This document shows, one piece after another, positions 1-64,000 of a DNA stretch of 64,000 bases. Within the stretch, counting starts at the first letter, position 1; the number at the start of each line of letters is the position of its first letter. The notes under the pieces are model-generated. The model was not told the origin of the DNA. It worked only from the letters and a program-made list of their open reading frames with translations, and ran no database searches. The position numbers and the translations under genes are program-made. The stretch comes from Bdellovibrio sp. KM01 (lineage in GTDB: Bacteria > Bdellovibrionota > Bdellovibrionia > Bdellovibrionales > Bdellovibrionaceae), in NCBI RefSeq assembly GCF_013752535.1, contig NZ_CP058348.1, positions 682,001 to 746,000 on the forward strand, read 5' to 3'.

Positions 1-931
1 ACGCAGCCGAGAAAGCATTTTTCATGAAAACAGAGAAATCCTGAGGAGAAAACTCAGGATACTGTGTGTTTAGGAATCTGTTCAAATCACGGTGCAAAGA
101 TGCAGCTGTTTGATAACGAAGGCTGCGGTCCTTGGCCAAAGCTTTATTAACAATTCTTTCCAATTCCGGAGGAACGGAAGGATTGATTTTGCGGATGCTT
201 GGGATTTGACACTCGCGGATTTTACGCAAGATTGCTGCTTCACTGTTCGAAGTGAACAAGCGGTCATTCGCCAATAGCTCCCACAAGACGATACCCATCG
301 AGAAAATATCTGTGCGCGGGTCGATATTTTGACCGTCCGCTTGCTCAGGGCTCATGTAGCCGTATTTTCCTTTAAGAGTACCTGCTTTAGTTGCTTCAAG
401 TTGGGTTTCAGCTTTAGCGATACCGAAGTCGATGATTTTAACTTCGCCTTCAAAGCTGACCATGATGTTTTGTGGACTCATATCGCGGTGAACGATATTC
501 AAAGGGCGACCCGTTGTACCGTCAATGCAACGGTGAGCGTGGTCAAGACCTGCAGCCACTTCTTTCATCATGTAGACGATCTGTTCGATCGTGAATGATG
601 TCGTTGTTTTCTTAAGTTCATTTAGAATTTGGCGAAGGTTGCGACCTTCAACGAATTCCATTACGAGGAAGAATTGGTTTCTCTCGACACCGAAGTCATA
701 AATTGAGACAACGTTACCATGGTTCAGGTTGACGGCGATTTTCGCCTCTTCCTTAAACATCTCAATGAATTCTTGGTGATCAGAGTACTGGGGGAGGATT
801 CGTTTGATAGCAACAAACTTATTCACTCCTACAGCGCCTGTAGACTTAGAAAGGTACACCTCGGCCATACCGCCGGCGGCAACTCTCTCTAACAGAATGT
901 ATTTACCGAATTGTTCTACAGCTTGAGACAT
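1..931 (-). CDS. Serine/threonine protein kinase, 3' end outside window
   Basis: Eukaryotic-like (Pkn/Hanks) protein kinase that phosphorylates Ser/Thr residues; its substrate is unknown. Reading the minus strand from an ATG at 931 gives about 310 residues with no stop before the window edge. Visible motifs are the glycine-rich loop (ERVAAGGMAEVY, about residues 15-26), the VAIKR lysine near residue 42, the catalytic loop HRDMSPQN near 147, the DFG motif (IIDFGIAK) near 167 and the activation-segment GYMSPEQ. The start is preceded by AAAGGGGA. No signal peptide or membrane segment lies in the visible part, so the catalytic domain is N-terminal and cytoplasmic; any C-terminal sensor or membrane region lies outside. 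It is divergent from coaE. Confidence 0.93.
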   Translation of the reverse strand, partial: MSQAVEQFGKYILLERVAAGGMAEVYLSKSTGAVGVNKFVAIKRILPQYSDHQEFIEMFKEEAKIAVNLNHGNVVSIYDFGVERNQFFLVMEFVEGRNLRQILNELKKTTTSFTIEQIVYMMKEVAAGLDHAHRCIDGTTGRPLNIVHRDMSPQNIMVSFEGEVKIIDFGIAKAETQLEATKAGTLKGKYGYMSPEQADGQNIDPRTDIFSMGIVLWELLANDRLFTSNSEAAILRKIRECQIPSIRKINPSVPPELERIVNKALAKDRSLRYQTAASLHRDLNRFLNTQYPEFSPQDFSVFMKNAFSAA

Positions 932-996
932 GAAATCATGTTCCCCTTTGCATGGAGTATCGGTAAAATAAATAGTCAGCTAAAGGAGTTTTGGCT

Positions 997-1590
997 ATGA
1001 AATGGATAGGACTGACCGGAGGTATAGGTTGTGGCAAGAGCACAGTCAGTCGCATGCTCCGAGATCGCGGTTATAACGTAATAGACGCCGATGAGGTTGC
1101 TCGCGAAGTAGTTCGCGGCGGCACTTCTGGACTTAAGGCTATAGTCCAGGAATTTGGTGACGTGCTGTTGCCGGACGGTGACCTGGACCGCAGAAAGCTG
1201 GGACAGATCGTTTTTGGAAATCCCGATCGCTTGCAAGCTTTGGAAGCCATCACTCATCCCTTGATCCGCAAAGAAATCGCTCGCCGTCGCCAGACTTTGG
1301 AAGACATGAATACGCCGCTTGCACTTTACGACATCCCACTTTTATTTGAAACTCATGCGCAGGCAAATTTCGATAAAATCGTGGTGGTATCATGCACCCG
1401 CAATCAGCAGAAGGAACGTTTGCTGCGCCGAAATCAACTTTCTGAATCAGAGATCGACATGCGCATCGCCTCGCAAATTCCGATTGCGAGCAAAGAGACA
1501 GAGGCAGATTTCGTTTTGCAGAACAATCGCGACGAGCAACACCTGCTGAAAGAAGTGGAACGCTTGGATCAGTGGCTAAAATCACTTTAG
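997..1590 (+). CDS. coaE: Dephospho-CoA kinase
   Basis: Catalyses the last step of coenzyme A synthesis, ATP-dependent phosphorylation of dephospho-CoA. The product is 197 residues, normal for CoaE. It opens with the P-loop GGIGCGKST (about residues 8-16), followed by DADEVAREVV, the HPLIRKE segment and DIPLLFE, all family hallmarks. A TTG two codons upstream (991) also opens the frame, but AAGGAG at 984-989 is spaced correctly for the ATG at 997 and too close to the TTG. The gene stands alone between a divergent kinase and a convergent secreted protein. A small hairpin (GGTAC/GTACC, 1590-1602) followed by TTTT sits on the stop codon. Confidence 0.95.
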   Translation: MKWIGLTGGIGCGKSTVSRMLRDRGYNVIDADEVAREVVRGGTSGLKAIVQEFGDVLLPDGDLDRRKLGQIVFGNPDRLQALEAITHPLIRKEIARRRQTLEDMNTPLALYDIPLLFETHAQANFDKIVVVSCTRNQQKERLLRRNQLSESEIDMRIASQIPIASKETEADFVLQNNRDEQHLLKEVERLDQWLKSL

Positions 1591-1621
1591 GTACGCCGTA
1601 CCTTTTGGGGGTGCTGCGCAT

Positions 1622-1653
1622 AAAAAAAGGGAGATCGAAGTCTCCCTTTTTTT
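1622..1653. terminator. Bidirectional rho-independent terminator
   Basis: A run of A, GGGAGA, a 6-nt loop, TCTCCC and a run of T. The hairpin has U-tracts in both directions and lies between the convergent coaE and the secreted protein gene, so it can serve both. Confidence 0.85.
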
Positions 1654-1655
1654 AT

Positions 1656-2315
1656 TTATTTCAGAATCACGTTGATATCTGTCGTTGATCCCAGTTTGGT
1701 TTTATAAGAAGTTCCTGGGCAACCACCACGGCCACTTTTGCTGCCCCAGGCAAGTTGGTCTTCGCTTGTGGCACGTTGAACTTTCCAAGTGCGGTCTTCA
1801 AGTTGTTTGATTTTGTAAGTCACAACCTTGTTCAGCTCCACGTTGTTTTTGCGAACAATAGGAACGCAGCGATTTGGATTTCTTGGATCAGGGAAGTTGC
1901 CACCGTTGCCAGGAGCTCCCGGCTCTGGAGGAAAACCGCCACCGAATTGGTATTCAGTCATTGTGCCTTTAATAAGGCGTGATGATTTTTCTGTGACCTG
2001 GAAAGTGCCATCAGTAAGGACCTGGCCTTTCACTTTACCTTTTTCATCAACCAGCTTGTCGCCTTTGATGATGTAAGTGCCAAAGAAGTCATTCGTCGCC
2101 AAACAATCGATCACCGCGAAGTCCATCGTCAAAGATGTCGCTGAACGTTTTAGGTTCATCGCCATTTTGCAGTTCTCGTATTTACGAACAGTTTTTTTAC
2201 CATTGAATTGATCGTAGGAAGCCGTCAGTGTGCCTAAGCCGCGAAGCTCGCCCAAACCTGAAGCCATAGCGGAAAAGCCGACCATCATAGAGAGCGCAAA
2301 AACGATGTGTTTCAT
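1656..2315 (-). CDS. Secreted protein of unknown function
   Basis: 219 residues with a clear Sec signal peptide (MKHIVFALSMMVGFSAMASG, cleavage near residue 19), so probably periplasmic or exported. A Gly/Pro-rich linker (GGGFPPEPGAPGNGG) near residue 125 separates two beta-rich halves. Four cysteines, at about C49, C70, C152 and C199, could form two disulfides outside the cytoplasm. AAGGA precedes the ATG. No family was recognised. It is a single gene ending at the shared terminator. Confidence 0.75.
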   Translation of the reverse strand: MKHIVFALSMMVGFSAMASGLGELRGLGTLTASYDQFNGKKTVRKYENCKMAMNLKRSATSLTMDFAVIDCLATNDFFGTYIIKGDKLVDEKGKVKGQVLTDGTFQVTEKSSRLIKGTMTEYQFGGGFPPEPGAPGNGGNFPDPRNPNRCVPIVRKNNVELNKVVTYKIKQLEDRTWKVQRATSEDQLAWGSKSGRGGCPGTSYKTKLGSTTDINVILK

Positions 2316-2399
2316 ATCAAATCCTTTGCTGTAAATGCAGCTCAGGATCTATCAACGGACAGGGCGGGAGGCAACAAATCCTGCCTATGAAGCAAGCAG

Positions 2400-2960
2400 T
2401 CAGAAGTTAAAATTATAGCCTAGTAACGCATAAAGGTCGGGGCCGACGACCGCGATACCTGCGCCAAATTCAAAAAAGAACGGATCGCCAAAACCAACTC
2501 CTCCACGAAGGCGGAAACGTTTGATTTCAACCAGGTTTGCAAGCTCTGCATCGGGATCCAAATAAGTCCCCAAAGCTACACGTGCATAAGGATTAAAGCG
2601 GTCATTTTCGATATGCCAGCGGCGGGCACCAAAGACGCCGATGATATTATCTTTTTCTAACGATATATGAAGATCCCAAACCGCGCGTTCGTGTTCAATA
2701 TTTGCAAAGCGCAAACCAAAATTGGGTCCTTGGGGCCATTCATCGCTCTCTAAAAAGTTACCACCAGCAAATCCCGCCAGAATTCCCAGCTTCCAAGTTG
2801 GAGCCGGTGTACGCAAAGGGGCTGCCTTACTTGAAAGGTAAGCATCATCTTCACCAGAAAGTGGGGCTGAGTCTAACGTGGTAGTAGCCGTTGGGGCCGC
2901 GTGGCTCACATTACATAACAAGACTAAGGTCAAAAAAAGGATAGGGATATAAACCTTCAT
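2400..2960 (-). CDS. Secreted beta-rich protein, possibly a small outer-membrane barrel
   Basis: Begins MKVYIPILFLTLVLLCNVSH, a typical signal peptide ending near AHA/A. The frame is open from a TTG at 2966, but the ATG at 2960 gives a better signal peptide. After a Thr/Ser/Ala-rich stretch the rest alternates aromatic and small residues (WDLHISLEKDN, GARRWHIEN, RLRGGVGFGDPFFFEFGAG) and ends LLGYNFNF with a C-terminal Phe, as small outer-membrane barrels do. The barrel assignment is an inference. It is divergent from the adjacent PorV/FadL-like gene, only 56 bp away, so the two share a promoter region. Confidence 0.65.
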   Translation of the reverse strand: MKVYIPILFLTLVLLCNVSHAAPTATTTLDSAPLSGEDDAYLSSKAAPLRTPAPTWKLGILAGFAGGNFLESDEWPQGPNFGLRFANIEHERAVWDLHISLEKDNIIGVFGARRWHIENDRFNPYARVALGTYLDPDAELANLVEIKRFRLRGGVGFGDPFFFEFGAGIAVVGPDLYALLGYNFNF

Positions 2961-3016
2961 AAGCAAAAGTATAATTTACGTCTACAATCTTTGTAAAAGT
3001 AAATTGGAGACAAAAT

Positions 3017-4213
3017 ATGTTTAAAAGAGGATCTGTTCTCCTCTCGGCCACACTCTGCACATTTCTTTTCATGAACTCAGCTCGTGCGGATGAAAGTATC
3101 AGCACCACTATTCACCATCAGTACCAATCACCACGTGCTTTGGGGATGGGGGACGCCTTCGTTGCGGTTGCTGACGATTATACAGCTATATTCTATAACC
3201 CTGCAGGACTGGCTCGTCGTGAAAATGGACAAGTGAACTTATCAATGAGCTTCGCGGGAACTCCGGGCGCCAAAGACTTTTATGATGAATACAAGGCGAT
3301 CGAAGATAATGCTGCTTTGAGTGATTCGGCTAAACAACAAGCTTACATCGATTTGATTACAGCCCATTTCGGAGACGTGTATTCAATTCGTACAACACCA
3401 ATGGAAGGTGTTTGGGTTCGACCTAAATGGGGTGTTGCGCTGATTCCAATGGATCTTACAGTTGAATTGCAAATGCATCGTAGTGTACCTGCTGCCATTG
3501 ATACCAAAGTGTATGCAGATACAACATTAGCACTTTCTTATGGTGATGATTTTAACTGGTTTTCCAATGGTCGTTTTTCAATGGGTGTTACGGCTAAATT
3601 CATTAATCGTGGGTTTTTAAGTAAAAAACTTCAGGCGATTGATCTAGCAAATAGTGATCAAATCGTTAGAAAAGAAGACCTGGCTGAAGGCTACACGATT
3701 GATGGTGATATCGGCATGTTATGGACTCCCGAAATTCCAGGTACTGGATTCTGGAGTTGGATGCAGCTGGTTCGTCCAACATTTGGAGCTGTCGTAAGAA
3801 ACGTTGCAGAGACCGGATTCAACAATTCTTTGAAATTGGTGAACAAGGACCAAACAACCGAAAACCTGCATCCTGAAAAGAACTACCGCGTTTATGATTT
3901 GGGGACTCGTTGGGAGTATCCGCGCGCTTGGATCTTCGGTGGTCGCGGCGTTTTAGATATTCGCGATTTGGGTCATCCTGACTTTAACTGGCGTCGGGGA
4001 GTACATGCCGGCCTTGAATTCGACTGGTTCGTTTATAACTGGTGGAAGGGGCATTACCGCGTGGGCATGAGCCAGGGATACTGGACGGCGGGTCTTTCAG
4101 CAGAGCTTGGGATCTTTAACTTGGATGTCGTGAGCTACGCAGACGATGTCGGATCAAGAAACACGGCTGTCGAAAGCCGTGTGTACGCGACAAGATTGAA
4201 TCTTGATTTCTAA
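3017..4213 (+). CDS. PorV/FadL-like outer-membrane beta-barrel protein (barrel 1)
   Basis: 398 residues with a signal peptide (cleavage after NSARA, about residue 24). The segment ALGMGDAFVAVADDYTAIF followed by YNPAGLA (residues 42-67) is the N-terminal hallmark of the FadL/OMPP1 and PorV/UPF0164 outer-membrane barrels. The remainder is alternating beta strand and the protein ends RLNLDF with a C-terminal Phe. GGAG lies 10 nt before the ATG. Two paralogous-looking barrels follow at 5198 and 7315. FadL members move hydrophobic compounds and PorV members act in protein secretion; the cargo here cannot be told from sequence. A strong terminator follows. Confidence 0.82.
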   Translation: MFKRGSVLLSATLCTFLFMNSARADESISTTIHHQYQSPRALGMGDAFVAVADDYTAIFYNPAGLARRENGQVNLSMSFAGTPGAKDFYDEYKAIEDNAALSDSAKQQAYIDLITAHFGDVYSIRTTPMEGVWVRPKWGVALIPMDLTVELQMHRSVPAAIDTKVYADTTLALSYGDDFNWFSNGRFSMGVTAKFINRGFLSKKLQAIDLANSDQIVRKEDLAEGYTIDGDIGMLWTPEIPGTGFWSWMQLVRPTFGAVVRNVAETGFNNSLKLVNKDQTTENLHPEKNYRVYDLGTRWEYPRAWIFGGRGVLDIRDLGHPDFNWRRGVHAGLEFDWFVYNWWKGHYRVGMSQGYWTAGLSAELGIFNLDVVSYADDVGSRNTAVESRVYATRLNLDF

Positions 4214-4217
4214 ACTA

Positions 4218-4245
4218 AAAACTCCTCTTTCGAGGAGTTTTTTTA
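4218..4245. terminator. Rho-independent terminator
   Basis: AAAACTCCTC (4218-4227), loop TTTC, GAGGAGTTTT (4232-4241) and further T. It is symmetrical, serving barrel 1 on the plus strand and the lipoprotein gene that ends at 4243 on the minus strand. Confidence 0.88.
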
Positions 4246-5007
4246 TTGTTGCCATTGTGCCAGTAGCTGCGTTCCCAGATCTTTAATCTGTGCAGAAGTC
4301 AATCCCGCCAGATCCGCTGGTGTTAGGTTCGCACTTGCAAGTGCATCGTCAATCGGTCCGCACAGATCCTTATTTGCGCTTGCCGTGGCACACGATACCG
4401 CGTAAACCGCTTGTACTGATTCCACGACAGATGTCACAGTTTCGATAGCAGTATCATATGTTGCTTGGCCGGGAGAACCCGACTGCAATGCACTTTCCAT
4501 ATCAGCTAATAATTGATCCATTTGCGCTTGGTCGCACGTAATCGTTCCGCCTGTATTTGAGCAGGAAGGAAAGTCATTCACAGCGGAAGCCAGGGCTGTA
4601 GCGCTTTTTGCCATCGCACCCAATAGAGCCAAACCTGTTGAACCAGATTGAGCACATTGGTCCGCCGTCCAGTTTGCCAGAGAAGTTGAGCCATCAAAAT
4701 TTAAGATGGAAAGCATCGTCGCCGCACCACCATTGTTCTGAATCGCAGTGATTGCCTCAGCCATGTTTTGGGATGAAGTAACACCAGATTTTAGGAAACC
4801 AGCTGAACAACGAATCGAATATGCATTTGTGGAAGTGAGTGAGCTGATGCCTCCTAGGCATGAATCGACGCTTGAGGCATCGGCTTTGTCGAGGCAGTAT
4901 TGTGCTTCCATAATTTTATCTTTATCAGATTGAGCACCCTCACAACCTGTAAGTGTGGCAACAAGACCAAGACCAGCAACGAGCGCTGTAAACTTTGAAT
5001 GAACCAT
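4243..5007 (-). CDS. Lipoprotein of unknown function (lipoprotein 1 of the barrel cluster)
   Basis: 254 residues from the ATG at 5007, which has AGGAG 9 nt upstream; the frame extends to 5085 without a better start. The lipobox is LTGC with the lipidated Cys at residue 22, so it is membrane-anchored in the periplasm or at the surface. The mature part is Ala/Ser/Leu-rich, apparently all-helical, with at least nine further cysteines (for example QYCLDK, DSCLGG, RCSAGF, DQCAQS). It lies between two PorV/FadL-like barrels, and a second lipoprotein at 6301 shares an LALLGxA segment and similar Cys spacing, suggesting distant homology (inference). A sigma-28-like promoter lies at 5054-5081. Confidence 0.78.
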   Translation of the reverse strand: MVHSKFTALVAGLGLVATLTGCEGAQSDKDKIMEAQYCLDKADASSVDSCLGGISSLTSTNAYSIRCSAGFLKSGVTSSQNMAEAITAIQNNGGAATMLSILNFDGSTSLANWTADQCAQSGSTGLALLGAMAKSATALASAVNDFPSCSNTGGTITCDQAQMDQLLADMESALQSGSPGQATYDTAIETVTSVVESVQAVYAVSCATASANKDLCGPIDDALASANLTPADLAGLTSAQIKDLGTQLLAQWQQ

Positions 5008-5053
5008 TGCAAAAACTCCTCGGACGTAGACCTGATTATTTGCTTTATAAATA

Positions 5054-5081
5054 CTTATCGGACTTTCAGCGGGGGGGCTTA
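5054..5081 (-). promoter_or_regulatory. Sigma-28 (FliA)-like promoter for lipoprotein 1
   Basis: On the minus strand TAAG (5081-5078), exactly 16 nt, then CCGATAAG (5061-5054). The E. coli FliA consensus is TAAA, 16 nt, CCGATAA, so only one conserved base differs. It ends 47 bp before the start codon. A weaker plus-strand partner, CCGATAAG at 5138-5145, lacks a good -35 but points at barrel 2. Confidence 0.5.
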
Positions 5082-5197
5082 ACACTGGACTTTGCTCCGT
5101 ATTTAAGTGAGACGTCTCAATGTGAGGCTGAACCCGACCGATAAGAACTTTGACGAAAAATATTAATTTTTCGCGAGTTTAACGAGTGGATGGAACT

Positions 5198-6292
5198 ATG
5201 AAACGGATTTTGTGGATCGCCCTCATTCAAATATTCTTGATGATCGCCTTCGCCTTTGATGTGAATGCGGCAGAACGCCGTAGTTTCTATTCAGGAACTC
5301 GCTGCCAAGCGATGGGTGGTGCGTGTCTGGCAGTGGTGAATGACGAAACAGCCTTGATTGTGAATCCGGCAGCCCTTGGAAAACTGCGTGATACTTATGG
5401 AACTATTTTCGATCCCGAGTTGGAACTAAATTCAAATGCGATGGCCATGTATTCTGATAGCGCTTATTCAAATCCCTTTAGTCTTTCTGACGTAAAAGAC
5501 GCCTTGAATGCAAACCGCGACAAATACTATCACGCCAAGGGACAGGTTTTTCCGTCTTTAGTGATGAGAAACTTCGGTATCGGGCTTTATAACAACTATC
5601 TCTTGGATGCGCAAATGAGTACGGATGGTAGCACCATCGATACTTACTATCGCAGTGACTTGGCCCTGGTGCTGGGTTTTAACTTCCGCTTTTTCGATGG
5701 TCGCGTGAAGTTGGGTTTTAATACAAAACTGATCGATCGTATCGAAGTTGATAACAGAACACTGAGTTCTGCAGGCTCGATGACTTATTCAGATATTGCA
5801 AATTCCGGAGTGGGTTTATCGACCGATGTGGGGCTGATGTTGTCCGCTCCGTGGAAGTATATTCCTACAGTGACAGCGGTTTTACACGATGTGGGTGGTA
5901 CGAGTTTCAATCAAACAGATTCATTCCGCCAGTCGACGTCAGCCACTTCTGAACGTCCCAAATTGGTAGAGCAGGATCTAGACATTGCAGCGGCGTTATT
6001 TCCGATACACACAAATTACTTACGTTCATCATGGACGGTTGAGTACCGTGGCTTATTAACATCAGGTCAGGAAGACGATAAGTCCAAATTGATCCATGCC
6101 GGGTTCGAATTAAACTTCGGCGATGTGTTCTTTGCCCGTGCAGGTTATAATCAAAGGTATTGGACCGCAGGCTTTGAAGTCGCATCAGAACGTTGGCAAT
6201 GGCAGTTCACCAGCTACGGCGAAGAAATCGGCACAGCAAGTTCACCTAAAGAAGACCGCAGATATAACACGAAGTTCTCATTCAGGTTCTAA
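5198..6292 (+). CDS. PorV/FadL-like outer-membrane beta-barrel protein (barrel 2)
   Basis: 364 residues from the ATG at 5198 (a GTG at 5186 also opens the frame). The signal peptide is MKRILWIALIQIFLMIAFAF followed by DVNA, cleaved near residue 24. The family hallmark appears as AMGGACLAVVNDETALIVN followed by PAALGKL. The rest is beta-rich and ends YNTKFSFRF with a C-terminal Phe. The two Cys flanking the hallmark (RCQAMGGAC) could form a disulfide. It is followed 8 bp later by lipoprotein 2 and then barrel 3, so these three form an operon. Confidence 0.82.
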   Translation: MKRILWIALIQIFLMIAFAFDVNAAERRSFYSGTRCQAMGGACLAVVNDETALIVNPAALGKLRDTYGTIFDPELELNSNAMAMYSDSAYSNPFSLSDVKDALNANRDKYYHAKGQVFPSLVMRNFGIGLYNNYLLDAQMSTDGSTIDTYYRSDLALVLGFNFRFFDGRVKLGFNTKLIDRIEVDNRTLSSAGSMTYSDIANSGVGLSTDVGLMLSAPWKYIPTVTAVLHDVGGTSFNQTDSFRQSTSATSERPKLVEQDLDIAAALFPIHTNYLRSSWTVEYRGLLTSGQEDDKSKLIHAGFELNFGDVFFARAGYNQRYWTAGFEVASERWQWQFTSYGEEIGTASSPKEDRRYNTKFSFRF

Positions 6293-6300
6293 GGAAGGGC

Positions 6301-7314
6301 ATGAGTATTTTTACGCGCATCTTTATTCTAATAACTACGTTAGCGATCACAAGTTCTTGTGGTACGCCGAACGTATTATCTGAAGTTTCCAATAAGGAAA
6401 CTGATGAAGCGTATTTGATCGATGCTAAAAGCGACCTTGATGATATGGAGTGGGATTCCACCATCAGTATCGTAACCGGAAAAATGTCTTCCGGTTATCA
6501 ATCTCGTCGCGATGTAAAAATGATTCTGGCCTCCGCATATGCTGGAAAATGCGGATTGCTGTTCTTTGACCTTATTCAAGGTATGACCAATAACGCCGCG
6601 ACAGAAATGTTTAAATATTTTATGGGAATCTGGGGCGGGAAAACTGTTGATCCAGATTCTTGCGAGTTGGCGATCGGAGTGTTGCAGGGGATCGGTACTG
6701 CCGCGGAAAGAACGACGAATGAAAATCTATTCTTGGCATTGTTGGGCGTAGCCCGCATCGGAACCAATCTTTCAGCGCAATTGGATTCCGGCGATCACAA
6801 TGGGGCAATGGATGCCGATGCGACAGTCTGCCATGAAGATGGCACTGGCACTTTGACTCAATGGAAAGATGCTCCGGATCCGATTCCAGGGGCAAATTAT
6901 TATCGCGCGACTTTTGGATTGCCACCTGCCGGAAAAACTAAATATATGAGCACCGCAAATATTAAACGCGTGGCTTCGGGCCTAGGGTTGATTCTGGAAA
7001 ACATGGCCTCTTTGACGGATGCCTTGGGTGGCGGTACGACGATCGGTGCGCTTGGTGATTTAAGTGATGCCTGTGATGATGCGATGTCAGCAATCACGGG
7101 GGTTGCTACAAGTTGTGCGACCATGACCACTCCGGCAGCGGTCAGTTCTGAGATGGTGTACGCGATGCGATTCATGATGGATTCGGCAGAGTTTGGTTTT
7201 GGAACTTGCAGTATTGCGAATTCAGTTACGTTTATCAGCAACTTTGCGACATTCACTCCACCAGTTCCGGCTGATCTGTGCTGTCCTACGACTTCGATCC
7301 CAGGAGCACCTTAG
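6301..7314 (+). CDS. Lipoprotein of unknown function (lipoprotein 2 of the barrel cluster)
   Basis: 337 residues with lipobox ITSSC, lipidated Cys at residue 20. The body looks mostly helical and Ala/Gly-rich, with about nine further cysteines including a CC pair near the C terminus (DLCCPTTS). It is sandwiched between barrels 2 and 3, and its stop codon abuts the barrel 3 start, so translation is probably coupled. A barrel and a lipoprotein made together suggests an outer-membrane complex (inference). Weak similarity to lipoprotein 1 is visible around LALLGVARIG. No named family was recognised. Confidence 0.8.
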   Translation: MSIFTRIFILITTLAITSSCGTPNVLSEVSNKETDEAYLIDAKSDLDDMEWDSTISIVTGKMSSGYQSRRDVKMILASAYAGKCGLLFFDLIQGMTNNAATEMFKYFMGIWGGKTVDPDSCELAIGVLQGIGTAAERTTNENLFLALLGVARIGTNLSAQLDSGDHNGAMDADATVCHEDGTGTLTQWKDAPDPIPGANYYRATFGLPPAGKTKYMSTANIKRVASGLGLILENMASLTDALGGGTTIGALGDLSDACDDAMSAITGVATSCATMTTPAAVSSEMVYAMRFMMDSAEFGFGTCSIANSVTFISNFATFTPPVPADLCCPTTSIPGAP

Positions 7315-8436
7315 ATGTTGCGCTCCTTAATTTTGATTTTCACCTTTATGATTTCAACTGTCTCCTTCGCGCAGTCATTGACGGAATTTGCCCGCAATGC
7401 TCGATCTCTGGGGATGGGGGGAGTTTACGTTCCTTTCGTGAATGGAGCCGACGCTGTGTTTTACAACCCAGCAGCGCTGGGTAAGGTGCAGGGTCTTGAT
7501 ATCAAGGCCGCCGAGATTGGTGTGAGCCTGAACTCTTTGTCCCAAGAAGACATCGAGTCACTGCAAAACTTCGATCCAAATGATTCCAGCACCTACAACT
7601 CTTTATTCGGTAAGCGAGTCTGGGTTCAGGCGACGGGGAAATCAGCGATTGCGGTTGGAAATTTTGCGATTGGATATTTGAACGATATCGAAACTTCGTT
7701 AGAACTTCACAATCCGTCATACCCGCAATTTGAAACTTATTTCAGACAGGACGTTGGATATTATCTGGGTTACGCGATCAATATCGCGCCTGGAACTTAT
7801 CTGGGAACCTCTGTGAAAAGAGTTGATCGTTGGGGCGGAGTAAAACAAGAATTAAGTATGACCGATGTTTCTAACGCCAGCGGATTTGATGACATCGGAG
7901 CCTTCTTCGATGACAAGGGGCAGGCGTACGGTATCGATATGGCTTTGGCGACGACGATTGACTTGCCATTGCTAAAACCAACACTAGCGTTGGTGTGGCA
8001 AGATATGGGTAACACCGCGTTTAGAAAAACCGCGGGAAGTGAAGCTCCCCCTCACATTACACAAAATTTGATTTTGGGTGGCGGCGTCACTCTGGATTTA
8101 CCTGGTTTGGATATTTCTGCCGGTGGTGAAGTGCGCCATTTGCTGGAGCCAGACATTGAAGCTGGTAAAAAGCTCCACCTTGGAGCTGAGATTTCTTTAC
8201 CTGTTTTTGATCTGCGCGCAGGTTACAGTCAGGGCTATTTAAGCTATGGCGTAGGTATAAATTTATTTATTCTTCACATTGATGCTGTAAGTTACACCGA
8301 GGAACTGGGGGCCTATCCGGGCCAAGCAGCAGATAATCGTTATATGATCAGCGTTGGCATCGATTTAGGCTTTGATGCAGACTTTAAATTCACAGATAAT
8401 CAGGGTAAAAGACGGAAACTAAAACAACGCCGGTAA
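7315..8436 (+). CDS. PorV/FadL-like outer-membrane beta-barrel protein (barrel 3)
   Basis: 373 residues with signal peptide MLRSLILIFTFMISTVSFA. The hallmark reads SLGMGGVYVPFVNGADAVF followed by YNPAALGKV. The strand pattern and the YSQGYLSYGVG segment match barrel 1 (MSQGYWTAGLS) and barrel 2 (YNQRYWTAGFE), showing that the three are paralogues. It ends with a short basic tail (QGKRRKLKQRR) after the last strand instead of the usual terminal Phe, which is odd for a BamA substrate and would place a charged tail in the periplasm. Last gene of the barrel 2 operon, or co-transcribed with addB 6 bp downstream. Confidence 0.82.
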   Translation: MLRSLILIFTFMISTVSFAQSLTEFARNARSLGMGGVYVPFVNGADAVFYNPAALGKVQGLDIKAAEIGVSLNSLSQEDIESLQNFDPNDSSTYNSLFGKRVWVQATGKSAIAVGNFAIGYLNDIETSLELHNPSYPQFETYFRQDVGYYLGYAINIAPGTYLGTSVKRVDRWGGVKQELSMTDVSNASGFDDIGAFFDDKGQAYGIDMALATTIDLPLLKPTLALVWQDMGNTAFRKTAGSEAPPHITQNLILGGGVTLDLPGLDISAGGEVRHLLEPDIEAGKKLHLGAEISLPVFDLRAGYSQGYLSYGVGINLFILHIDAVSYTEELGAYPGQAADNRYMISVGIDLGFDADFKFTDNQGKRRKLKQRR

Positions 8437-8442
8437 ACCTTG

Positions 8443-11172
8443 ATGCTACAAATTGTCCCAATCGAAAATCGCTCGCAGATCAACGAGCTATTTGCCAAAT
8501 ACAATCCACGAGAACAGTCTTGGCTGGTTTCGGATTTGCGCACCAAATTCGAATTGCAGCAAAAGATCTTAGCTCGTGACGGCCAATATGTGGACGAATC
8601 GGTTCTGCGTGCCAGCGATTTGTGGAAGTTATTGTTAAAACGTCTGGAACCCCGTTTGCGTTTGGTGAGTAATCCCTTCGCGCGTTCCATTTTGCGCACA
8701 GTCTTGGATGAAAACGCCGAAGCCTTGGGAGTGAATTCTTCCGCAGAAGACACGGTCTTTTCTTATATTGATCAATTAGCTGCGATCATTTTCCATCCCG
8801 AGGGAACGCAAAAACTCAACGATTGGTTCGAGGAACATCCCGAAGCCAAAAATCGTTGGGGAGCTTGGTATCTGCGTGCCCGTTTCTGCGCGATTCAGCT
8901 TTTAGAAAAATACAACATCATCACGGCGGGCTGGATCACGTCTTACCTTCAAAACTTCAATGACCTTGAAAGAGTTTGGGATATTCCATTGATCGTGGAT
9001 TTAAGCGGCGAGATCTCCCGCGTCGAGGCGGAAATTTTAAGAACTCTGTCGCGTACGATCGACGTTGTCGTGCTGGAGCCATCGCCCACGTGGCGTGAAG
9101 AATTTAAATACCTGTTGCGACCCTATGAAGATTTACGTGGGCAAAGTTCGTCCATTAAAAAGCTTCAGCCTGCAGCTCCCGTAACTAAGATCAAAGAAGT
9201 TCTGCGCTTTTCTGGGATGCTTGCAGAAATTAAAAACTCTGTCGGTCAGGTTCGTAAATGGTTAGAGGCGGGGATACCTGCTGACAACATTGCAGTGATT
9301 GCTCCCGATATCGAGCAATACTGGCCTGTCTTGCAAGCCTTCCTAAAAGAGGAAGGCATCCCTGTTCAAAAAGATATTACACACAAAATCCAAAGTTTGC
9401 CTTCGGCTACACGTTGGTTGGCAACTTTGCGTGCAAAGAGTGGGCGCCTGTCTTCATCAGATTTGGAAATCTCGTTTTTCGAAAAACATGAATCTCAAGC
9501 GCTTCGTTATGAAGACTTTAAAGCATTGTTTAAAAGCCTTTACGTGAATGAAGATCTGGCCCGCAATGAATTGATACATAAAATTTATTTCGAGCAGATT
9601 GATTTAAGCGGCCCCGTGGTACGCGATGAATTTGTTGGGAAGGCCTTAAGCTTTTGGAGTTCCTCTGATACGGACGTCGTGCAAATCGTGTTGCGCGAAC
9701 TTTTGCAGAATGCGACGGCCAATACCAAATTGATCTGGAAAGAATGGCTAAGCTATCTTGAAAGTATCGTCGCCGCCAAAGAATACAACCTGGAAAAAGG
9801 CGAGAGTTCCGGCGTTCTGGTCACTAAGCTTATGTCTGCGTACAGCGAAAAAGCTCGTTATCGAATTTTCGTAGGACTGACGGATGAGTCTTTAAAGTCT
9901 CGCAATAAAACCCAGCTGTCGGGCTCTGATTATTTTGATCTTGCCAAAGACATCGGTTTTTATCTGGATAATCCGGATCAAAGCGATCTGGCTTTTGAGT
10001 TAAAACTTTTAGCGGAAGCGGATTCGGTTCACGACATCTATTGTTTCGGTGGCACAGATCTTTCCGGTACACTTTGTTCGCCATCTACTTTCTGGATGAG
10101 CTTAAATGAAGGCCACGCCCACGAAACATTGACAGTGCCGCTGGAAACTCGTTGGGATGAAATTCAGTATTCAAAGCAGGGTGCGAACAGAACTTGGGTC
10201 GATAATCGTAAAGCCGAAATCGAGCACAAAATTCAATTGGATCTTGGAAAAGCAGATTTGCCTTTGGTGGAACTTAAGAAGCTCCCAAGCATTTCTGCCT
10301 CTGCGATTGAAAGTTATTTGGAGTGTCCGTTTATTTTCGCGGCCCAAAGATACTTTAAACTCAAAGACCTGCCCGAGGTGGATCTGGATGTGGATCACCG
10401 TACTCGCGGGCAGTTAGCCCATGCCTTGTTTGAAAAACTCACTCAAGAGCCGATGCGTTTTGATTGGCAATCTGCTGAGATCGAAGAAATTCTGGAATCA
10501 GTTCGTAAAGACAAAAACATGTTGTTCGCGGATGAGCGCCTGTGGCTGCCTTTGCGTAAAAAGCATGTGCAGTTGGCCCAAAGATTCCTGGATTTCGAAA
10601 AAACCTGGCGCCAGGAATACAACCGGACAAAAACTCTGGCGCGTGAAAAGCGTTTTGAATTTTACCTGGATCCAAAAAGTGAAACCCTTAGTAAGGAGGC
10701 CAGCGATGGCGCTTTCCGAATCTCGGGTTCTATAGACCGTGTGGATACTGATCAAGACGGCCACTTGGTGCTGTTGGATTATAAAAGCTCCGCTGGCGGT
10801 ATCTCAGCCCACGGTTCATGGCTTAAAAACCATGAACTGCAACTTTTGTTTTACATGTGGGTGATTGAAAAATCCCTGATGGAAGAAATGAAGGGCGAAG
10901 TCATTGGCTTGTTTTATTATATTTTCCGTACCTTTGATCGCAAAGGTTTCCGCGTTAACGATAAAGCGGGCCGTTTGTATCCCGCAACTCGCACCAAAGA
11001 TAAAAATGCCACTTTGGAAGCGAAAGAACTTTATTTAACAGAGTTTTCAAAAATTTTGATGGCAACCTTGGAACGTATCCGTCTGGGCGAGATTCGTCCC
11101 GCACCGGTAGATACGCAAATTTGTACCTCGTGTGAATGGAGAAGACAGTGTCGAGCACCGCACCTCAATTAA
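8443..11172 (+). CDS. addB: AddB-like ATP-dependent nuclease subunit B
   Basis: 909 residues. Partner of the AddA-like helicase-nuclease in double-strand-break resection for recombination. The C-terminal third is a PD-(D/E)XK nuclease domain (GSIDRVDT, then LLDYKSS with the catalytic D and K). Four cysteines match the AddB iron-sulfur staple: C628 (LECPFIF) and the C-x2-C-x5-C set C894, C897, C903. The N-terminal two-thirds resembles a degenerate helicase, and no intact Walker A was found there. The ATG at 8443 follows an in-frame TTG at 8440; no strong ribosome site separates them. The next gene starts 37 bp before its stop. Confidence 0.82.
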   Translation: MLQIVPIENRSQINELFAKYNPREQSWLVSDLRTKFELQQKILARDGQYVDESVLRASDLWKLLLKRLEPRLRLVSNPFARSILRTVLDENAEALGVNSSAEDTVFSYIDQLAAIIFHPEGTQKLNDWFEEHPEAKNRWGAWYLRARFCAIQLLEKYNIITAGWITSYLQNFNDLERVWDIPLIVDLSGEISRVEAEILRTLSRTIDVVVLEPSPTWREEFKYLLRPYEDLRGQSSSIKKLQPAAPVTKIKEVLRFSGMLAEIKNSVGQVRKWLEAGIPADNIAVIAPDIEQYWPVLQAFLKEEGIPVQKDITHKIQSLPSATRWLATLRAKSGRLSSSDLEISFFEKHESQALRYEDFKALFKSLYVNEDLARNELIHKIYFEQIDLSGPVVRDEFVGKALSFWSSSDTDVVQIVLRELLQNATANTKLIWKEWLSYLESIVAAKEYNLEKGESSGVLVTKLMSAYSEKARYRIFVGLTDESLKSRNKTQLSGSDYFDLAKDIGFYLDNPDQSDLAFELKLLAEADSVHDIYCFGGTDLSGTLCSPSTFWMSLNEGHAHETLTVPLETRWDEIQYSKQGANRTWVDNRKAEIEHKIQLDLGKADLPLVELKKLPSISASAIESYLECPFIFAAQRYFKLKDLPEVDLDVDHRTRGQLAHALFEKLTQEPMRFDWQSAEIEEILESVRKDKNMLFADERLWLPLRKKHVQLAQRFLDFEKTWRQEYNRTKTLAREKRFEFYLDPKSETLSKEASDGAFRISGSIDRVDTDQDGHLVLLDYKSSAGGISAHGSWLKNHELQLLFYMWVIEKSLMEEMKGEVIGLFYYIFRTFDRKGFRVNDKAGRLYPATRTKDKNATLEAKELYLTEFSKILMATLERIRLGEIRPAPVDTQICTSCEWRRQCRAPHLN

Positions 11173-14100
11173 AAAACACGATTCTTCGCGCAGGTGCCGG
11201 AGCAGGTAAGACCACTCGTTTGACCGAGTTGTTTCTGGATTATGCCGCTTACTTTAAAACTGTGCATGGCAAGTTGCCACGTATCGTGGTGACGACGTTC
11301 ACTCGAAAAGCGACTCAAGAATTAAAAGAACGTCTATCCGCAGAAGCTTTAAAGCGTAAAAGCGATGAGCTTTTCCACTATGCAAATTCGCGTTCACAAG
11401 TTCAAATTTCCACGATCCACGGAGTTTTAAGTCTGTTTTTATCCCGCTATGGCTCTGCCATCGGATTGACTCCGGATTATAAAATCATGAGCGACAGTGA
11501 AATTCGTCGTGGCGCGCGAAAAATCATGCGTAAGCATATCCTGGAAAATCCAAACCTTCAGGAGCTTTTGGAAGAGTACGAATTCAGCGTGATTGAAAGT
11601 GCCTTGTTGCAATATTTCTCGGAAAGAATTGTTTTCCCGCAATCGCGTTTTATTTCCGCTGAAGAACAGGAAATTGAAACTCGCAAAGTCATCAAAGACA
11701 TCGGTGGTCGTTTAAAACGCGTCTGTCTGGAGATCGATCAGGAAACTGATAACGAGAAATGGAAGGAATACTGCGCAAATCTATGGTCCTTTAATTGGGA
11801 TGCACAGGATTTGGGACAGTTCTTTGGAATGCTGCAGGGGATGTGGGATGGGATTACCAAACCCCAGTACCGCAAGGCGTCTCCGCCATTCAGTGGCAGT
11901 TTGAACGACGAGCTTGAAGAACTGCGTGATCGTATCGATAAATTGTTGGAAGCTTCACGCTATCGTCCAGATTACTGGATGAAGCATCAAAAGAACTGCG
12001 AGCAGTTTGAAACCCTGGCACAACTTTTCTGTCAGGATTTGATGCAACAAAAATTGGAAAGCGGTTTGCTTTCCATGTCTGATTTGGAAACCTTAAGTTA
12101 TAAGATCATCAAAGAATCTCCTGAATCTGCAGAAAACTTTTCGCAAGAGTGGGATTTCTGGATGGTCGACGAGTATCAAGACACCAGCCCGATTCAAGTG
12201 GAAATCTTGCGCGGCCTGATTGGCAGCAAACTTCATTTCGTCGTGGGTGACCCTCAACAAAGTATTTACTTGTTCCGTGGTGCCCGCTCTGAAGTTTTCC
12301 AAGAAAAGGTGAATGAAATTTCCCTGCAAGAGGGCGATGTTCAAGAAAAGCTGGTAAACTATCGTTCCACGCCGGAAGTATTGGAGTTTTTCAATCACTA
12401 CTTCACGCGATTGGATCGTAAGCAATTTGCTTCCATGACTCCGCATCCTGAAAAAGAGAAAAAGGGACCTGCCGATCCCGTGGTTCAAGTCCTTGTAACT
12501 GAAACCACTGCCGAAGACGAAGTTTCTAAGGAATACTTGGGAACGGTGTCGCGTATTCAAGAACTATTGAATGAGGGAGTGTCGCCAGAGCAGATCTGTG
12601 TTCTGTCCAGAACGCACAAAGTTTTGTCTGATATTGCCAAGGTCGCACAAGATTACGGTGTGCCTTTGCAACTTCACAGCGGCAGCGGTTTTTATGAACG
12701 CCGTGAAGTCTTGGATGCATTATCGATTCTGAAATTCTTAGTGAATCCCCATGACAACGCCAATTTCGTGGCGTTGTTGCGCTCGCCCTGGCTTGCCATG
12801 ACGGACACGGAAATTATGGATCTTTGCCATAGCTTTAAACACTCCTTCTGGAGAGAAGCTCTTAAAACTCTTGAGAGCAGATCTGCACAGCATCCGATTT
12901 CGATTTTAAAAACGTTGCTGGAAACCAGTGAAGAAAAAGGCCTGTCATTCACTCTGAAAAGTGCTTTGATTGATTTAGGTTTGTTTGATTATTCCGCGCG
13001 TATTGATTCCACGGGCCGTCGCGAGGCGAATTTGTGGAAAGTGGTTTCTTTGCTTAGCGAAGAAGAACGTCGTCCTGGATTTAACTTCCTAGATTTCCTG
13101 GATAGCAGCCTGGATTCTTTGTCGACAGATGAAGGGGGCGAAGATTCAGATGCAACACCGGTGATTGAACCAAAGCGTGTGAACTTCATGACCGTGCATG
13201 CCTCGAAAGGTTTGCAATTTGAACACGTGATTTTGCCTGGAATGGGTAAAGATCCGCGCGCAAGCTTTGCTCCAGTAATTTCTTTCCATGAAAAAACAGG
13301 TCAATGGACATTGAAAGTTCGTGATGAAGAAACGCAGATGCTGGCCGGCAGTATTCTGGCCGATCAAATCATGGAAGAGCTTCGTCGTCGTGAAGGTGAC
13401 GAGTTCCATCGCGTGCTTTATGTGGCCTTAACGCGTGCAAAATCCGGTGTGACTTTGCAATGGGACGAGAAAAAGATCGGGAAAAAATCCTGGGCGGCAT
13501 TGTGTCCTTTGAATATCGAAGAAGGATTCCACGAAGAAGCTGACTTCTCCTATGTTGTGCGCCGTGAAAATCCACATCCTGTAAAAATGGCGGATCAAGA
13601 GCTTGAACACAAAGAGTTGCGTGCTCCTTGGTCGGTAAACCATAAAGAAGAAAAGCGTAAGTATATTTCCGTAACGGAATTAGTTGCGCCTGAAGCGGTC
13701 TCTGGATCCGAGTACGTTCAGACTGTGGCTCAATTAGCGCCCGGACTGGCACGTGCTCAGCAGGGAACGATGGCTCATCGCCTGTTTGAATCCTTGAAGT
13801 TCACATCTTATGAAGAACTTTTAAAGATCTCTGATGAAGATTTGAAAGCACCATTGACGTTTCTGGCGGAAACGGAACAACTGCCACTTTTGAAAATCAT
13901 TGAAAATGGTTTTGTGGAGTGGGGTTTTGCGTTGATGGAGCAAAATGCTTTAATGCAGGGGCAGATCGACTTGTGGGGCATCGTTGATGACACGGTTTGG
14001 TTGGTGGATTACAAAACAGGCTCGCAACGTTATTCAGAAACTGCGTTTAAACAATTGGAAGCCTATGCTTGGGCTTTATATCGCATGAAGTATCTGGATC

Positions 14101-14246
14101 GCGTGAGGACTGTGAAATTGGCGGTGGTTTATCCGATGGACGAAATCGTTAAGATCAAGGAAATTCCGCAGCTGACAGAGCTGAACACGCGTATGAAGTC
14201 ACAGATTGCCGATTATATTAAGCAGCCTGATAATAAGCGGCCTTAA
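11136..14246 (+). CDS. addA: AddA-like UvrD-family helicase/nuclease
   Basis: 1036 residues. ATP-dependent DNA helicase and nuclease that loads at double-strand ends with AddB. Motifs in order: Walker A AGAGAGKTT (residues 19-27), motif Ia TTFTRKAT, motif II DEYQDTSPIQ (near 344), motif III GDPQQSIYLFRG, motif V MTVHASKGLQFEHV and motif VI YVALTRAKSG. A C-terminal PD-(D/E)XK nuclease follows (QGQIDLWG and VDYKTG near 958). Two nuclease domains in the pair, and no RecC or RecD nearby, support AddAB rather than RecBCD. It overlaps addB by 37 bp, indicating translational coupling. Confidence 0.88.
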   Translation: MEKTVSSTAPQLKNTILRAGAGAGKTTRLTELFLDYAAYFKTVHGKLPRIVVTTFTRKATQELKERLSAEALKRKSDELFHYANSRSQVQISTIHGVLSLFLSRYGSAIGLTPDYKIMSDSEIRRGARKIMRKHILENPNLQELLEEYEFSVIESALLQYFSERIVFPQSRFISAEEQEIETRKVIKDIGGRLKRVCLEIDQETDNEKWKEYCANLWSFNWDAQDLGQFFGMLQGMWDGITKPQYRKASPPFSGSLNDELEELRDRIDKLLEASRYRPDYWMKHQKNCEQFETLAQLFCQDLMQQKLESGLLSMSDLETLSYKIIKESPESAENFSQEWDFWMVDEYQDTSPIQVEILRGLIGSKLHFVVGDPQQSIYLFRGARSEVFQEKVNEISLQEGDVQEKLVNYRSTPEVLEFFNHYFTRLDRKQFASMTPHPEKEKKGPADPVVQVLVTETTAEDEVSKEYLGTVSRIQELLNEGVSPEQICVLSRTHKVLSDIAKVAQDYGVPLQLHSGSGFYERREVLDALSILKFLVNPHDNANFVALLRSPWLAMTDTEIMDLCHSFKHSFWREALKTLESRSAQHPISILKTLLETSEEKGLSFTLKSALIDLGLFDYSARIDSTGRREANLWKVVSLLSEEERRPGFNFLDFLDSSLDSLSTDEGGEDSDATPVIEPKRVNFMTVHASKGLQFEHVILPGMGKDPRASFAPVISFHEKTGQWTLKVRDEETQMLAGSILADQIMEELRRREGDEFHRVLYVALTRAKSGVTLQWDEKKIGKKSWAALCPLNIEEGFHEEADFSYVVRRENPHPVKMADQELEHKELRAPWSVNHKEEKRKYISVTELVAPEAVSGSEYVQTVAQLAPGLARAQQGTMAHRLFESLKFTSYEELLKISDEDLKAPLTFLAETEQLPLLKIIENGFVEWGFALMEQNALMQGQIDLWGIVDDTVWLVDYKTGSQRYSETAFKQLEAYAWALYRMKYLDRVRTVKLAVVYPMDEIVKIKEIPQLTELNTRMKSQIADYIKQPDNKRP

Positions 14247-14252
14247 GGGCCG
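14237..14252 (+). terminator. GC-rich hairpin at the end of addA
   Basis: GCGGCC, loop TTAA(G), GGCCGC, with the addA stop codon inside the loop and no T-tract. A hairpin with the same centre (GGCCTTAAGGGCC) occurs at 42764-42776. It may be a weak terminator or an RNA-stabilising end. Confidence 0.35.
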
Positions 14253-14316
14253 CGCGACGATATGAAGCGGCCGTCCAGCAGTTGACTCTGCGAAGGCTCG
14301 TGGTCACGATCAGGGT

Positions 14317-15066
14317 GTGAAAAACAATCGCGGTTATATTCAAATTTTTTCTGATGGTGCTTGTTCTGGAAATCCCGGTCCTGGTGGCTGGGCGTCGGTC
14401 GTTTTGTTACCCGATGACACCGTCACGGAATTAGGCGCAGGTGATCGCGCAACGACGAACAATCGTATGGAAATGAAGGCCACAATCGAGGCCTTAAAGT
14501 TCGTCGCGGAAGTTCCAGGTCCCGTGCATTTCTACACTGACTCAACATATGTTATTCGCGGAATTACCCAATGGGTTTTCGGTTGGAAAAAACGCGGTTG
14601 GAAAACGGCCGAAGGTGGCGAAGTTTCCAATCGTGATTTGTGGGAAGAGTTAAGCCAAGTCGTGCAAGCCCGTGGGCCCAGCAATAAAGTCGATTGGCGC
14701 TACAGCCGTGGTCACGTCGGTATTCCGGGAAATGAGCGCTGCGATCAGATTGCCGTCGCCTTTTCTAAAAACGATTACATCGATTTGTATTCCGGAAGTC
14801 TTAAAAATTACCCTATCAATATTTTGGAAGTCCCTGCGGATCATTCTTTGCCCGAGATGAAATCTCCGACCGAGAAAAAAGCAGCTTTCAGTTATTTAAG
14901 CAGTATCGGTGGACTGGTGTATCGTCATCGTGATTGGCCATCTTGCCAAAAACGTGTGAGTGGAAAGTCCGGTGCAAAATTTAAAAAATCCACTTCGGCA
15001 CAGGATGAATTAGAAATTCTAAAATCCTGGGGTCTTCCGGTCAGCACACCTATTAAAGAAGGATAG
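14317..15066 (+). CDS. rnhA: Ribonuclease HI with extra C-terminal hybrid-binding-like domain
   Basis: 249 residues; ordinary bacterial RNase HI is about 155. The N-terminal domain (residues 5-150) has the four catalytic acidic residues in FSDGACSGNPGPGG, NNRMEMKATIEAL, FYTDSTYVIRG and NERCDQIAVAF, so it should cleave the RNA strand of RNA/DNA hybrids. After a linker, residues about 188-240 read like the hybrid-binding domain of eukaryotic RNase H1 (Cauli_VI family): GGLVYRHRDWPSCQKRVSG then GAKFKK. In eukaryotic enzymes that domain is N-terminal. The start is GTG with a weak ribosome site. An SDR gene follows 3 bp later. Catalytic call very sure; C-terminal domain call moderately sure. Confidence 0.9.
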   Translation: MKNNRGYIQIFSDGACSGNPGPGGWASVVLLPDDTVTELGAGDRATTNNRMEMKATIEALKFVAEVPGPVHFYTDSTYVIRGITQWVFGWKKRGWKTAEGGEVSNRDLWEELSQVVQARGPSNKVDWRYSRGHVGIPGNERCDQIAVAFSKNDYIDLYSGSLKNYPINILEVPADHSLPEMKSPTEKKAAFSYLSSIGGLVYRHRDWPSCQKRVSGKSGAKFKKSTSAQDELEILKSWGLPVSTPIKEG

Positions 15067-15069
15067 TCT

Positions 15070-15843
15070 ATGGAAATTACAGGACGACATATTCTGATCA
15101 CAGGAGCAAACCGAGGTATCGGTCGTGCTTTCGCAAAAATGTGTGCGGAAGATAAAGCCAACGTTCACTTGGTGATTCGTAAAGAAGATGCCGAGCTGGT
15201 GGAAGAGCTGAATGCTGCTGGAGCCAAGTCCGTCACAGTTTGGATTGCGAATCTCTCCGACCGCGCTGCCGTTTCGGAGTTAATTAAGAAACTTCAAGAT
15301 GTGCAGATCGATATTTTATTCAATAATGCCGGTCAATTGACAGGTGGGTTGTTGGAAACTCAATCCATGGATGAAATCTATGAGATGTTGCAAGTGAATG
15401 TGAACAGCTTGATTCAACTGACTCACGGCTTGTTGCCTGGAATGCTTGCTCGCAAACGCGGTAAGATCATCAACAACTCAAGCGTTGCGGCTTACATGTA
15501 TTTCCCTTCAAACTCCACGTATGCGGCTTCCAAGTCAGCTGTCGTGGCCTTTACTCAATGCTTGCATGCGGAGTTAAAGGACACGGGTGTTTCGACTTTG
15601 CTTTTGATCACGCCGGGAATTAAGACTCGCATGTTTGATAAGGTTGTGGATGTTTTCAGTAAAAACATGGAAGTTCCGAGTGAAACCATTTCGCCCGCTC
15701 AATACGTTAAGATGATCCGTGAAGCGATCTTGCATGATATCGATGTCTTGGAGCCATCGGGCTTAACAGGCTGGGCGCTGAAGGCCGCTAAGTTTGCAAA
15801 GCCGCTGTTTGATTTTGAAGTGGGTCGTCGCTTCCGCCGCTAA
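15070..15843 (+). CDS. Short-chain dehydrogenase/reductase
   Basis: 257 residues of the classical SDR family, NAD(P)H-dependent, substrate unknown. The cofactor motif TGANRGIG is at residues 11-18, NNAG near 90, the catalytic Ser in NNSSVAAY and Tyr/Lys in YAASK near 157-161. A basic R after the second strand (VIRKEDAE) favours NADPH. AAGGA precedes the ATG. It lies 3 bp after rnhA and is probably co-transcribed. The C terminus (FEVGRRFRR) is basic. Confidence 0.88.
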   Translation: MEITGRHILITGANRGIGRAFAKMCAEDKANVHLVIRKEDAELVEELNAAGAKSVTVWIANLSDRAAVSELIKKLQDVQIDILFNNAGQLTGGLLETQSMDEIYEMLQVNVNSLIQLTHGLLPGMLARKRGKIINNSSVAAYMYFPSNSTYAASKSAVVAFTQCLHAELKDTGVSTLLLITPGIKTRMFDKVVDVFSKNMEVPSETISPAQYVKMIREAILHDIDVLEPSGLTGWALKAAKFAKPLFDFEVGRRFRR

Positions 15844-15849
15844 TAAAAA

Positions 15850-15868
15850 AGGGGACTTATGGTCCCCT
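15850..15868. terminator. Hairpin terminator between convergent genes
   Basis: AGGGGAC, loop TTATG, GTCCCCT. On the minus strand it is followed by TTTTTTATT, a proper terminator for the lipoprotein gene ending at 15873. On the plus strand the T-tract is poor. Confidence 0.75.
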
Positions 15869-15872
15869 GTGA

Positions 15873-16460
15873 TTATTTCGTTTTATTGAAGAGGAGAGTC
15901 CCCGATCCGATCGGGCCGGTGACGGTCACCTTCATCTCTTTGCCTTCGATGTTTTTAATAGGAACCGGGAAGATCAAATTGTAAGCAGTAAAGAAACGAT
16001 TGTGAGTCGGGTAAAGGCTTACCAGCTCCGCCAACGCCGCCTTGTTGCGAGTAACTTTGCCTTCATAACGTTTGCCGTCGACATCCAGGAATGTTCTCCA
16101 CAAAGTCGTGTCTTTCTGAAGATCGTCATTCTTTCTTTCCGGAGTATAGAAGCTTAAAAAGAACTCAGTTTCAGTGCTAAGTTTGGTTTCGCGTTTCGCT
16201 TTTTCAGCTGCGAACTTGGAGTCTTCCCAAAGGTAAAAACGCGTCAATTGATCCAGCTGAGCTTCCGTCACTTCGGAGTTCAGCAAAGTCGCCTGCATTT
16301 CCAAAACATTGTAAAGTCCGGAGTACTTTGTCGTGCGGTCCGAGAATTTCTCTACCGTTTCAAAGTACTGATTCTCGGTGCGCAGGGCGCGACCCGTTTG
16401 GGTCACTTCATAAGAAGCGCAACCTGCGATTAACAATGTTAAAACCAAAATATATTTCAT
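15873..16460 (-). CDS. Small lipoprotein of unknown function
   Basis: 195 residues. It begins MKYILVLTLLIAGCASYE with lipobox IAGC, lipidated Cys at residue 14, and Ala/Ser next (no Asp+2), consistent with outer-membrane sorting. The rest is mixed alpha/beta, with a lone FLSFYTPERKNDDLQ segment and DVDGKRYEGKV. No family was recognised. Its ATG overlaps the stop codon of the upstream hydrolase (TAATG), so the two are translationally coupled and may act on the same envelope lipid (inference). Confidence 0.75.
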   Translation of the reverse strand: MKYILVLTLLIAGCASYEVTQTGRALRTENQYFETVEKFSDRTTKYSGLYNVLEMQATLLNSEVTEAQLDQLTRFYLWEDSKFAAEKAKRETKLSTETEFFLSFYTPERKNDDLQKDTTLWRTFLDVDGKRYEGKVTRNKAALAELVSLYPTHNRFFTAYNLIFPVPIKNIEGKEMKVTVTGPIGSGTLLFNKTK

Positions 16461-17311
16461 TAACGAGACTCCAAAATACTATCCAGAAATCTTTTAATAT
16501 CAGCAAAAGCTGTTTCGCGCATCACATCGTTGATGATCTCATGCTTAGCATTAGGGTACACCTTGATTTCTTTGCGCTTGCTGCCCAGGCGGTCGTAAAA
16601 CTTCAAAGCTTCTGGTGTGCTGCAAACAGGATCCTTTTCAGGAAGCAAAAACAAAGCAGGCTTTTTGATTTCATTGGCACGAGGTCTGACGTACTCCCAA
16701 TTTTCCAACATACCGACAAAAACTCCAGGAGACATTTTTGTGTGGCGAAGGGGATCGTTTTCGTACTCGCGAATGACGTCAGGGTCACTGGTTAGTGATT
16801 TGTTGGATAATTCATTCCCCAAAGTCAGTTTCGGTAAAATCTTATTCAGCAAAAAGGCTGCTGAAGATTTCACCAAAGGAACTTCCATCGATAATCCCAA
16901 AAGGGGAGCACTGATCACCAAAGCGTCGTGTCTGATGTCGGGATTTTGCAAAAGAGTTTTTAACTCCACCAAAGAACCCATCGAGTGACTGTACAGTACA
17001 ACCGGGCCTTTTTTTACTTTTTCGATGGCAAGAACTTTGTCCAAAAAGATTTTATGATCTTTGCAGTAATCATCGAAATGGACGCCGTATCCACGACGAC
17101 CTTCCGAGCGGCCATGCCCTCGAAGATCCCAGGCATAGAATGACCATTGGTCGTCTTTGAAAGCTTCAAAGAGGCGATGATAACACTCGGAGTGTTCGCC
17201 ATGTCCATGCGTCAGAATTATCGTGCCCTTCGAGTTGGGATTGTCCCAAACTTGAAAGAACAGATTAGTGTTGTCGAAACCTTTAAAAAAGCCTTCTTCT
17301 CTTTTGAGCAT
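16460..17311 (-). CDS. Alpha/beta hydrolase, lysophospholipase / monoacylglycerol lipase type
   Basis: 283 residues, serine hydrolase_4 group. Visible features are the oxyanion segment LTHGHGEHSECY near residue 35, WDLRGHGRSEGRRGYG, the nucleophile elbow YSHSMGS near residue 110, an acidic residue in LLPEKDPVCS near 230 and the catalytic His in YPNAKHEIIND near 258. No signal peptide, so probably cytoplasmic or membrane-peripheral. It would cleave fatty acyl esters from glycerol lipids. Upstream gene of the pair with the lipoprotein at 15873. Confidence 0.85.
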   Translation of the reverse strand: MLKREEGFFKGFDNTNLFFQVWDNPNSKGTIILTHGHGEHSECYHRLFEAFKDDQWSFYAWDLRGHGRSEGRRGYGVHFDDYCKDHKIFLDKVLAIEKVKKGPVVLYSHSMGSLVELKTLLQNPDIRHDALVISAPLLGLSMEVPLVKSSAAFLLNKILPKLTLGNELSNKSLTSDPDVIREYENDPLRHTKMSPGVFVGMLENWEYVRPRANEIKKPALFLLPEKDPVCSTPEALKFYDRLGSKRKEIKVYPNAKHEIINDVMRETAFADIKRFLDSILESR

Positions 17312-17382
17312 ATAAATTTAGATTGCCGCTTGCCCCGAATGAAAACAAGGTTTCTTTTCAGCTTCGAGGCCCGGTTTTAGGT

Positions 17383-18996
17383 CTAGATCAAACCTCTCAC
17401 CACAATAGTGTCGTGTGGAGGGTCTTGTTGCTCTGGGAAATCGATATTGTAGTGAATGCCACGGCTTTCCTCGCGGCGAAGGGCGCACTCCACTGACAGA
17501 TTGGCAACAATCGCAATGTTACGAAGTTCCAGGATGTCAGAGTGAATTTTCATATTGGAATAATAACCTTTAAGCTCCGAAAGAATATTTTCCAGACGGT
17601 GTTGGGCGCGTTCCAAGCGTTTGTTGGAGCGGACAATCCCCATATAATTCCACATCAGGCGACGGATCTCTTCCCACATGTGAGTGATGACGATCATTTC
17701 ATCGTCATTGGATTCTTCAGGATGGGTCCAGGCTTTGGGTGAAGTTGGGAAAAATTTAACGGAATCACCCTGTGCTTTAAGTTCTTCAGAACAGTTGTGA
17801 GCTGTCGTCAAACATTCAAGAAGTGAATTCGAGGCCAAACGATTTGCGCCATGCAACCCTGTGCAAGCTGTTTCACCAATCGCCCACAAACCTGGGATAT
17901 CCGTGCGACCATTTTCATCCGTCAATACACCACCGCAAAGATAATGGGCGGCAGGAACAACGGGAATGGGTTGCTTCGTCATATCGATTCCCAGCTCCAT
18001 GCATTTTGCATAGATCGTGGGGAATCGTTGTTTCAAAAATTCAGCATCCAACTTTGTCATATCCAGATAAACGCATTCGGCACCCGTGCGTTTCATTTCT
18101 TTATCGATGGAACGAGCCACCACGTCACGCGGAGCAAGCGAAGCTAGCTTGTGATATTTGTGCATGAAGGGTTCACCCTTCGCATCGATCAGAACTCCGC
18201 CTTCACCACGCAAAGCTTCCGATATCAAAAAGTTGCGAGAGCTTGGGTGAAACAGACACGTCGGGTGGAATTGCATGAATTCCAAATTCGCGATTCGCGC
18301 GCCCACACGGTAAGCCATGGCGATACCGTCACCGGTCGCGCCACTCCAATTGGAAGTGTAAAGGTAGACTTTTCCGGCGCCGCCGGTTGCAAGGGCTGTG
18401 TTTTTTGCTACAAAAGTGTGCACTTCCCCTGTGTTTTTATCCAACGCATAGGCGCCGATGCAAGTTACCGGAGTCATGTCCGTTGGATCGACTTCTTTGT
18501 TCACGATCAAATCAATGGCGTTAAAGCGCTCCAGCAGAGTGATGTTTTCGTGTTCGCGAACTCGCGCCAAAAGTGTGCGGTGGATTTCCAAACCCGTTTG
18601 GTCTTCGAAGTGCAAAATGCGGCGAAAGCTGTGTCCGCCCTCTCGCGTCAAATCGATTTGATCCGTTTCTTCTCCGCCTTTTTTGCGAAGATCGAAATGA
18701 ACACCCCAGTTTATTAAATCCTCAATACGATCAGGGGCTTGATGGACATAGTTATAGACGACGGTTTCCTTGCAAAGACCCGCTCCTGCGACCAAAGTGT
18801 CCTGGATGTGGGCCTCAAAACTGTCTTCTTCCGACATCACGGCGGCGATTCCACCTTGAGCCATCGAGGAGTTGGTATCGGTCATTTTTTCTTTAGCAAG
18901 CACGATAACTTTACCATGCGAAGCCATTTTCAGAGCTAAGGCAAGGCCGGCGGAACCAGAACCAATAATCAAAACGTCACTGCGATGGGTACTCAT
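17383..18996 (-). CDS. nadB: L-aspartate oxidase
   Basis: 537 residues, the normal length. FAD enzyme converting L-aspartate to iminoaspartate, the first step of de novo NAD synthesis. It has the dinucleotide motif VLIIGSGSAGLALAL (residues 8-22), SMAQGGIAAVMSEEDS, the RILHFEDQTG segment, HPTCLF, LRGEGG and the C-terminal GANRLASNSLLE, all typical of NadB rather than succinate dehydrogenase. nadA and nadC are not in the window. AAGG lies upstream of the ATG. The direction matches the downstream hydrolase and lipoprotein, but the 71-bp gap leaves operon status open. Confidence 0.93.
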   Translation of the reverse strand: MSTHRSDVLIIGSGSAGLALALKMASHGKVIVLAKEKMTDTNSSMAQGGIAAVMSEEDSFEAHIQDTLVAGAGLCKETVVYNYVHQAPDRIEDLINWGVHFDLRKKGGEETDQIDLTREGGHSFRRILHFEDQTGLEIHRTLLARVREHENITLLERFNAIDLIVNKEVDPTDMTPVTCIGAYALDKNTGEVHTFVAKNTALATGGAGKVYLYTSNWSGATGDGIAMAYRVGARIANLEFMQFHPTCLFHPSSRNFLISEALRGEGGVLIDAKGEPFMHKYHKLASLAPRDVVARSIDKEMKRTGAECVYLDMTKLDAEFLKQRFPTIYAKCMELGIDMTKQPIPVVPAAHYLCGGVLTDENGRTDIPGLWAIGETACTGLHGANRLASNSLLECLTTAHNCSEELKAQGDSVKFFPTSPKAWTHPEESNDDEMIVITHMWEEIRRLMWNYMGIVRSNKRLERAQHRLENILSELKGYYSNMKIHSDILELRNIAIVANLSVECALRREESRGIHYNIDFPEQQDPPHDTIVVRGLI

Positions 18997-19144
18997 AATG
19001 CTGCCTTTCTAGTTCCTTTTAGTGCCTTTGGCAAAGGAGTCTTGCTTGATTCTTGCCAATTAATAAATCTACAATGAAATCAAAGACTCACATGTGAAAT
19101 AGCTACGCGGTGAGTTTAGGTTGTGACAGGAAGGAACAGCTCTG

Positions 19145-21301
19145 ATGAAAGTGAAACTCCTAGCAGTGTTGATCGCGGTGGCGGCGCTATTTATTGGCGC
19201 AGTCTTGTGGCGAACAGATAGCTTCGTTTACGGCGATCGCATGAATTGGGTTGAGGCACAGACACGCACACAGATTAGTTCTATCTCCCGTTCTTTGGGG
19301 GGCGAACTGAAGTCCTTGCAAAGACTGACAGCGACTTTCAATGCAGATAACTTTCAAAAAAACAGAATCAACTGGTCAACGATTGCGCCTTACTATGCCG
19401 TAGCTTCAGTCGCGGTAAATGGTTCAGATATCGAGCCGCAAGTTTTACTGACCAAAGACAATTCTAAAGCAGCGAACTGGAACAATGCTTTCGTCAAAGC
19501 GGCCTTGGGAAAAATTGATAACCGCACCAACGATCTAAAATTCTTTGTCAAACCTTTCCAGGACACGAACCGTGGACGTTACGTGGCGGTGGTGTTGATC
19601 GAAGGAAATCGTGGTTACGCACTTTTCAGTTCGGGTGAAATTTTCCAGTCGCAAATTGATTCTGAACGTGGAAGTTTAAGTTCTTTTTCTATCGTCACAA
19701 CCAATGGTCTGACAGTGGGGCATACGATTCCTGAATATCTGGGAACGGTGATGCGTGACGATCCCATGTTCCGCGAGATTGCAAAAAGTGGCGCCACTCA
19801 CGGTGGCGGTGTCGTGGATGTAAATGCAAAGCAAAAACTTTACGGCATGTTCGAACAAGTTCCGCAAAGTAACCTTTGGGTTCTAAGTTCTGCACCGATG
19901 ACTGAAGCCTTGAAAGGTCGTACCGGTCTGTGGTGGCAGTTTGCGCTGATGGGCTTGGGCTTGGTGTTGGTGGGGATTGCCGCTGTATTGTGGGTGGTGG
20001 CGCCTGCAGAAAATAAAATTGAAAAATTAGAAACGGATTTGATTGCCGCTCAAAAGAAAGCCGCGGCTGCACCTCCGGTTGAAAAAACAGTGATCGCTGA
20101 TCCCGAGACGGCGCAAAATGAAAAAGTGCAAACTTCCATGCGCGTGGCTTCCGCTTTGGCGCATGAAATGCGTGGGCCGCTAAGTTCAATCCTGGGTTAC
20201 TCGCAAATGATTTTGGCAAAGCATCCAGAGGGCGAGATCGTCGATAACACCGATTCGATCTTGCGCGAAACTCGTGCTGCCCGCGAAATCATCAATAAAC
20301 TTTTGGGATACGCTGGCGAAGAGATCAAAGAAAAAAATTCCATGAAAGTGGAAGGTCCTTTGGCCCGTGCCTTGAAAAACCTGGAAGGGGAGTTGCAGAA
20401 CAATGGCGTGAAATTGGTTCGCAATATCCAGGAAACTGCAGCAGTGGATCTGCATGCAGATGCTTTGACCAAGGCATTTGAAAACATTCTGACAAATTCC
20501 ATCGAGGCGATGGAGCGCATGCCGAAAAAAGAAATCAAGATTGAACTTTTCGAAGATGCTTCGGGAATTAATCTTTCCTTCGAAGATTCTGGCGAGGGAA
20601 TCGATTCTGCAAATCTATCCAAGATATTCGATCCGTTCTTTACTACGCGCTCTTTCAAAAATCACATGGGATTGGGATTGGGATTGTCTGCGGCCTTTGG
20701 TGTTTTGAAAGAACACAATGCAGAAGTCAAAGTTACTTCCCAACGTGGCTTTGGTGCCAAGGTGATGATCACGTTTAAAAAGCAGCAATCAGTCAGCGTG
20801 ATGAAAGCGCCGGCGACGAAGGCTGATGAAGTGACGCCGCTCCCGGTGGCTCCTGTCGCGCCCGTGGTTGAGAAAATCCAAATTCAAGGCGAAGTGCTGC
20901 AATTGAAAGAAGAGTCTCCTCACCGCGAAGAAGCGGAGACTGAATTCCTGGAGGCTAAAATGCAATCTTCTGTGGGTGCTCATTCTCCATTGGATGTGAA
21001 TCTCGATAAGCTTTTTGAAATGCCTGATGAGCCATCAGTGGTCGCTGGTTCCACGGAACAGACCGATGAAACGGAAGCGGTAAAACCTTCGGAAGAAAAT
21101 GCTTCTAAGCCACAAGCGCCGGATTTGGATTTTGTCGACAACTCTTCTGAAGAACGCACGGTTATCGCATCGTCTGCTCCGGTTGACGATGAGTTTACTC
21201 CGGTAAGCCTGGTGAACGCACCAAGCACGCCAGCGCCGACAAAAAAATCTAAAGCAGATGGTTATCAGGTCGAAATTCGCAGACCTGGAAAGAGGACGTA
21301 A
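19145..21301 (+). CDS. Membrane sensor histidine kinase with long C-terminal tail
   Basis: 718 residues. TM1 spans about residues 3-22, a periplasmic sensor 23-260, and TM2 about 262-286 (WWQFALMGLGLVLVGIAAVL). After a short coil come HisKA with the phospho-acceptor H340 (ALAHEMRGPLSSILGYSQ) and the HATPase domain with N-box ENILTNSIEAMERM, G1 DSGEGI, FDPFFTT and GLGLGLSAAFG. From about residue 560 to the end there is a 150-residue acidic, Pro/Ser/Glu-rich tail with a basic end (RRPGKRT), unusual for this family. No cognate DNA-binding response regulator is adjacent; the next gene has receiver-like and GGDEF-like domains that both look degenerate. Confidence 0.88.
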   Translation: MKVKLLAVLIAVAALFIGAVLWRTDSFVYGDRMNWVEAQTRTQISSISRSLGGELKSLQRLTATFNADNFQKNRINWSTIAPYYAVASVAVNGSDIEPQVLLTKDNSKAANWNNAFVKAALGKIDNRTNDLKFFVKPFQDTNRGRYVAVVLIEGNRGYALFSSGEIFQSQIDSERGSLSSFSIVTTNGLTVGHTIPEYLGTVMRDDPMFREIAKSGATHGGGVVDVNAKQKLYGMFEQVPQSNLWVLSSAPMTEALKGRTGLWWQFALMGLGLVLVGIAAVLWVVAPAENKIEKLETDLIAAQKKAAAAPPVEKTVIADPETAQNEKVQTSMRVASALAHEMRGPLSSILGYSQMILAKHPEGEIVDNTDSILRETRAAREIINKLLGYAGEEIKEKNSMKVEGPLARALKNLEGELQNNGVKLVRNIQETAAVDLHADALTKAFENILTNSIEAMERMPKKEIKIELFEDASGINLSFEDSGEGIDSANLSKIFDPFFTTRSFKNHMGLGLGLSAAFGVLKEHNAEVKVTSQRGFGAKVMITFKKQQSVSVMKAPATKADEVTPLPVAPVAPVVEKIQIQGEVLQLKEESPHREEAETEFLEAKMQSSVGAHSPLDVNLDKLFEMPDEPSVVAGSTEQTDETEAVKPSEENASKPQAPDLDFVDNSSEERTVIASSAPVDDEFTPVSLVNAPSTPAPTKKSKADGYQVEIRRPGKRT

Positions 21302-22789
21302 TTGGAAATACGCGATCATAGTTCTCAATTTACCGTTTATGTATTCACATCAGATGTGGATCAGGGCGCGGCTATGAAGGTTCATCTTTCACAGGCCGGC
21401 TATGATGCGTACTTCATTCATGATCCAGAACAGCTTGAGCAACGTTTAAACGATACGCCTCCGCATCTTTTGGTTTTCTCGACGGCGACGTTGGCGGGAG
21501 CACTGAGTGACTTTGTGGTTCACGTACAAAAGATCAACGACGAGATCCGCTTTATCGCTATTTCTTCTTTAAGCCAGTTTGAAATTTTGAAGCAGTATGA
21601 AAGCTTCGGCTTCATGGATGTGATTTCAGACGAGGCAGCGGCAATTGAATCCCGCGTATTGTGGGCCGTGGATCGCGCCTGCGAAAAATTGTACCTGTCA
21701 TTCCAAAATGAACAACTTTTTGAAGACTTGGAATCGACCAAGAAACAAATGGAAGATGTTCATGCGGCAGCCCTAAAAACCATGCAGCACCAAGAAGAGG
21801 AAGCCGCACGTCCTGCTTTCCCGATGCGAATTGCTGAGTATCGTTCTGCGCAAAGCAAAGAAGACATGATCCAAAGATTTTTGAACGGGATATCTGGTTC
21901 CCGTTGCTTGTTCTTTAAATTTCTTCCGTCGGTTCGCAGTTTCGTCGCTACTCACGCAAATGGCATTGATGCCGCACAAATTCAGGGTGTGGGCTCACAA
22001 TTGACGACAGATGAAATGAAGGACCTGGGTTCATTGCTGGCGATGGGATTGTTGCCTGCAAAATTCTCGGCGATGCTGGTTGAAGCCTTTCATTTGAATC
22101 CTCCGAAAGCGATTCCTCTTTACGGGAATAGCCAGCTTGAAGGGCTTTTCGTTTATTCTGGTGGCATGGACAGCAAGGCTGTGGCCCAGTTGACGGATGA
22201 ATACACACTTTTTAATCTTTGCTATTCCAACTTTGTTTTGGAAAAGAAAGTCGACGCGCTAGAAGTCCAAGATTTCGTCACAGAGCTTTATAATCGCAAT
22301 CACTACGTTAAGATCATGGAAGAAGAAGTAGCCCGTGCGCGTCGTTTGAAGCAGCCATTGGCTATTGTAAAGATCTCCATGGATGATTTTTATGAGATTG
22401 AATCATCTTTGGGTGAAGCGGTGAGAGATGAGTTGCTTAAATCTCTCGCAACGGTCATAGCCAAATCCAGCCGTACGAACGATACGAATTATAGAACTGC
22501 AGCGAATGAGTTGACCATGGTGTTGCCTCACTGTTCTAAAAAAGGTGCAGCATTAAGAGCGGAGCGTGTTCGTCGTGTTGTAGAGGGCAGTTCGTTCCTG
22601 GACAAAGGAATGAAAATCTCTATCAGCCTGGGTGTCAGTGAATATCCTTCCTTGTGCGACTCTGCCAAGACATTGGATGAAACTGCAGCGAAAGCTCTGG
22701 CGCATATTGCAGATAAGGGCGGAAACAAAATCTGTTTGTATAAAGCCCCTGAAAGTCACAAGCCTGAATTCGAAGTTCCGGCTGAATAG
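21302..22789 (+). CDS. Receiver-like plus degenerate GGDEF-domain protein
   Basis: 495 residues starting at a TTG directly after the kinase stop; AGAGGA is 5 nt upstream. Residues 8-125 fold-match a receiver domain, but the phospho-acceptor strand reads LLVFSTATL with Ser where Asp is expected. A coiled linker and a middle region (150-310) follow. The C-terminal 170 residues are GGDEF-like (DFVTELYNRNHYVKIMEEE, then VKISMDDFYEIES), but the active-site GG(D/E)EF is AANEL at 400-404, so cyclic-di-GMP synthesis is not expected. It may be a structural or binding partner of the upstream kinase. Confidence 0.8.
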   Translation: MEIRDHSSQFTVYVFTSDVDQGAAMKVHLSQAGYDAYFIHDPEQLEQRLNDTPPHLLVFSTATLAGALSDFVVHVQKINDEIRFIAISSLSQFEILKQYESFGFMDVISDEAAAIESRVLWAVDRACEKLYLSFQNEQLFEDLESTKKQMEDVHAAALKTMQHQEEEAARPAFPMRIAEYRSAQSKEDMIQRFLNGISGSRCLFFKFLPSVRSFVATHANGIDAAQIQGVGSQLTTDEMKDLGSLLAMGLLPAKFSAMLVEAFHLNPPKAIPLYGNSQLEGLFVYSGGMDSKAVAQLTDEYTLFNLCYSNFVLEKKVDALEVQDFVTELYNRNHYVKIMEEEVARARRLKQPLAIVKISMDDFYEIESSLGEAVRDELLKSLATVIAKSSRTNDTNYRTAANELTMVLPHCSKKGAALRAERVRRVVEGSSFLDKGMKISISLGVSEYPSLCDSAKTLDETAAKALAHIADKGGNKICLYKAPESHKPEFEVPAE

Positions 22790-22803
22790 GATTAGTGTTT
22801 TTA

Positions 22804-23979
22804 ATGGAAATGTTTCGAAAAACTTTTGCGGAAATTAATTTAGATAACCTGACACACAACATTCGTGTCTTGCAGAAAGCGTTTCCGCAAAGATTTCTTT
22901 GTCCCATGGTAAAGGCCAATGCCTATGGCCATGGTGACGTAAAGTTAGCCCTGCATCTGGAAAAGCTCGGAATTCAAAATCTGGGAGTGTGTCTGATCGA
23001 AGAGGGTCTTTTGCTTCGTCAGTCCGGAGTGAAAACAAATATTCTCGTGTTCCGCGGGTTCGATAAAAAAGGTGCCAAAGCCCTTCTGGATAACAACATG
23101 ACTCCGGTTGTGAGTACATGGGATCAGATCGAGGCCTTGGAGCAAGTGGCTGATAAAAAAGTCAGTGTTCATGTGAAATTTGATACGGGCATGAATCGCC
23201 TGGGATTCCGCACAGAAGAAGCTGAAAAAGTTTTTGCGCGTCTTAATGGTCATGCGAAAATTGAAGTGAAGGCATTGTGCACGCATCTTTACATTGGCGA
23301 AAATGCTGACGAGCGGGATCAAACCAGTGCTCATCAATTGCAGAAGCTTAACAAGGTTTCTGAAATCTTTAAATCCATGAACGTGTTTTGCCATGCTTTG
23401 AACAGTTCGGGAATTTTGAATCTGATGCAGCTGATGAAAGACGGAGTGATTGATTCCAAGCATCCGCTGTTGATGCAAAACTGGGGGATTCGCCCAGGTT
23501 TGATGATCTATGGGTACAGTTCATTGGGGCGCCCGGATGTGGGGGACTTAAAGCCGGTCATGACTTTAAAGTCGGTGGTGAATAACTTCCGTCAGGTCAA
23601 GAAAGGCGAAACTGTTTCTTATGGTGCAAGATGGACGGCGACACGTGATTCGGTGATCGCGGTGATCTCGATTGGTTATGGAGATGGTTACCATCGCCTG
23701 CTGACGAATCAGACGTATGTTTTGTTTAACGGACAAAAAGCTCCGATCACGGGCACTGTTTGCATGGACTATTTGATGGTTGATGTAACAGATATCGTGC
23801 AGGGTAAAGATCTAAATACTTTGATGGATCAGGAAGTGATTTTGTTTGGCTTTGATCTGCAAGGTCATTTGTTGTCGGCCGATGAAGTTGCTAAAAAGGC
23901 CCATACCATTTCTTACGAAATGCTGACCAGCGTGGGCGAGCGTGTGCCTCGCGTTTATGTCGGTAAGGAGATCGGATGA
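22804..23979 (+). CDS. alr: Alanine racemase
   Basis: 391 residues; PLP enzyme making D-alanine for peptidoglycan. The PLP lysine lies in PMVKANAYGHGD (near residue 37), the catalytic Tyr in IGYGDGYHR (near 286), with SYGARWTA and TVCMDYLMVDVTD also conserved. A GTG at 22795 opens the frame, but family alignments begin near MEMFRKTFAEINLDNLTHN, so the ATG at 22804 (or 22810) is preferred. The stop overlaps the mlaE start (ATGA). Its place in an mla operon links cell-wall and outer-membrane maintenance. Confidence 0.93.
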   Translation: MEMFRKTFAEINLDNLTHNIRVLQKAFPQRFLCPMVKANAYGHGDVKLALHLEKLGIQNLGVCLIEEGLLLRQSGVKTNILVFRGFDKKGAKALLDNNMTPVVSTWDQIEALEQVADKKVSVHVKFDTGMNRLGFRTEEAEKVFARLNGHAKIEVKALCTHLYIGENADERDQTSAHQLQKLNKVSEIFKSMNVFCHALNSSGILNLMQLMKDGVIDSKHPLLMQNWGIRPGLMIYGYSSLGRPDVGDLKPVMTLKSVVNNFRQVKKGETVSYGARWTATRDSVIAVISIGYGDGYHRLLTNQTYVLFNGQKAPITGTVCMDYLMVDVTDIVQGKDLNTLMDQEVILFGFDLQGHLLSADEVAKKAHTISYEMLTSVGERVPRVYVGKEIG

Positions 23980-24812
23980 GTTCACAAACTCTGGTGCAAA
24001 AAACTGCCTTTGCGATTTCCTGGGTCGGTGCCTCGGTGATCGAATTTTTCCGCGGCTTCATCGAGGCCACGGGCAAGATGATGATCTTTTTCAACGAAAG
24101 CGTGCGTTTGATTTTCGCCAAGCCTTCGCGTTTTCCAGAAATCATCAAACACATGGAGTTCATCGGAAATCAGTCCATTTGGATCATCTGTTTGACTGGT
24201 GGATTCACGGGGCTGGCGTTGTCGTTTCAAATTTACTTGGGCTTTAAAATGTTTAATGCCGTGAACATGGTGGGCCCGGTTGTGGCTCTGGGGATCACTC
24301 GTGAGTTGGGTCCGGTGTTGACGGGATTAATTGTTGCTGCTCGTGCGGGTGGAGCCATGGCGGCGCGCCTGGGTACCATGCGTGTAAATGAACAGATTGA
24401 TGCGCTTGAAGTGATGGGTGTGAATACCAAGCAGTACCTGATCTCTCCACGAATGGTGGCAGCTTTCATTTGTATGCCTCTTTTGACAGCGGTTTTCGAT
24501 TTCGTGGCGATGATGGGCAGCTGGTTTTTATGTGTACGCCTGGTGCAACTGGATGAGGCGATCTTCTGGCAAAAAATCCGCGACATGATCGAAGTTAAGC
24601 ATATCAATGAAGGTCTTTTCAAAGGCGCTGTCTTTGGAATCTTCTTTGCCTTGATTTGTACCTACCGTGGATTCAACACCACCGGCGGGGCCAAAGGTGT
24701 TGGTGAAGCCACGAATCAGGGTGTGGTTCAAAGCATGGTTATGATCATTATTCTGGATTATTTCCTGACGAATTTAATTCGCGTGTATTACAGTCTGTCG
24801 GGGATTTCTTAA
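23976..24812 (+). CDS. mlaE: MlaE-type ABC transporter permease
   Basis: 278 residues, inner-membrane permease of the MCE/Mla phospholipid transport system. It has the MlaE hallmarks GGFTGLALSFQIYLG, GITRELGPVLTGLIVAARAG, the EQIDALEVMGVN coupling segment and GGAKGVGEATNQGVV, with about five hydrophobic segments. The first 60 residues form an amphipathic N-terminal helix region. It overlaps alr by 4 bp and mlaF by 1 bp. Confidence 0.92.
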   Translation: MSSQTLVQKTAFAISWVGASVIEFFRGFIEATGKMMIFFNESVRLIFAKPSRFPEIIKHMEFIGNQSIWIICLTGGFTGLALSFQIYLGFKMFNAVNMVGPVVALGITRELGPVLTGLIVAARAGGAMAARLGTMRVNEQIDALEVMGVNTKQYLISPRMVAAFICMPLLTAVFDFVAMMGSWFLCVRLVQLDEAIFWQKIRDMIEVKHINEGLFKGAVFGIFFALICTYRGFNTTGGAKGVGEATNQGVVQSMVMIIILDYFLTNLIRVYYSLSGIS

Positions 24813-25579
24813 TGTTTAAACAACAGTCGGCAGTTCAAATTCGTGATCTGAAAAAAACTTTTGATGGGATTGACTTCATTCTTAAGGGAATTGATTTGGA
24901 AATTCCCCGCGGAAGTTTGACGGCGATCATCGGTTTCTCGGGTACGGGAAAATCAGTGATGTTAAAACATTTGCTGGGCTTATATAAACCGACTTCGGGA
25001 AGCATCGAAGTTTTGGGGCAGGATCTGAGTCAAATGAATGAAGACGAGCTGACAAAGTTTCGCCAAAAGTTCGGCGTTCTTTTTCAGTCCGCAGCACTGT
25101 TTGATGATATGTCAGTTTTGGAAAACGTGTGTTTTCCATTATTTGAGCATCGCCGAGATCTTAAGGAGTCCCAAGTCCTTCGTATAGCCGAAGACAAACT
25201 TCACCAGGTCGGCCTGGACCCTAAGCACTTCAAAAAACTTCCAAGTCAGATTTCGGGTGGTATGCAGAAAAGAACGGGTCTGGCACGAGCTCTCGCCCTA
25301 GATCCAGAAATCCTGATCTATGATGAGCCGACCACGGGTTTAGATCCCATTCTGACTGAAATGGTAGATAATTTAATTCTGGAGACTCATAAGAGCAGAA
25401 ATGGGCAACTGACCTCGATCATGGTTTCGCACGATTTGTCCGCCGCGTTTAGGATTGCCGATCATATCGCGATGTTAGATAGTGGCAAGGTTTTGCTATT
25501 CGGGACTCCAGAGGACTTCTTCAACACCGATATTGAATTGGTTAAGAAGTTCGTGAATAAAGGGATGAAACACCAATGA
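24812..25579 (+). CDS. mlaF: MlaF-type ABC transporter ATPase
   Basis: 255 residues; cytoplasmic ATPase powering MlaE/MlaD lipid transport. Walker A is GFSGTGKS (near residues 44-51), the Q-loop is VLFQSAALFDDMSV, the signature is ISGGMQKRTGLARAL, Walker B is ILIYDEPTTGLDP and the switch His is in MVSHDLS. The signature with SGGMQKR and the long helix RDLKESQV are typical of Mla ATPases. The ATG overlaps the mlaE stop, and the end overlaps mlaD by ATGA. Confidence 0.93.
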   Translation: MFKQQSAVQIRDLKKTFDGIDFILKGIDLEIPRGSLTAIIGFSGTGKSVMLKHLLGLYKPTSGSIEVLGQDLSQMNEDELTKFRQKFGVLFQSAALFDDMSVLENVCFPLFEHRRDLKESQVLRIAEDKLHQVGLDPKHFKKLPSQISGGMQKRTGLARALALDPEILIYDEPTTGLDPILTEMVDNLILETHKSRNGQLTSIMVSHDLSAAFRIADHIAMLDSGKVLLFGTPEDFFNTDIELVKKFVNKGMKHQ

Positions 25580-26943
25580 ATTGGCTTCGCGCTGCAGAGT
25601 TTAAAGTAGGTCTATTAGTGATCGTAGTTGGATCATTGATTGCCGTTATGTCCATGCAGGTGAGCGAAGATCCTTCCTACCTCGGCCGTTCCAAAAAAGC
25701 CTGGTTCTTAATACCAAATGCTGGTGGCTTGGTTAAAAATTCAGCAATCCGTTCTGCTGGGATTCCTGTCGGCGTGATCAAGGACATTCGCCTGCAAGAT
25801 GGTCAGGCGCGCGTGGATATCACGGTGAAGTCTGACGTGCCGATGACGACGTCTGCGGCCATCGAGATCAAAGCTCAAGGTATCCTGGGTGATGCTCATA
25901 TCGAAGTTTATCCTGGTTCTCCGACAGATCCTCCACTGCCTGACAACGCACAAATTCTTACGGTGAAAGCCGGTGGATCTTTGGAAAACCTGATGGCGCA
26001 AGTGGGGGAAGTCACGGCTTCTTTGAAAGTTGTCGCAAAAAACCTGGAAGAGGCGACATCGCAAGACGGCACTCGTAATCACGTTTTGGGTCGCATCATC
26101 AAGAATGTTGAAACGATCACGAAAGACCTGGCTCAAGTTACTACTGAAAACAAAGACAAAATTGGCGACATCGTGGATGAAGTTCACGACATCACATCAA
26201 GTCTTCGTGAAGTGATGAATGACAACAGTGATACAGGTATTAAGAAAACTTGGGCTCGCTTGTCTCAAACGATGAAAAATCTGGATGAGATCACGGGTAA
26301 AATCAACCGTGGTGAAGGTACTATCGGTAAACTTATCAGCGACGAAGCGACGGCTGAAAAAGTAGATAGCGCGATTGATGGTTTGAGCGACATGGTCGGA
26401 TCTGCCAGCAAAATTGAAACTGCGTTCGATTTCAAAACGGATTACCTGGGCGAAGTTGGAAACTGGAAAACGACAGTCGGTGTGAAAATTCAGCCGGGCT
26501 TGGATCGTTACTACTACCTGGCGATCATCGACGATCCGGTGGGTGTGGTTGAAACAACTCGTTACCAATACTCTGGTACACCTCCACAAGGTTCGGCCGA
26601 GTACTCGGAAAAGAAAACTTACGAAAACAAACTGAAATTCACTTTGCTATTCGCCAAAAATTTCTGGGACGTCACTCTTAAAGGGGGCGTGATCGAAAAT
26701 GGCGGTGGTTTCGGTGTGGATTACTACTTCTTCCGTCGCAAAATGCGCGCGACAGTTGAGGCCTTCGATTTCACACGCACGAACCTTCGCGGTTCTTTGA
26801 GTTATTTCTTCTATCGTGGTCTTTATATCAACGCCGGCTGGAATGATGCTTTCAACAAGAACGATGCAAGCTCCAGCTTCATCGGAGGCGGTCTGTATCT
26901 GACCAACGACGATTTAAAGCTCCTCTTAACGAAGGGGCTTTAA
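25576..26943 (+). CDS. mlaD: MlaD-type MCE protein with beta-rich C-terminal extension
   Basis: 455 residues, against about 185 for E. coli MlaD. One N-terminal membrane anchor (KVGLLVIVVGSLIAVMSM, residues 7-24) is followed by a single MCE domain (about 38-120; GGLVKNSAIRSAGIPVGVI, GDAHIEVYPGS), then a helical region (about 135-270; ENLMAQVGEVTASLKVVAKN). The last 180 residues are strikingly beta-rich with aromatic girdles (LDRYYYLAII, KLKFTLLFAKNFWDVTLKG, GGGFGVDYYFFRRK, YFFYRGLYINAGWN), like an outer-membrane barrel. That would let one protein span inner to outer membrane (inference). No mlaC or mlaB is adjacent. Confidence 0.88.
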   Translation: MNWLRAAEFKVGLLVIVVGSLIAVMSMQVSEDPSYLGRSKKAWFLIPNAGGLVKNSAIRSAGIPVGVIKDIRLQDGQARVDITVKSDVPMTTSAAIEIKAQGILGDAHIEVYPGSPTDPPLPDNAQILTVKAGGSLENLMAQVGEVTASLKVVAKNLEEATSQDGTRNHVLGRIIKNVETITKDLAQVTTENKDKIGDIVDEVHDITSSLREVMNDNSDTGIKKTWARLSQTMKNLDEITGKINRGEGTIGKLISDEATAEKVDSAIDGLSDMVGSASKIETAFDFKTDYLGEVGNWKTTVGVKIQPGLDRYYYLAIIDDPVGVVETTRYQYSGTPPQGSAEYSEKKTYENKLKFTLLFAKNFWDVTLKGGVIENGGGFGVDYYFFRRKMRATVEAFDFTRTNLRGSLSYFFYRGLYINAGWNDAFNKNDASSSFIGGGLYLTNDDLKLLLTKGL

Positions 26944-26946
26944 TAT

Positions 26947-28695
26947 ATGGCGGTTGAGGTTTCAAATACAGATAAAGTATGGCTGATTAAATCCTCAACC
27001 AGGATCCTGGGGCCATTCTCTGTTGATGAAGTCGCAACGCTGCTGAAATCCCGTCAAGTATCGATCATCGATGAAATTCGTCTGCCTTCAGGTCGTTGGA
27101 GTTATATCCGCGAGAATCAACGGTTCATGGATATCGTGCGCAGCATTCGTGAAGAGCAGGATAATGCCCCTGAAAACACGATGACTCAGTCCATTCCGCA
27201 CAACACGACGTTCACTAAAACTGAACCGACAGTTGATCCGGATGAACAAACACTGACTCCGGTTCCAAATCATTCTCCACAAATGAAAGATGTTTCATTT
27301 GCTTCTGAACGAGCCGTGAATAAATCCGCGATACCTGCATCAGGTGTCAGTTATGGAACTTCCAACGATGCTCGAGTTCAGAATAAAATCCGCCAGCAGA
27401 GCAACGTTCTTCGCTGGGCCGTGATGGGTGTGGCCGCGATTGCGGTTCTGGCAATCTATGTGACTTTGGGTCATCGCGATTCCACTCACAATGTAAATTA
27501 CGATGAACTGATTTCCCGTGCGATTCGCTATAAGAGCGTGGGTCTTTACGATAAATCTTTGCAAGCCTATAAAGCCGCAAGCTCTATTAAAGAACCGGAT
27601 TTAGATACCCAGATTCAAATGGCTCCGGTTCTTATTTCTGAAGACCGTCAAACTTTGCAGGGCCGTCGTATTTTGGAAAAAGCCATCGTCCAGGAAAACC
27701 GTCAGCGTTCAGAGCTGGTGGATGCTTATCTGGGAATTGCTGTTTCTTATATGATGGATGGTGATTTGAAAGAGGCCGAAAACACGTTACAAAAAGCCAT
27801 CGGTCACGAGCCCTTTAATATTTCGGCTCGGTTGAACTTGGCCATCGTGGAAATGAAAAAAGGGAACTACAAAGAAGCCATGCACAAGTTTGAGCATGTA
27901 CTTTCCAAAGATCCCACGAACGTGATGGCGTTATATGGTCGCTCCATGGCGGCCATGGAAGTCGCAAAAACTTCATCTGATTTAAGCTTCTTAAAACCAT
28001 TGGTAAGTGATCTGCAAACTGTACTTAAGAAAACAAACTTGCTTCGTCAGGAGTTGAGTCTGTTCTTGATCTACTCTTACAACTTGCTGGGTGACGTGGA
28101 TGCCATGAACCAGGCGATTGTGAAGTTCTTAAATGAAACTCCGGGGGTTTCTAATTTGTACACTCACTCTTTAAGCGTCGATTGGCGTTTTACTCAGTGG
28201 GACTACCTGGAAAAGTATTGCTCTGAAGTTTACAACAAAAGCGTACCTTCGGCAGAACTTAAAGCAGTTCGTGCGTTGTGTTTGATGGAAGTGAATCGCG
28301 ATACGGATGCCGATAAACTTTTGCGTGAAGCGGTCTCCGAAGGACCTAAAGATCCTTATGTTCTTGCTGCTCAGGCCGCTTATTTGAAAAAAACGGGTCG
28401 TGCACCTGAGGCTTTGGCTGTTTTAAAAATGCCTGAAGTGATGAGCTTGCCAGTTCGTGATCGTCTTGTGGGTGATATCTGTATGTCCACTCATGACGTG
28501 AACTGTGCTCAAGCGGCCTTCACGAAAATGTACGAAAGAAATAACACCAGTGCGGCGGCTTTATACGGCTTGGCCTGGGTCGTGATTAAACGTAAAGACC
28601 GGAACTCTGCTTACAATTACGTGCGGGCCGGGTTGCAATCTGAACCAACGTTCATACCTCTGTTAGAGATGAGGGATCAACTGGAGGCTGATTAA
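26947..28695 (+). CDS. GYF_2-domain, single-pass membrane TPR protein
   Basis: 582 residues. Residues about 10-65 resemble a GYF_2 domain (VWLIKSSTRILGPFSVDEV, LLKSRQVSIIDEI, GRWSYI). A Pro/Thr-rich linker follows, then one transmembrane helix (about 155-175, WAVMGVAAIAVLAIYVTL). The rest is a string of TPR-like helical repeats (DLKEAENTLQKAIGHEPFN, GNYKEAMHKFEHVLSKDPTN), so the TPRs lie across the membrane from the GYF domain, probably periplasmic. It starts 3 bp after mlaD. GYF_2 also occurs twice in the PilZ protein at 42956. A role as an assembly scaffold for the mla operon products is inference. Confidence 0.78.
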   Translation: MAVEVSNTDKVWLIKSSTRILGPFSVDEVATLLKSRQVSIIDEIRLPSGRWSYIRENQRFMDIVRSIREEQDNAPENTMTQSIPHNTTFTKTEPTVDPDEQTLTPVPNHSPQMKDVSFASERAVNKSAIPASGVSYGTSNDARVQNKIRQQSNVLRWAVMGVAAIAVLAIYVTLGHRDSTHNVNYDELISRAIRYKSVGLYDKSLQAYKAASSIKEPDLDTQIQMAPVLISEDRQTLQGRRILEKAIVQENRQRSELVDAYLGIAVSYMMDGDLKEAENTLQKAIGHEPFNISARLNLAIVEMKKGNYKEAMHKFEHVLSKDPTNVMALYGRSMAAMEVAKTSSDLSFLKPLVSDLQTVLKKTNLLRQELSLFLIYSYNLLGDVDAMNQAIVKFLNETPGVSNLYTHSLSVDWRFTQWDYLEKYCSEVYNKSVPSAELKAVRALCLMEVNRDTDADKLLREAVSEGPKDPYVLAAQAAYLKKTGRAPEALAVLKMPEVMSLPVRDRLVGDICMSTHDVNCAQAAFTKMYERNNTSAAALYGLAWVVIKRKDRNSAYNYVRAGLQSEPTFIPLLEMRDQLEAD

Positions 28696-29411
28696 TGAAT
28701 CAGCCTTTTGTGCTTTTCATACTTAGTGCTTTGGTAATCGTCAGTGGTTGCACGAAGACTCCGGGCTATCACCGCGAAGAATATAAAACGATTAAATTTG
28801 AAGACGTTCCGCCAGATTTGAAAATTCCCACTAAAGCTTGGGACATGCTTTCTTTTAAAGCTGTCGAAAGTGCGCACGGGGAACATGCGGCAGCAGGTGG
28901 TGAAGGTGGCCATGGTGGCGGCGAAGGCGAAGGAAAAAAAGAATCCGGAAGCAAAGAGATCGTATTTGCCGATGTTTCAGTTTTCTTAGTGGATAAAAAT
29001 CCTGGAATTCTTAAAGACGAAGCTTTGAAGTTTGAATTGCCTCGCGGCGGTGGTGAAATTGATTTGTCTCAGTATTTAAACAACCGCCAAGGCTCTTTTT
29101 ATGTGGGCTTTGAATTTCCCTCGTTCACCGAAGCTAAGCAAAGCAAGGTTTTATTCGTCAGCCATGCTCGTAAGCGCAAATTAGGTGATTCAGTTTATGG
29201 TGCCGGTTGTAATCAAATTTTGGATATTACGACAAAGTTTAATCTGGCGATGCAAGGTGAGGGCCTTAAGGTCAACACCACTCGCGAAAGACATATCAGC
29301 GTTCTCGGTGGAACTTTCTTGTTCTCTGCTGAAAAAGGCGACACGATCTATGTGGCACAGGTTTCCTTTGTGGATCCTGAGCATGCAAATCTTTTCTGCG
29401 AGGCACCCTGA
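28695..29411 (+). CDS. Lipoprotein with Gly/His/Glu-rich segment
   Basis: 238 residues. Signal MNQPFVLFILSALVIVSGC with the lipidated Cys at residue 19. Residues about 55-80 form a low-complexity Gly/Glu/His/Lys stretch (GEHAAAGGEGGHGGGEGEGK) that could bind metal or act as a flexible spacer. The C-terminal part is beta-rich. The ATG overlaps the upstream stop, and the stop overlaps the next ATG, within the same operon. No named family was recognised. Confidence 0.78.
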   Translation: MNQPFVLFILSALVIVSGCTKTPGYHREEYKTIKFEDVPPDLKIPTKAWDMLSFKAVESAHGEHAAAGGEGGHGGGEGEGKKESGSKEIVFADVSVFLVDKNPGILKDEALKFELPRGGGEIDLSQYLNNRQGSFYVGFEFPSFTEAKQSKVLFVSHARKRKLGDSVYGAGCNQILDITTKFNLAMQGEGLKVNTTRERHISVLGGTFLFSAEKGDTIYVAQVSFVDPEHANLFCEAP

Positions 29412-30373
29412 TGGAAAAAAAGACAGTTCAAAGTCTACAAGACAAAGACGCAGTTGATTCTTTATTCCTGGTTAAGGAAAAAAACGTCGGCGTTGGTAAA
29501 AACGGTCGTGCTTTTATGGGCCTACAATTGGGCGATGCCACAGGGACTATCGATGCGCGCCTTTGGGATCGTGTTGAAGAGTTATCCCGTTTGTTTGAAA
29601 CAGGGGATGTTCTTAAAGTTAAGGGGCAGGTTCAATTATTCCAAAATCGTAAACAGCTGGTTATCCATAAGCTTGAGCGCGTTGAAAATTCCGAAGTGAA
29701 CTTTGAAGACTTTATTCCAAAGTCTTCGAAAAATTCTGAAGACATGATGGCCGAGCTGATTCAGCTTGTACGCAGTATGCGCAACGATCACTTAAGACAA
29801 TTGGTTTTGGACACCTTAGAAGATCCTGAGATCCGTCCTCGCGTTTTGCGTGCGCCCGCAGCTAAATCCATCCACCATGCCTGGGTGGGCGGCTTGCTGG
29901 AGCACATCCTTTCGATTTGTAAGATCATGGACTTTATGGGTTCCCACTATCCGTTCTTGAATCGTGATTTGCTTCTTTTCGGAGCAATCTTTCACGATAT
30001 CGGAAAAATTTGGGAGCTTTCCTACGATAATGGCGTTTCCTATACCGATCGCGGACGTCTATTAGGACACATGCAAATTGCTTGTGAACTTATAGATAAA
30101 AAAGCGGCTCGCATCTTGGGCTTTAGCGAAGAGCTCCGCGATATTTGTAAACATATAATCTTGAGTCATCATGGTAAACTGGAGTACGGTTCTCCCAAGC
30201 GTCCAAAATTTATGGAAGCGATGTTGATTGCGATGGTTGATGATCTTGATAGCAAGGTCGCAACATTGAAAACAATCGTGGATGGAGAACGCGGTTCAGG
30301 CGAGAAATGGTCTCGTTATAATGAACTGTTTGACCGTTACTTCCTCCTTGATGATTTGAATGAGAAATATTGA
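29411..30373 (+). CDS. YhaM-like 3'-5' exoribonuclease (OB-fold plus HD domain)
   Basis: 320 residues. The N-terminal OB-fold nucleic-acid-binding domain (about 15-95; LQLGDATGTIDARLWDRVEE, GDVLKVKGQVQLFQNRKQL) is followed by an HD phosphohydrolase domain (about 155-290) with HHAWVGGLLEH, the HD pair in AIFHDIGKIWEL, GHMQIACELI and ILSHHGKLEYGSPKRP. This order and spacing match the YhaM/CBF1 family, which degrade RNA and ssDNA 3' to 5' using Mn2+. Translationally coupled to its neighbours on both sides. Confidence 0.88.
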   Translation: MEKKTVQSLQDKDAVDSLFLVKEKNVGVGKNGRAFMGLQLGDATGTIDARLWDRVEELSRLFETGDVLKVKGQVQLFQNRKQLVIHKLERVENSEVNFEDFIPKSSKNSEDMMAELIQLVRSMRNDHLRQLVLDTLEDPEIRPRVLRAPAAKSIHHAWVGGLLEHILSICKIMDFMGSHYPFLNRDLLLFGAIFHDIGKIWELSYDNGVSYTDRGRLLGHMQIACELIDKKAARILGFSEELRDICKHIILSHHGKLEYGSPKRPKFMEAMLIAMVDDLDSKVATLKTIVDGERGSGEKWSRYNELFDRYFLLDDLNEKY

Positions 30374-30888
30374 TGTTTGGTTTGTGGAAGCGTTTTAAGA
30401 CGCTGTTAAATACGTACAAAGCTTATGATCCTGCAGCGAAATCTCTTTGGGAGATTGCTTTGCTGTATCCAGGTCCCAAAGCGTTGATCATGCATCGTAT
30501 CGCGCACATCTTTTATCAGGCTCATTTGTATTTTATTGCTCGCTTGGTGGCGGAAGTTTCTCGTTGGTTGACGGGCATTGAAATTCATCCCGGAGCAACC
30601 TTGGGTCATCGTTTGGTTATCGATCACGGCTTTGGCGTGGTGATTGGTGAAACCGCGATTGTCGGTGACGATTGCATTATCTTTCACGGAGTGACATTAG
30701 GCGGAATCAAATTTGATCCGGTAAAACGCCATCCCACTGTAGGTAACAGAGTGATGATCGGAACCGGTGCGAAAGTTTTAGGCCCGATCACCATCGGTGA
30801 CGGCGCCTTGATCGGTGCCAACGCCGTCGTCGTAAAAGACGTCCCCGCCGGCGCAACAATGATCGGCCCCATCTCCCAGCAAAAATAG
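30373..30888 (+). CDS. cysE: Serine O-acetyltransferase (short form)
   Basis: 171 residues. Acetylates L-serine with acetyl-CoA for cysteine synthesis. The left-handed beta-helix hexapeptide region (HPGATLGHRLVIDHGFGVVI, then GETAIVGDDC) carries the catalytic His of the DHGFGVVIGETA motif. The C terminus ends VPAGATMIGPISQQK, like the short Bacillus-type CysE and lacking the long N-terminal helical domain of enteric CysE. The ATG at 30373 overlaps the stop of the YhaM gene. Last gene of the operon. Confidence 0.92.
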   Translation: MFGLWKRFKTLLNTYKAYDPAAKSLWEIALLYPGPKALIMHRIAHIFYQAHLYFIARLVAEVSRWLTGIEIHPGATLGHRLVIDHGFGVVIGETAIVGDDCIIFHGVTLGGIKFDPVKRHPTVGNRVMIGTGAKVLGPITIGDGALIGANAVVVKDVPAGATMIGPISQQK

Positions 30889-30932
30889 GTGCCAGGTCCT
30901 GTTTACGGGCGCACCGCATTCAAGGAGTGCAA

Positions 30933-31376
30933 ATGAGAACGTTAGAATCTTGGTTTGCGGAATACAGTGAAGGTCATCAAAATCCACAAAACAGAATCAT
31001 CCATAAAATCTGCGTGCCCGTGATCTTCTTTACCGTTGTGGGTTTGCTGCTGCAGATTCCGGTGCAAATGGGTCCGATCCGCCTGGGTGAGTTGTTGATT
31101 GCTTGTGCTTTGGGTTGGTATGCCACTCTGGGAGCAAAACCTTTTGTAATTATGCTTGGCCAATTGGCGATCAGTTATGTGCTTTTGTATTTCCTGGGAC
31201 ACTTTCTTCAGCCGTTGTGGTTGTTGTTGGTGATCCTTTTTGTGATTGCTTGGATTGGTCAGTTCTATGGGCATAAGCTCGAGGGAAAAAGACCGTCTTT
31301 CTTTAAGGATCTTCAATTCCTATTTATCGGGCCTCTCTGGGTTCTAAAAGACATTTTCTTTAGGACTCAGCAGTAA
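30933..31376 (+). CDS. Mpo1-like (DUF962) membrane protein
   Basis: 147 residues with four hydrophobic helices. The family signatures are NRIIHKICVPVIFF near the N terminus and QFYGHKLEGKRPSFFKDL near residue 110. Yeast Mpo1 is an Fe2+-dependent dioxygenase that alpha-oxidises 2-hydroxy fatty acids; the conserved His residues here are compatible with that activity. The ATG at 30933 is 6 nt after AAGGAG (30921-30926), better than the in-frame GTG at 30927. Monocistronic or the tail of the cysE unit. Confidence 0.82.
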   Translation: MRTLESWFAEYSEGHQNPQNRIIHKICVPVIFFTVVGLLLQIPVQMGPIRLGELLIACALGWYATLGAKPFVIMLGQLAISYVLLYFLGHFLQPLWLLLVILFVIAWIGQFYGHKLEGKRPSFFKDLQFLFIGPLWVLKDIFFRTQQ

Positions 31377-31494
31377 CCCGGCTTAATTTTACGCACGCAG
31401 TCACGCCCCTATTGCGTCCCTCTCACATCTATTCGCATTACGGTTTCATGACGGGAAACTAATTTTAAAACTGTCGCTTGACGCTATGCGACTC

Positions 31495-31503
31495 TGAGAT
31501 AAT
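31495..31503 (+). promoter_or_regulatory. Candidate extended -10 promoter for the 37-codon gene
   Basis: TGAGATAAT matches an extended -10 (TG, one base, then a TATAAT-like hexamer). A TTGACG at 31478-31483 is only 14 nt away, too close for a normal -35, so the extended -10 would have to carry recognition. It lies about 70 bp before the small gene. Confidence 0.35.
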
Positions 31504-31573
31504 GGGGGAGTACCTAAACCACAAGGACCAATTCGGTCTGAGTGATTGAAACTAGCACGAAAGGAGTTCGGCT

Positions 31574-31687
31574 ATGAAACAGGTAGAACTAGAAACGGCT
31601 CCTACGACCAATACACAACTTGAAAGTACAAGTACTGCTACTCCGGTCCGTAAGAAAAACCGTCGCCGCCGCCTTGCCGCTTGGTAG
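31574..31687 (+). CDS. Small basic-tailed protein, 37 residues
   Basis: Short open frame with a textbook ribosome site, AAAGGAG (31560-31566), 7 nt before the ATG. It starts MKQVELETAPTTNTQ, has a Thr/Ser-rich middle and ends VRKKNRRRRLAAW. The tail has seven basic residues in nine, suggesting nucleic-acid or membrane contact. No signal peptide. A GC-rich terminator hairpin begins 14 nt after the stop, making a compact transcription unit. It could also be a leader peptide, but no gene follows on this strand. No family recognised. Confidence 0.6.
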   Translation: MKQVELETAPTTNTQLESTSTATPVRKKNRRRRLAAW

Positions 31688-31700
31688 GGTAGCATCCGGG

Positions 31701-31720
31701 GCCCTCCTATCTTGGAGGGC
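31701..31720 (+). terminator. Terminator hairpin after the 37-codon gene
   Basis: GCCCTCC (31701-31707), loop TATCTT, GGAGGGC (31714-31720), then TT and a pyrimidine-rich stretch. Perfect 7-bp GC stem but a weak T-tract. Confidence 0.6.
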
Positions 31721-31727
31721 TTCCACT

Positions 31728-31962
31728 CAACTTTCCTCTTTCCTTTTAAAATTTAGAGTTCGGTGCAGCTGTCGGGCAGATTCTAAATCCCTGTCCTGTA
31801 CGCTTTTCTTGGGCACGCCATCCATGGCTCACCGTCGCCCGCCTTTGGCGGGTTCGCGCATCCTGCGCCGACGGAGGCCCGGCGAAAAGCGTACATGCCA
31901 GTGCTTTAGAATCTACCCGCCAGCTGACGCTATTCTTGTTTCAAAAGGAAAGAGGAAAGTTG
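31728..31962. repeat. Long palindromic repeat element, copy 1
   Basis: A 235-bp imperfect inverted repeat. The outer arms are CAACTTTCCTCTTTCC (31728-31743) and GGAAAGAGGAAAGTTG at the right end (31947-31962). Further in, CAGATTCTAAA pairs with TTTAGAATCTA, and GTACGCTTTTC with GAAAAGCGTAC. The central core, 31812-31880, contains the hairpins CCCGCC-TTT-GGCGGG and GCGCA-TCC-TGCGC and is shared with copy 2 near 59.3 kb. It may be a structured RNA, a REP/BIME-like element or a mobile palindrome. Confidence 0.8.
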
Positions 31963-31970
31963 ATCGCTCG

Positions 31971-32040
31971 CTCTCAAAATTCAACTCAGGCTCGATCACT
32001 GTCGTGATCGTCGCGTAAGTGGTGCGAGGTATTTTGAGAG
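31971..32040. repeat. Nested stem-loop
   Basis: The outer stem CTCTCAAAAT (31971-31980) pairs perfectly with ATTTTGAGAG (32031-32040). Inside is a perfect hairpin CGATCAC-TGTC-GTGATCG (31993-32010). It directly follows the long palindrome and has no T-tract. Confidence 0.65.
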
Positions 32041-32119
32041 AAGGGGAAAATGCCCGAATAAGACCTGTATCCCGCGTCACCATTGGGTCTCCACAGAGAA
32101 ACGACGCTAGTTTTCCGAA

Positions 32120-32161
32120 GGCGGGCGACGGTGAGCCCGGATGGCGTGTCGACGAAGCTGC
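32120..32161 (-). repeat. Half core of the palindromic element, inverted
   Basis: On the minus strand this reads GCAGCTTCGTCG, then ACACGCCATCC, GGCTCACCGTCGCCCGCC. It matches the left half of the core of copy 1 (from 31814) and, including the GCAGCTTCGTCG start, copy 2 (from 59328). The match stops at the central hairpin and no complementary arms are visible, so it looks truncated. Confidence 0.75.
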
Positions 32162-32230
32162 AGGCAGGACCGACACTGCAGGCAAGTCAGACAGGGTTCA
32201 TGGAGCAACTGCCGTCTTTAATCCGAGAGT

Positions 32231-32584
32231 TTATTTCACGCAGTTTGCGTCGTTGAAGATTCTGTATTCGCCTTTGTTTTCGGCGACTGACCATTTGCCT
32301 TCTTTTTTTACTAGGACTCTTTGTGTGCCGTTGATGGGCGACATGGGGATCCAGCCTTCTGTTAGGGAGGTGTCCATTGCGTAGAGTTCTTTTTTGCTGC
32401 CATCCTTATGGTCTTCGATCAGCTCTAGGAGGCCTTCTTGTTTGATTGCCGTGTTTTCTTGGATGGTTATGGTTTTTAGGTCGGGTTGGGAGATGTCTTT
32501 GCAGTAAAGAAGCGTCTTTGTCTTTGCCTGGGTTATGGCAGGGAGAGTGAGAATTGAAATCAGTGTCAGGTTGATGCGCTTCAT
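32231..32584 (-). CDS. Small secreted protein of unknown function
   Basis: 117 residues with a signal peptide (MKRINLTLISILTLPAITQA). The mature part, about 97 residues, has two cysteines (LLYCKDIS and DANCVK at the very end), which could form one disulfide, and a GKWSVAENKGEYRIF strand pair. It looks like a small periplasmic beta protein. No strong ribosome site. No family recognised. Confidence 0.68.
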   Translation of the reverse strand: MKRINLTLISILTLPAITQAKTKTLLYCKDISQPDLKTITIQENTAIKQEGLLELIEDHKDGSKKELYAMDTSLTEGWIPMSPINGTQRVLVKKEGKWSVAENKGEYRIFNDANCVK

Positions 32585-32794
32585 GTGGTGTGGAATAGCA
32601 AACAGAGTTCGAATTGTTGAGTGAAAATCGTGACATATGGAAATAAGAACAGGGTTTGGGGAGCTAAATTAATTTGAAAATCGTCCTCAAGGGGTTGTCA
32701 GCTTGTTTTCATTCTCAAGATGCTATCACCTTGCTTTCAGTCGACTTTCAGTTGTGGGTTTAAAAAAGGAATAGCTGTTCAAGACGCGGGCAAG

Positions 32795-32827
32795 CCTTTA
32801 TCACGGTAGTTCGCTTATAAAGGACTT
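32795..32827 (+). promoter_or_regulatory. Ribosome-site-sequestering hairpin in the rpsD leader
   Basis: CCTTTAT (32795-32801) pairs perfectly with ATAAAGG (32817-32823), and AAG (32792-32794) can pair with CTT (32825-32827) past a bulged A. The right arm contains the AAAGGA ribosome site of rpsD. Because S4 is a known translational autoregulator in other bacteria, this is a candidate feedback site. Confidence 0.5.
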
Positions 32828-32832
32828 ATGAT

Positions 32833-33459
32833 ATGAAAAGAAAAGGTAAAACACCTCGTTTTAAAAAACAAAGACGTCTACTAACTGAGCTTCCAGGCTT
32901 GGGCAAAGCTGGTGCTTTGGAAAGAAGACCGTATCCTCCAGGTCAACACGGTCAACGCCGTCGTAAATACTCTGAATTTGGTCTTCAACTTGAAGAAAAA
33001 CAAAAAATCCGCATTCACTACGGAATCCGTGAAGAACAATTCCGTCGTATCATCGGCATGGCTCAAAAATCATCCAACACAAACTGGGTTGAATCTTTGG
33101 TAAACCTTCTTGAAAAGCGTTTGGATAACGTTGTATTCCGTCTTGGATTCGCAACTTCTATCCCAGCAGCAAAACAATTGGTTTCTCACGGTAAAGTTTT
33201 GTTGAACGGTAAAAAAGTAAACATTCCATCGCAAATCATCAAAGTTGGCGACATTGTTTCTTTGAAACCTGAAGCCTACGAAAACCAAGTTTACTTGGCG
33301 GCGAAACAAGCTCCTCGCCTTCCACTTCCTTCTTTCATGACTAAAGAGGAAAAAGGTGGCGCAGAATCTGGTCGCTTGATCGATGAACCAAACATTGAAG
33401 CAGTACCTTTCTCATTCGACCCAGGTCTTGTGATCAGTTACTACTCTTTGCGTGGGTAA
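32833..33459 (+). CDS. rpsD: Small ribosomal subunit protein S4
   Basis: 208 residues, normal for S4, a primary 16S rRNA-binding protein. It has the basic N terminus, GQHGQRRRKYSEFGLQLEEK, the S4 RNA-binding domain (LDNVVFRLGFATS, QLVSHGKVLLNGKKVNIPS) and the C-terminal SLRG. The N-terminal zinc-type cysteines are absent, so this is the Cys-free form. AAAGGA precedes the ATG. It stands apart from rpsK/rpsM/rpoA, unlike the alpha operon of many bacteria, and codon use is strongly biased, as expected for high expression. Confidence 0.96.
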   Translation: MKRKGKTPRFKKQRRLLTELPGLGKAGALERRPYPPGQHGQRRRKYSEFGLQLEEKQKIRIHYGIREEQFRRIIGMAQKSSNTNWVESLVNLLEKRLDNVVFRLGFATSIPAAKQLVSHGKVLLNGKKVNIPSQIIKVGDIVSLKPEAYENQVYLAAKQAPRLPLPSFMTKEEKGGAESGRLIDEPNIEAVPFSFDPGLVISYYSLRG

Positions 33460-33473
33460 TTAAAGAGGGCGCA

Positions 33474-33701
33474 ATGAAAAACGCTAAATTCCTCGAAGCT
33501 GAGGAAATTTCTCTTGATGAAGTTAACGGCGAATTCGTCACGGTCAAATTGGCAGGCGAAAAGTTCGTGATCGACGTGGATACTTTGTACGACATGTCTT
33601 TCCGATTTGCTGAAATGCTTGCAAAAATCGAAAGTCGCGAAGAAGAAGCGGCTAACGAGGGCGAGCTGGCTTGTGCCGAGTGCTGCGGTAACCTTCACTA
33701 A
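33474..33701 (+). CDS. Small acidic protein of unknown function
   Basis: 75 residues, strongly acidic, starting MKNAKFLEAEEISLDEVNGE. The C terminus has three cysteines in LACAECCGNLH, a possible metal site. It follows rpsD by 14 bp and is probably co-transcribed; a strong terminator follows. No family recognised. Confidence 0.68.
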   Translation: MKNAKFLEAEEISLDEVNGEFVTVKLAGEKFVIDVDTLYDMSFRFAEMLAKIESREEEAANEGELACAECCGNLH

Positions 33702-33721
33702 TCCAATTAAAGAGAATCACT

Positions 33722-33751
33722 AAAAAGGGAGCTTTCGAGCTCCCTTTTTTT
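33722..33751. terminator. Bidirectional rho-independent terminator with UUCG loop
   Basis: AAAAAGGGAGCT, tetraloop TTCG, AGCTCCCTTTTTTT. It lies between the rpsD unit and the convergent gene ending at 33750, with U-tracts in both directions. Confidence 0.9.
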
Positions 33752-34526
33752 ATTGCTGAATCTCTGATGTTTTTTGGGAGTCGTCATCAAAGACGCCCAG
33801 GAAGTAAAGCAAAGAACCCGTGATCGCCGTCAAGCCAGTACCGATCACGCCATATTTAGTGATCACGTCTTTTCTAATTCTGTTACTGGATTCGCGAACG
33901 CGAGTCATGGTGTTCGGAAGATCAAACTTCCCGATATAGTAAACTTCAAAGGGAACTGGATTCCCTGCTCCGTCACGAATGCCTTCTTTAAAGATCGCTT
34001 GGATCATTTCGTAAGGGGAGTAGAACTTGGACCGGTTCGCTCCAACATAAATATCCGCGGCTTTTTCCATCGCTTCGCAGGCGGTTTTTCCGCAGCTCAA
34101 GCCATGAGTGCCGTCAAATTTTTGCAGGCGGGATTTATCGACGTCTGATTTTTTAATTTTGATGATGATCCCAGTTTCAAGTTCGGCCATGTGATCATAG
34201 ACCGTTGTTTTCTTACCTAAAATATTTCCGTCCAGGCGAACACTGCCACTGACTAAATAGGCGTGACCAAAGGGAGCGATTCCTAAAAGCAAGTCGTCGG
34301 TTTTTCCTAAGACTTCTTTTACGGTGAACTCTCTTTTAGGGTGGTGCACGCGGCGGTATTCCACGTTCAGTCCGGCACTGACCTCGGCGTACTTTATTTC
34401 AAATTCGGGAACTTCATTAAAGACATTTTCGCATGTGCTGATGGCATGGGCTTGAGAGCTGAGAATGGAAATCAGGCCCGAAAGGGTCAGGGTCCATGAA
34501 ATGATGTTCTTTCTCAGTAAGCCCAC
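33750..34526 (-). CDS. Exported protein with C-terminal membrane helix, unknown function
   Basis: 258 residues from a GTG at 34526, chosen because GGAG lies 5 nt upstream and translation then starts with a proper signal peptide (MGLLRKNIISWTLTLSGLIS, cleaved near SQAHA). The frame also opens at a TTG at 34571. Near the C terminus there is a hydrophobic helix (GVIGTGLTAITGSLLYFLGV) with an acidic tail. A Cys pair, C-G-K-T-A-C, sits mid-protein in HGLSCGKTACEAM. No family recognised. Monocistronic. Confidence 0.7.
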   Translation of the reverse strand: MGLLRKNIISWTLTLSGLISILSSQAHAISTCENVFNEVPEFEIKYAEVSAGLNVEYRRVHHPKREFTVKEVLGKTDDLLLGIAPFGHAYLVSGSVRLDGNILGKKTTVYDHMAELETGIIIKIKKSDVDKSRLQKFDGTHGLSCGKTACEAMEKAADIYVGANRSKFYSPYEMIQAIFKEGIRDGAGNPVPFEVYYIGKFDLPNTMTRVRESSNRIRKDVITKYGVIGTGLTAITGSLLYFLGVFDDDSQKTSEIQQ

Positions 34527-34650
34527 AATAGCTCCGTTTTGCGGGACTGCTGTCCACGCGTTAGACAGCAAAACCGCCTCAAATCGAAGGGTTTGCCGTC
34601 TAAAAACTCAAGAATTTCTATGGTTTTATAAGAGCAATCCGTAAGCCAAT

Positions 34651-37197
34651 TTAGAAGCGGCGGCGGCCCTTGGCTTCCGGAGTTCCATCGGCGGGGTCTT
34701 CGGGCCATTGGTGTTTTGGGTACTTTATTCGAAGCTCTTTGCGAACCTCGGAATAGCCGTTCTTCCAGAAGCTTTCCAGGTTCGAGGTCACCTGAACCGG
34801 GCGGAAATTAGGTCCCAATAAATGAAAGGTCAAAGGCACTTTGCCCGAAAGAACTTTGGGAGTTTCCATCATGCCGAAAACTTCCTGGATGCGAACTTCC
34901 AGATAAGGAGCTTTGTCGGATGGATAGGTTACTTTGATATGACTGCCACTGGGGACAGTGATTCTTGCTGGCAATTCTTTATTGAAAGTTCGAATGAAAT
35001 CCGTCGGAAAAACGTTTTCAAAAAAGAACACCAGGTCCTTTTCAAAAACGCTCTGCAGTTTCTTTTCACCCATGCTGGCTTGAGAGAAGGCTTGAAGCTT
35101 TAAATTTTCTAGTTCTTCATCGCTGAATGAAAAATCGGTGTCCAGAGTACCGTTTTCAATGTGGCGGCGCCAGAATTCCAGGCGTTCCCACCACTCAGAA
35201 AGCTTTTCATTATTTTTTAAAACCAAGGACCACTTTTCTGCCAGGACCTGTGGCAACTTGGCTTCCACTTCTTCGGGAGACGCGGGCAGCAGTGACGGCT
35301 CTTCGAGCGGCAGACCGAACAAAGATCTATATTCGCGAATAAAAAACTGACCTTTTTCTTCAATAAATGTCAGATCACGAATCTTTTGAATCTCGTCTTT
35401 AAAGTGCGAAAGGATGAAATCTTTCGTAAAGCCACAAGCTAGACTGACAATGGTTTCGGCATCACTGCTTCCCTCGACACCACTTAAGGCGACAAAGAAA
35501 TCAGAGGTCTTAACCAAGGAGTCTTGCTGCAGTTTTACGCCGCGGCCCCCAACCATCAAAGCTCGCTCGGATTGACCACGACGACGGCACAGGCGATCCG
35601 GAAACGCGCGAAGTAAAAGAGTGCGCATTTCTAAATCTTGCGATTCGGCCTGGATATTTTTAACCCCGCCCAATTTTTTGGCCAGTGCCAGAATCTGATT
35701 TGCAGATTGAGAGACAGTCTGCAAAGCCAGGAAGCCCGTTTCGCGGGGAGCTTTGCCGGATTTTTTAAATTGCTGCAAAAGATCCAATCGTACCGTGAGA
35801 TCGCATTCCGTTTTATCACCTAAAAAAGAACTGACGGATTCACGACGTAAGAAATCACGCTCTTGCAGAATTGCTGCAAGTTCGGAGCCTAACTCCAAAG
35901 AATTTCTGTCGCCAGCCACCAACATCAATTTTGCCAAGCGGACTGGCAACGGGAAGTGCAAGATCTTACGGCCCAGTTCAGTGATTTTATTTGTGCTATC
36001 TATGGCGCCAGCCAGCTTCAAATACTGGGTCGCTTTATCAATGGCAACGTTTGCCGGTTTTTCAAACCACGAAAATTTGTGGAAATCACTAACACCTTGG
36101 GCGGCAAGGAACAGAAGGCTTTCGGTCAAATCGATACGCTGAATTTCTGCGATCTCGCTTTTTGAAAACGAATGCTCATCCTGCTTATTCCACATTTTAT
36201 AGGCAAAGCCGGGGAATTGACGGGCGGCACGACCCGCACGTTGAATCGCGCTGGACAGACTGATGCGACCCAATTCCAGTCGGGAAAATCCTGTGCGATA
36301 ATCCTGCTTCATGTTTTTCGCAAGACCCGAATCGATAACGGTGTTCACACCATCCAGCGTGACAGAGGATTCCGCAATGTTCGTGGAAAGAATAATTCTT
36401 TGACGCGTACCTTTTTGTAAGGCCCGTCTTTGATCTTCCAAATTCAAAGACCCGTGCAGGGGAACAATATCGATCCCTTTGCCATTTGCCCAATCTTCCA
36501 GGCTATTTTTGGCGCGTTCGATCTCTCCCACGCCAGGCAGGAATACCAAAATGTCTTTCGCAGTTTTTCCTGCAGCTTCACGCACAAGTTGCGCGAGATT
36601 TTCAAAGAATGACGGAAAGGTTTGAACGATCTGGGAATTTTTTTGATAAATAACTTCCAGCTCAAACAATTTACCCGGGACGCTGACGATGGGAGCATTC
36701 CCCAAGTAGTTTGAGATCTTTTCCGCTTCAAGAGTTGCTGACATCACCAAAAGTTTGATATCTCGCCCAAGCTCCTGAAGTTCGCGGATAAGGCCCAGTG
36801 CCAAGTCGACATGTAAAGAGCGTTCATGGAATTCATCCAGGATAACCAGGTCGATGTCAGACAACTCGGAATCATCCAGCATCTGGCGAGCCAACAAAGC
36901 CTCGGTCATAAAAATAAGACGGGTTTTCGCAGATGTTTTATTGGCAAAGCGCACTTGGTAGCCGACTTCTTCACCAAGGGTCCAACCATTTTCTTCGGCG
37001 ATACGATGAGCGGCAGCGATCGCAGCCATTCTTCGGGGTTCCAGAACGATGATTTTATTTTTTACCACATCCAACAGGGCCGGCGGCAAGCGAGTGGTTT
37101 TACCCGCGCCGGGTGCTGCTGTCAGAACCAGATTCTGACCTTGCAGCATCTGTTCTTTGATGGTGGGTGTGAAATCATCGACTGGAAGATGAATCAT
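34651..37197 (-). CDS. hrpB: HrpB-type ATP-dependent RNA helicase
   Basis: 848 residues, typical for HrpB, a DEAH-box helicase whose cellular role is poorly defined. Walker A is TAAPGAGKTTR (near residues 26-36), motif II is DEFHERS near 123, SATLEA is motif III, and STNIAESSVTLDGV and QRAGRAAR are motifs V and VI. The C-terminal HrpB domain includes VPSGSHIKVTYPSDKAPYLE and the LLGPNFRPVQ segment. The ATG overlaps the stop of the methyltransferase gene upstream (ATGA). Third gene of a HAD / methyltransferase / helicase operon. Confidence 0.93.
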   Translation of the reverse strand: MIHLPVDDFTPTIKEQMLQGQNLVLTAAPGAGKTTRLPPALLDVVKNKIIVLEPRRMAAIAAAHRIAEENGWTLGEEVGYQVRFANKTSAKTRLIFMTEALLARQMLDDSELSDIDLVILDEFHERSLHVDLALGLIRELQELGRDIKLLVMSATLEAEKISNYLGNAPIVSVPGKLFELEVIYQKNSQIVQTFPSFFENLAQLVREAAGKTAKDILVFLPGVGEIERAKNSLEDWANGKGIDIVPLHGSLNLEDQRRALQKGTRQRIILSTNIAESSVTLDGVNTVIDSGLAKNMKQDYRTGFSRLELGRISLSSAIQRAGRAARQFPGFAYKMWNKQDEHSFSKSEIAEIQRIDLTESLLFLAAQGVSDFHKFSWFEKPANVAIDKATQYLKLAGAIDSTNKITELGRKILHFPLPVRLAKLMLVAGDRNSLELGSELAAILQERDFLRRESVSSFLGDKTECDLTVRLDLLQQFKKSGKAPRETGFLALQTVSQSANQILALAKKLGGVKNIQAESQDLEMRTLLLRAFPDRLCRRRGQSERALMVGGRGVKLQQDSLVKTSDFFVALSGVEGSSDAETIVSLACGFTKDFILSHFKDEIQKIRDLTFIEEKGQFFIREYRSLFGLPLEEPSLLPASPEEVEAKLPQVLAEKWSLVLKNNEKLSEWWERLEFWRRHIENGTLDTDFSFSDEELENLKLQAFSQASMGEKKLQSVFEKDLVFFFENVFPTDFIRTFNKELPARITVPSGSHIKVTYPSDKAPYLEVRIQEVFGMMETPKVLSGKVPLTFHLLGPNFRPVQVTSNLESFWKNGYSEVRKELRIKYPKHQWPEDPADGTPEAKGRRRF

Positions 37198-37850
37198 GCA
37201 GGATAAAGAAGCAGCATGAACTCTGCTTTTTCAAAAGGAACTTTCTTGGCGATTTGATCAATCGTGCCTTCCAGATTCAGCTCGTCTTCTTGAGAAAGGT
37301 TTAAAGACAAAAGCATGCGACGATTTGGAAAGTGATCTTTCATATCGCCCAACATTTTTTTCAGGCGATAAGGTGTATCCATCAAAATGATGGCGCGCTT
37401 TTCTTTGGTAAGGTCCCGTAAAGCCTTCGCACGGGCTTCGGTTTCAGCCGGAACAAATCCACGGAATAGAAATTCATCAATACGCTGACCACTTAAGGAA
37501 AGCAGTCCCATCAAGGCGGAAGCACCCAAAACAGACTTTACCTGAATATTTTTTTGACGGCACAAGCGAACCAAATCAGCACCTGGATCGCAGAACCCAG
37601 GAGTTCCGCAATCAGTTACCAATGCCACCATTTTCTTTTCACACAAAGGAACCAATGCGGCTTTATCTTCCGCAGTGGAATGCTCATCCAGGATTTCATA
37701 GGATTTTCCAGAGATTCCATGAACGCGCAATAATTTAGAGGCTTCTTTCGTGCTTTCACAGATCACGACTTCGCAATCTTTCAGAATTTGCAAAGCACGT
37801 AACGAAATCTCGCTGGTATCACCGATTGGAGTTGCCACAAGGTACAACAT
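37194..37850 (-). CDS. RsmI-like tetrapyrrole-methylase-family methyltransferase, short
   Basis: 218 residues, against about 280 for RsmI, which 2'-O-methylates C1402 of 16S rRNA. The start LYLVATPIGDTSEISLRAL is the RsmI signature (usually ATPIGNLxDIS), followed by CESTKEASKLL and TDCGTPGFCDPGADLV. The C-terminal RNA-binding part of true RsmI is missing. It may be the short RsmI-related family rather than RsmI itself. It overlaps the neighbours on both sides by 1 and 4 bp. Confidence 0.8.
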   Translation of the reverse strand: MLYLVATPIGDTSEISLRALQILKDCEVVICESTKEASKLLRVHGISGKSYEILDEHSTAEDKAALVPLCEKKMVALVTDCGTPGFCDPGADLVRLCRQKNIQVKSVLGASALMGLLSLSGQRIDEFLFRGFVPAETEARAKALRDLTKEKRAIILMDTPYRLKKMLGDMKDHFPNRRMLLSLNLSQEDELNLEGTIDQIAKKVPFEKAEFMLLLYPA

Positions 37851-38578
37851 TAAGAGTTCCTTTGATTCAGGACAAAATTCATAATTCGTGGAAGGTCAGG
37901 AGGTGGTTCTGCCTTGCCCGAGTGGGTGCTGTCAAAAAAAATACTCTCGACAGCAGGGCACTTCGCCCCCATAAGGTTTAAAATCACAGGTTCATTGTCA
38001 AAAAAGTAAACTTTGTCATATCCCTGACGATCCTTGGCCAGAAACCAGTCCGTTTTGTATTCTGCATCGTCCATGGATTTGTCAGGTTTTACGAAAAGCA
38101 CGGCTTTATCGTTTAACGGCAAATTCCATTGCTGTAATTGGCGTGTCGTACCAGGCTCCATGCGATGCACGTCACGACCCGTTAGATAAGCGACTTCAGC
38201 ACCCGCCCTCAGCACTTCATGAACGTATTCCAAGGCCCCCTCGTTGGGAGTGTCGTATTTCAAATATTCGTTCGAGAAAAAATGCTTACGCCAGTACAAG
38301 GCCACGGCTTCTTGAAATTCAGGATGGTGACCATCTAGACCTGCTCGTTGCAAAGCATTGGTAAAGCCCCAATCCGTGTGGGCTGTTTTGATTTTTGAAA
38401 AGCAGGGGACTTGTTCGGGAAAGCGTTTGATATTCTCCGGGTCCAAAGCAAAATCCATAAGGATTTTTTCGATACGGGGACTGACATTAAAGAGTGTCGA
38501 ATCCAAGTCGAAAACCACGAGGCATTTTTTTCCCTCGGAAACCAAGGTGTGAATATTGACAAGGATTTGATCGATCAT
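37850..38578 (-). CDS. HAD-superfamily hydrolase
   Basis: 242 residues. HAD motif I is VVFDLDSTLF (nucleophile and acid Asp near residues 23 and 25), motif II is YLTGRDVHR, a Lys lies in KTDWFLAKD, and motif III is VYFFDNEPVI. It probably acts as a phosphatase in the cytoplasm; substrate unknown. First gene of the operon with the RsmI-like methyltransferase and hrpB. The start codon lies 88 bp from the divergent phnD. Confidence 0.85.
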   Translation of the reverse strand: MIDQILVNIHTLVSEGKKCLVVFDLDSTLFNVSPRIEKILMDFALDPENIKRFPEQVPCFSKIKTAHTDWGFTNALQRAGLDGHHPEFQEAVALYWRKHFFSNEYLKYDTPNEGALEYVHEVLRAGAEVAYLTGRDVHRMEPGTTRQLQQWNLPLNDKAVLFVKPDKSMDDAEYKTDWFLAKDRQGYDKVYFFDNEPVILNLMGAKCPAVESIFFDSTHSGKAEPPPDLPRIMNFVLNQRNS

Positions 38579-38619
38579 GGGGCCATCGTAGCGTTTAGGG
38601 TCCAGTTAAGGCAAAGACT

Positions 38620-38649
38620 TTGTTAACAGGGGCTCCGTCCTTTTATAGA
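38620..38649 (+). promoter_or_regulatory. Candidate sigma-70 promoter for phnDCE
   Basis: TTGTTA (38620-38625), an 18-nt spacer and TATAGA (38644-38649). Four of six bases match in each box. It lies 17 bp before the phnD start, so the leader would be short. Confidence 0.45.
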
Positions 38650-38666
38650 ATGTTCGTGGGGGTTTC

Positions 38667-39560
38667 ATGAAGCTTCTTTTGAACTGCGCTTTGCTTTTGT
38701 GCGTCTTCAGTATTTCCAGCTGCAATTTTAAGAAAGCCGCATTGGGTACTGCAGAGAATCCAATTAAATTTCATCTGGTGCCCTCCGTGGATGCCAAAGT
38801 TCTTGCGGATAACTCCAAGCTATTGAAAGAGTATCTGGAAAAGTCGACACCGTATAAGTTTCAGATCACAATTCCCCAATCCTTTGTGGCGGTCGTGGAA
38901 TCATTTGGTACGAACAGAGCTGATGTCGCAGCAATCAATACCTATGGTTATTATATGGCGAATAAGTCTTACGGTGTGCAAGCGCGCTTAACGGTGATTC
39001 GCTATGGATTGGGAACTTATCAGTCACAGTTTCTGGCCCGCAGTTCTAGCGGCATCAAATCATTGAAAGACTTTAACGGCAAAAAGATGGCTTTTGTGGA
39101 TCCAGCGTCCATGTCGGGATACTTACTTCCTTTAAAAACCATGAAGGATAAAAAAATTGAGCCCAAGGAAACTGTCTTTGCTATGAATCACGATGCCGTG
39201 GTGTCGATGATTTATCAGGGGCAGGTGGACGGGGGGGCGACCTACTACAGTCCACCGCAGAATGGTCAGATCGAAGATGCCCGTCGTCTGGTGAAGCTGC
39301 AATATCCTGATGTCGAGCAAAAGGTAAAAATCATCGAGCTATCGGAACCTATTCCCAATGATCCCATTGTCTTTCGTAAAGACATGCCTGAGGAAATGAA
39401 AGAAAAAATCTGCGAGGTCCTTTTGGAGTGGGTGGCGACTCCTGAAGGAAAAAAATCTTTGGATCTGATGTTGGGGGCGACTAACTTGAAAAGATCAACG
39501 GATGCCGATTATGAAAGCGTTCGCGAAATGTTAAAACAAATGCTTCCGGCAGGAAAATAA
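38667..39560 (+). CDS. phnD: Phosphonate/phosphite-type ABC transporter substrate-binding lipoprotein
   Basis: 297 residues with lipobox SISSC (lipidated Cys at residue 19), which tethers the binding protein to the membrane. It belongs to the PhnD/PtxB family: HLVPSVDAKVLADNSKLLKE, NRADVAAINTYGYYMAN, LKDFNGKKMAFVDPASMSGY and the DGGATYYSP segment. The ligand may be a phosphonate, phosphite or a similar oxyanion. phnC follows immediately (stop then ATG). No C-P lyase or phosphite dehydrogenase gene is seen in the window. Confidence 0.87.
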   Translation: MKLLLNCALLLCVFSISSCNFKKAALGTAENPIKFHLVPSVDAKVLADNSKLLKEYLEKSTPYKFQITIPQSFVAVVESFGTNRADVAAINTYGYYMANKSYGVQARLTVIRYGLGTYQSQFLARSSSGIKSLKDFNGKKMAFVDPASMSGYLLPLKTMKDKKIEPKETVFAMNHDAVVSMIYQGQVDGGATYYSPPQNGQIEDARRLVKLQYPDVEQKVKIIELSEPIPNDPIVFRKDMPEEMKEKICEVLLEWVATPEGKKSLDLMLGATNLKRSTDADYESVREMLKQMLPAGK

Positions 39561-40340
39561 ATGAGCACGCCATTTTTGTCCGTGAAAAACCTAAACAAGA
39601 CTTTTCCCAACGGTGTGCAAGCTTTGCGCGATGTGAGCTTTGATGTGCAAAAGGGCGAGTTCTTGGTTGTGATCGGGCTCAGTGGTTCTGGAAAGTCCAC
39701 CCTGATGCGTTGTCTGAACCGCCTGCAAACTCCCAGCAGTGGAGAAATTATTTTTGAAGGCTTGGATATCGGTAGACTTCAGCGTCCCGATCAAGTGCGC
39801 TCCCTTCGTCGTAAGATGGGAATGATTTTTCAGCACTTCAATCTGATTCCCCGCCAAAGCGTGATCAAAAATGTTTTGATGGGCACCTTGGGAATTAAAA
39901 AAACTTTGCCAAGTCTTTGCGGCATGTTTTCGGTTCAGGAAAAGAACGAAGCTTTAAGGAATTTGAAACTCGTAGGAATCTCTGAAAAGGCCCATTTGCG
40001 AGCCGATCAACTATCGGGAGGTCAAAAGCAACGGGTGGCGATTGCACGAGCGCTGATGCAAAATCCCACACTGTTGTTGGCAGATGAGCCAGTGGCTTCG
40101 TTGGATCCCGCCACTTGTCATGTGGTGATGGACTATCTGAAAAAGATCAATCAAGAACTCGGCATCACTGTTGTCGCGAATCTGCATTTCCTGTCTTTGG
40201 TGCGAAAGTATGCGACCCGAGTCGTGGCTCTGAAAGAGGGACAGATTGTTTTCACGGGAAAGCCTGAAGAGATCACTCAGGAATGGTTTCAAAAAATTTA
40301 CGGAGAAGGGACTCAGGATGTTGCGCCGGATATTTTTTGA
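39561..40340 (+). CDS. phnC: Phosphonate-type ABC transporter ATPase
   Basis: 259 residues. Walker A is GLSGSGKST (near residues 36-44), the Q-loop is MIFQHFNLIPRQSV, the signature is LSGGQKQRVAIARAL and Walker B is LLLADEPVASLD. The switch region reads VVANLHFLSL, with the His conserved, as in PhnC. It overlaps phnE by 23 bp. Confidence 0.92.
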   Translation: MSTPFLSVKNLNKTFPNGVQALRDVSFDVQKGEFLVVIGLSGSGKSTLMRCLNRLQTPSSGEIIFEGLDIGRLQRPDQVRSLRRKMGMIFQHFNLIPRQSVIKNVLMGTLGIKKTLPSLCGMFSVQEKNEALRNLKLVGISEKAHLRADQLSGGQKQRVAIARALMQNPTLLLADEPVASLDPATCHVVMDYLKKINQELGITVVANLHFLSLVRKYATRVVALKEGQIVFTGKPEEITQEWFQKIYGEGTQDVAPDIF

Positions 40341-41325
40341 CGCCTTGAGTGTCGCATTCTTATTAAGTTGTTCGGCTGTTGCATTGTTTGTGACCAGCGA
40401 AGAGCAGCTGTTGGATTTAACCAGGGACGTATTATTTGTCGCTGTCTTTATGTTAATTGGGGTCGTCGTCGCATGGGGCTTGCGACATCTGAAAGTGCGC
40501 ACCTTGGGGGGAGCTCTATTTGATCTGCATCCTGCAACTGAGCCCGTTCCGTGGTATCGCGCTTTCTGGGGCTGGCAGTTTGTCACCTTGTTGGTGGTTT
40601 CTTTTGTCGTGGCCTTACTTAAGACTGATTTTTCCTTTATTGAACTGCTCGATCAAAATGGTTTTGCGGGAGCCGTTCGTCTGTTTAAAGGCCTTTTTGA
40701 TCCGAATTGGGAAGTCCTGCCTCGAGCAGTTTTAAATATTATCGAGACGATCTTCATGGCCTTTCTTGCGACCAGTATTGCTATTCCATTTGCATTCGCC
40801 TTAAGTTTTTTCTGTGCCAAAAATATTATGCGTGGCCCGGTGGCCTATCCCGTTTATCTGGCGTTGCGAACGTGTTTGAACGTGACTCGTTCTATTGAGG
40901 CATTGATCTGGGCTATTATTTTCTCGGTGTGGGTGGGGATTGGGCCTTTTGCGGGGATGCTCGCACTCATGATTCATTCTGTGGCCTCCTTAGCAAAACA
41001 GTATTCTGAAATGGTAGAGGCAGTTGAGGATGGTCCGATTGAAGCCATCGAATCAACGGGAGCCAACAAGTTGCAAACCATCTGGTATGCGATTGTCCCT
41101 CAAGTGGTTCTGCCATATATTTCATTTACGGTCTATCGCTGGGACATCAACGTAAGAATGGCAACGGTGATTGGCTTGGTTGGCGGGGGTGGTATTGGGA
41201 CCATGCTGATTCAATATCAGGGGCAGGCCATGTGGCGTGAAGTGGGATGTATCATCGTTGTGATCGCCGTTGTTGTGTGGGCTTTGGATCTTGCCTCAGC
41301 GCATATCCGCGAAGCCTTGAAATAG
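40318..41325 (+). CDS. phnE: Phosphonate-type ABC transporter permease with N-terminal extension
   Basis: 335 residues, longer than the usual 260 or so. The frame is open from 40246, but GAAGGGACTCAGG directly before the ATG at 40318 marks the start. The first 90 residues form two extra membrane helices (FFDALSVAFLLSCSAVALFV, FVAVFMLIGVVVAWGL) not seen in standard PhnE. The rest is a typical permease with the coupling motif EAIESTGANKLQTIWY and the GLVGGGGIGTML segment. Confidence 0.88.
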   Translation: MLRRIFFDALSVAFLLSCSAVALFVTSEEQLLDLTRDVLFVAVFMLIGVVVAWGLRHLKVRTLGGALFDLHPATEPVPWYRAFWGWQFVTLLVVSFVVALLKTDFSFIELLDQNGFAGAVRLFKGLFDPNWEVLPRAVLNIIETIFMAFLATSIAIPFAFALSFFCAKNIMRGPVAYPVYLALRTCLNVTRSIEALIWAIIFSVWVGIGPFAGMLALMIHSVASLAKQYSEMVEAVEDGPIEAIESTGANKLQTIWYAIVPQVVLPYISFTVYRWDINVRMATVIGLVGGGGIGTMLIQYQGQAMWREVGCIIVVIAVVVWALDLASAHIREALK

Positions 41326-41338
41326 AAAGAGGAGCACC

Positions 41339-41743
41339 ATGAGTGAATTTGGAAATTATAAAATTTTGATTCGTGAAACCCATATCGATTCTTATGGTCA
41401 CGTGAATAACGCTACTTATTTATCGTTGTACGAAGAAGCACGTTGGGAAGCCATCACCCCCCGAGGCTTTGGCTTTAGCGACATTCATCGCCTGCAGCAA
41501 GGGCCAGTAATTTTGGAAGTGAGTATTAAATTTCTAAAAGAAATCAAGCTTCGGGAAAGTATCACTATTGTTTCGAGCATCATGGACTACGAGGGTAAAA
41601 TCGGTCACATGAAACAACAAATGATCAAACACGATGGCACTGTTGCCAGTGAAGCTGTGTTTACCTTTGGATTATTTGATCTGAAAGCTCGTAAAATGAT
41701 TCTTCCCACTCCGGAGTGGAAGAAAGCCTGTGGTCTTGAATAA
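41339..41743 (+). CDS. Acyl-CoA thioesterase, 4HBT hot-dog fold
   Basis: 134 residues. The 4HBT signature THIDSYGHVNNATYLSLYEE contains the catalytic Asp and the GHVNN loop, placing it with YbgC/FcbC-type acyl-CoA thioesterases. GAGGAG precedes the ATG by 5 nt. It lies 13 bp after phnE and may be co-transcribed. Its last 83 bp overlap the convergent hydrolase gene. Confidence 0.87.
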   Translation: MSEFGNYKILIRETHIDSYGHVNNATYLSLYEEARWEAITPRGFGFSDIHRLQQGPVILEVSIKFLKEIKLRESITIVSSIMDYEGKIGHMKQQMIKHDGTVASEAVFTFGLFDLKARKMILPTPEWKKACGLE

Positions 41744-42632
41744 GATTCTTTCCTTCCAGATGATCGATCATGGCATTTTTCATTTCGTACCATCTTCTTT
41801 GTCCAACAGAGGCTGCATCAATCAATAAATGATGAAAGATCGATTGCCAACTAAAGGGACGTTTGTGAACAACAAACGTCTTCCACTTATCTAAGCGATA
41901 ATTTGCAATAAAAGACCTGATTCCAGAAGGGCTGACTAATTCATCTAATGGATCGATAAATAAAAGTGTTGGTACGTTGATCGCTTGGCGGTTGGGATGT
42001 CGATTCGCGAAGTTTGCCAGTTCAAATGTCGCGCGGTAGGCCGAGACCGGTGTCCCCGTGGAGTTTGCAAAATAGTTTTCTCGATTGAATAGATTGGGAA
42101 TGATGGTAAACGGATTCATAGTGCTTAAAATTCGCATAATAAATGCGGTTCTGCGAATCGCTACGGCGGGAGCAAACAGAACCATCTTGTCGAAGTGAAC
42201 TTGCTTGTACTTACTCGATAGAGTGACCCCGATAACCCCACCTAAAGAATATCCGACATAGTATATGGGCATCCCATATCTGTCGGCTCGTTCATTGGCT
42301 TGGCAATACGCGCGAAGTGCATCACGCTCCCACATCTCTGCGGTGACATGCTTAAAAATATTCAAATTATTGTTGTGTCCCGAGAGCGACAGTCGCAGCA
42401 CGTCGATCCTGTTTTCGCGCAATACATTTTCAATCGACATCATTCGCGCAGGATTGTTATTCAGTCCGTGTACCACCAAGGCAACGCCTCTGGCCGGCTG
42501 ATATGGAGACATCCGCCATAGGGTTCGCGAGTCGCTTCCTTTCATCAATGTGGGACAGGAGCCAGCGAATGAATCGAAAGAAAATAGAAGTATAAGTAAA
42601 GAAGAGAGGCCGAGAAAAAACGCGTTTCTCAT
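41661..42632 (-). CDS. Secreted alpha/beta hydrolase
   Basis: 323 residues from the ATG at 42632 (an in-frame GTG at 42647 is also possible). A signal peptide (MRNAFFLGLSSLLILLFSFD, cleaved near SFAG) sends it out of the cytoplasm. The oxyanion segment VVHGLNNNPARM, the nucleophile elbow GYSLGG near residue 140, an acidic candidate in LFIDPLDELVSP and a His in SIFHHLL form the triad. Probably a lipase or esterase. Its 3' end runs antisense into the thioesterase gene for 83 bp, and no terminator separates them. Confidence 0.82.
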   Translation of the reverse strand: MRNAFFLGLSSLLILLFSFDSFAGSCPTLMKGSDSRTLWRMSPYQPARGVALVVHGLNNNPARMMSIENVLRENRIDVLRLSLSGHNNNLNIFKHVTAEMWERDALRAYCQANERADRYGMPIYYVGYSLGGVIGVTLSSKYKQVHFDKMVLFAPAVAIRRTAFIMRILSTMNPFTIIPNLFNRENYFANSTGTPVSAYRATFELANFANRHPNRQAINVPTLLFIDPLDELVSPSGIRSFIANYRLDKWKTFVVHKRPFSWQSIFHHLLIDAASVGQRRWYEMKNAMIDHLEGKNLIQDHRLSSTPEWEESFYELSDQIIQR

Positions 42633-42870
42633 TTCAACATCCCCCACGAATGCCCGAACAGGTCGGTTGTAACTTTATTTCTTTTATCCTAGGGAATCGT
42701 TTTTGAGAGTAAACGAACGAGTGTATGTATTTACCGCGGTCGAGGGGGCTAAGACACAGGACTGGCCTTAAGGGCCGGTCTGGGTGTTTCATTCGGAGAA
42801 CATGAATCTCTGTTTAGACTTAATTGCATCTCAGTGGAAATCGCTTAAAAGTTTGACGAAAAATCGTGGA

Positions 42871-42889
42871 ACATTTTAGCTTAAAATGT
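42871..42889. promoter_or_regulatory. Perfect 8-bp inverted repeat, operator-like
   Basis: ACATTTTA, GCT, TAAAATGT. It sits 15 bp upstream of the sigma-28-like promoter, with TTGACG at 42853-42858. A regulator binding site is plausible; a hairpin is the alternative. Confidence 0.45.
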
Positions 42890-42904
42890 CTAATATCCGA
42901 CAGT

Positions 42905-42931
42905 TAAGTCGACTGGATTTTGCTCCGATAG
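42905..42931 (+). promoter_or_regulatory. Sigma-28 (FliA)-like promoter for the GYF-PilZ gene
   Basis: TAAG (42905-42908), exactly 16 nt, then CCGATAG (42925-42931), with the same form and spacing as the element at 5054-5081. It ends 24 bp before the start codon, leaving a short leader with AAGGAG at 42940-42945. Confidence 0.5.
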
Positions 42932-42955
42932 TTATTCCCAAGGAGCACTGAACAA

Positions 42956-43756
42956 ATGGGAAAACAATATTATCTTTCAAATAATGGGACTCATATTGGA
43001 CCTTACACTTTTGAAGCTGTCCTACAAAAAGTTGAATCCCATGAACACCAATGGACAGATTATGTCTATGATGAAGCAATCGGTGACTGGGTTATGTTGA
43101 TGGAACATCCTGAGTTTTCAGCGAAGGTCACATCAAAACCTGCAGCTCGTCCAGAGGCTGCTCCCGGAAAAAAAGAAGAAGTTGCAGAAACAATGAAAGA
43201 CAAAGAGTGGTTCATCCTTAAAGAAGGAAATAACTACGGCCCTTTCTCGCCTGTGGAAGTTGTGCAAATGCTTCAGGAAAAAACTCTTTTTGAATACGAT
43301 TATATTTGGCATGCACGCATGGCAAATTGGAGTCGTGTAGCTGAAGTTGAAGAATTCGCACCAGACAAAATCCGCGCGATGAAGCAATCTTCTGATACCG
43401 GTTTGGCAGAGATCTTCTTCCGCCGTCGTCATGCACGCGCCGCTTATGGTGCAAGCCTGATTGTTCATAATAACAAAACAGTTTTCCGTGGTCAGGCGCT
43501 TGAGATCAGTGCTGGTGGTGCGGGTGTCTTGATTGACAATCCGAATTTGCAACCGGGTCAATCCTTGTTCCTTCACTTTCAACCAGGTGATGGCGTGCCG
43601 CCATTTAATGCTGTTTGCCAGATCGTTAGCAAGCAGTTCATCAAAGAGATGGCACCAAGAGGAACAGACGCTGTGAGATACGGTGTGAAGTTCACGACAG
43701 TGAGCCAATCGGTTCGTGAAAGCATTAAAAACTTCACGACACCAAAAGCGGCTTAG
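42956..43756 (+). CDS. Two GYF_2 domains plus PilZ domain protein
   Basis: 266 residues, no signal peptide. Two GYF_2-like domains come first: residues 3-55 (QYYLSNNGTHIGPYTFEAVL, DWVML) and 80-135 (EWFILKEGNNYGPFSPVEVV, NWSRV). A PilZ domain follows (about 155-260) with RRRHARA as the arginine motif and EISAGGAGV as the second motif. The usual D/N-x-S-x-x-G reads E-I-S-A-G-G, so cyclic-di-GMP binding is plausible but not certain. AAGGAG is 10 nt before the ATG. The sigma-28-like promoter fits a motility or surface-behaviour role (inference). Confidence 0.85.
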   Translation: MGKQYYLSNNGTHIGPYTFEAVLQKVESHEHQWTDYVYDEAIGDWVMLMEHPEFSAKVTSKPAARPEAAPGKKEEVAETMKDKEWFILKEGNNYGPFSPVEVVQMLQEKTLFEYDYIWHARMANWSRVAEVEEFAPDKIRAMKQSSDTGLAEIFFRRRHARAAYGASLIVHNNKTVFRGQALEISAGGAGVLIDNPNLQPGQSLFLHFQPGDGVPPFNAVCQIVSKQFIKEMAPRGTDAVRYGVKFTTVSQSVRESIKNFTTPKAA

Positions 43757-43782
43757 ATTTTACCGTAAAAATAGTTTTAAAG

Positions 43783-43814
43783 AGTGGCAGAAGGTCTAAG
43801 ACTTTTCTGCCACT
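43783..43814. terminator. Bidirectional terminator hairpin
   Basis: AGTGGCAGAA (43783-43792) and TTCTGCCACT (43805-43814) form a perfect 10-bp stem between the convergent PilZ and ABC exporter genes. It overlaps the last codons of the exporter gene. Confidence 0.7.
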
Positions 43815-45622
43815 TCCATTTTAGGGGCCTCGGAATCTTCGATCAAAGGTGACTTGGCTCCCGCCGAAGCAAATTGATAGTACATACCTTGAGCCGCCAT
43901 CAATTCCTGATGAGAGCCCACTTCCATGACTTCGCCTTGGTTCAAGACAACGATTCGATCACATTGTTCAATCGTCGACAGACGGTGAGCAATGATAATG
44001 CTGGTACGACCTTTGGTTATCTCGCGAGTCGCTTCCTGGATGATGTGTTCGCTTTCAGAATCGATATTCGCTGTCGCCTCATCCAAAATCAAAATGTCGG
44101 GATTGAAAGCCAAGATGCGCGCAAAAGCGATGAGCTGGCGTTCGCCGACAGAAAGATTGGCGCCACGTTCATCCACCGGGCTGTTTAAATCGCGTCCTGT
44201 GCGAGTCAATAGACCCATATAGCCGGTTTTCTCGCAGGCTTTTTGGATTTGCTCGTCTGACACCTTTGGATCGCCCAGGCCGATATTACCGCGAATCGTT
44301 CCCCGGAAAATAAAGTTATCCTGTTGCACGACGCCCACATGATGGCGAATTTCTTCGCGCGCGATTCTTTCAATTGGCAAGCTATCGATAAAAATCGATT
44401 TTTCGGGGGCATCATAGAAACGCTGAAGCAGGGAAATAAACGTGGATTTGCCACTCCCGGTGCGACCCACCAAAGCAATGGATTCGCCAGGTTGGAAGTG
44501 CAGGTTCACGTTCTTAAGTACCAACGGCAGGTTTTCTTCATAGCGGAAATTCAAATTGCGAATTTCAATGTCACCACGAACCAGGTCTGTTTTCTGCAAA
44601 GAATCCAATTCGTATTCTTTGTGCTCATCCATCAGCGTGAAGATACGTTCTGCGCTGGTTAGTGAGTTTTGGAATTGTTGATACTTCTCCAGGATTTCGC
44701 GCAAAGGTGGGATGAAGTCTTGAATGTTCATCAAGAACGCCACCAAGGAACCAATCGCGATGGAATTTTCCGCACTCATCAAGCCGCCGAAATAAAGGGC
44801 CGATGTGATCGTTACTGCATTGAACAGATTCATAATCGGCTGCATCATCGCATAGGCATAGATCGAACGCATATTCGTATCGCGATAATCTGTGGAAAGA
44901 TTCGAGAAGCGATCACGGTTGCGACGGATGCGGTTGTATAATTGTACAACTTTGATCCCATTTAAGTTCTCTGCCAAGAAAGCGTTAATCACCGACAGTT
45001 TCTTTTTCTGTTCGTGCAAGATAGCGCGGATTTTATTGCTTAAGTAAAACGAAGCCCCAATAAAGACCGGAGCCAAGAACAAGGAAATTAAAGTCAGCTT
45101 CCAGGAAATCAGTGCCAACGCCACAACGACTGAACAAATCACTACGAACTGAGTAAAGACCGTGATCACGCCTTCCGTGAAAAGCTCACCTAAGGAGGCG
45201 ACATCATTCGTAAGACGAGTGACGATGCGTCCCGTGGGAGTTTTATTAAAGAATTGCAGAGGCAATCTTTGTACGTGGTTCATTAAGTCTTCGCGCAAAT
45301 GAAACAGCATGCGATTACCAAACAATTGGAAAAGCATATTGTTAGAAAAGGAAAAACACGTGCGCAGGATTTCAAGTCCCAAATAGGCAAAAGCCACCTG
45401 AGTGAAAAGCTCATAGTTCTTGCCCTTCACACCATGATCGATCGCATATCCGATCAAAGCTGGCACCAGACGGGCCACCAAAGCTCCGCCAAAGACTGCA
45501 AAGATCGCAGCGAATAACAAAACCTTTTCACGACGGGCATAGGGCCACAGTCTTTTAAACAGAACCGGATAAGTGACTTTGGTTTTAACCAAGTCTTCAT
45601 TCATGAAGTTATCATTATTCAT
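43796..45622 (-). CDS. ABC exporter half-transporter (second of pair)
   Basis: 608 residues: six-helix membrane domain (about 20-330), then ATPase with Walker A GRTGSGKST, Q-loop VVQQDNFIFRGTI, signature LSVGERQLIAFARIL, Walker B ILILDEATANIDSE and switch IIAHRLST. The signature is LSVGE rather than LSGGQ, and the C-terminal tail is acidic. A strong AGGAGGT ribosome site precedes the ATG, which overlaps the upstream gene by 8 bp. With its neighbour it should form a heterodimeric exporter of the MdlA/MdlB or SmdA/SmdB type; the substrate, lipid or drug, is unknown. Confidence 0.9.
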   Translation of the reverse strand: MNNDNFMNEDLVKTKVTYPVLFKRLWPYARREKVLLFAAIFAVFGGALVARLVPALIGYAIDHGVKGKNYELFTQVAFAYLGLEILRTCFSFSNNMLFQLFGNRMLFHLREDLMNHVQRLPLQFFNKTPTGRIVTRLTNDVASLGELFTEGVITVFTQFVVICSVVVALALISWKLTLISLFLAPVFIGASFYLSNKIRAILHEQKKKLSVINAFLAENLNGIKVVQLYNRIRRNRDRFSNLSTDYRDTNMRSIYAYAMMQPIMNLFNAVTITSALYFGGLMSAENSIAIGSLVAFLMNIQDFIPPLREILEKYQQFQNSLTSAERIFTLMDEHKEYELDSLQKTDLVRGDIEIRNLNFRYEENLPLVLKNVNLHFQPGESIALVGRTGSGKSTFISLLQRFYDAPEKSIFIDSLPIERIAREEIRHHVGVVQQDNFIFRGTIRGNIGLGDPKVSDEQIQKACEKTGYMGLLTRTGRDLNSPVDERGANLSVGERQLIAFARILAFNPDILILDEATANIDSESEHIIQEATREITKGRTSIIIAHRLSTIEQCDRIVVLNQGEVMEVGSHQELMAAQGMYYQFASAGAKSPLIEDSEAPKMEVAEKS

Positions 45623-47369
45623 GATTCACCTCCTGACCTTGAATGCTGACGGTTTTTTGGAATGTCGGGCTGACCTTTAGAACTTCTTGGTAAGTTCCCA
45701 GAGCTTCCACTTCGCCATCTCGAAGGATCAACAGACGGTCGACGGTTTTAAGCGAAGACAGGCGGTGAGCTACGATGATTCGGCTCATTGAACCTTTGTC
45801 TTTGCCCAGTTCATTTTCGATCGCTTTTTCGGTGCGGGTATCCACGGCACTTAACGAGTCATCCAAAATCAAAACCGGGGTTTTCATAATCAAGCCTCGG
45901 GCGATGGTCAGACGCTGTTTTTGGCCACCGGATAAATTTACACCACGCTCGCCCAACTGGGATTCAAACTGATGGGGGAGTGACTGAATCTCGCGAGTTA
46001 AATCCACGGTTTCGGTCATGCGCAGGATATCCTGGTCTGATGCGCGCTCGGATAAACCGAAGCTTACGTTTTCAGAAATGCTTTCGCTGAACAGGAAGGC
46101 CTCCTGAGGAACCAACAAAAAGGTTTTGCGCAAAGACTCCTGTGTGATGTCTTCAATCGCGTGACCGTTCACGAAAATTTCACCCTCAGTTAATGGGTAA
46201 AGACGCGTCAGCAGGTGCAACAAAGTTGTTTTACCTGCCCCTACCGGACCCATGATGCCCAGGCTTTCGCCGGCTTTAAGGGTGAAGGATACATTTTTCA
46301 AAGCATATACAGTGCTGCTTTGATGTTTGTAGGAAACATTTCTGAATTCCAATTTCTCAAAACGTGTGATTTCAATTTTTCCGTTATCAGGGATGTCAGT
46401 ATCCGTTTTCAAAACATCTTTGATACGGTCAAAAGAGGCATAGCCTTTTTGCATCATCGAAAAGCCCATACCCAGTGCCGTCATCGGCCAGACCATTTTT
46501 TGAATATAGCGATGAAAGGCAAAGAACGTCCCGATTGTGACTGTCCCGGCATACAGGTCGTCTTTCGCGACAAAGAGCAGGATGACGCTTCCCGAGGTCA
46601 CACCGAACTCCATCACCGGAACGAACAGGGAGTCCACTTTGGCCACTTTGTTGCAGGCTTTTTCAAAAGCAGCACTGACGCCGTTAAATAATTGAGTGCG
46701 GTTGTGTTCCTGGGAAAAACTTTTGATCACACGGATGCCGCCGACAGTTTCCTGGGCAACACCAGTAAGTTCGGAGAAGCGATCTTGTTGAATTTTGTAA
46801 TTCGTGTGAATCAGTTTCATCACTTTCCAGATCATCAAGGGAACCAGTGGTAGGAAGATCAAAACCTTCCAAGTCCAAGACCAGTTCATCATCACCATGA
46901 TTGGGAATACGATCGCGATGATAATCACACCGTCTGCCAGAATCAAAAGGCCCGGTCCGATCGCCTGACGGAAAGACTGCACGTCATTCGTCAAAAGACT
47001 CATCAATTCGCCCACCTGATTTTTATGGAAAAAATTGGGACCTAATGAAGTCAGGTGATTGAAAATACGACGGCGAATATCTTCTGCCGCATAAGTGTGG
47101 AACTTACCAAAGAACGCACGCCATCCCAATCGAGTGGCTGCCAGGCTTGCCATGACCAAAGCAAAGATCATACATGTCTTGGTGATTTCACTCATCGGTG
47201 CGCGGGCTTCAATGCTGTCGATGATTTGTTTCATCACTAAGGGATAAATCCCGTCCAGTGCATTCGTGAAAAGCAAAAACAGCATCCCTAAGCTAAAAGC
47301 GCGGGGATTGTTTTTTATGTAAAATAAAAGAGGGCGTTTAAAAAGAAGAGCGTTTTCTGAGGGCTGCAT
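45615..47369 (-). CDS. ABC exporter half-transporter (first of pair)
   Basis: 584 residues from the ATG at 47369 (a TTG at 47378 also opens the frame). Six membrane helices are followed by an ATPase with Walker A GPVGAGKTT, Q-loop LVPQEAFLFSESI, canonical signature NLSGGQKQRLTIARGL, Walker B VLILDDSLSAVDTRTE and switch IVAHRLSS. The Walker B is followed by Asp instead of the catalytic Glu (ILDDS), so its ATP site is probably degenerate, as is common in one half of heterodimeric exporters. Cotranscribed with the second half. Confidence 0.9.
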   Translation of the reverse strand: MQPSENALLFKRPLLFYIKNNPRAFSLGMLFLLFTNALDGIYPLVMKQIIDSIEARAPMSEITKTCMIFALVMASLAATRLGWRAFFGKFHTYAAEDIRRRIFNHLTSLGPNFFHKNQVGELMSLLTNDVQSFRQAIGPGLLILADGVIIIAIVFPIMVMMNWSWTWKVLIFLPLVPLMIWKVMKLIHTNYKIQQDRFSELTGVAQETVGGIRVIKSFSQEHNRTQLFNGVSAAFEKACNKVAKVDSLFVPVMEFGVTSGSVILLFVAKDDLYAGTVTIGTFFAFHRYIQKMVWPMTALGMGFSMMQKGYASFDRIKDVLKTDTDIPDNGKIEITRFEKLEFRNVSYKHQSSTVYALKNVSFTLKAGESLGIMGPVGAGKTTLLHLLTRLYPLTEGEIFVNGHAIEDITQESLRKTFLLVPQEAFLFSESISENVSFGLSERASDQDILRMTETVDLTREIQSLPHQFESQLGERGVNLSGGQKQRLTIARGLIMKTPVLILDDSLSAVDTRTEKAIENELGKDKGSMSRIIVAHRLSSLKTVDRLLILRDGEVEALGTYQEVLKVSPTFQKTVSIQGQEVNHE

Positions 47370-47420
47370 CGTGGACAACTCTAATGAATATAGGGAAATC
47401 CGACAAGGGAATTGCGTCAG

Positions 47421-47437
47421 GTACTAATATACAGTAC
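47421..47437. promoter_or_regulatory. Palindrome upstream of the XRE regulator gene
   Basis: GTACT (47421-47425), 7 nt AATATAC, AGTAC (47433-47437). It lies between the divergent ABC exporter and XRE genes and could be the operator for the XRE protein. Confidence 0.4.
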
Positions 47438-47457
47438 TCTGCTGAGTGGAGGCTGGT

Positions 47458-48192
47458 ATGTCGCAAATAGATCAGTTTTTGGCGTCGTTGAAACGCGCTT
47501 TGAAAGCAAAGAACGTACTCTACAGGGATTTGGCTAAAGCGTTAGACCTTAGCGAATCCAGCGTGAAACGCATTCTTTCCAGTAAAAGCCTGAGCTTAGA
47601 ACGTTTGGAAGAAATCTGTCGTGTGGCGGATCTTAGTTTTTCAGAAGTGGTGAAGTCCGCCAATCTTGAAGATGGAACACAGATTTATCTTCTGACGGAC
47701 GAGCAAGAGCGCGCCCTGGCGGAAAACACGCGTTTACTGCATTACTATATGTTGCTTCATGACGAGCGCACTCCGCAAAAGATCGAAAAAGAATACCAAA
47801 TTCCCAAAGCAGAAGCCCAAAAATATCTTTTCCAGCTGGATCGCTTGAATTTGATCGAACTTCATCCGCGCGACAAAGTAAAATTCAAACGTCATGGATT
47901 TTTGCGTTTCCGCAGAGATGGGCCCATCGGTAAAGCCCTTTTTGAACAAATGAAGGCGACTTATTTGATGTACGATTTCAAGCCCGAGGATTTCGTGCGC
48001 TTTACGTTAATCAAAATCAGTCCGTCGACTTTGGCGAAGTACAAAGGGAAAATGGAAAAGCTGGCGATGGAGATGCAGGAAGATTCGCGCTTCGATGCTG
48101 AGCACAACACCGCCACTGTGGATGCTGGTGTGTTGATGGCTTACCGACCTTGGACATATTCCTACATGGGCGCAATCAAGAAAAAAGAATAG
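47458..48192 (+). CDS. XRE-family helix-turn-helix transcriptional regulator
   Basis: 244 residues from the ATG at 47458, 5 nt after GGAGG; an in-frame GTG at 47446 is less likely. The N-terminal HTH_3 domain spans about residues 8-62 (YRDLAKALDLSESSVKRILS). The remainder is a long alpha/beta region without a recognised domain, probably for dimerisation or signal sensing. Divergent from the ABC exporter pair, which it may control (inference). Confidence 0.85.
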   Translation: MSQIDQFLASLKRALKAKNVLYRDLAKALDLSESSVKRILSSKSLSLERLEEICRVADLSFSEVVKSANLEDGTQIYLLTDEQERALAENTRLLHYYMLLHDERTPQKIEKEYQIPKAEAQKYLFQLDRLNLIELHPRDKVKFKRHGFLRFRRDGPIGKALFEQMKATYLMYDFKPEDFVRFTLIKISPSTLAKYKGKMEKLAMEMQEDSRFDAEHNTATVDAGVLMAYRPWTYSYMGAIKKKE

Positions 48193-48282
48193 ATCTCCGG
48201 AAAATTTGTTTTATCTCAGGAGCGGTGGTGTGTCGCAGTTCCCTAGTTGCAGTGCCACCACTCCTTTGCGAATCTTGATGTC

Positions 48283-49089
48283 ATGAGAATCACGCTTTTG
48301 TCATGCCTAAGCGGCATCGCTATCCTGTTGTCTTCAGTTTTATCCTTGGCGGTGAACGCGCCGAACTCTATGTTCAATCGCAAAACAACGACGGGGCAAA
48401 ATCTTTATCAAGCGGTTTTATCTCAAGGAGTCGCGGAAGAACCCGTGAATCTTTTGTTTCGCATGTTCGATTATAATGCGGGTCGAATTGCGAATACGAA
48501 AACCGCCGTGATCGTGGATTACACTTTGATCTCCATTGAAAAGCGCCTGTATTTCCTGCATCTGGATACCGGTGTGGTGGAAAGATTCTATGTGTCTCAT
48601 GGAATTAATTCCGGCATTTTAGAAACGCGCAGCTTTTCAAATCTTATGGATTCCTGGAAAAGCTCCATCGGATTTTACTATGCAAAAGGCACTTATAACA
48701 GCGCCAAGAATGGCCCCTCCTTAAAGCTTGAGGGGATTGATCGCTCCAATGACAATGCCAAGGATCGCTTGATCGTTTTGCACGGAGCAAAGTATGTCAG
48801 CGATGATTTTATTCAACGCAATGGTCGTTTGGGTTGGAGCCAGGGCTGTTTTGCCGTCGCACTCGAAGCTTTGCCGGTGCTGTTAAACTCATTGCAAAAT
48901 GGAAGTTTGCTTTTGTCCTATCATAAGGACCTTTGGAAATATGCGCGCCAGTATCCTACTGAGCAAGAGGTGATGGGTAATGAGGTGGTGCCACCTGGAG
49001 TGAACGCTAGAATCACTCCGGAAGAGCAGGTGGATCCTATTCCTCCGACTGACAGCTCGGAATATCTGGAATTACTTACCGGTACTTAG
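48283..49089 (+). CDS. Murein L,D-transpeptidase-like protein (YkuD_2 family)
   Basis: 268 residues with an N-terminal signal or anchor (LLSCLSGIAILLSSVLSLAV). The catalytic part has LIVLHGAKYVSDDF and GRLGWSQGCFAVAL, matching the H...S-x-G-C pattern of L,D-transpeptidase catalytic-domain-like (YkuD_2) proteins, which form or trim peptidoglycan links in the periplasm. A TTG at 48247 also opens the frame, but the ATG at 48283 places the signal peptide at the N terminus. The last 18 bp overlap the convergent tetR gene. Confidence 0.85.
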   Translation: MRITLLSCLSGIAILLSSVLSLAVNAPNSMFNRKTTTGQNLYQAVLSQGVAEEPVNLLFRMFDYNAGRIANTKTAVIVDYTLISIEKRLYFLHLDTGVVERFYVSHGINSGILETRSFSNLMDSWKSSIGFYYAKGTYNSAKNGPSLKLEGIDRSNDNAKDRLIVLHGAKYVSDDFIQRNGRLGWSQGCFAVALEALPVLLNSLQNGSLLLSYHKDLWKYARQYPTEQEVMGNEVVPPGVNARITPEEQVDPIPPTDSSEYLELLTGT

Positions 49090-49743
49090 AGACTCTGCCA
49101 AACCTGTGATAAAGATTTTCAATTTTGCTTGGATGCTTTCCACATCTGTGCCAAGCAAGATGCGATCAAAAAACATAGAGCCATGAAAATATGTATCAAA
49201 AATTTCCATCGCTTGTCGAAGATCGACGTCTTTTTTAACTTTACCTTCAGTGCGAAGTACTTCGAGGCGCTCAATAACTTGGTTAATATAAAGACTGATG
49301 GGAGCGATTTCGCGAATGCGTTTCAAAAACTTCGCATCCACAAGACATTGGCCCAGCACGATTTTAAAAAACTCCTCGTCCTTTTTGCAATGATGTTCGA
49401 ACATAGAGTCCACCAATGAAGTTAACTCTTCGTGCACTGTTGCTTGCGCTGGGTACATAAGCGCATCTTGCTGAACTTTATCTTTGATATGTGTTTCACA
49501 CACCGCAAGCAATAGCCCCATTTTGCCGTCGAAATAGCGGCCTATAAGTGATTCGTTGACCTTGGCTTTGTCGGCGATCATGCGGGTAGTAGCGCCATTA
49601 AAGCCGTGTTTTGCAAAGATATCCTCAGCGGCCTGAAGCAGGCGTTCTTCGGATGCGGATCTATCTCTTTTTTTAGTCTTAGATCGAGAAGCGGTCTCTT
49701 TTTGATCCGTATTTTTCGATAAAGGTTGAGAGGTGTCTCCCAT
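49072..49743 (-). CDS. TetR-family transcriptional repressor
   Basis: 223 residues from the ATG at 49743, chosen because AGGAG lies 6 nt upstream; the frame runs on to 49815 without a ribosome site. A basic linker (residues 10-28) is followed by a TetR_N HTH (about 32-78; ERLLQAAEDIFAKHGFNGAT, TRMIADKAKVNESLIGRYF) and a helical ligand domain. Divergent from the RND efflux operon, with three palindromes between them, so it probably represses both that operon and itself. Confidence 0.9.
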   Translation of the reverse strand: MGDTSQPLSKNTDQKETASRSKTKKRDRSASEERLLQAAEDIFAKHGFNGATTRMIADKAKVNESLIGRYFDGKMGLLLAVCETHIKDKVQQDALMYPAQATVHEELTSLVDSMFEHHCKKDEEFFKIVLGQCLVDAKFLKRIREIAPISLYINQVIERLEVLRTEGKVKKDVDLRQAMEIFDTYFHGSMFFDRILLGTDVESIQAKLKIFITGLAESLSTGK

Positions 49744-49776
49744 ATTGAACTCCTGGGTTATCTTTTTTAAAGCACA

Positions 49777-49796
49777 TAAGCACTTGAAAGTACTTA
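49777..49796. promoter_or_regulatory. TetR operator candidate 1
   Basis: TAAGCAC, 6 nt, GTACTTA. Six of seven arm positions pair. It is nearest the tetR start and probably serves autoregulation. Confidence 0.4.
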
Positions 49797-49831
49797 TTAA
49801 TAGTAAATGTATCATAAAATAAGAATGTCCA

Positions 49832-49849
49832 CAAGTAAGTAATTGCTTG
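49832..49849. promoter_or_regulatory. TetR operator candidate 2
   Basis: CAAGTAA, GTAA, TTGCTTG. Same 7-4-7 architecture and half-site as candidate 3, with one mismatch. Confidence 0.5.
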
Positions 49850-49879
49850 AGTACTTCGTAAAAATGCCGTAAAAGTATG

Positions 49880-49897
49880 TAAGTAAGTGATTACTTA
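49880..49897. promoter_or_regulatory. TetR operator candidate 3
   Basis: TAAGTAA, GTGA, TTACTTA, a perfect 7-bp inverted repeat 23 bp upstream of the efflux operon start, well placed to block transcription. Confidence 0.6.
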
Positions 49898-49920
49898 TTA
49901 GTGAATCAGGAGATGGACCC

Positions 49921-51375
49921 ATGATGAACCAGGGTGGAGCTAAAAACGACAGATGTTTTGTACTGCGAGCTGCTATGGCTTTTCTATTAATAGGAATAGC
50001 TGCAACGAAAGCTCAGGGTGTCACGTTGACTCAATATCTCGAGCAAGTGCAGACCGACAGTAACAGTTATAAAGGAACTACTACGCAGGCAGAAGGTAAC
50101 AACCTTGAGGCCCGCGAAGCAGATTTGATCTTCACCCCGAAACTTTTTGCCGAATTTAATACGGGTCATGATGGTAAGCCAAGTCAGCCGAAAATGTATG
50201 ATCGTGTGAATACCGAGACATACACTTTGGGAGTTCAGCAACAATTCGATTTCGGTTTGCAAAGTAAGCTGTACTATACGATGCAAAAGACAACTTTCGA
50301 CAACGCTGGATCTGCATTCACAATGTCTAAATATTGGGATGCAACTCCTAAGATCGAATTGACGATGCCTGTGTGGGGCGGTGGCTTCGGTAGCACGGCT
50401 CGCGCGAACGAAGATTTGCTTCGTCAAAGTAACTATGCGGAGCAATATCAAGCTTCCTACCAGTCAACAGCTTATTTGGCGCAAGCTGAAGCTGCTTACT
50501 GGAAACTTTCTGCATGGTCTGACGTTGTTAAAATTCAAGAAGCCGCATCTAAATCAGCGAACGATATCATGAGCTACGTAAGTCGCAAACGCAGTATGAA
50601 CCTAGGGGAGCAAGCCGACGTGGTTCAAGCTCGTGCCTTGGTTGAAGCTCGTGCTTTGGAATTGCAAGTGGCGCGCAATGAACAACGTGAGGCTCTTCGT
50701 ACCTTCAATAAATTTTTAAATAGACCAGCGACAGCTCCGGTGGACAGTCTTGAAACAGTTCCTTATGCAGAGCTGGAAAAAATCACTGTACCGACAACTC
50801 GCCCTGGTGAACGTTATGATGTGAAAGCGACTCAGGCCCAATTGCGAACAGCGAAAGCGAATGCAGTTGTGGTGAAAGAGCGCAACCGTCCAACTTTGGA
50901 TATTTATACGACTTACGCATTAAATGGCCGTGATGATGACTATAACCAAGCGATGAAAAATGCCGGTTATACTGACACGGATACTGGTTACATCGGTATG
51001 CGCTTTAACATGCCTTTGAATATCGGCGCAGCTGGCGATACTAAATCCGGTGCCGATAAAAATGTCAGAGCAGCAGAGTACAACCGTGAGTACGCGCTGT
51101 ATGCGCAAGAACAAGACTGGATCAATTTAACTCAAAATATTACTGATGCGCGCGACAACTTGGTTTTGTTGGGTAAAATTGAACAGGCACAGAAAACTAA
51201 ATTGGACGTGGAAAGAACACGTCTTCGTCAGGGTCGTACAACAACGTACCAAGTATTGTTGTTCGAACAAGATTACTCAGCTTCCGCTTTGAACCGCGTG
51301 AAGTCTGCAGCGAACATCCTGGCACTTCAAACGCAAATCAAACTTTACCAAGCCTCTCCTGAGGAAGGGAAATAG
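49921..51375 (+). CDS. TolC-like outer-membrane efflux protein
   Basis: 484 residues with signal peptide (cleavage near TKAQG, residue 32). Outer-membrane factor of a tripartite pump, with the long helical repeats of OEP proteins (QAEAAYWKLSAWSDVVKIQE, QADVVQARALVEARALELQ, RQGRTTTYQVLLFEQDY). AGGAGAT is 7 nt before the ATG. It precedes the RND gene by 2 bp, and no membrane fusion protein gene is present in this operon. Confidence 0.87.
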   Translation: MMNQGGAKNDRCFVLRAAMAFLLIGIAATKAQGVTLTQYLEQVQTDSNSYKGTTTQAEGNNLEAREADLIFTPKLFAEFNTGHDGKPSQPKMYDRVNTETYTLGVQQQFDFGLQSKLYYTMQKTTFDNAGSAFTMSKYWDATPKIELTMPVWGGGFGSTARANEDLLRQSNYAEQYQASYQSTAYLAQAEAAYWKLSAWSDVVKIQEAASKSANDIMSYVSRKRSMNLGEQADVVQARALVEARALELQVARNEQREALRTFNKFLNRPATAPVDSLETVPYAELEKITVPTTRPGERYDVKATQAQLRTAKANAVVVKERNRPTLDIYTTYALNGRDDDYNQAMKNAGYTDTDTGYIGMRFNMPLNIGAAGDTKSGADKNVRAAEYNREYALYAQEQDWINLTQNITDARDNLVLLGKIEQAQKTKLDVERTRLRQGRTTTYQVLLFEQDYSASALNRVKSAANILALQTQIKLYQASPEEGK

Positions 51376-51377
51376 TC

Positions 51378-54300
51378 ATGAGCTTACCTAAGATTTCCAT
51401 CAGCAGACCGATTTTTATTACCTGCGTAACCATTGCGATCGTTGTTGTCGGTTGGGCCGGATACAAATCCATGCCGGTCGACTTATTTCCCGACGTTTCC
51501 GTTCCGGTTGTAACTGTACAGACAACTTATAAAGGTGCAGGTCCTTCCGAAATTGAAACACTGGTATCTCGCCCTATCGAAGACGAAGTCAGTACAATTT
51601 CCGGTATCAAACGTATGACTTCCAAAAATATGGAAGGTGTTTCGCAAGTTATCGTCGAGTTCGTTTCTTCAGTGGACTCGAAATATGCGGAACAACAAGT
51701 ACGTGATAAAGTAAATATCGCTAAACCGAAACTTCCAGATGAAGTTGATGACCCAGTTATCAAAAAATTCGACCCGTCAGATACTCCTATCCTGATGGTC
51801 GCGTTGTCTTCTAAAGGAACAATTGGGGACGCGGCTCTTTACGATATCGCCGATCAAATGATCAAACCTCGCTTAGAACAAGTGAACAACGTGGGTGCGA
51901 TCGATATCCTGGGTGGTCGTAAAAGAGAAATTCATGTCCTTTTAGATCGTAACAAACTTAAAAACCGCGAGATCTCCGTTACGCAAGTAGCCGGTCAAGT
52001 GGGCGCCATGGGGCAGAACATTCCATCGGGTAAAGTCAACCAAGGTGGTAAAGAGCTGGTATTCCGTGGTTTGGGAGAGTTCAGAAATACGGCCGATGTT
52101 GCAGATACTCTGGTAAATCTTTACGGAAATGAAGTTCCAACACGTGTTTCTGACTTGGGTGTTGTTAAAGACACATTAGAAGACGAAGCTTCCCGCGCCT
52201 ACGTAAACGGCGAAAAGGCGATTTTCTTGCAAGTCTATCGTCAATCCGGTTCCAACACTGTGAAAGTGGCCGATGACGTTATTAAGCAAATGGAAAAAAT
52301 TCGTCCGGAGCTTGAAAAAATGGAAGGCGCGCCACAAATCAAACTTGTGACGAATGCTTCTCAAAAAATTAAAGACAATCTTTATGACGTGAACGAGACG
52401 ATCATCATCGCGATTCTTTTGACAGTTATCACGGTGTTCTTCTTCTTGGGTAGTTTGCGCACGACGTTGATCACGGCGGTTTCATTACCAGTATCCTTGA
52501 TCGGTGCCTTCATGTTGATGAAGCTTGCGGGTTTCTCTTTGAATATCGTATCGATGTTGGCCTTGACCCTTGCCGTCGGTCTTCTGGTCGACGACGCGAT
52601 TGTTGTCGTGGAGAATATCTATCGTCGTATGCAATTGGGTGAAAATTCCCTGGTAGCTGCGGAAAAAGGTACGACAGAGATTCAAATGGCCGTTATGGCG
52701 ATCTCTCTGGTTGTTATCGCCGTATTCGTTCCCGTGGGTACGATGTCCGGTACAATCGGTCAGTTCTTAAAGCAGTTCGGTTTCACAATCGTGTTCTCAA
52801 TGATCATTTCTTGGTTCGTTGCGATGACGATCATTCCGATGCTGACTGCCTACTTTGCGGGTGAGGGGCACGGTGGCCACGGAGGTTCACACGAGGACTT
52901 TAAACCGACAAGTATCTATGACAAAACTTTGGGCCGCCTGGTGCGTGGTTTCGACCGATTCCAATCGATGCTTGAAAGATATTACGAAAAACTTCTGCGT
53001 GTAACTTTGCGCCATCCAATTATGACGATTGTGGCGACATTGATGATCTTCTTCTTGTCGATCTATACGGTGACGAAAGTTCCGGGAACATTTATTCCGG
53101 ATGACGACTCGGGCGAGATCACAGTTACCCTTGAGATGACTCCAGGTACAAGCTTGGATGGTATGCAGGAGGTCGCTGACAAAGTTGACAAGATCCTTCA
53201 TGCAGACCCAGCTGTGGATTACACGACGATGATCGTTGGTAACATCTATGGTGAGTCGAATAAAGCCAGCTTCTATGTAAGAATGAAAGACATTAAAGGC
53301 AGAATGAAAACGGAAGCTTTCCGTGATCATTTGCGCCAACAGTTCGCTGATTTTGCTTTCGCGAATCCAGTTGTGAAAAAATACGACTCTACAGGTGGTA
53401 TGGCGCAACAACCATTCGTGATGAACATTATCTCTCCAGATCCTAAAGATCTTGAGTCGTCAGCTTCAAAATTAATCGATACGTTGAAAAAAGATCCGCG
53501 CTTTAAAGACGTGGACTCGAACTTCCGTCCAGGTAAACCAGAGATGCAAGTTGAGTTGAAACCAGGCGCTGCAAAAGCCTACGGTATCAATACGTCGACA
53601 ATGGGTGCAGAGCTTCGTGCACAGGTTGAAGGTATGACTCCGGCCAAGTTCCGTGAAAAAGGACGCGAGTACGAAGTGCGCGTGCGTTTGGTTGAAAACC
53701 AACGTGACTTGAAGCAAACGTTCAACGATGTCTATGTTCCAAACGTGAATCGTAAATTGGTTCGTTTGAAAGACGTGGCTAACGGCGATCTTTCATCGGG
53801 TCCCGCTTCGATCGATCGTATGGACCGTGGACGCTACATCCAAATCACTGCCGGCTTGGCTCAAGGTGTGGGTGTAAGTACAGTGATCGCTGACGTTGCA
53901 AAATGGACTTCTGAGGGTGAAAATAAATTCCCAGCAAGTGTTCGTTATAACTTCGGTGGTGATGCCGAGAACCAACAAGAACTTGCGGGTTCAACAGTCA
54001 TGGCTCTCGGGTTCGCGGTGATGTTCATCTACTTGATCCTGGCCTCACTTTACGAATCTTTCATTACTCCGATCACGATCATGGTGGCCTTGCCACTGGC
54101 GTTGTGTGGAGCTTTCTTGGGTCTGTATCTTGCGGATCAGATGCTTTCAATGTTCGCGATCTTCGGCTTCTTTATGTTGATCGGGGTGGCGGGTAAGAAT
54201 GGTATCTTGTTGGTGGATACAACGAACCAATTAATGGCCGAAGGTAAAACACGTGCCGATGCCTTGGTGCAAGCGGGTAAAACGCGTCTTCGTCCCATCT

Positions 54301-54605
54301 TGATGACTTCATTCGCCTTGATCGCTGGTACATTGCCAGTGGCAATCGGCATGAATGCGGCATCTAAAACTCGTACATCTATGGGGGTGGCGATTATCGG
54401 TGGTATGATTTCATCGACAATTCTAACCCTGATTGTGGTGCCTGCCGTATTCACGTATGTCGATCGTTTCAGAGTTTGGGCTAATAAGCTTGGCAGTAAA
54501 ATGACTTCTGCTACCAAAGAAGAAACGTCTCACGAGGAAGCCACGGCTGGCGCACCACGCGAAAGTGGAGTCAGTGACTATGCCGTTACAGCACCCGAAA
54601 AGTAG
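51378..54605 (+). CDS. RND (AcrB/HAE1-type) efflux pump
   Basis: 1075 residues with the twelve-helix AcrB layout. It begins SLPKISISRPIFITCVTIAI and shows GLLVDDAIVVVENIYRRMQ (motif with the Asp pair of the proton relay), the docking-domain loops and the second-half motif GVAGKNGILLVDTTNQLMAE. After TM6 a cytoplasmic loop carries GEGHGGHGGSHED, a His/Gly-rich patch not typical of AcrB. The acidic C-terminal tail overlaps the NDH-2 start. Proton-driven export of hydrophobic compounds is expected; the substrate is unknown. Confidence 0.93.
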   Translation: MSLPKISISRPIFITCVTIAIVVVGWAGYKSMPVDLFPDVSVPVVTVQTTYKGAGPSEIETLVSRPIEDEVSTISGIKRMTSKNMEGVSQVIVEFVSSVDSKYAEQQVRDKVNIAKPKLPDEVDDPVIKKFDPSDTPILMVALSSKGTIGDAALYDIADQMIKPRLEQVNNVGAIDILGGRKREIHVLLDRNKLKNREISVTQVAGQVGAMGQNIPSGKVNQGGKELVFRGLGEFRNTADVADTLVNLYGNEVPTRVSDLGVVKDTLEDEASRAYVNGEKAIFLQVYRQSGSNTVKVADDVIKQMEKIRPELEKMEGAPQIKLVTNASQKIKDNLYDVNETIIIAILLTVITVFFFLGSLRTTLITAVSLPVSLIGAFMLMKLAGFSLNIVSMLALTLAVGLLVDDAIVVVENIYRRMQLGENSLVAAEKGTTEIQMAVMAISLVVIAVFVPVGTMSGTIGQFLKQFGFTIVFSMIISWFVAMTIIPMLTAYFAGEGHGGHGGSHEDFKPTSIYDKTLGRLVRGFDRFQSMLERYYEKLLRVTLRHPIMTIVATLMIFFLSIYTVTKVPGTFIPDDDSGEITVTLEMTPGTSLDGMQEVADKVDKILHADPAVDYTTMIVGNIYGESNKASFYVRMKDIKGRMKTEAFRDHLRQQFADFAFANPVVKKYDSTGGMAQQPFVMNIISPDPKDLESSASKLIDTLKKDPRFKDVDSNFRPGKPEMQVELKPGAAKAYGINTSTMGAELRAQVEGMTPAKFREKGREYEVRVRLVENQRDLKQTFNDVYVPNVNRKLVRLKDVANGDLSSGPASIDRMDRGRYIQITAGLAQGVGVSTVIADVAKWTSEGENKFPASVRYNFGGDAENQQELAGSTVMALGFAVMFIYLILASLYESFITPITIMVALPLALCGAFLGLYLADQMLSMFAIFGFFMLIGVAGKNGILLVDTTNQLMAEGKTRADALVQAGKTRLRPILMTSFALIAGTLPVAIGMNAASKTRTSMGVAIIGGMISSTILTLIVVPAVFTYVDRFRVWANKLGSKMTSATKEETSHEEATAGAPRESGVSDYAVTAPEK

Positions 54606-55863
54606 AGAGAAAAAGTTAGTCGTTATTATCGGTGGAGGTTTCGCGGGATTAAATGCCGCGAAATCTCTGGCCAACAAAGACCAAGTCCACGTTGTTTTAA
54701 TTGACCAGCGCAATCATCATCTGTTCCAGCCGCTTTTGTATCAAGTTGCAACGGCCGGATTAAATCCTTCTGATATCGCCGTTCCCATTCGCGCTCAATT
54801 TTCGAAAGTTGAAAATGTAGAAATTCACATGGGTCGCGTCGACAGTGTGAACCTGGAAAAAAAGTTTATCGTCACCGACGGTGTTGAACTTTCTTATGAC
54901 TATCTTATTGTCGCAGCCGGTGCTCAGCACAGCTATTTTGGAAATCCCGAATGGGAAGAGCATGCCCCGGGTTTAAAAACTGTCGAGCAAGCCACGGAAA
55001 TTCGTCGTCGCATTCTTTCTGCGTTTGAGGCTGCGGAAAACGAAATGGATCCAGAAAAACAAAAGGCCCTGCTGAATTTTGTAGTGGTTGGGGCGGGGCC
55101 TACGGGTGTCGAGCTTGCAGGTGCCATTGCTGACATCGCTCGTACAGTGTTGGTAAAAGATTTCAATCATATTAATCCTGCGAATGCTCGCGTGCTGCTG
55201 GTGGAAGCCGGGCCCAAAATTTTAGCGGCCTTTCACGAAAAACTCTCGGAACACGCGCTGCAGGATTTGAAAGAAATCGGTGTGGAAGTCCGTGTCTCCT
55301 CTCGCGTCGAAAAGATAGATGAAAATGGAGTGATAATTGCCGGGGAGTTTATACCCTCTCGTTCCGTGTTTTGGGCGGCAGGTGTGCAGGCTTCTCGAAT
55401 GAAATTCACTCCAGATGTGGCTAAGGATCGCGCGGGTAGAGTTATTGTTCAAGATGACTTCTCAATTGAGAATTTCAGAGACACTTTTGTTATTGGTGAC
55501 ATGGCCCATTTCGAAATCGAAAAAAATAAATCTTTGCCCGGATTAGCTCCTGCGGCAATGCAAGCTGGTAAATTTGTAAGCAATGTGGTACTACAAAGTA
55601 TCAATGGGAAAGCGCGAAGCTCCTTTAAGTATCTTGATAAAGGCCAGATGGCTACTATCGGAAAACGAAAAGCGATTGCTCAGTATAACTCACTGAGAAT
55701 GACTGGAGTCATCGCTTGGCTAGCTTGGTTATTCGTTCACGTTTTATACCTGATCGGATTCAAGAACAGAATCTCTGTCATGGCAGAGTGGACGTGGAGT
55801 TACATCTTCTCCAAACGCGGAGCACGTCTAATTACTTCAAGAGATTGGAAGCTGAAGAATTAA
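54580..55863 (+). CDS. ndh: Type II NADH dehydrogenase (NDH-2)
   Basis: 427 residues from the ATG at 54580 (9 nt after GGAG), overlapping the RND stop by 26 bp. FAD-dependent, non-proton-pumping NADH:quinone oxidoreductase at the inner membrane. It has the FAD motif VVIIGGGFAGLNAAKSL, AAGAQHSYFG, the NADH motif VVVGAGPTGVELAGAI, VIGDMAHFE and a C-terminal hydrophobic anchor (MTGVIAWLAWLFVHVLYLIG). Its place in an efflux operon is unusual; re-oxidising NADH could sustain respiration that drives the RND pump (inference). Confidence 0.9.
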   Translation: MPLQHPKSREKKLVVIIGGGFAGLNAAKSLANKDQVHVVLIDQRNHHLFQPLLYQVATAGLNPSDIAVPIRAQFSKVENVEIHMGRVDSVNLEKKFIVTDGVELSYDYLIVAAGAQHSYFGNPEWEEHAPGLKTVEQATEIRRRILSAFEAAENEMDPEKQKALLNFVVVGAGPTGVELAGAIADIARTVLVKDFNHINPANARVLLVEAGPKILAAFHEKLSEHALQDLKEIGVEVRVSSRVEKIDENGVIIAGEFIPSRSVFWAAGVQASRMKFTPDVAKDRAGRVIVQDDFSIENFRDTFVIGDMAHFEIEKNKSLPGLAPAAMQAGKFVSNVVLQSINGKARSSFKYLDKGQMATIGKRKAIAQYNSLRMTGVIAWLAWLFVHVLYLIGFKNRISVMAEWTWSYIFSKRGARLITSRDWKLKN

Positions 55864-55935
55864 AAATTTAACAAATACTGAACAGAATCTTAATTGTAAC
55901 AATAATAGAAGCAAATAACTACCCAGGAGACAAAA

Positions 55936-56460
55936 ATGGCGAAATTATTTATTCAGGACTTGCCGACGGAACAAGAGTTAAAAGCTTCTTGCGGAGATCT
56001 GCACACGGAAGAGGTGGATGCAGGAATTCTTCACTCGAACCTTCTTTTCATGAAGGTGGCAAATGAGTTGGACAATCACCTTGAAGGTGTTCTTTCCAAA
56101 TACAGTCTTTCCAGCGGACGATTCACACTTCTTTACATGCTAAGAAACGCACCAGAGGGATTAAGCCCTTCTGCGCTCGCTTCTAAGGCAGGTGTTACGC
56201 AAGCAACGATATCGGGCTTGTTGAACAATATGGAGAAGAATGAATTGATCGTGCGTGAAACACATGTAAAGGATGGTCGTTCTTTTGTGATCAAATTGAC
56301 ACCAAAAGGCGACAGCACTTTGAAAGAGATTTTCCCACAGTGGTATCCACGGTTGAAAGAGTTTTGGGCGCAACAGTTCTCCCAAGAACAATTAGTTGCT
56401 TTCAAAGCGACGCTCGAAGAAATGATCAAAAAAACCGAAGTCCTCGGGACTGAAGGTTAG
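55936..56460 (+). CDS. MarR-family transcriptional regulator
   Basis: 174 residues. The winged HTH (about residues 55-120) has GLSPSALASKAGVTQATISG, LLNNMEKNELIVRETHVKDG and RSFVIKLTPKG, typical of MarR. A 35-residue N-terminal extension precedes it. AGGAGA is 9 nt before the ATG. It lies 72 bp after the NDH-2 gene and may have its own promoter; a second regulator for the efflux locus besides TetR. Confidence 0.88.
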   Translation: MAKLFIQDLPTEQELKASCGDLHTEEVDAGILHSNLLFMKVANELDNHLEGVLSKYSLSSGRFTLLYMLRNAPEGLSPSALASKAGVTQATISGLLNNMEKNELIVRETHVKDGRSFVIKLTPKGDSTLKEIFPQWYPRLKEFWAQQFSQEQLVAFKATLEEMIKKTEVLGTEG

Positions 56461-56468
56461 TCCTAGCT

Positions 56469-56502
56469 AACAAGGCCCTGATAGGAAACACGGGGCCTTG
56501 TT
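56469..56502 (+). terminator. Terminator hairpin after marR gene
   Basis: AACAAGGCCC (56469-56478) and GGGCCTTGTT (56493-56502) form a perfect 10-bp stem. The T-tract is short. Confidence 0.65.
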
Positions 56503-56584
56503 GCAATCTAACAAAATCCCAATAGCCTGACGCTTTTCCCATAGAATAAAGGTGAGACTTTTAATCTTGATCGGGAGGTTTGTT

Positions 56585-56983
56585 ATGGCGTCGATTCCAA
56601 TGCAAGACAGCGACATGTCGAAATGTATTAAAGCCTGCATGAATTGTACAAAGGCTTGTATGGAAGCTCTTCACTATCTGCTGCAGCAAGGTGTGTCTGG
56701 CAAGCAAATGGCGATGTTGCAAATGTGCGCAGAGGCCTGTCAGCTATCTTCAAAAATGATGTTGTCGGATTTAGAGTTTCATCACCAAGCATGTGAACTT
56801 TCTTTTGAGCTTTCCACAGCGTGTGCGGCGATCTGCGCCTCCTATGATGACGAAATCATGGCTCGATGTGCGGAAACTTGCCGTCACTGTTCCGAAACTT
56901 GCCGAGGTATGGCGGGAATGACGGTGCAAATGAAAGGAACCGCGAAAGATCTTCGCAGCTCGCTTCCTTCGACTCGTTTATAG
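56585..56983 (+). CDS. Four-helix-bundle copper-storage-like protein (Csp)
   Basis: 132 residues from the ATG at 56585, 6 nt after GGGAGG. It has 13 cysteines in helical spacing (KCIKACMNCTKAC, MCAEAC, STACAAIC, ARCAETCRHCSETC) and many methionines, the pattern of copper storage proteins, whose four-helix bundle is filled with Cys-bound Cu(I). There is no Tat or Sec signal, so storage would be cytosolic, as in the Csp3 group, although the count of 13 equals that of Csp1. Its last 6 bp overlap the convergent HvfC-like gene. Confidence 0.85.
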   Translation: MASIPMQDSDMSKCIKACMNCTKACMEALHYLLQQGVSGKQMAMLQMCAEACQLSSKMMLSDLEFHHQACELSFELSTACAAICASYDDEIMARCAETCRHCSETCRGMAGMTVQMKGTAKDLRSSLPSTRL

Positions 56984-57745
56984 TTCCTCAATGTCGTCGA
57001 TAATGCCTGCTCTCATCAATGTGCTGAATAATTTGTTGTTGTCGGCAGGCGAGATGACTTCTGAAAAGCCCGAAAGCGCTTCTGAAATATTTTTGCCTTC
57101 TTGCAAGTCCAAAATAACTTCAGCGTGAGTGGGGTCTATAGATTCCACCAAAAGCTGTCCTTCTCTCTTGTAAATCAAAGCACTCTCTGGCTGATTCCAA
57201 TTGATCTCTTCATAAGTGTAACGTGGCTCTTTGCGGTGATTCCACAATTCAGTGATCGAATACATGCTTTGAAAAACTCGCATCGCAGCGATAAAACTGA
57301 TCCGAAAGTTATTCGAATGCTCAAAGCGTTTGATGTCCTCTTGAGGCACAGGATTTGGAGTGGCAGCGTTTTGGACTTCCTTAAGAAGCCATTCGAATTG
57401 AGCCAAGTCGTGCAAAAATGGAATGCCGCGAGTCTTGGTGGTCAGTGACAAGTATTCACTGAAGTTGGCGCCGTACTCGGACAGTCGATAAGGAACTGTC
57501 GGTTGAGAGTCGATGTAACGGGCTGTGATATCATGAAACAAATCGGGGCCTAAAACCCACGCCACAGTTTCATAGGTTTTCGCCAGCGCACCCGCAAGTT
57601 TAGAATAGTATATGTCGTGATATATTTCGAAACCTAGATCCAGGGGGAGATTCCCCGCTGGTCGTAATTGAGCCAGGGAAGGGTCATCCACTTCTCCGTT
57701 CAGAACATTTTTTTTAAACAGATGCTGTGCTTCGCTCAAGCTCAT
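56978..57745 (-). CDS. HvfC/BufC-like protein (DUF2063)
   Basis: 255 residues. The N-terminal DUF2063 domain (about 5-95; LSEAQHLFKKNVLNGEVDD, GFEIYHDIYYSKLAGALAKT, YETVAWVLGPDLF) is the usual partner of DUF692 enzymes. In studied MNIO systems this protein recognises the leader peptide of the substrate. It overlaps the DUF692 gene by 32 bp. No signal peptide. Confidence 0.82.
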   Translation of the reverse strand: MSLSEAQHLFKKNVLNGEVDDPSLAQLRPAGNLPLDLGFEIYHDIYYSKLAGALAKTYETVAWVLGPDLFHDITARYIDSQPTVPYRLSEYGANFSEYLSLTTKTRGIPFLHDLAQFEWLLKEVQNAATPNPVPQEDIKRFEHSNNFRISFIAAMRVFQSMYSITELWNHRKEPRYTYEEINWNQPESALIYKREGQLLVESIDPTHAEVILDLQEGKNISEALSGFSEVISPADNNKLFSTLMRAGIIDDIEEL

Positions 57746-58568
57746 TGTTGTTCTCCAGTATAAAAGAAGCTTTGATAACTTCCATTTCCAGTTCGCTGAA
57801 TTCGGGAATATTGCGATGTCTTTCGATTGCGATCGGTAAATGACGAATATGTGGTGTCAGGTACTTAAATAAATCCCAGATGGGGCGGGTGATTTCAGAG
57901 GCCTTTCTGTCCAGCCAATAGGATTCAGTTTCTGTGGGGCCAGACAGGTGAACTTGCACGACTTTATTCAGCGGAAGATTTTGCAGATATTTGTGGGGAT
58001 TAAATCCATGATTTTGGGAGTTCACGAAAAGAGCGCCCAAATCCAAAACCAAACCACAACCGGTTCTTTTTGCAACTTCGCCTAAAAATTCAGCTTCGCT
58101 TTTTTCGTTGTTCTTGAAATCAACATAGGTCGCGATGTTTTCCAAAGCGATCGACGTCTTAAGCTGGCTTTGTACGGAATCGATATTATTGCAAACAACC
58201 TGCAGACTTTCCTGATCGAGTGGAAGGGGGAACAGTCCATGCAGGTTTTCGCGACTTCCTCCGGTCCAAGCCAAATGATCTGAAACCAAAAAGGGTTCCA
58301 CGCGTTCGATCAGGTCTCGAAGTTCCCGTAAGTAACTTGAGTCCACGCCTTCCGGGTTGCCGATATTTAAATGCGAACCATGAAGGGCAATGGGATAGTC
58401 GTGGCGCAAGTTTTCCAGGACTTCCATCGAACGACCCAGGGGATTCATGTAATCCTCGCTGGCGGCTTCAAACCACGCGACGTCGGTCAGCGGGTGCTGT
58501 TCTAAATATGAAAAGTGGGAAGGGTGTAAGCCCATCCCCACTTTAAAGTTTGGAGTTTGATATCTCAT
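57714..58568 (-). CDS. DUF692 family multinuclear iron-dependent oxidase (MNIO)
   Basis: 284 residues, TIM-barrel enzyme of the MbnB/HvfB/BufB family, which uses two or three irons to modify cysteines of small peptides. Probable ligand motifs are WFEAASEDYM, ALHGSHLNIG, VSDHLAWTG, ALENIATY, LVLDLGALFVNSQ, VVQVHLSG and AIERHRNIPEF. The ATG overlaps the YceI stop (ATGA), and the C-terminal 32 bp overlap the DUF2063 gene, so the three are one operon. Known relatives sit next to a short Cys-containing precursor gene; none was found here. Confidence 0.88.
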   Translation of the reverse strand: MRYQTPNFKVGMGLHPSHFSYLEQHPLTDVAWFEAASEDYMNPLGRSMEVLENLRHDYPIALHGSHLNIGNPEGVDSSYLRELRDLIERVEPFLVSDHLAWTGGSRENLHGLFPLPLDQESLQVVCNNIDSVQSQLKTSIALENIATYVDFKNNEKSEAEFLGEVAKRTGCGLVLDLGALFVNSQNHGFNPHKYLQNLPLNKVVQVHLSGPTETESYWLDRKASEITRPIWDLFKYLTPHIRHLPIAIERHRNIPEFSELEMEVIKASFILENNNELERSTASV

Positions 58569-59164
58569 TTTGTTTTACCCGGGAGAATCGCTTCGCCTTC
58601 AATTTCCACTTCGATGTTATCACCAACGACAACTCCGCCAGTTTCCAAAGCTTTATTCCAGATCAACCCGAAATCTTTACGGTTCAGTTTTGTTTCGATT
58701 TCAAAACCTATCCGACGAACTCCCATCGGGTCTGTGACGGCGCCTTTGTATTCAACTTCCAAGGTCGCATCTTTCGTTATTCCATGGATCGTAAGTTTGC
58801 CTTGAACCTCTTTCGGTTTGGCAGAGTCATAGATCACTTTGGTGCCTTTAAAATCAATCGTTGGGAATTTCGCTACATCCAGAAAGTCGGGGCTCTTTAA
58901 ATGCTTATCGCGATCGGCTTGATTGGTGTTGATGGAATCAGCCTGAATTTTTACGGAAACTGTGTCGAGTTTTTGAGATTTTTCGTCGAACTCGAAACTG
59001 CCTTCGAATTTTTCAAAGCGTCCCTTTACTTTCGAGATCACCATGTGGGGGACTTTGAAAGTGATGCTGGTGTGGGCTGGGTCGATTTGGAATTTGGCTG
59101 CTTGAGCAGAAGTTGCGAAAAATGCAGTTAGTAACAGGGAAGTGGCTATTCTCTGTGGACGCAT
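58565..59164 (-). CDS. YceI-family periplasmic protein
   Basis: 199 residues with signal peptide MRPQRIATSLLLTAFFATSA (cleaved near AQA). The mature protein is a YceI lipocalin-like barrel (FQIDPAHTSITFKVPHMVIS, KGRFEKFEGSFEFDEKS, LTIHGITKDATLEVEYKGAV, RIGFEIETKLNRKDFGL). YceI proteins bind isoprenoid-type lipids in the periplasm. GAGG precedes the ATG. First gene of the YceI / MNIO / HvfC operon, an association not explained by known roles. Confidence 0.9.
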   Translation of the reverse strand: MRPQRIATSLLLTAFFATSAQAAKFQIDPAHTSITFKVPHMVISKVKGRFEKFEGSFEFDEKSQKLDTVSVKIQADSINTNQADRDKHLKSPDFLDVAKFPTIDFKGTKVIYDSAKPKEVQGKLTIHGITKDATLEVEYKGAVTDPMGVRRIGFEIETKLNRKDFGLIWNKALETGGVVVGDNIEVEIEGEAILPGKTK

Positions 59165-59265
59165 GAGGTACCTCGCTTTTCTTTTGGTTTTTTTTGCTGG
59201 TATTGATGGTTTTTCGGGGAGGGGGTATAGGCAAATTACGGTTCTGAAAACGCTTCCTGGAATGC

Positions 59266-59470
59266 TGAATTACACAGTCATTGCTTCACCAATCCCGGCA
59301 GCCGTGAATCAGTCTGTCGTGCACCCGCAGCTTCGTCGGCACGCCATCCGTGGCTCACCGTCGCCGCCTTTGGCGGTTCGCGCATCCTGCGCCGACGGAG
59401 GCCGACTGCGTGCGAGTACCCGCCAGCCTGCTTCACGGCTGCCGGGATTGGTGACGATGACTTTAATTCA
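59266..59470. repeat. Long palindromic repeat element, copy 2
   Basis: A 205-bp imperfect inverted repeat. TGAATTA (59266-59272) pairs with TAATTCA (59464-59470), and CACCAATCCCGGCAGCCGTG in the left arm pairs exactly with the complement in the right arm (59432-59452 region). The core, 59339-59403, matches 31812-31880 of copy 1 almost base for base, but the arms are unrelated. The central hairpin is CCGCC-TTT-GGCGG, one base pair shorter on both sides than in copy 1. Confidence 0.82.
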
Positions 59471-59507
59471 CAATCCGTCGCTCGAGAATTTTTCGGAGTG
59501 AGAGAAT

Positions 59508-59538
59508 AAAAAAGGAAGGCATTGAGCCTTCCTTTTTT
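59508..59538. terminator. Bidirectional rho-independent terminator
   Basis: AAAAAAGGAAGGC, loop ATTGA, GCCTTCCTTTTTT. Symmetrical, with a perfect stem. Confidence 0.85.
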
Positions 59539-59556
59539 AGTTGGGAGATTTGGAAT

Positions 59557-59591
59557 AAAAAAAGGGAGCCTTGGTGAGCTCCCTTTTTTTT
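59557..59591 (-). terminator. Terminator of the subtilase gene
   Basis: AAAAAAAGGGAGC, 8-nt loop, GCTCCCTTTTTTTT. It lies 17 bp past the subtilase stop on the minus strand and is the second of two tandem terminators. Confidence 0.85.
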
Positions 59592-59607
59592 GCTGGGTCT
59601 TTTGAAA

Positions 59608-61029
59608 TTAGAATTTCAGAAGGGCGCCTACATCTAGTTTGCCATTCGATGTTACTTTTCCGTTCAAAGCTGGGATTGGTTTTGCTGAGCCTAGTACTGC
59701 AGCTTTTACGTCCTGCCATGATTTTTCTGGGTGAGCTGACCAGTAAAGAGCAGCGGCACCTGCAACGTGTGGAGTGGCCATTGAAGTTCCGTCCCATGTT
59801 GCTTTGAAGCCGTATTTGTCGATCACGATGTCAGAGTAGTTGTTGAATACTGTTGTTGAGAAAACAACTACGCCTGGTGCGCCGATATCTACTGAGCGGT
59901 TACCCCAGTTTGAGAATGAACCCAATTGGTCTTTTGCGTCGATGGCCGCCACAGAGATGATGATGTCGTGTGGGTAGCTTGATGGGTAAGCAGGGGCCGC
60001 GTCGTTGTCATTATCGTAGCCTACGCCTTTGTGGCCGTTACCTGCGGCTGCGATGAAAAGAACGCCTTTGTCTTGGGCGAATTGAACTGCATCACGCAAA
60101 GCTTTGTTTTCTGCGCCTGCATTTGGGTCTTCGCCTTCAGAGCCCCAAGAGTTGCTCATGATTTTTGCGCCGTTGTTAACTGCATAGTTGATCGCTTTGA
60201 TGGCGTCAGCAGTTGTACCTTGACCTTTTTCAGAGATGAAACGCAAAGACATGATTTTTACATTTGGTGCAACGCCTGCGATACCTTTGCTGTTGTTGTT
60301 GCGAGCGGCAACATTACCAGCGCAGTGAGTACCGTGACCTGGGTTACCACCTTTGAAAAGGATGTCCAGAGGTTCCATTGACAGGTCGTATGGTTTATTG
60401 TCGTTAGAAACAAAGTCCCAACCGATTGTGTCGTCGATATAGCCGTTGCCATCATCGTCGATACCGTTGTTGGCGATCTCTTTTGGATTTCTCCAAAGGT
60501 TCGGCAAAAGATCTTCGTGAGTATAGTCCACACCCGTGTCGATCACGGCTACAACCATATCAGGTGAACCTTGAGTGACTTTCCAAGCTTCAACGACGCC
60601 GATATTGTTCATGCCCCATTGTTTATCGAACATTGGGTCCGCGCCCGGAGTTGATTGCGGAGCGTTAGGAATTTCTGGGTTGTCTTTGATCGCCAGAACT
60701 TGTGGTTCTGGATTGCGACGCAACATTTTTGCCAAAGCAGCTCTGCGCAATGGATCTTGAATGCGGTAGTCTTCCATCAAATGGATTGGGTAGTTCGGTT
60801 GAACGTACTCCACCGCTGGATTTTTCACCAAAGTGTTTAAACTCATGGATTTTGGAGCTTGAACACGAACTAGACTTTCCGTGATTTTCTCTGTTTTTGC
60901 CCCTTGGATTTCTACATCTTCGTAGCCAGGTGCTAGTTTAATAAGCAAATCTTGCGTTTTATGCTGAGCTTGAGCGCCCAAAGCGAAAGCAAGAACGGCA
61001 GCAGATGCGAACACAGCCATCTTAGTCAT
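59608..61029 (-). CDS. Secreted subtilisin-like serine protease (S8 family)
   Basis: 473 residues from the ATG at 61029, 5 nt after AAAGGAG; the open frame to 61119 lacks a ribosome site. Signal peptide MTKMAVFASAAVLAFALGAQ, an inhibitor-like propeptide (about 25-85; LLIKLAPGYEDVEIQG, VQPNYPIHL) and the peptidase domain from about 135. Triad: D164 (VIDTGVD), H232 (GHGTHCAGN), S416 (GTSMATPHVAG), with N331 for the oxyanion hole and a likely calcium loop DDDGNGYIDD. Exported proteases of this kind are numerous in Bdellovibrio and could digest prey or envelope proteins (inference). Confidence 0.94.
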   Translation of the reverse strand: MTKMAVFASAAVLAFALGAQAQHKTQDLLIKLAPGYEDVEIQGAKTEKITESLVRVQAPKSMSLNTLVKNPAVEYVQPNYPIHLMEDYRIQDPLRRAALAKMLRRNPEPQVLAIKDNPEIPNAPQSTPGADPMFDKQWGMNNIGVVEAWKVTQGSPDMVVAVIDTGVDYTHEDLLPNLWRNPKEIANNGIDDDGNGYIDDTIGWDFVSNDNKPYDLSMEPLDILFKGGNPGHGTHCAGNVAARNNNSKGIAGVAPNVKIMSLRFISEKGQGTTADAIKAINYAVNNGAKIMSNSWGSEGEDPNAGAENKALRDAVQFAQDKGVLFIAAAGNGHKGVGYDNDNDAAPAYPSSYPHDIIISVAAIDAKDQLGSFSNWGNRSVDIGAPGVVVFSTTVFNNYSDIVIDKYGFKATWDGTSMATPHVAGAAALYWSAHPEKSWQDVKAAVLGSAKPIPALNGKVTSNGKLDVGALLKF

Positions 61030-61277
61030 GAAAACTCCTTTCAAAACAATCCTTGTTATGTGGTTACACAGTTCGATTTCTAAACTGATGTTTGAGTCGA
61101 AATTTAAGTCTGTGTTCAATCGAGAGGAGAATCAATTTCATTTGCGACGACCATGGGTTTTGCTAAGGTGCGTTGAAGTTGCGTGCAGAGAGGTTTACGA
61201 TGAGTATCTAGTTGTCAGGACTACGGTTTTTCGTTAGTTACTTAATGATAGCTAATTGAAATTGCAGAGGTGTATTT

Positions 61278-61826
61278 ATGCACAAAGATGAAGTGCAAGG
61301 TTCCGCGCTCGGGACTCAAGCAGCAGACGATCAGTCGCGCGATGTTGCGTTCACGACAAAGCTTGATCATATCGTTGCTTGGGGACGCAAAAACTCATTG
61401 TGGCCAATGCCGTACGGTACTGCTTGTTGCGGTATTGAATTCATGTCGGTGATGGGACCGAAATATGACCTAGCTCGTTTCGGAGCTGAGGTTGCACGTT
61501 TCTCTCCTCGTCAAGCAGACTTACTTGTGGTTGCAGGTACGATCACTGAAAAGATGGCGCCAGTCATCGTTCGTATCTACCAACAAATGCTTGAGCCAAA
61601 ATACGTAATCTCCATGGGCGCATGTGCAAGCTCTGGTGGTTTCTATCGTGCGTACCACGTTCTTCAAGGCGTTGATAAAGTCATCCCTGTCGACGTGTAC
61701 ATCCCAGGTTGCCCTCCAACACCAGAAGCGGTGATGGACGGTATTATGGCTTTGCAAAAAATGATCGCAGATCACACTCCACGCCCGTGGAAAGACAACT
61801 GGAAGAGCCCATATGAGCAAGCTTGA
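61278..61826 (+). CDS. nuoB: NADH-quinone oxidoreductase subunit B
   Basis: 182 residues of complex I, binding the terminal [4Fe-4S] cluster N2. The ligand cysteines are in [20 protein letters not shown] and [15 protein letters not shown] is upstream of the ATG. The first visible gene of the nuo operon here; nuoA is not directly upstream, which is unusual since nuoA normally comes first. It overlaps nuoCD by 14 bp. Confidence 0.95.
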
Positions 61827-63495
61827 TACACTAAAACAAAACCTAGCGGGCCGCTTTAACACAGCGAACTTCAAATTCATCAGCGCTGTTGGCGATGATG
61901 TTATCGAAGCTCCAAAAGAAGACGTGCCAAAACTTTTGATGTACTTGAGAGAATCAGGTTCATTCGATTTCTTGATGGACGTTTGCGGAGTGGACTACCC
62001 AACTCGCGAAAAACGTTTCGACGTTGTCTACAACTTGTTCTCTTCCAAAGACAACTCTCGTTTGCGTATTAAAGCGCAAGTGGGCGAGGGCGAGTCTATC
62101 GGTACAGCAATTCCAGCTTACCGTGGGGCTGACTGGTTCGAGCGCGAAGCGTACGACATGTTCGGTATCAAATTCGAAGGTCACCAAAACCTGCGCAGAA
62201 TTTTGACTCACCACCAATTCGTGGGCCATCCGCTTCGTAAAGACTACGATGCTGATCACCAACAACAATGTACGGCTTCTTTGCCAATTCATTTCAACAA
62301 CGAACCGGGTTCTCCTGGTGACGTATTGAATGATAAATATGTTCCTTTGAATATCGGTCCTGCCCATACAGCAATGCACGGAACACTTCGTGTGATGGCT
62401 GAGATGGACGGGGAGACGATCGTTCGCTGTAACAACGAAATCGGTTACCTTCACCGTTGCTTCGAAAAAATGGCCGAGACTCACCCGTACAATCAGGTGA
62501 TTCCATACACGGACCGTTTGAACTACTGCTCGGCTCCAATGAACAATATTGGTTACTGTAAAGCGGTTGAGCGTTTGTTGGGCGTTGAAATCCCACCAAA
62601 AGCACAGGCAATGCGTATCATCCTTGCAGAGCTTTCCCGTGTTATCGACCATACGATTGCAATCGGAACTGGCGCGATGGACTTGGGTGCTTTGACTTCA
62701 TTCTTTTATATGTTCGGTTTGCGTGAACAAGTTTATACATTGTTCGAAAAACTGTGCGGTGCTCGTCTTACGGTTTCTATGACTCGCGTAGGTGGTATGG
62801 CTCAGGACGCTCCGGAAGGTTGGTTCGACGAAGTTTTGGCTCTTTGTAAAGAGCTTCGCCGTGGAACTGATGAAATGGCGGGAATGGTTGTCGACAATAA
62901 AATCTTCATCCAACGTACTCGCAATGTTTGCGCAGTTTCTGCAGCAGACGCGATTCAATGGGGTTACACAGGTCCTTTGCTTCGTGCTTCTGGCGTGAAT
63001 CTGGATTTGCGTAAAGCCACTCCATATTATGGATATGACCAATTGGATTTTGATATTCCAGTGGGCACAACGGGCGATATTTACGACCGTTACTTGGTTC
63101 GTTTCGAAGAAATGCGCCAATCTATCCGTATCATCGAGCAAGTTTGTAAAAACGTACCAGCGGGTGATTACACGATCCGCGATAAAGGTATCGTTCTTCC
63201 AGAGAAAAAAGACGTTTACGGAAACATCGAAGGCTTGATGAACCACTTTATGTTGGTGATCAAAGGTCTTCGTCCGCCGGTTGGCGAAGTTTACGATGCA
63301 ACTGAAGCTGCTAACGGTGAGTTGGGCTTCTACCTTGTATCTGACGGCTCTGCGAATCCGTACCGTTTGAAAGTTCGTCCACCATGTTTCGCTATTTACC
63401 AGTCTTTCCCGACTGTGGTTAAAGGCGCGATGTTGGCGGATGCGATTGCGACAGTCGCTTCGATGAATCTTATCGCCGGCGAACTAGATCGCTAA
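61813..63495 (+). CDS. nuoCD: NADH-quinone oxidoreductase, fused subunits C and D
   Basis: 560 residues. The NuoC part (about 1-160) includes [18 protein letters not shown] and [19 protein letters not shown]. The NuoD part (about 175-560) has [34 protein letters not shown] and ends [10 protein letters not shown]. Together they form part of the peripheral arm and quinone pocket of complex I. The fusion occurs in enterobacteria and several other groups. The start lies inside the end of nuoB. Confidence 0.95.
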
Positions 63496-63511
63496 TTTAG
63501 AGGGAATAACG

Positions 63512-63985
63512 ATGTTTAAACTTTCTGAACAAGGCTTGGCTAACGTAAAAAAAGAACTTGCTCGCTATGAAGCGAAAGAGTCTGCGATTATTCCAAGTCT
63601 TTATATTGCACAAAAAGAAAATAATGGCTTCATCACGCCAGATATTATCCGTCACTTGTCTCAAGTGATGGAAATTCCTGAAGCGCGTATCAATGAAGTA
63701 TTCAAATTCTATACAATGTTCAACCAGGAACCTGTTGGTAAATACCACGTTCAAGTTTGCACGAATATTTCTTGTGCTCTTGAGGGTGGTCGTGAAATGG
63801 CCAGCCACATCTGCAAAGAGTTGGGTGTTAAGCTTAACGAAGTGACAGCGGATGGCCGCTTTACAGTATCCAAAGTTGAGTGCTTGGGTTCATGCGGAAC
63901 AGCTCCAATGATGCAAGTGAATGACACATATCATGAAAAGCTAACTCCTGAATCAGCGATGAACTTGTTGAGAGGTATGAGATAA
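63512..63985 (+). CDS. nuoE: NADH-quinone oxidoreductase subunit E
   Basis: 157 residues. The thioredoxin-like [2Fe-2S] subunit of the NADH-oxidising module; cluster cysteines are in VCTNISCAL (C-x4-C) and VECLGSCGTAPMM (C-x3-C). GAGGG precedes the ATG. The stop overlaps the next ATG by one base. Confidence 0.94.
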   Translation: MFKLSEQGLANVKKELARYEAKESAIIPSLYIAQKENNGFITPDIIRHLSQVMEIPEARINEVFKFYTMFNQEPVGKYHVQVCTNISCALEGGREMASHICKELGVKLNEVTADGRFTVSKVECLGSCGTAPMMQVNDTYHEKLTPESAMNLLRGMR

Positions 63986-64000
63986 TGGCTGAAACTAAAG
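63985..64000 (+). CDS. nuoF: Start of the next nuo gene, probably nuoF, cut by window edge
   Basis: The ATG overlaps the nuoE stop (TAATG) and gives MAETK before the window ends. nuoF is the usual gene after nuoE; identity is from context alone. Confidence 0.45.

Follow-up and report, generated by a model that had tools for sequence, protein, structure and literature searches.

A genus-wide family of hairpin elements in Bdellovibrio combines a conserved tip with private arms and a one-sided bias in flanking base composition

Results

Two long palindromes share a conserved tip

The window is the whole 64-kb stretch of Bdellovibrio DNA that was analysed. Scanned in full, it holds only two inverted repeats longer than 200 bp, and each carries the same conserved core, which we call the tip. 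We define core+ as the orientation of the tip in both window copies, and "left" and "right" are set throughout by tip orientation rather than by genes. Gene calls come from a simple script based on codon usage. The features are as follows.

31574..31687, +: putative small basic open reading frame of 37 codons plus stop, its 3' end preceding copy 1
31727..31963, +: copy 1, whole imperfect palindrome (private arms and conserved tip), 237 bp
31812..31880, +: conserved tip (core) of copy 1, 69 nt, 95.4 bits
31817..31828, +: hairpin H1 of the copy 1 tip, GCC-ATCCAT-GGC, from the fold and from covarying pairs (helix 2)
31832..31874, +: stem P0 of the copy 1 tip, CCGTCG/CGACGG (31832-31837 with 31869-31874), enclosing H2 and H3
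31838..31852, +: hairpin H2 of the copy 1 tip, CCCGCC-TTT-GGCGGG
31856..31868, +: hairpin H3 of the copy 1 tip, GCGCA/TGCGC
31964..32832, +: right flank of copy 1, noncoding and G+T-rich on the + strand
32115..32148, -: degraded half copy (19.9 bits, E 0.0016), its right side facing the right side of copy 1
59266..59470, +: copy 2, whole imperfect palindrome, from the inverted-repeat scan
59338..59403, +: conserved tip of copy 2, 90.2 bits
59471..60400, +: right flank of copy 2, taking in the 3' part of a subtilase gene (59608-61119, -)

Against its own complement, copy 1 is 71% identical over 247 columns (BLAST), and its fold has a predicted energy of -151 kcal/mol. The earlier note had reported that the core of copy 1 is repeated at 59339-59403; BLASTN within the window bears this out (95.6%, E=5.5e-25) and places copy 2 at 59338-59403. 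Its reading of the parts also holds, both for the central hairpin, which is shortened to CCGCC-TTT-GGCGG in copy 2, and for the second hairpin and outer stem listed above as H3 and P0. Hairpin H1, the long palindrome around the tip of copy 2, the degraded half copy, the private arms, the spread of the family through the genus and the one-sided flank gradient all go beyond that note. Directly to the right of copy 1 lies a separate hairpin that is unrelated to the tip (31973-32045; TCTCAAAAT...ATTTTGAGA), and elsewhere in the window 1.2 kb (41744-42955) are free of called genes.

The tip recurs throughout the genus

BLAST placed the tip at 22-23 sites in this 3.96-Mb genome (G000), ruling out the absence of further copies, which the earlier note would have taken as a refutation. 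With a covariance model built from 50 tips we found at least 33 copies here, the same minimum in G012, the closest relative, and 15 in B. bacteriovorus HD100, one of at least 22 of the 24 Bdellovibrio genomes in which the tip was found; since 150 candidates were scored per genome, copy counts are lower bounds. In HD100, the position of a c-di-GMP riboswitch coincides exactly with that of the published merRNA. Outside the genus, a 291-genome sample of the phylum gave one strong match, in a member of the same family (G166), and otherwise weak ones. Copies occupy the same sites in related species, nearly all sites being common to G000 and its closest relative; at some of these shared sites, copy 2 among them, the tip has been rewritten in all stems. 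Along the chromosome, tips of both orientations are interspersed.

Rfam (release 15) gave no match at gathering score in the window, and none at E<=0.05 to the tip in four further loci. The phage and plasmid records searched held no match to the element, nor did an exact-pattern scan of a named-genome collection that may leave out close relatives, and we found no description of the hairpin family in the open-access literature. A clean pre-insertion site was looked for and none was found. At one site in G000 (L064) the tip is deleted and the arms are retained, and at a site in G022 there is a short hairpin without the core.

Two copies within about 0.75 kb of each other always have their right sides towards each other (core+, then core-); tandem and opposite arrangements do not occur. 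There is one such full pair in G000 (2556548/2556994) and 11 more in other Bdellovibrio genomes, and copy 1 has a partial partner (31812/32115). Arms are mostly unrelated within a pair, and no clear skew is seen in the spacer. We considered inverted duplication as the origin of these pairs and rejected it: right sides face each other in 12 of 12 full pairs, but left arms are clearly shared in only two. At L030 (G015) and at L034/L046 (G019/G001), homologous flanks stand in inverted order relative to the tip, which suggests that the tip may invert relative to its arms.

Tip and arms change in pairs

On the core+ strand the tip reads CACG-[H1]-CTCA-P0[H2 TT H3]P0'-A(G/A)GG, a three-hairpin shape atop a private stem. 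Among 109 distinct sequences, 20 of the 22 tip pairs have changed on both sides and 97.7% of cells are paired, rising to 99-100% in helices 3, 4 and 5 (P0, H2 and H3). The covariation score was 0.516, against 0.149 for shuffled and at most 0.104 for slid alignments, in an alignment whose fitting to the covariance model favours the structure. Covarying positions, the lack of which would have told against the earlier note, are thus present, and the conserved folded single-strand shape of the tip is strongly supported. The note had read this shape as selection for a folded RNA or single-stranded DNA; the conserved single-strand fold stands, and selection on RNA specifically is one possible cause of it. 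Only three of about 1850 cells in core helices 2-5 are G-U, and switches between U-A and C-G or G-C number in the hundreds. Natural RNA helices of comparable diversity usually contain several per cent G-U.

The arms measure 40-200 bp per side. Each locus has its own, and homology between arms is confined to orthologous loci. Orthologue pairs differ in their arms by 72 double Watson-Crick changes and 95 single changes; half of the doubles are transversional, and the intermediates, 19 G.T and 18 A.C, show no excess of G.T. Between the orthologues L005 and L068 a run of adjacent pairs has been replaced in both arms, leaving the outer arms, the tip and the neighbours unchanged. Such clustered double changes, which preserve pairing almost without intermediates, are expected if one arm is copied from the other, as in hairpins maintained by template switching (PMC8794818). 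Given this blockwise rewriting of both arms and the near absence of G-U, arm-to-arm template copying in DNA accounts for the paired changes no less well than selection on RNA does, and on balance they point to copying more than to slow selection.

The mismatches that persist in the stems are themselves biased: at arm positions 11-40, read on core+, 176 are pyrimidine-pyrimidine, mostly C.T, and 22 are purine-purine (p=5e-31). Those of the C.T type tend to lie 2, 4 or 6 bp apart, seldom 1 bp, and are often at positions conserved between species. A C.T mismatch read on the other strand is G.A, which is well tolerated in folded RNA and DNA, and the folded strand may therefore be core minus. The same bias would also be expected from poor repair of C.T in a core+ hairpin.

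The flanks differ in composition and in divergence

At 120-480 bp from the hairpin, the + strand has a G+T content of 0.499 on the left and 0.618 on the right, the right being the higher in 64 of 72 loci (p=1.5e-12), which include orthologues and so are not independent. Taken genome by genome, the difference holds in G000 (17 of 21 loci, p=0.0002), in HD100 (p=0.007) and in G013 (p=0.002), and its direction agrees in every genome of the genus with data, some of which contribute one or two loci. With loci aligned on the tip, the right flank near the hairpin has a G-over-C skew of 0.2-0.34 and a T-over-A skew of 0.2-0.27, which reach zero by about 900 bp (a reach of ~0.8-1 kb), and the left flank has no skew. 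The asymmetry is seen in all four gene-orientation classes.

Third codon positions show the bias in genes of either strand. Over 0-400 bp in G000, G+T at codon position 3 is 0.52 on the left and 0.75 on the right (bootstrap CI of the difference 0.15-0.32), and the effect is weak in G013 (CI -0.01 to 0.17). Among genes of either strand, composition at third positions over the right-hand 0-400 bp is A 0.10-0.14, C 0.10-0.13, G 0.35-0.42 and T 0.34-0.41, that of the left side being normal. Within the window, the 400-bp interval richest in G+T starts at 32201, to the right of copy 1, and the subtilase gene beside copy 2 has a codon-3 G+T (+ strand) of 0.67-0.73 near the hairpin and of 0.52-0.53 beyond 1 kb.

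Right flanks also diverge about twice as fast, with a divergence between orthologues of 0.124 compared with 0.059 on the left; the right is the higher in 14 of 14 pairs (p=0.001), and in additional pairs it could not be aligned at all. Among the few substitutions that could be polarised, in six trios, changes from A/C to G/T affected 15 of 346 sites and changes from G/T to A/C 29 of 634; the expected excess towards G/T was absent.

Neighbouring genes and transcripts

At 17 of 34 loci the palindrome takes in part of the left gene; at none of the 34 does it take in any of the right gene. Ends of left genes within palindromes would be expected if the left side were the template from which the right is copied; this overlap is supportive only, since right-hand genes also lie farther off. 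Of 30 left genes within 150 bp, 27 are in sense orientation, and the element mostly follows the stop codon, a position that hints at a role in the transcript. Of 37 loci, 24 have a run of at least five T beyond the palindrome on the + side and nine have one on the other side, and a separate ordinary terminator often adjoins the element.

One HD100 copy (1339146-1339250, +) lies downstream of a small open reading frame inside the published attack-phase transcript APsRNA6 (1,338,787-1,339,441, +), which extends beyond the palindrome. APsRNA6 itself looks less like a pure sRNA than like the mRNA of a small membrane-like protein with one copy of the element downstream. Scans for a promoter of the element's own that would drive a minus-strand RNA gave no signal. 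The G.A-type mismatches on the minus strand and the larger free space on the right side hint at such an RNA; we nevertheless rejected a discrete minus-strand transcript, as it lacks promoter support and the one known transcript, APsRNA6, runs the other way.

Discussion

The element unites an observed conserved tip, private paired stems that change in concert, a one-sided base gradient and faster divergence of the right flank. We tentatively propose, at somewhat less than an even chance, that it is a dispersed, strand-specific DNA hairpin site that triggers repeated one-directional, error-prone resynthesis or strand exposure. The more specific form of this proposal, in which a chromosomal DNA hairpin is the starting point of directional mutagenesis or resynthesis, with the right arm rewritten from the left and a strand-specific gradient reaching up to about 1 kb on one side only, we hold a little more hesitantly still. 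Folding of the hairpin strand would stall or start synthesis of the + strand at the hairpin. The 3' end of the + strand might then fold back and copy the left arm, thereby making or repairing the right one; such copying would explain why arms are private, why paired changes come in blocks and why the ends of left genes have been copied into palindromes. Synthesis, or exposure of the displaced + strand to deamination, would proceed rightwards with high error and leave G and T behind, the errors fading over ~0.8-1 kb. SbcD is a subunit of a hairpin nuclease; no match to its model rose above the curated cut-off in any of the 24 Bdellovibrio genomes, whereas 8 of 14 control genomes were above it, and its apparent absence would let long palindromes persist. 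Searches for reverse transcriptases and Y1 proteins revealed no initiating enzyme. A diversity-generating retroelement or retron was considered and rejected: RVT_1, a model that may miss divergent reverse transcriptases, matched in 4 of 24 genomes and not in G000. The mismatch bias (C.T as opposed to A.G), its even spacing and its conservation across species suggest structural selection besides copying, and count against this proposal as the best explanation. So do the polarised substitutions without an excess towards G/T, the weak codon-3 effect in G013 and the sense position of elements after nearby genes.

The element might instead be a structured RNA, a giant 3'-UTR element that terminates or stabilises the transcript of the left gene and whose pairing is kept by selection on the RNA fold. 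The sense position after left genes, the T-runs on the + side, the strong covariation and the copy within APsRNA6 all speak for this, although with 8 sRNAs and 15 copies in HD100 a single overlap may have arisen by chance. We consider this reading less likely than our proposal, though a serious rival to it, given that G-U is almost absent from the tip on either strand, that the stem mismatches resemble RNA tolerance on the opposite strand (G.A on core-), that all four gene-orientation classes are populated and that the one-sided flank gradient is left unaccounted for. A 3'-UTR role could possibly coexist with a DNA mechanism, and by itself it does not explain the gradient. Transcription could also be held responsible for the gradient, if rightward transcripts formed R-loops in which the + strand is deaminated, the hairpin being terminator-like. 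A>G together with C>T on one strand is a known signature of single-strand deamination (PMC3269015), RNA-DNA hybrids initiate quasi-palindrome mutations in yeast (PMC3820800), and the sense position after left genes would suit such a process. Yet the bias is also present where the left gene points away (the '--' and '-+' classes), the left side has no skew although transcription runs there too, and there is no promoter signal next to the palindrome, which together make this account improbable.

Least probable of all, in our view, is a REP-like mobile element, its tip spread by a Y1 (RAYT-type) transposase, with the arms and skew as by-products. Copies are many and dispersed, and the two genomes richest in them, G000 and G012, carry 12 and 10 Y1 genes, respectively. 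However, all 12 Y1 genes are more than 2 kb from the nearest tip, the three Y1 loci examined have unrelated inverted repeats of their own, and G013, G017 and G008, without a Y1 match, hold at least 19, at least 6 and at least 12 copies; nor does the number of Y1 genes predict the skew, and related species have copies at shared sites. At the G000 loci L092, L096 and L102, several Y1 genes are flanked by short repeats of their own that start with AAAAGGT, each of a different type.

Returning to the DNA hairpin that we favour, parts of its behaviour have parallels in known systems. Like REP/BIME, ERIC and NEMIS, it is a short conserved palindrome whose intergenic copies number in the tens and often adjoin gene ends; unlike them, it conserves the tip only, has private co-varying arms of 40-200 bp and is accompanied by a one-sided base gradient. 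Multi-base compensatory changes and repair of the stem from the other arm are common to the template-switch-maintained hairpins of Monttinen and Loytynoja, 2022 (PMC8794818), whereas the Bdellovibrio element is tied to one recurring conserved tip and has a one-directional flank gradient. The hairpin of the mitochondrial light-strand origin (PMC3269015) resembles it in a gradient that is consistent with A>G and C>T changes, is most pronounced at codon position 3 and fades with distance; the Bdellovibrio element differs in being chromosomal, in its many copies and its reach of ~1 kb, and there is no sign of an origin role. APsRNA6 of HD100 (PMC3627812) contains one copy by coordinate, but was published as a lone sRNA without a recognised family, and the other copies are absent from the published sRNA list.

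The Bdellovibrio tip teaches that covariation by itself is no proof of RNA function. Even under another mechanism, this is a genus-wide structured element with private stems that is new to Rfam release 15, and the system is tractable, its host being a culturable predator for which a transcriptome already exists. If our proposal is true, hairpin maintenance, palindrome growth and local mutation bias would be joined in one testable element, and bacterial chromosomes would hold numerous fixed sites of raised, one-sided mutation set by folded DNA.
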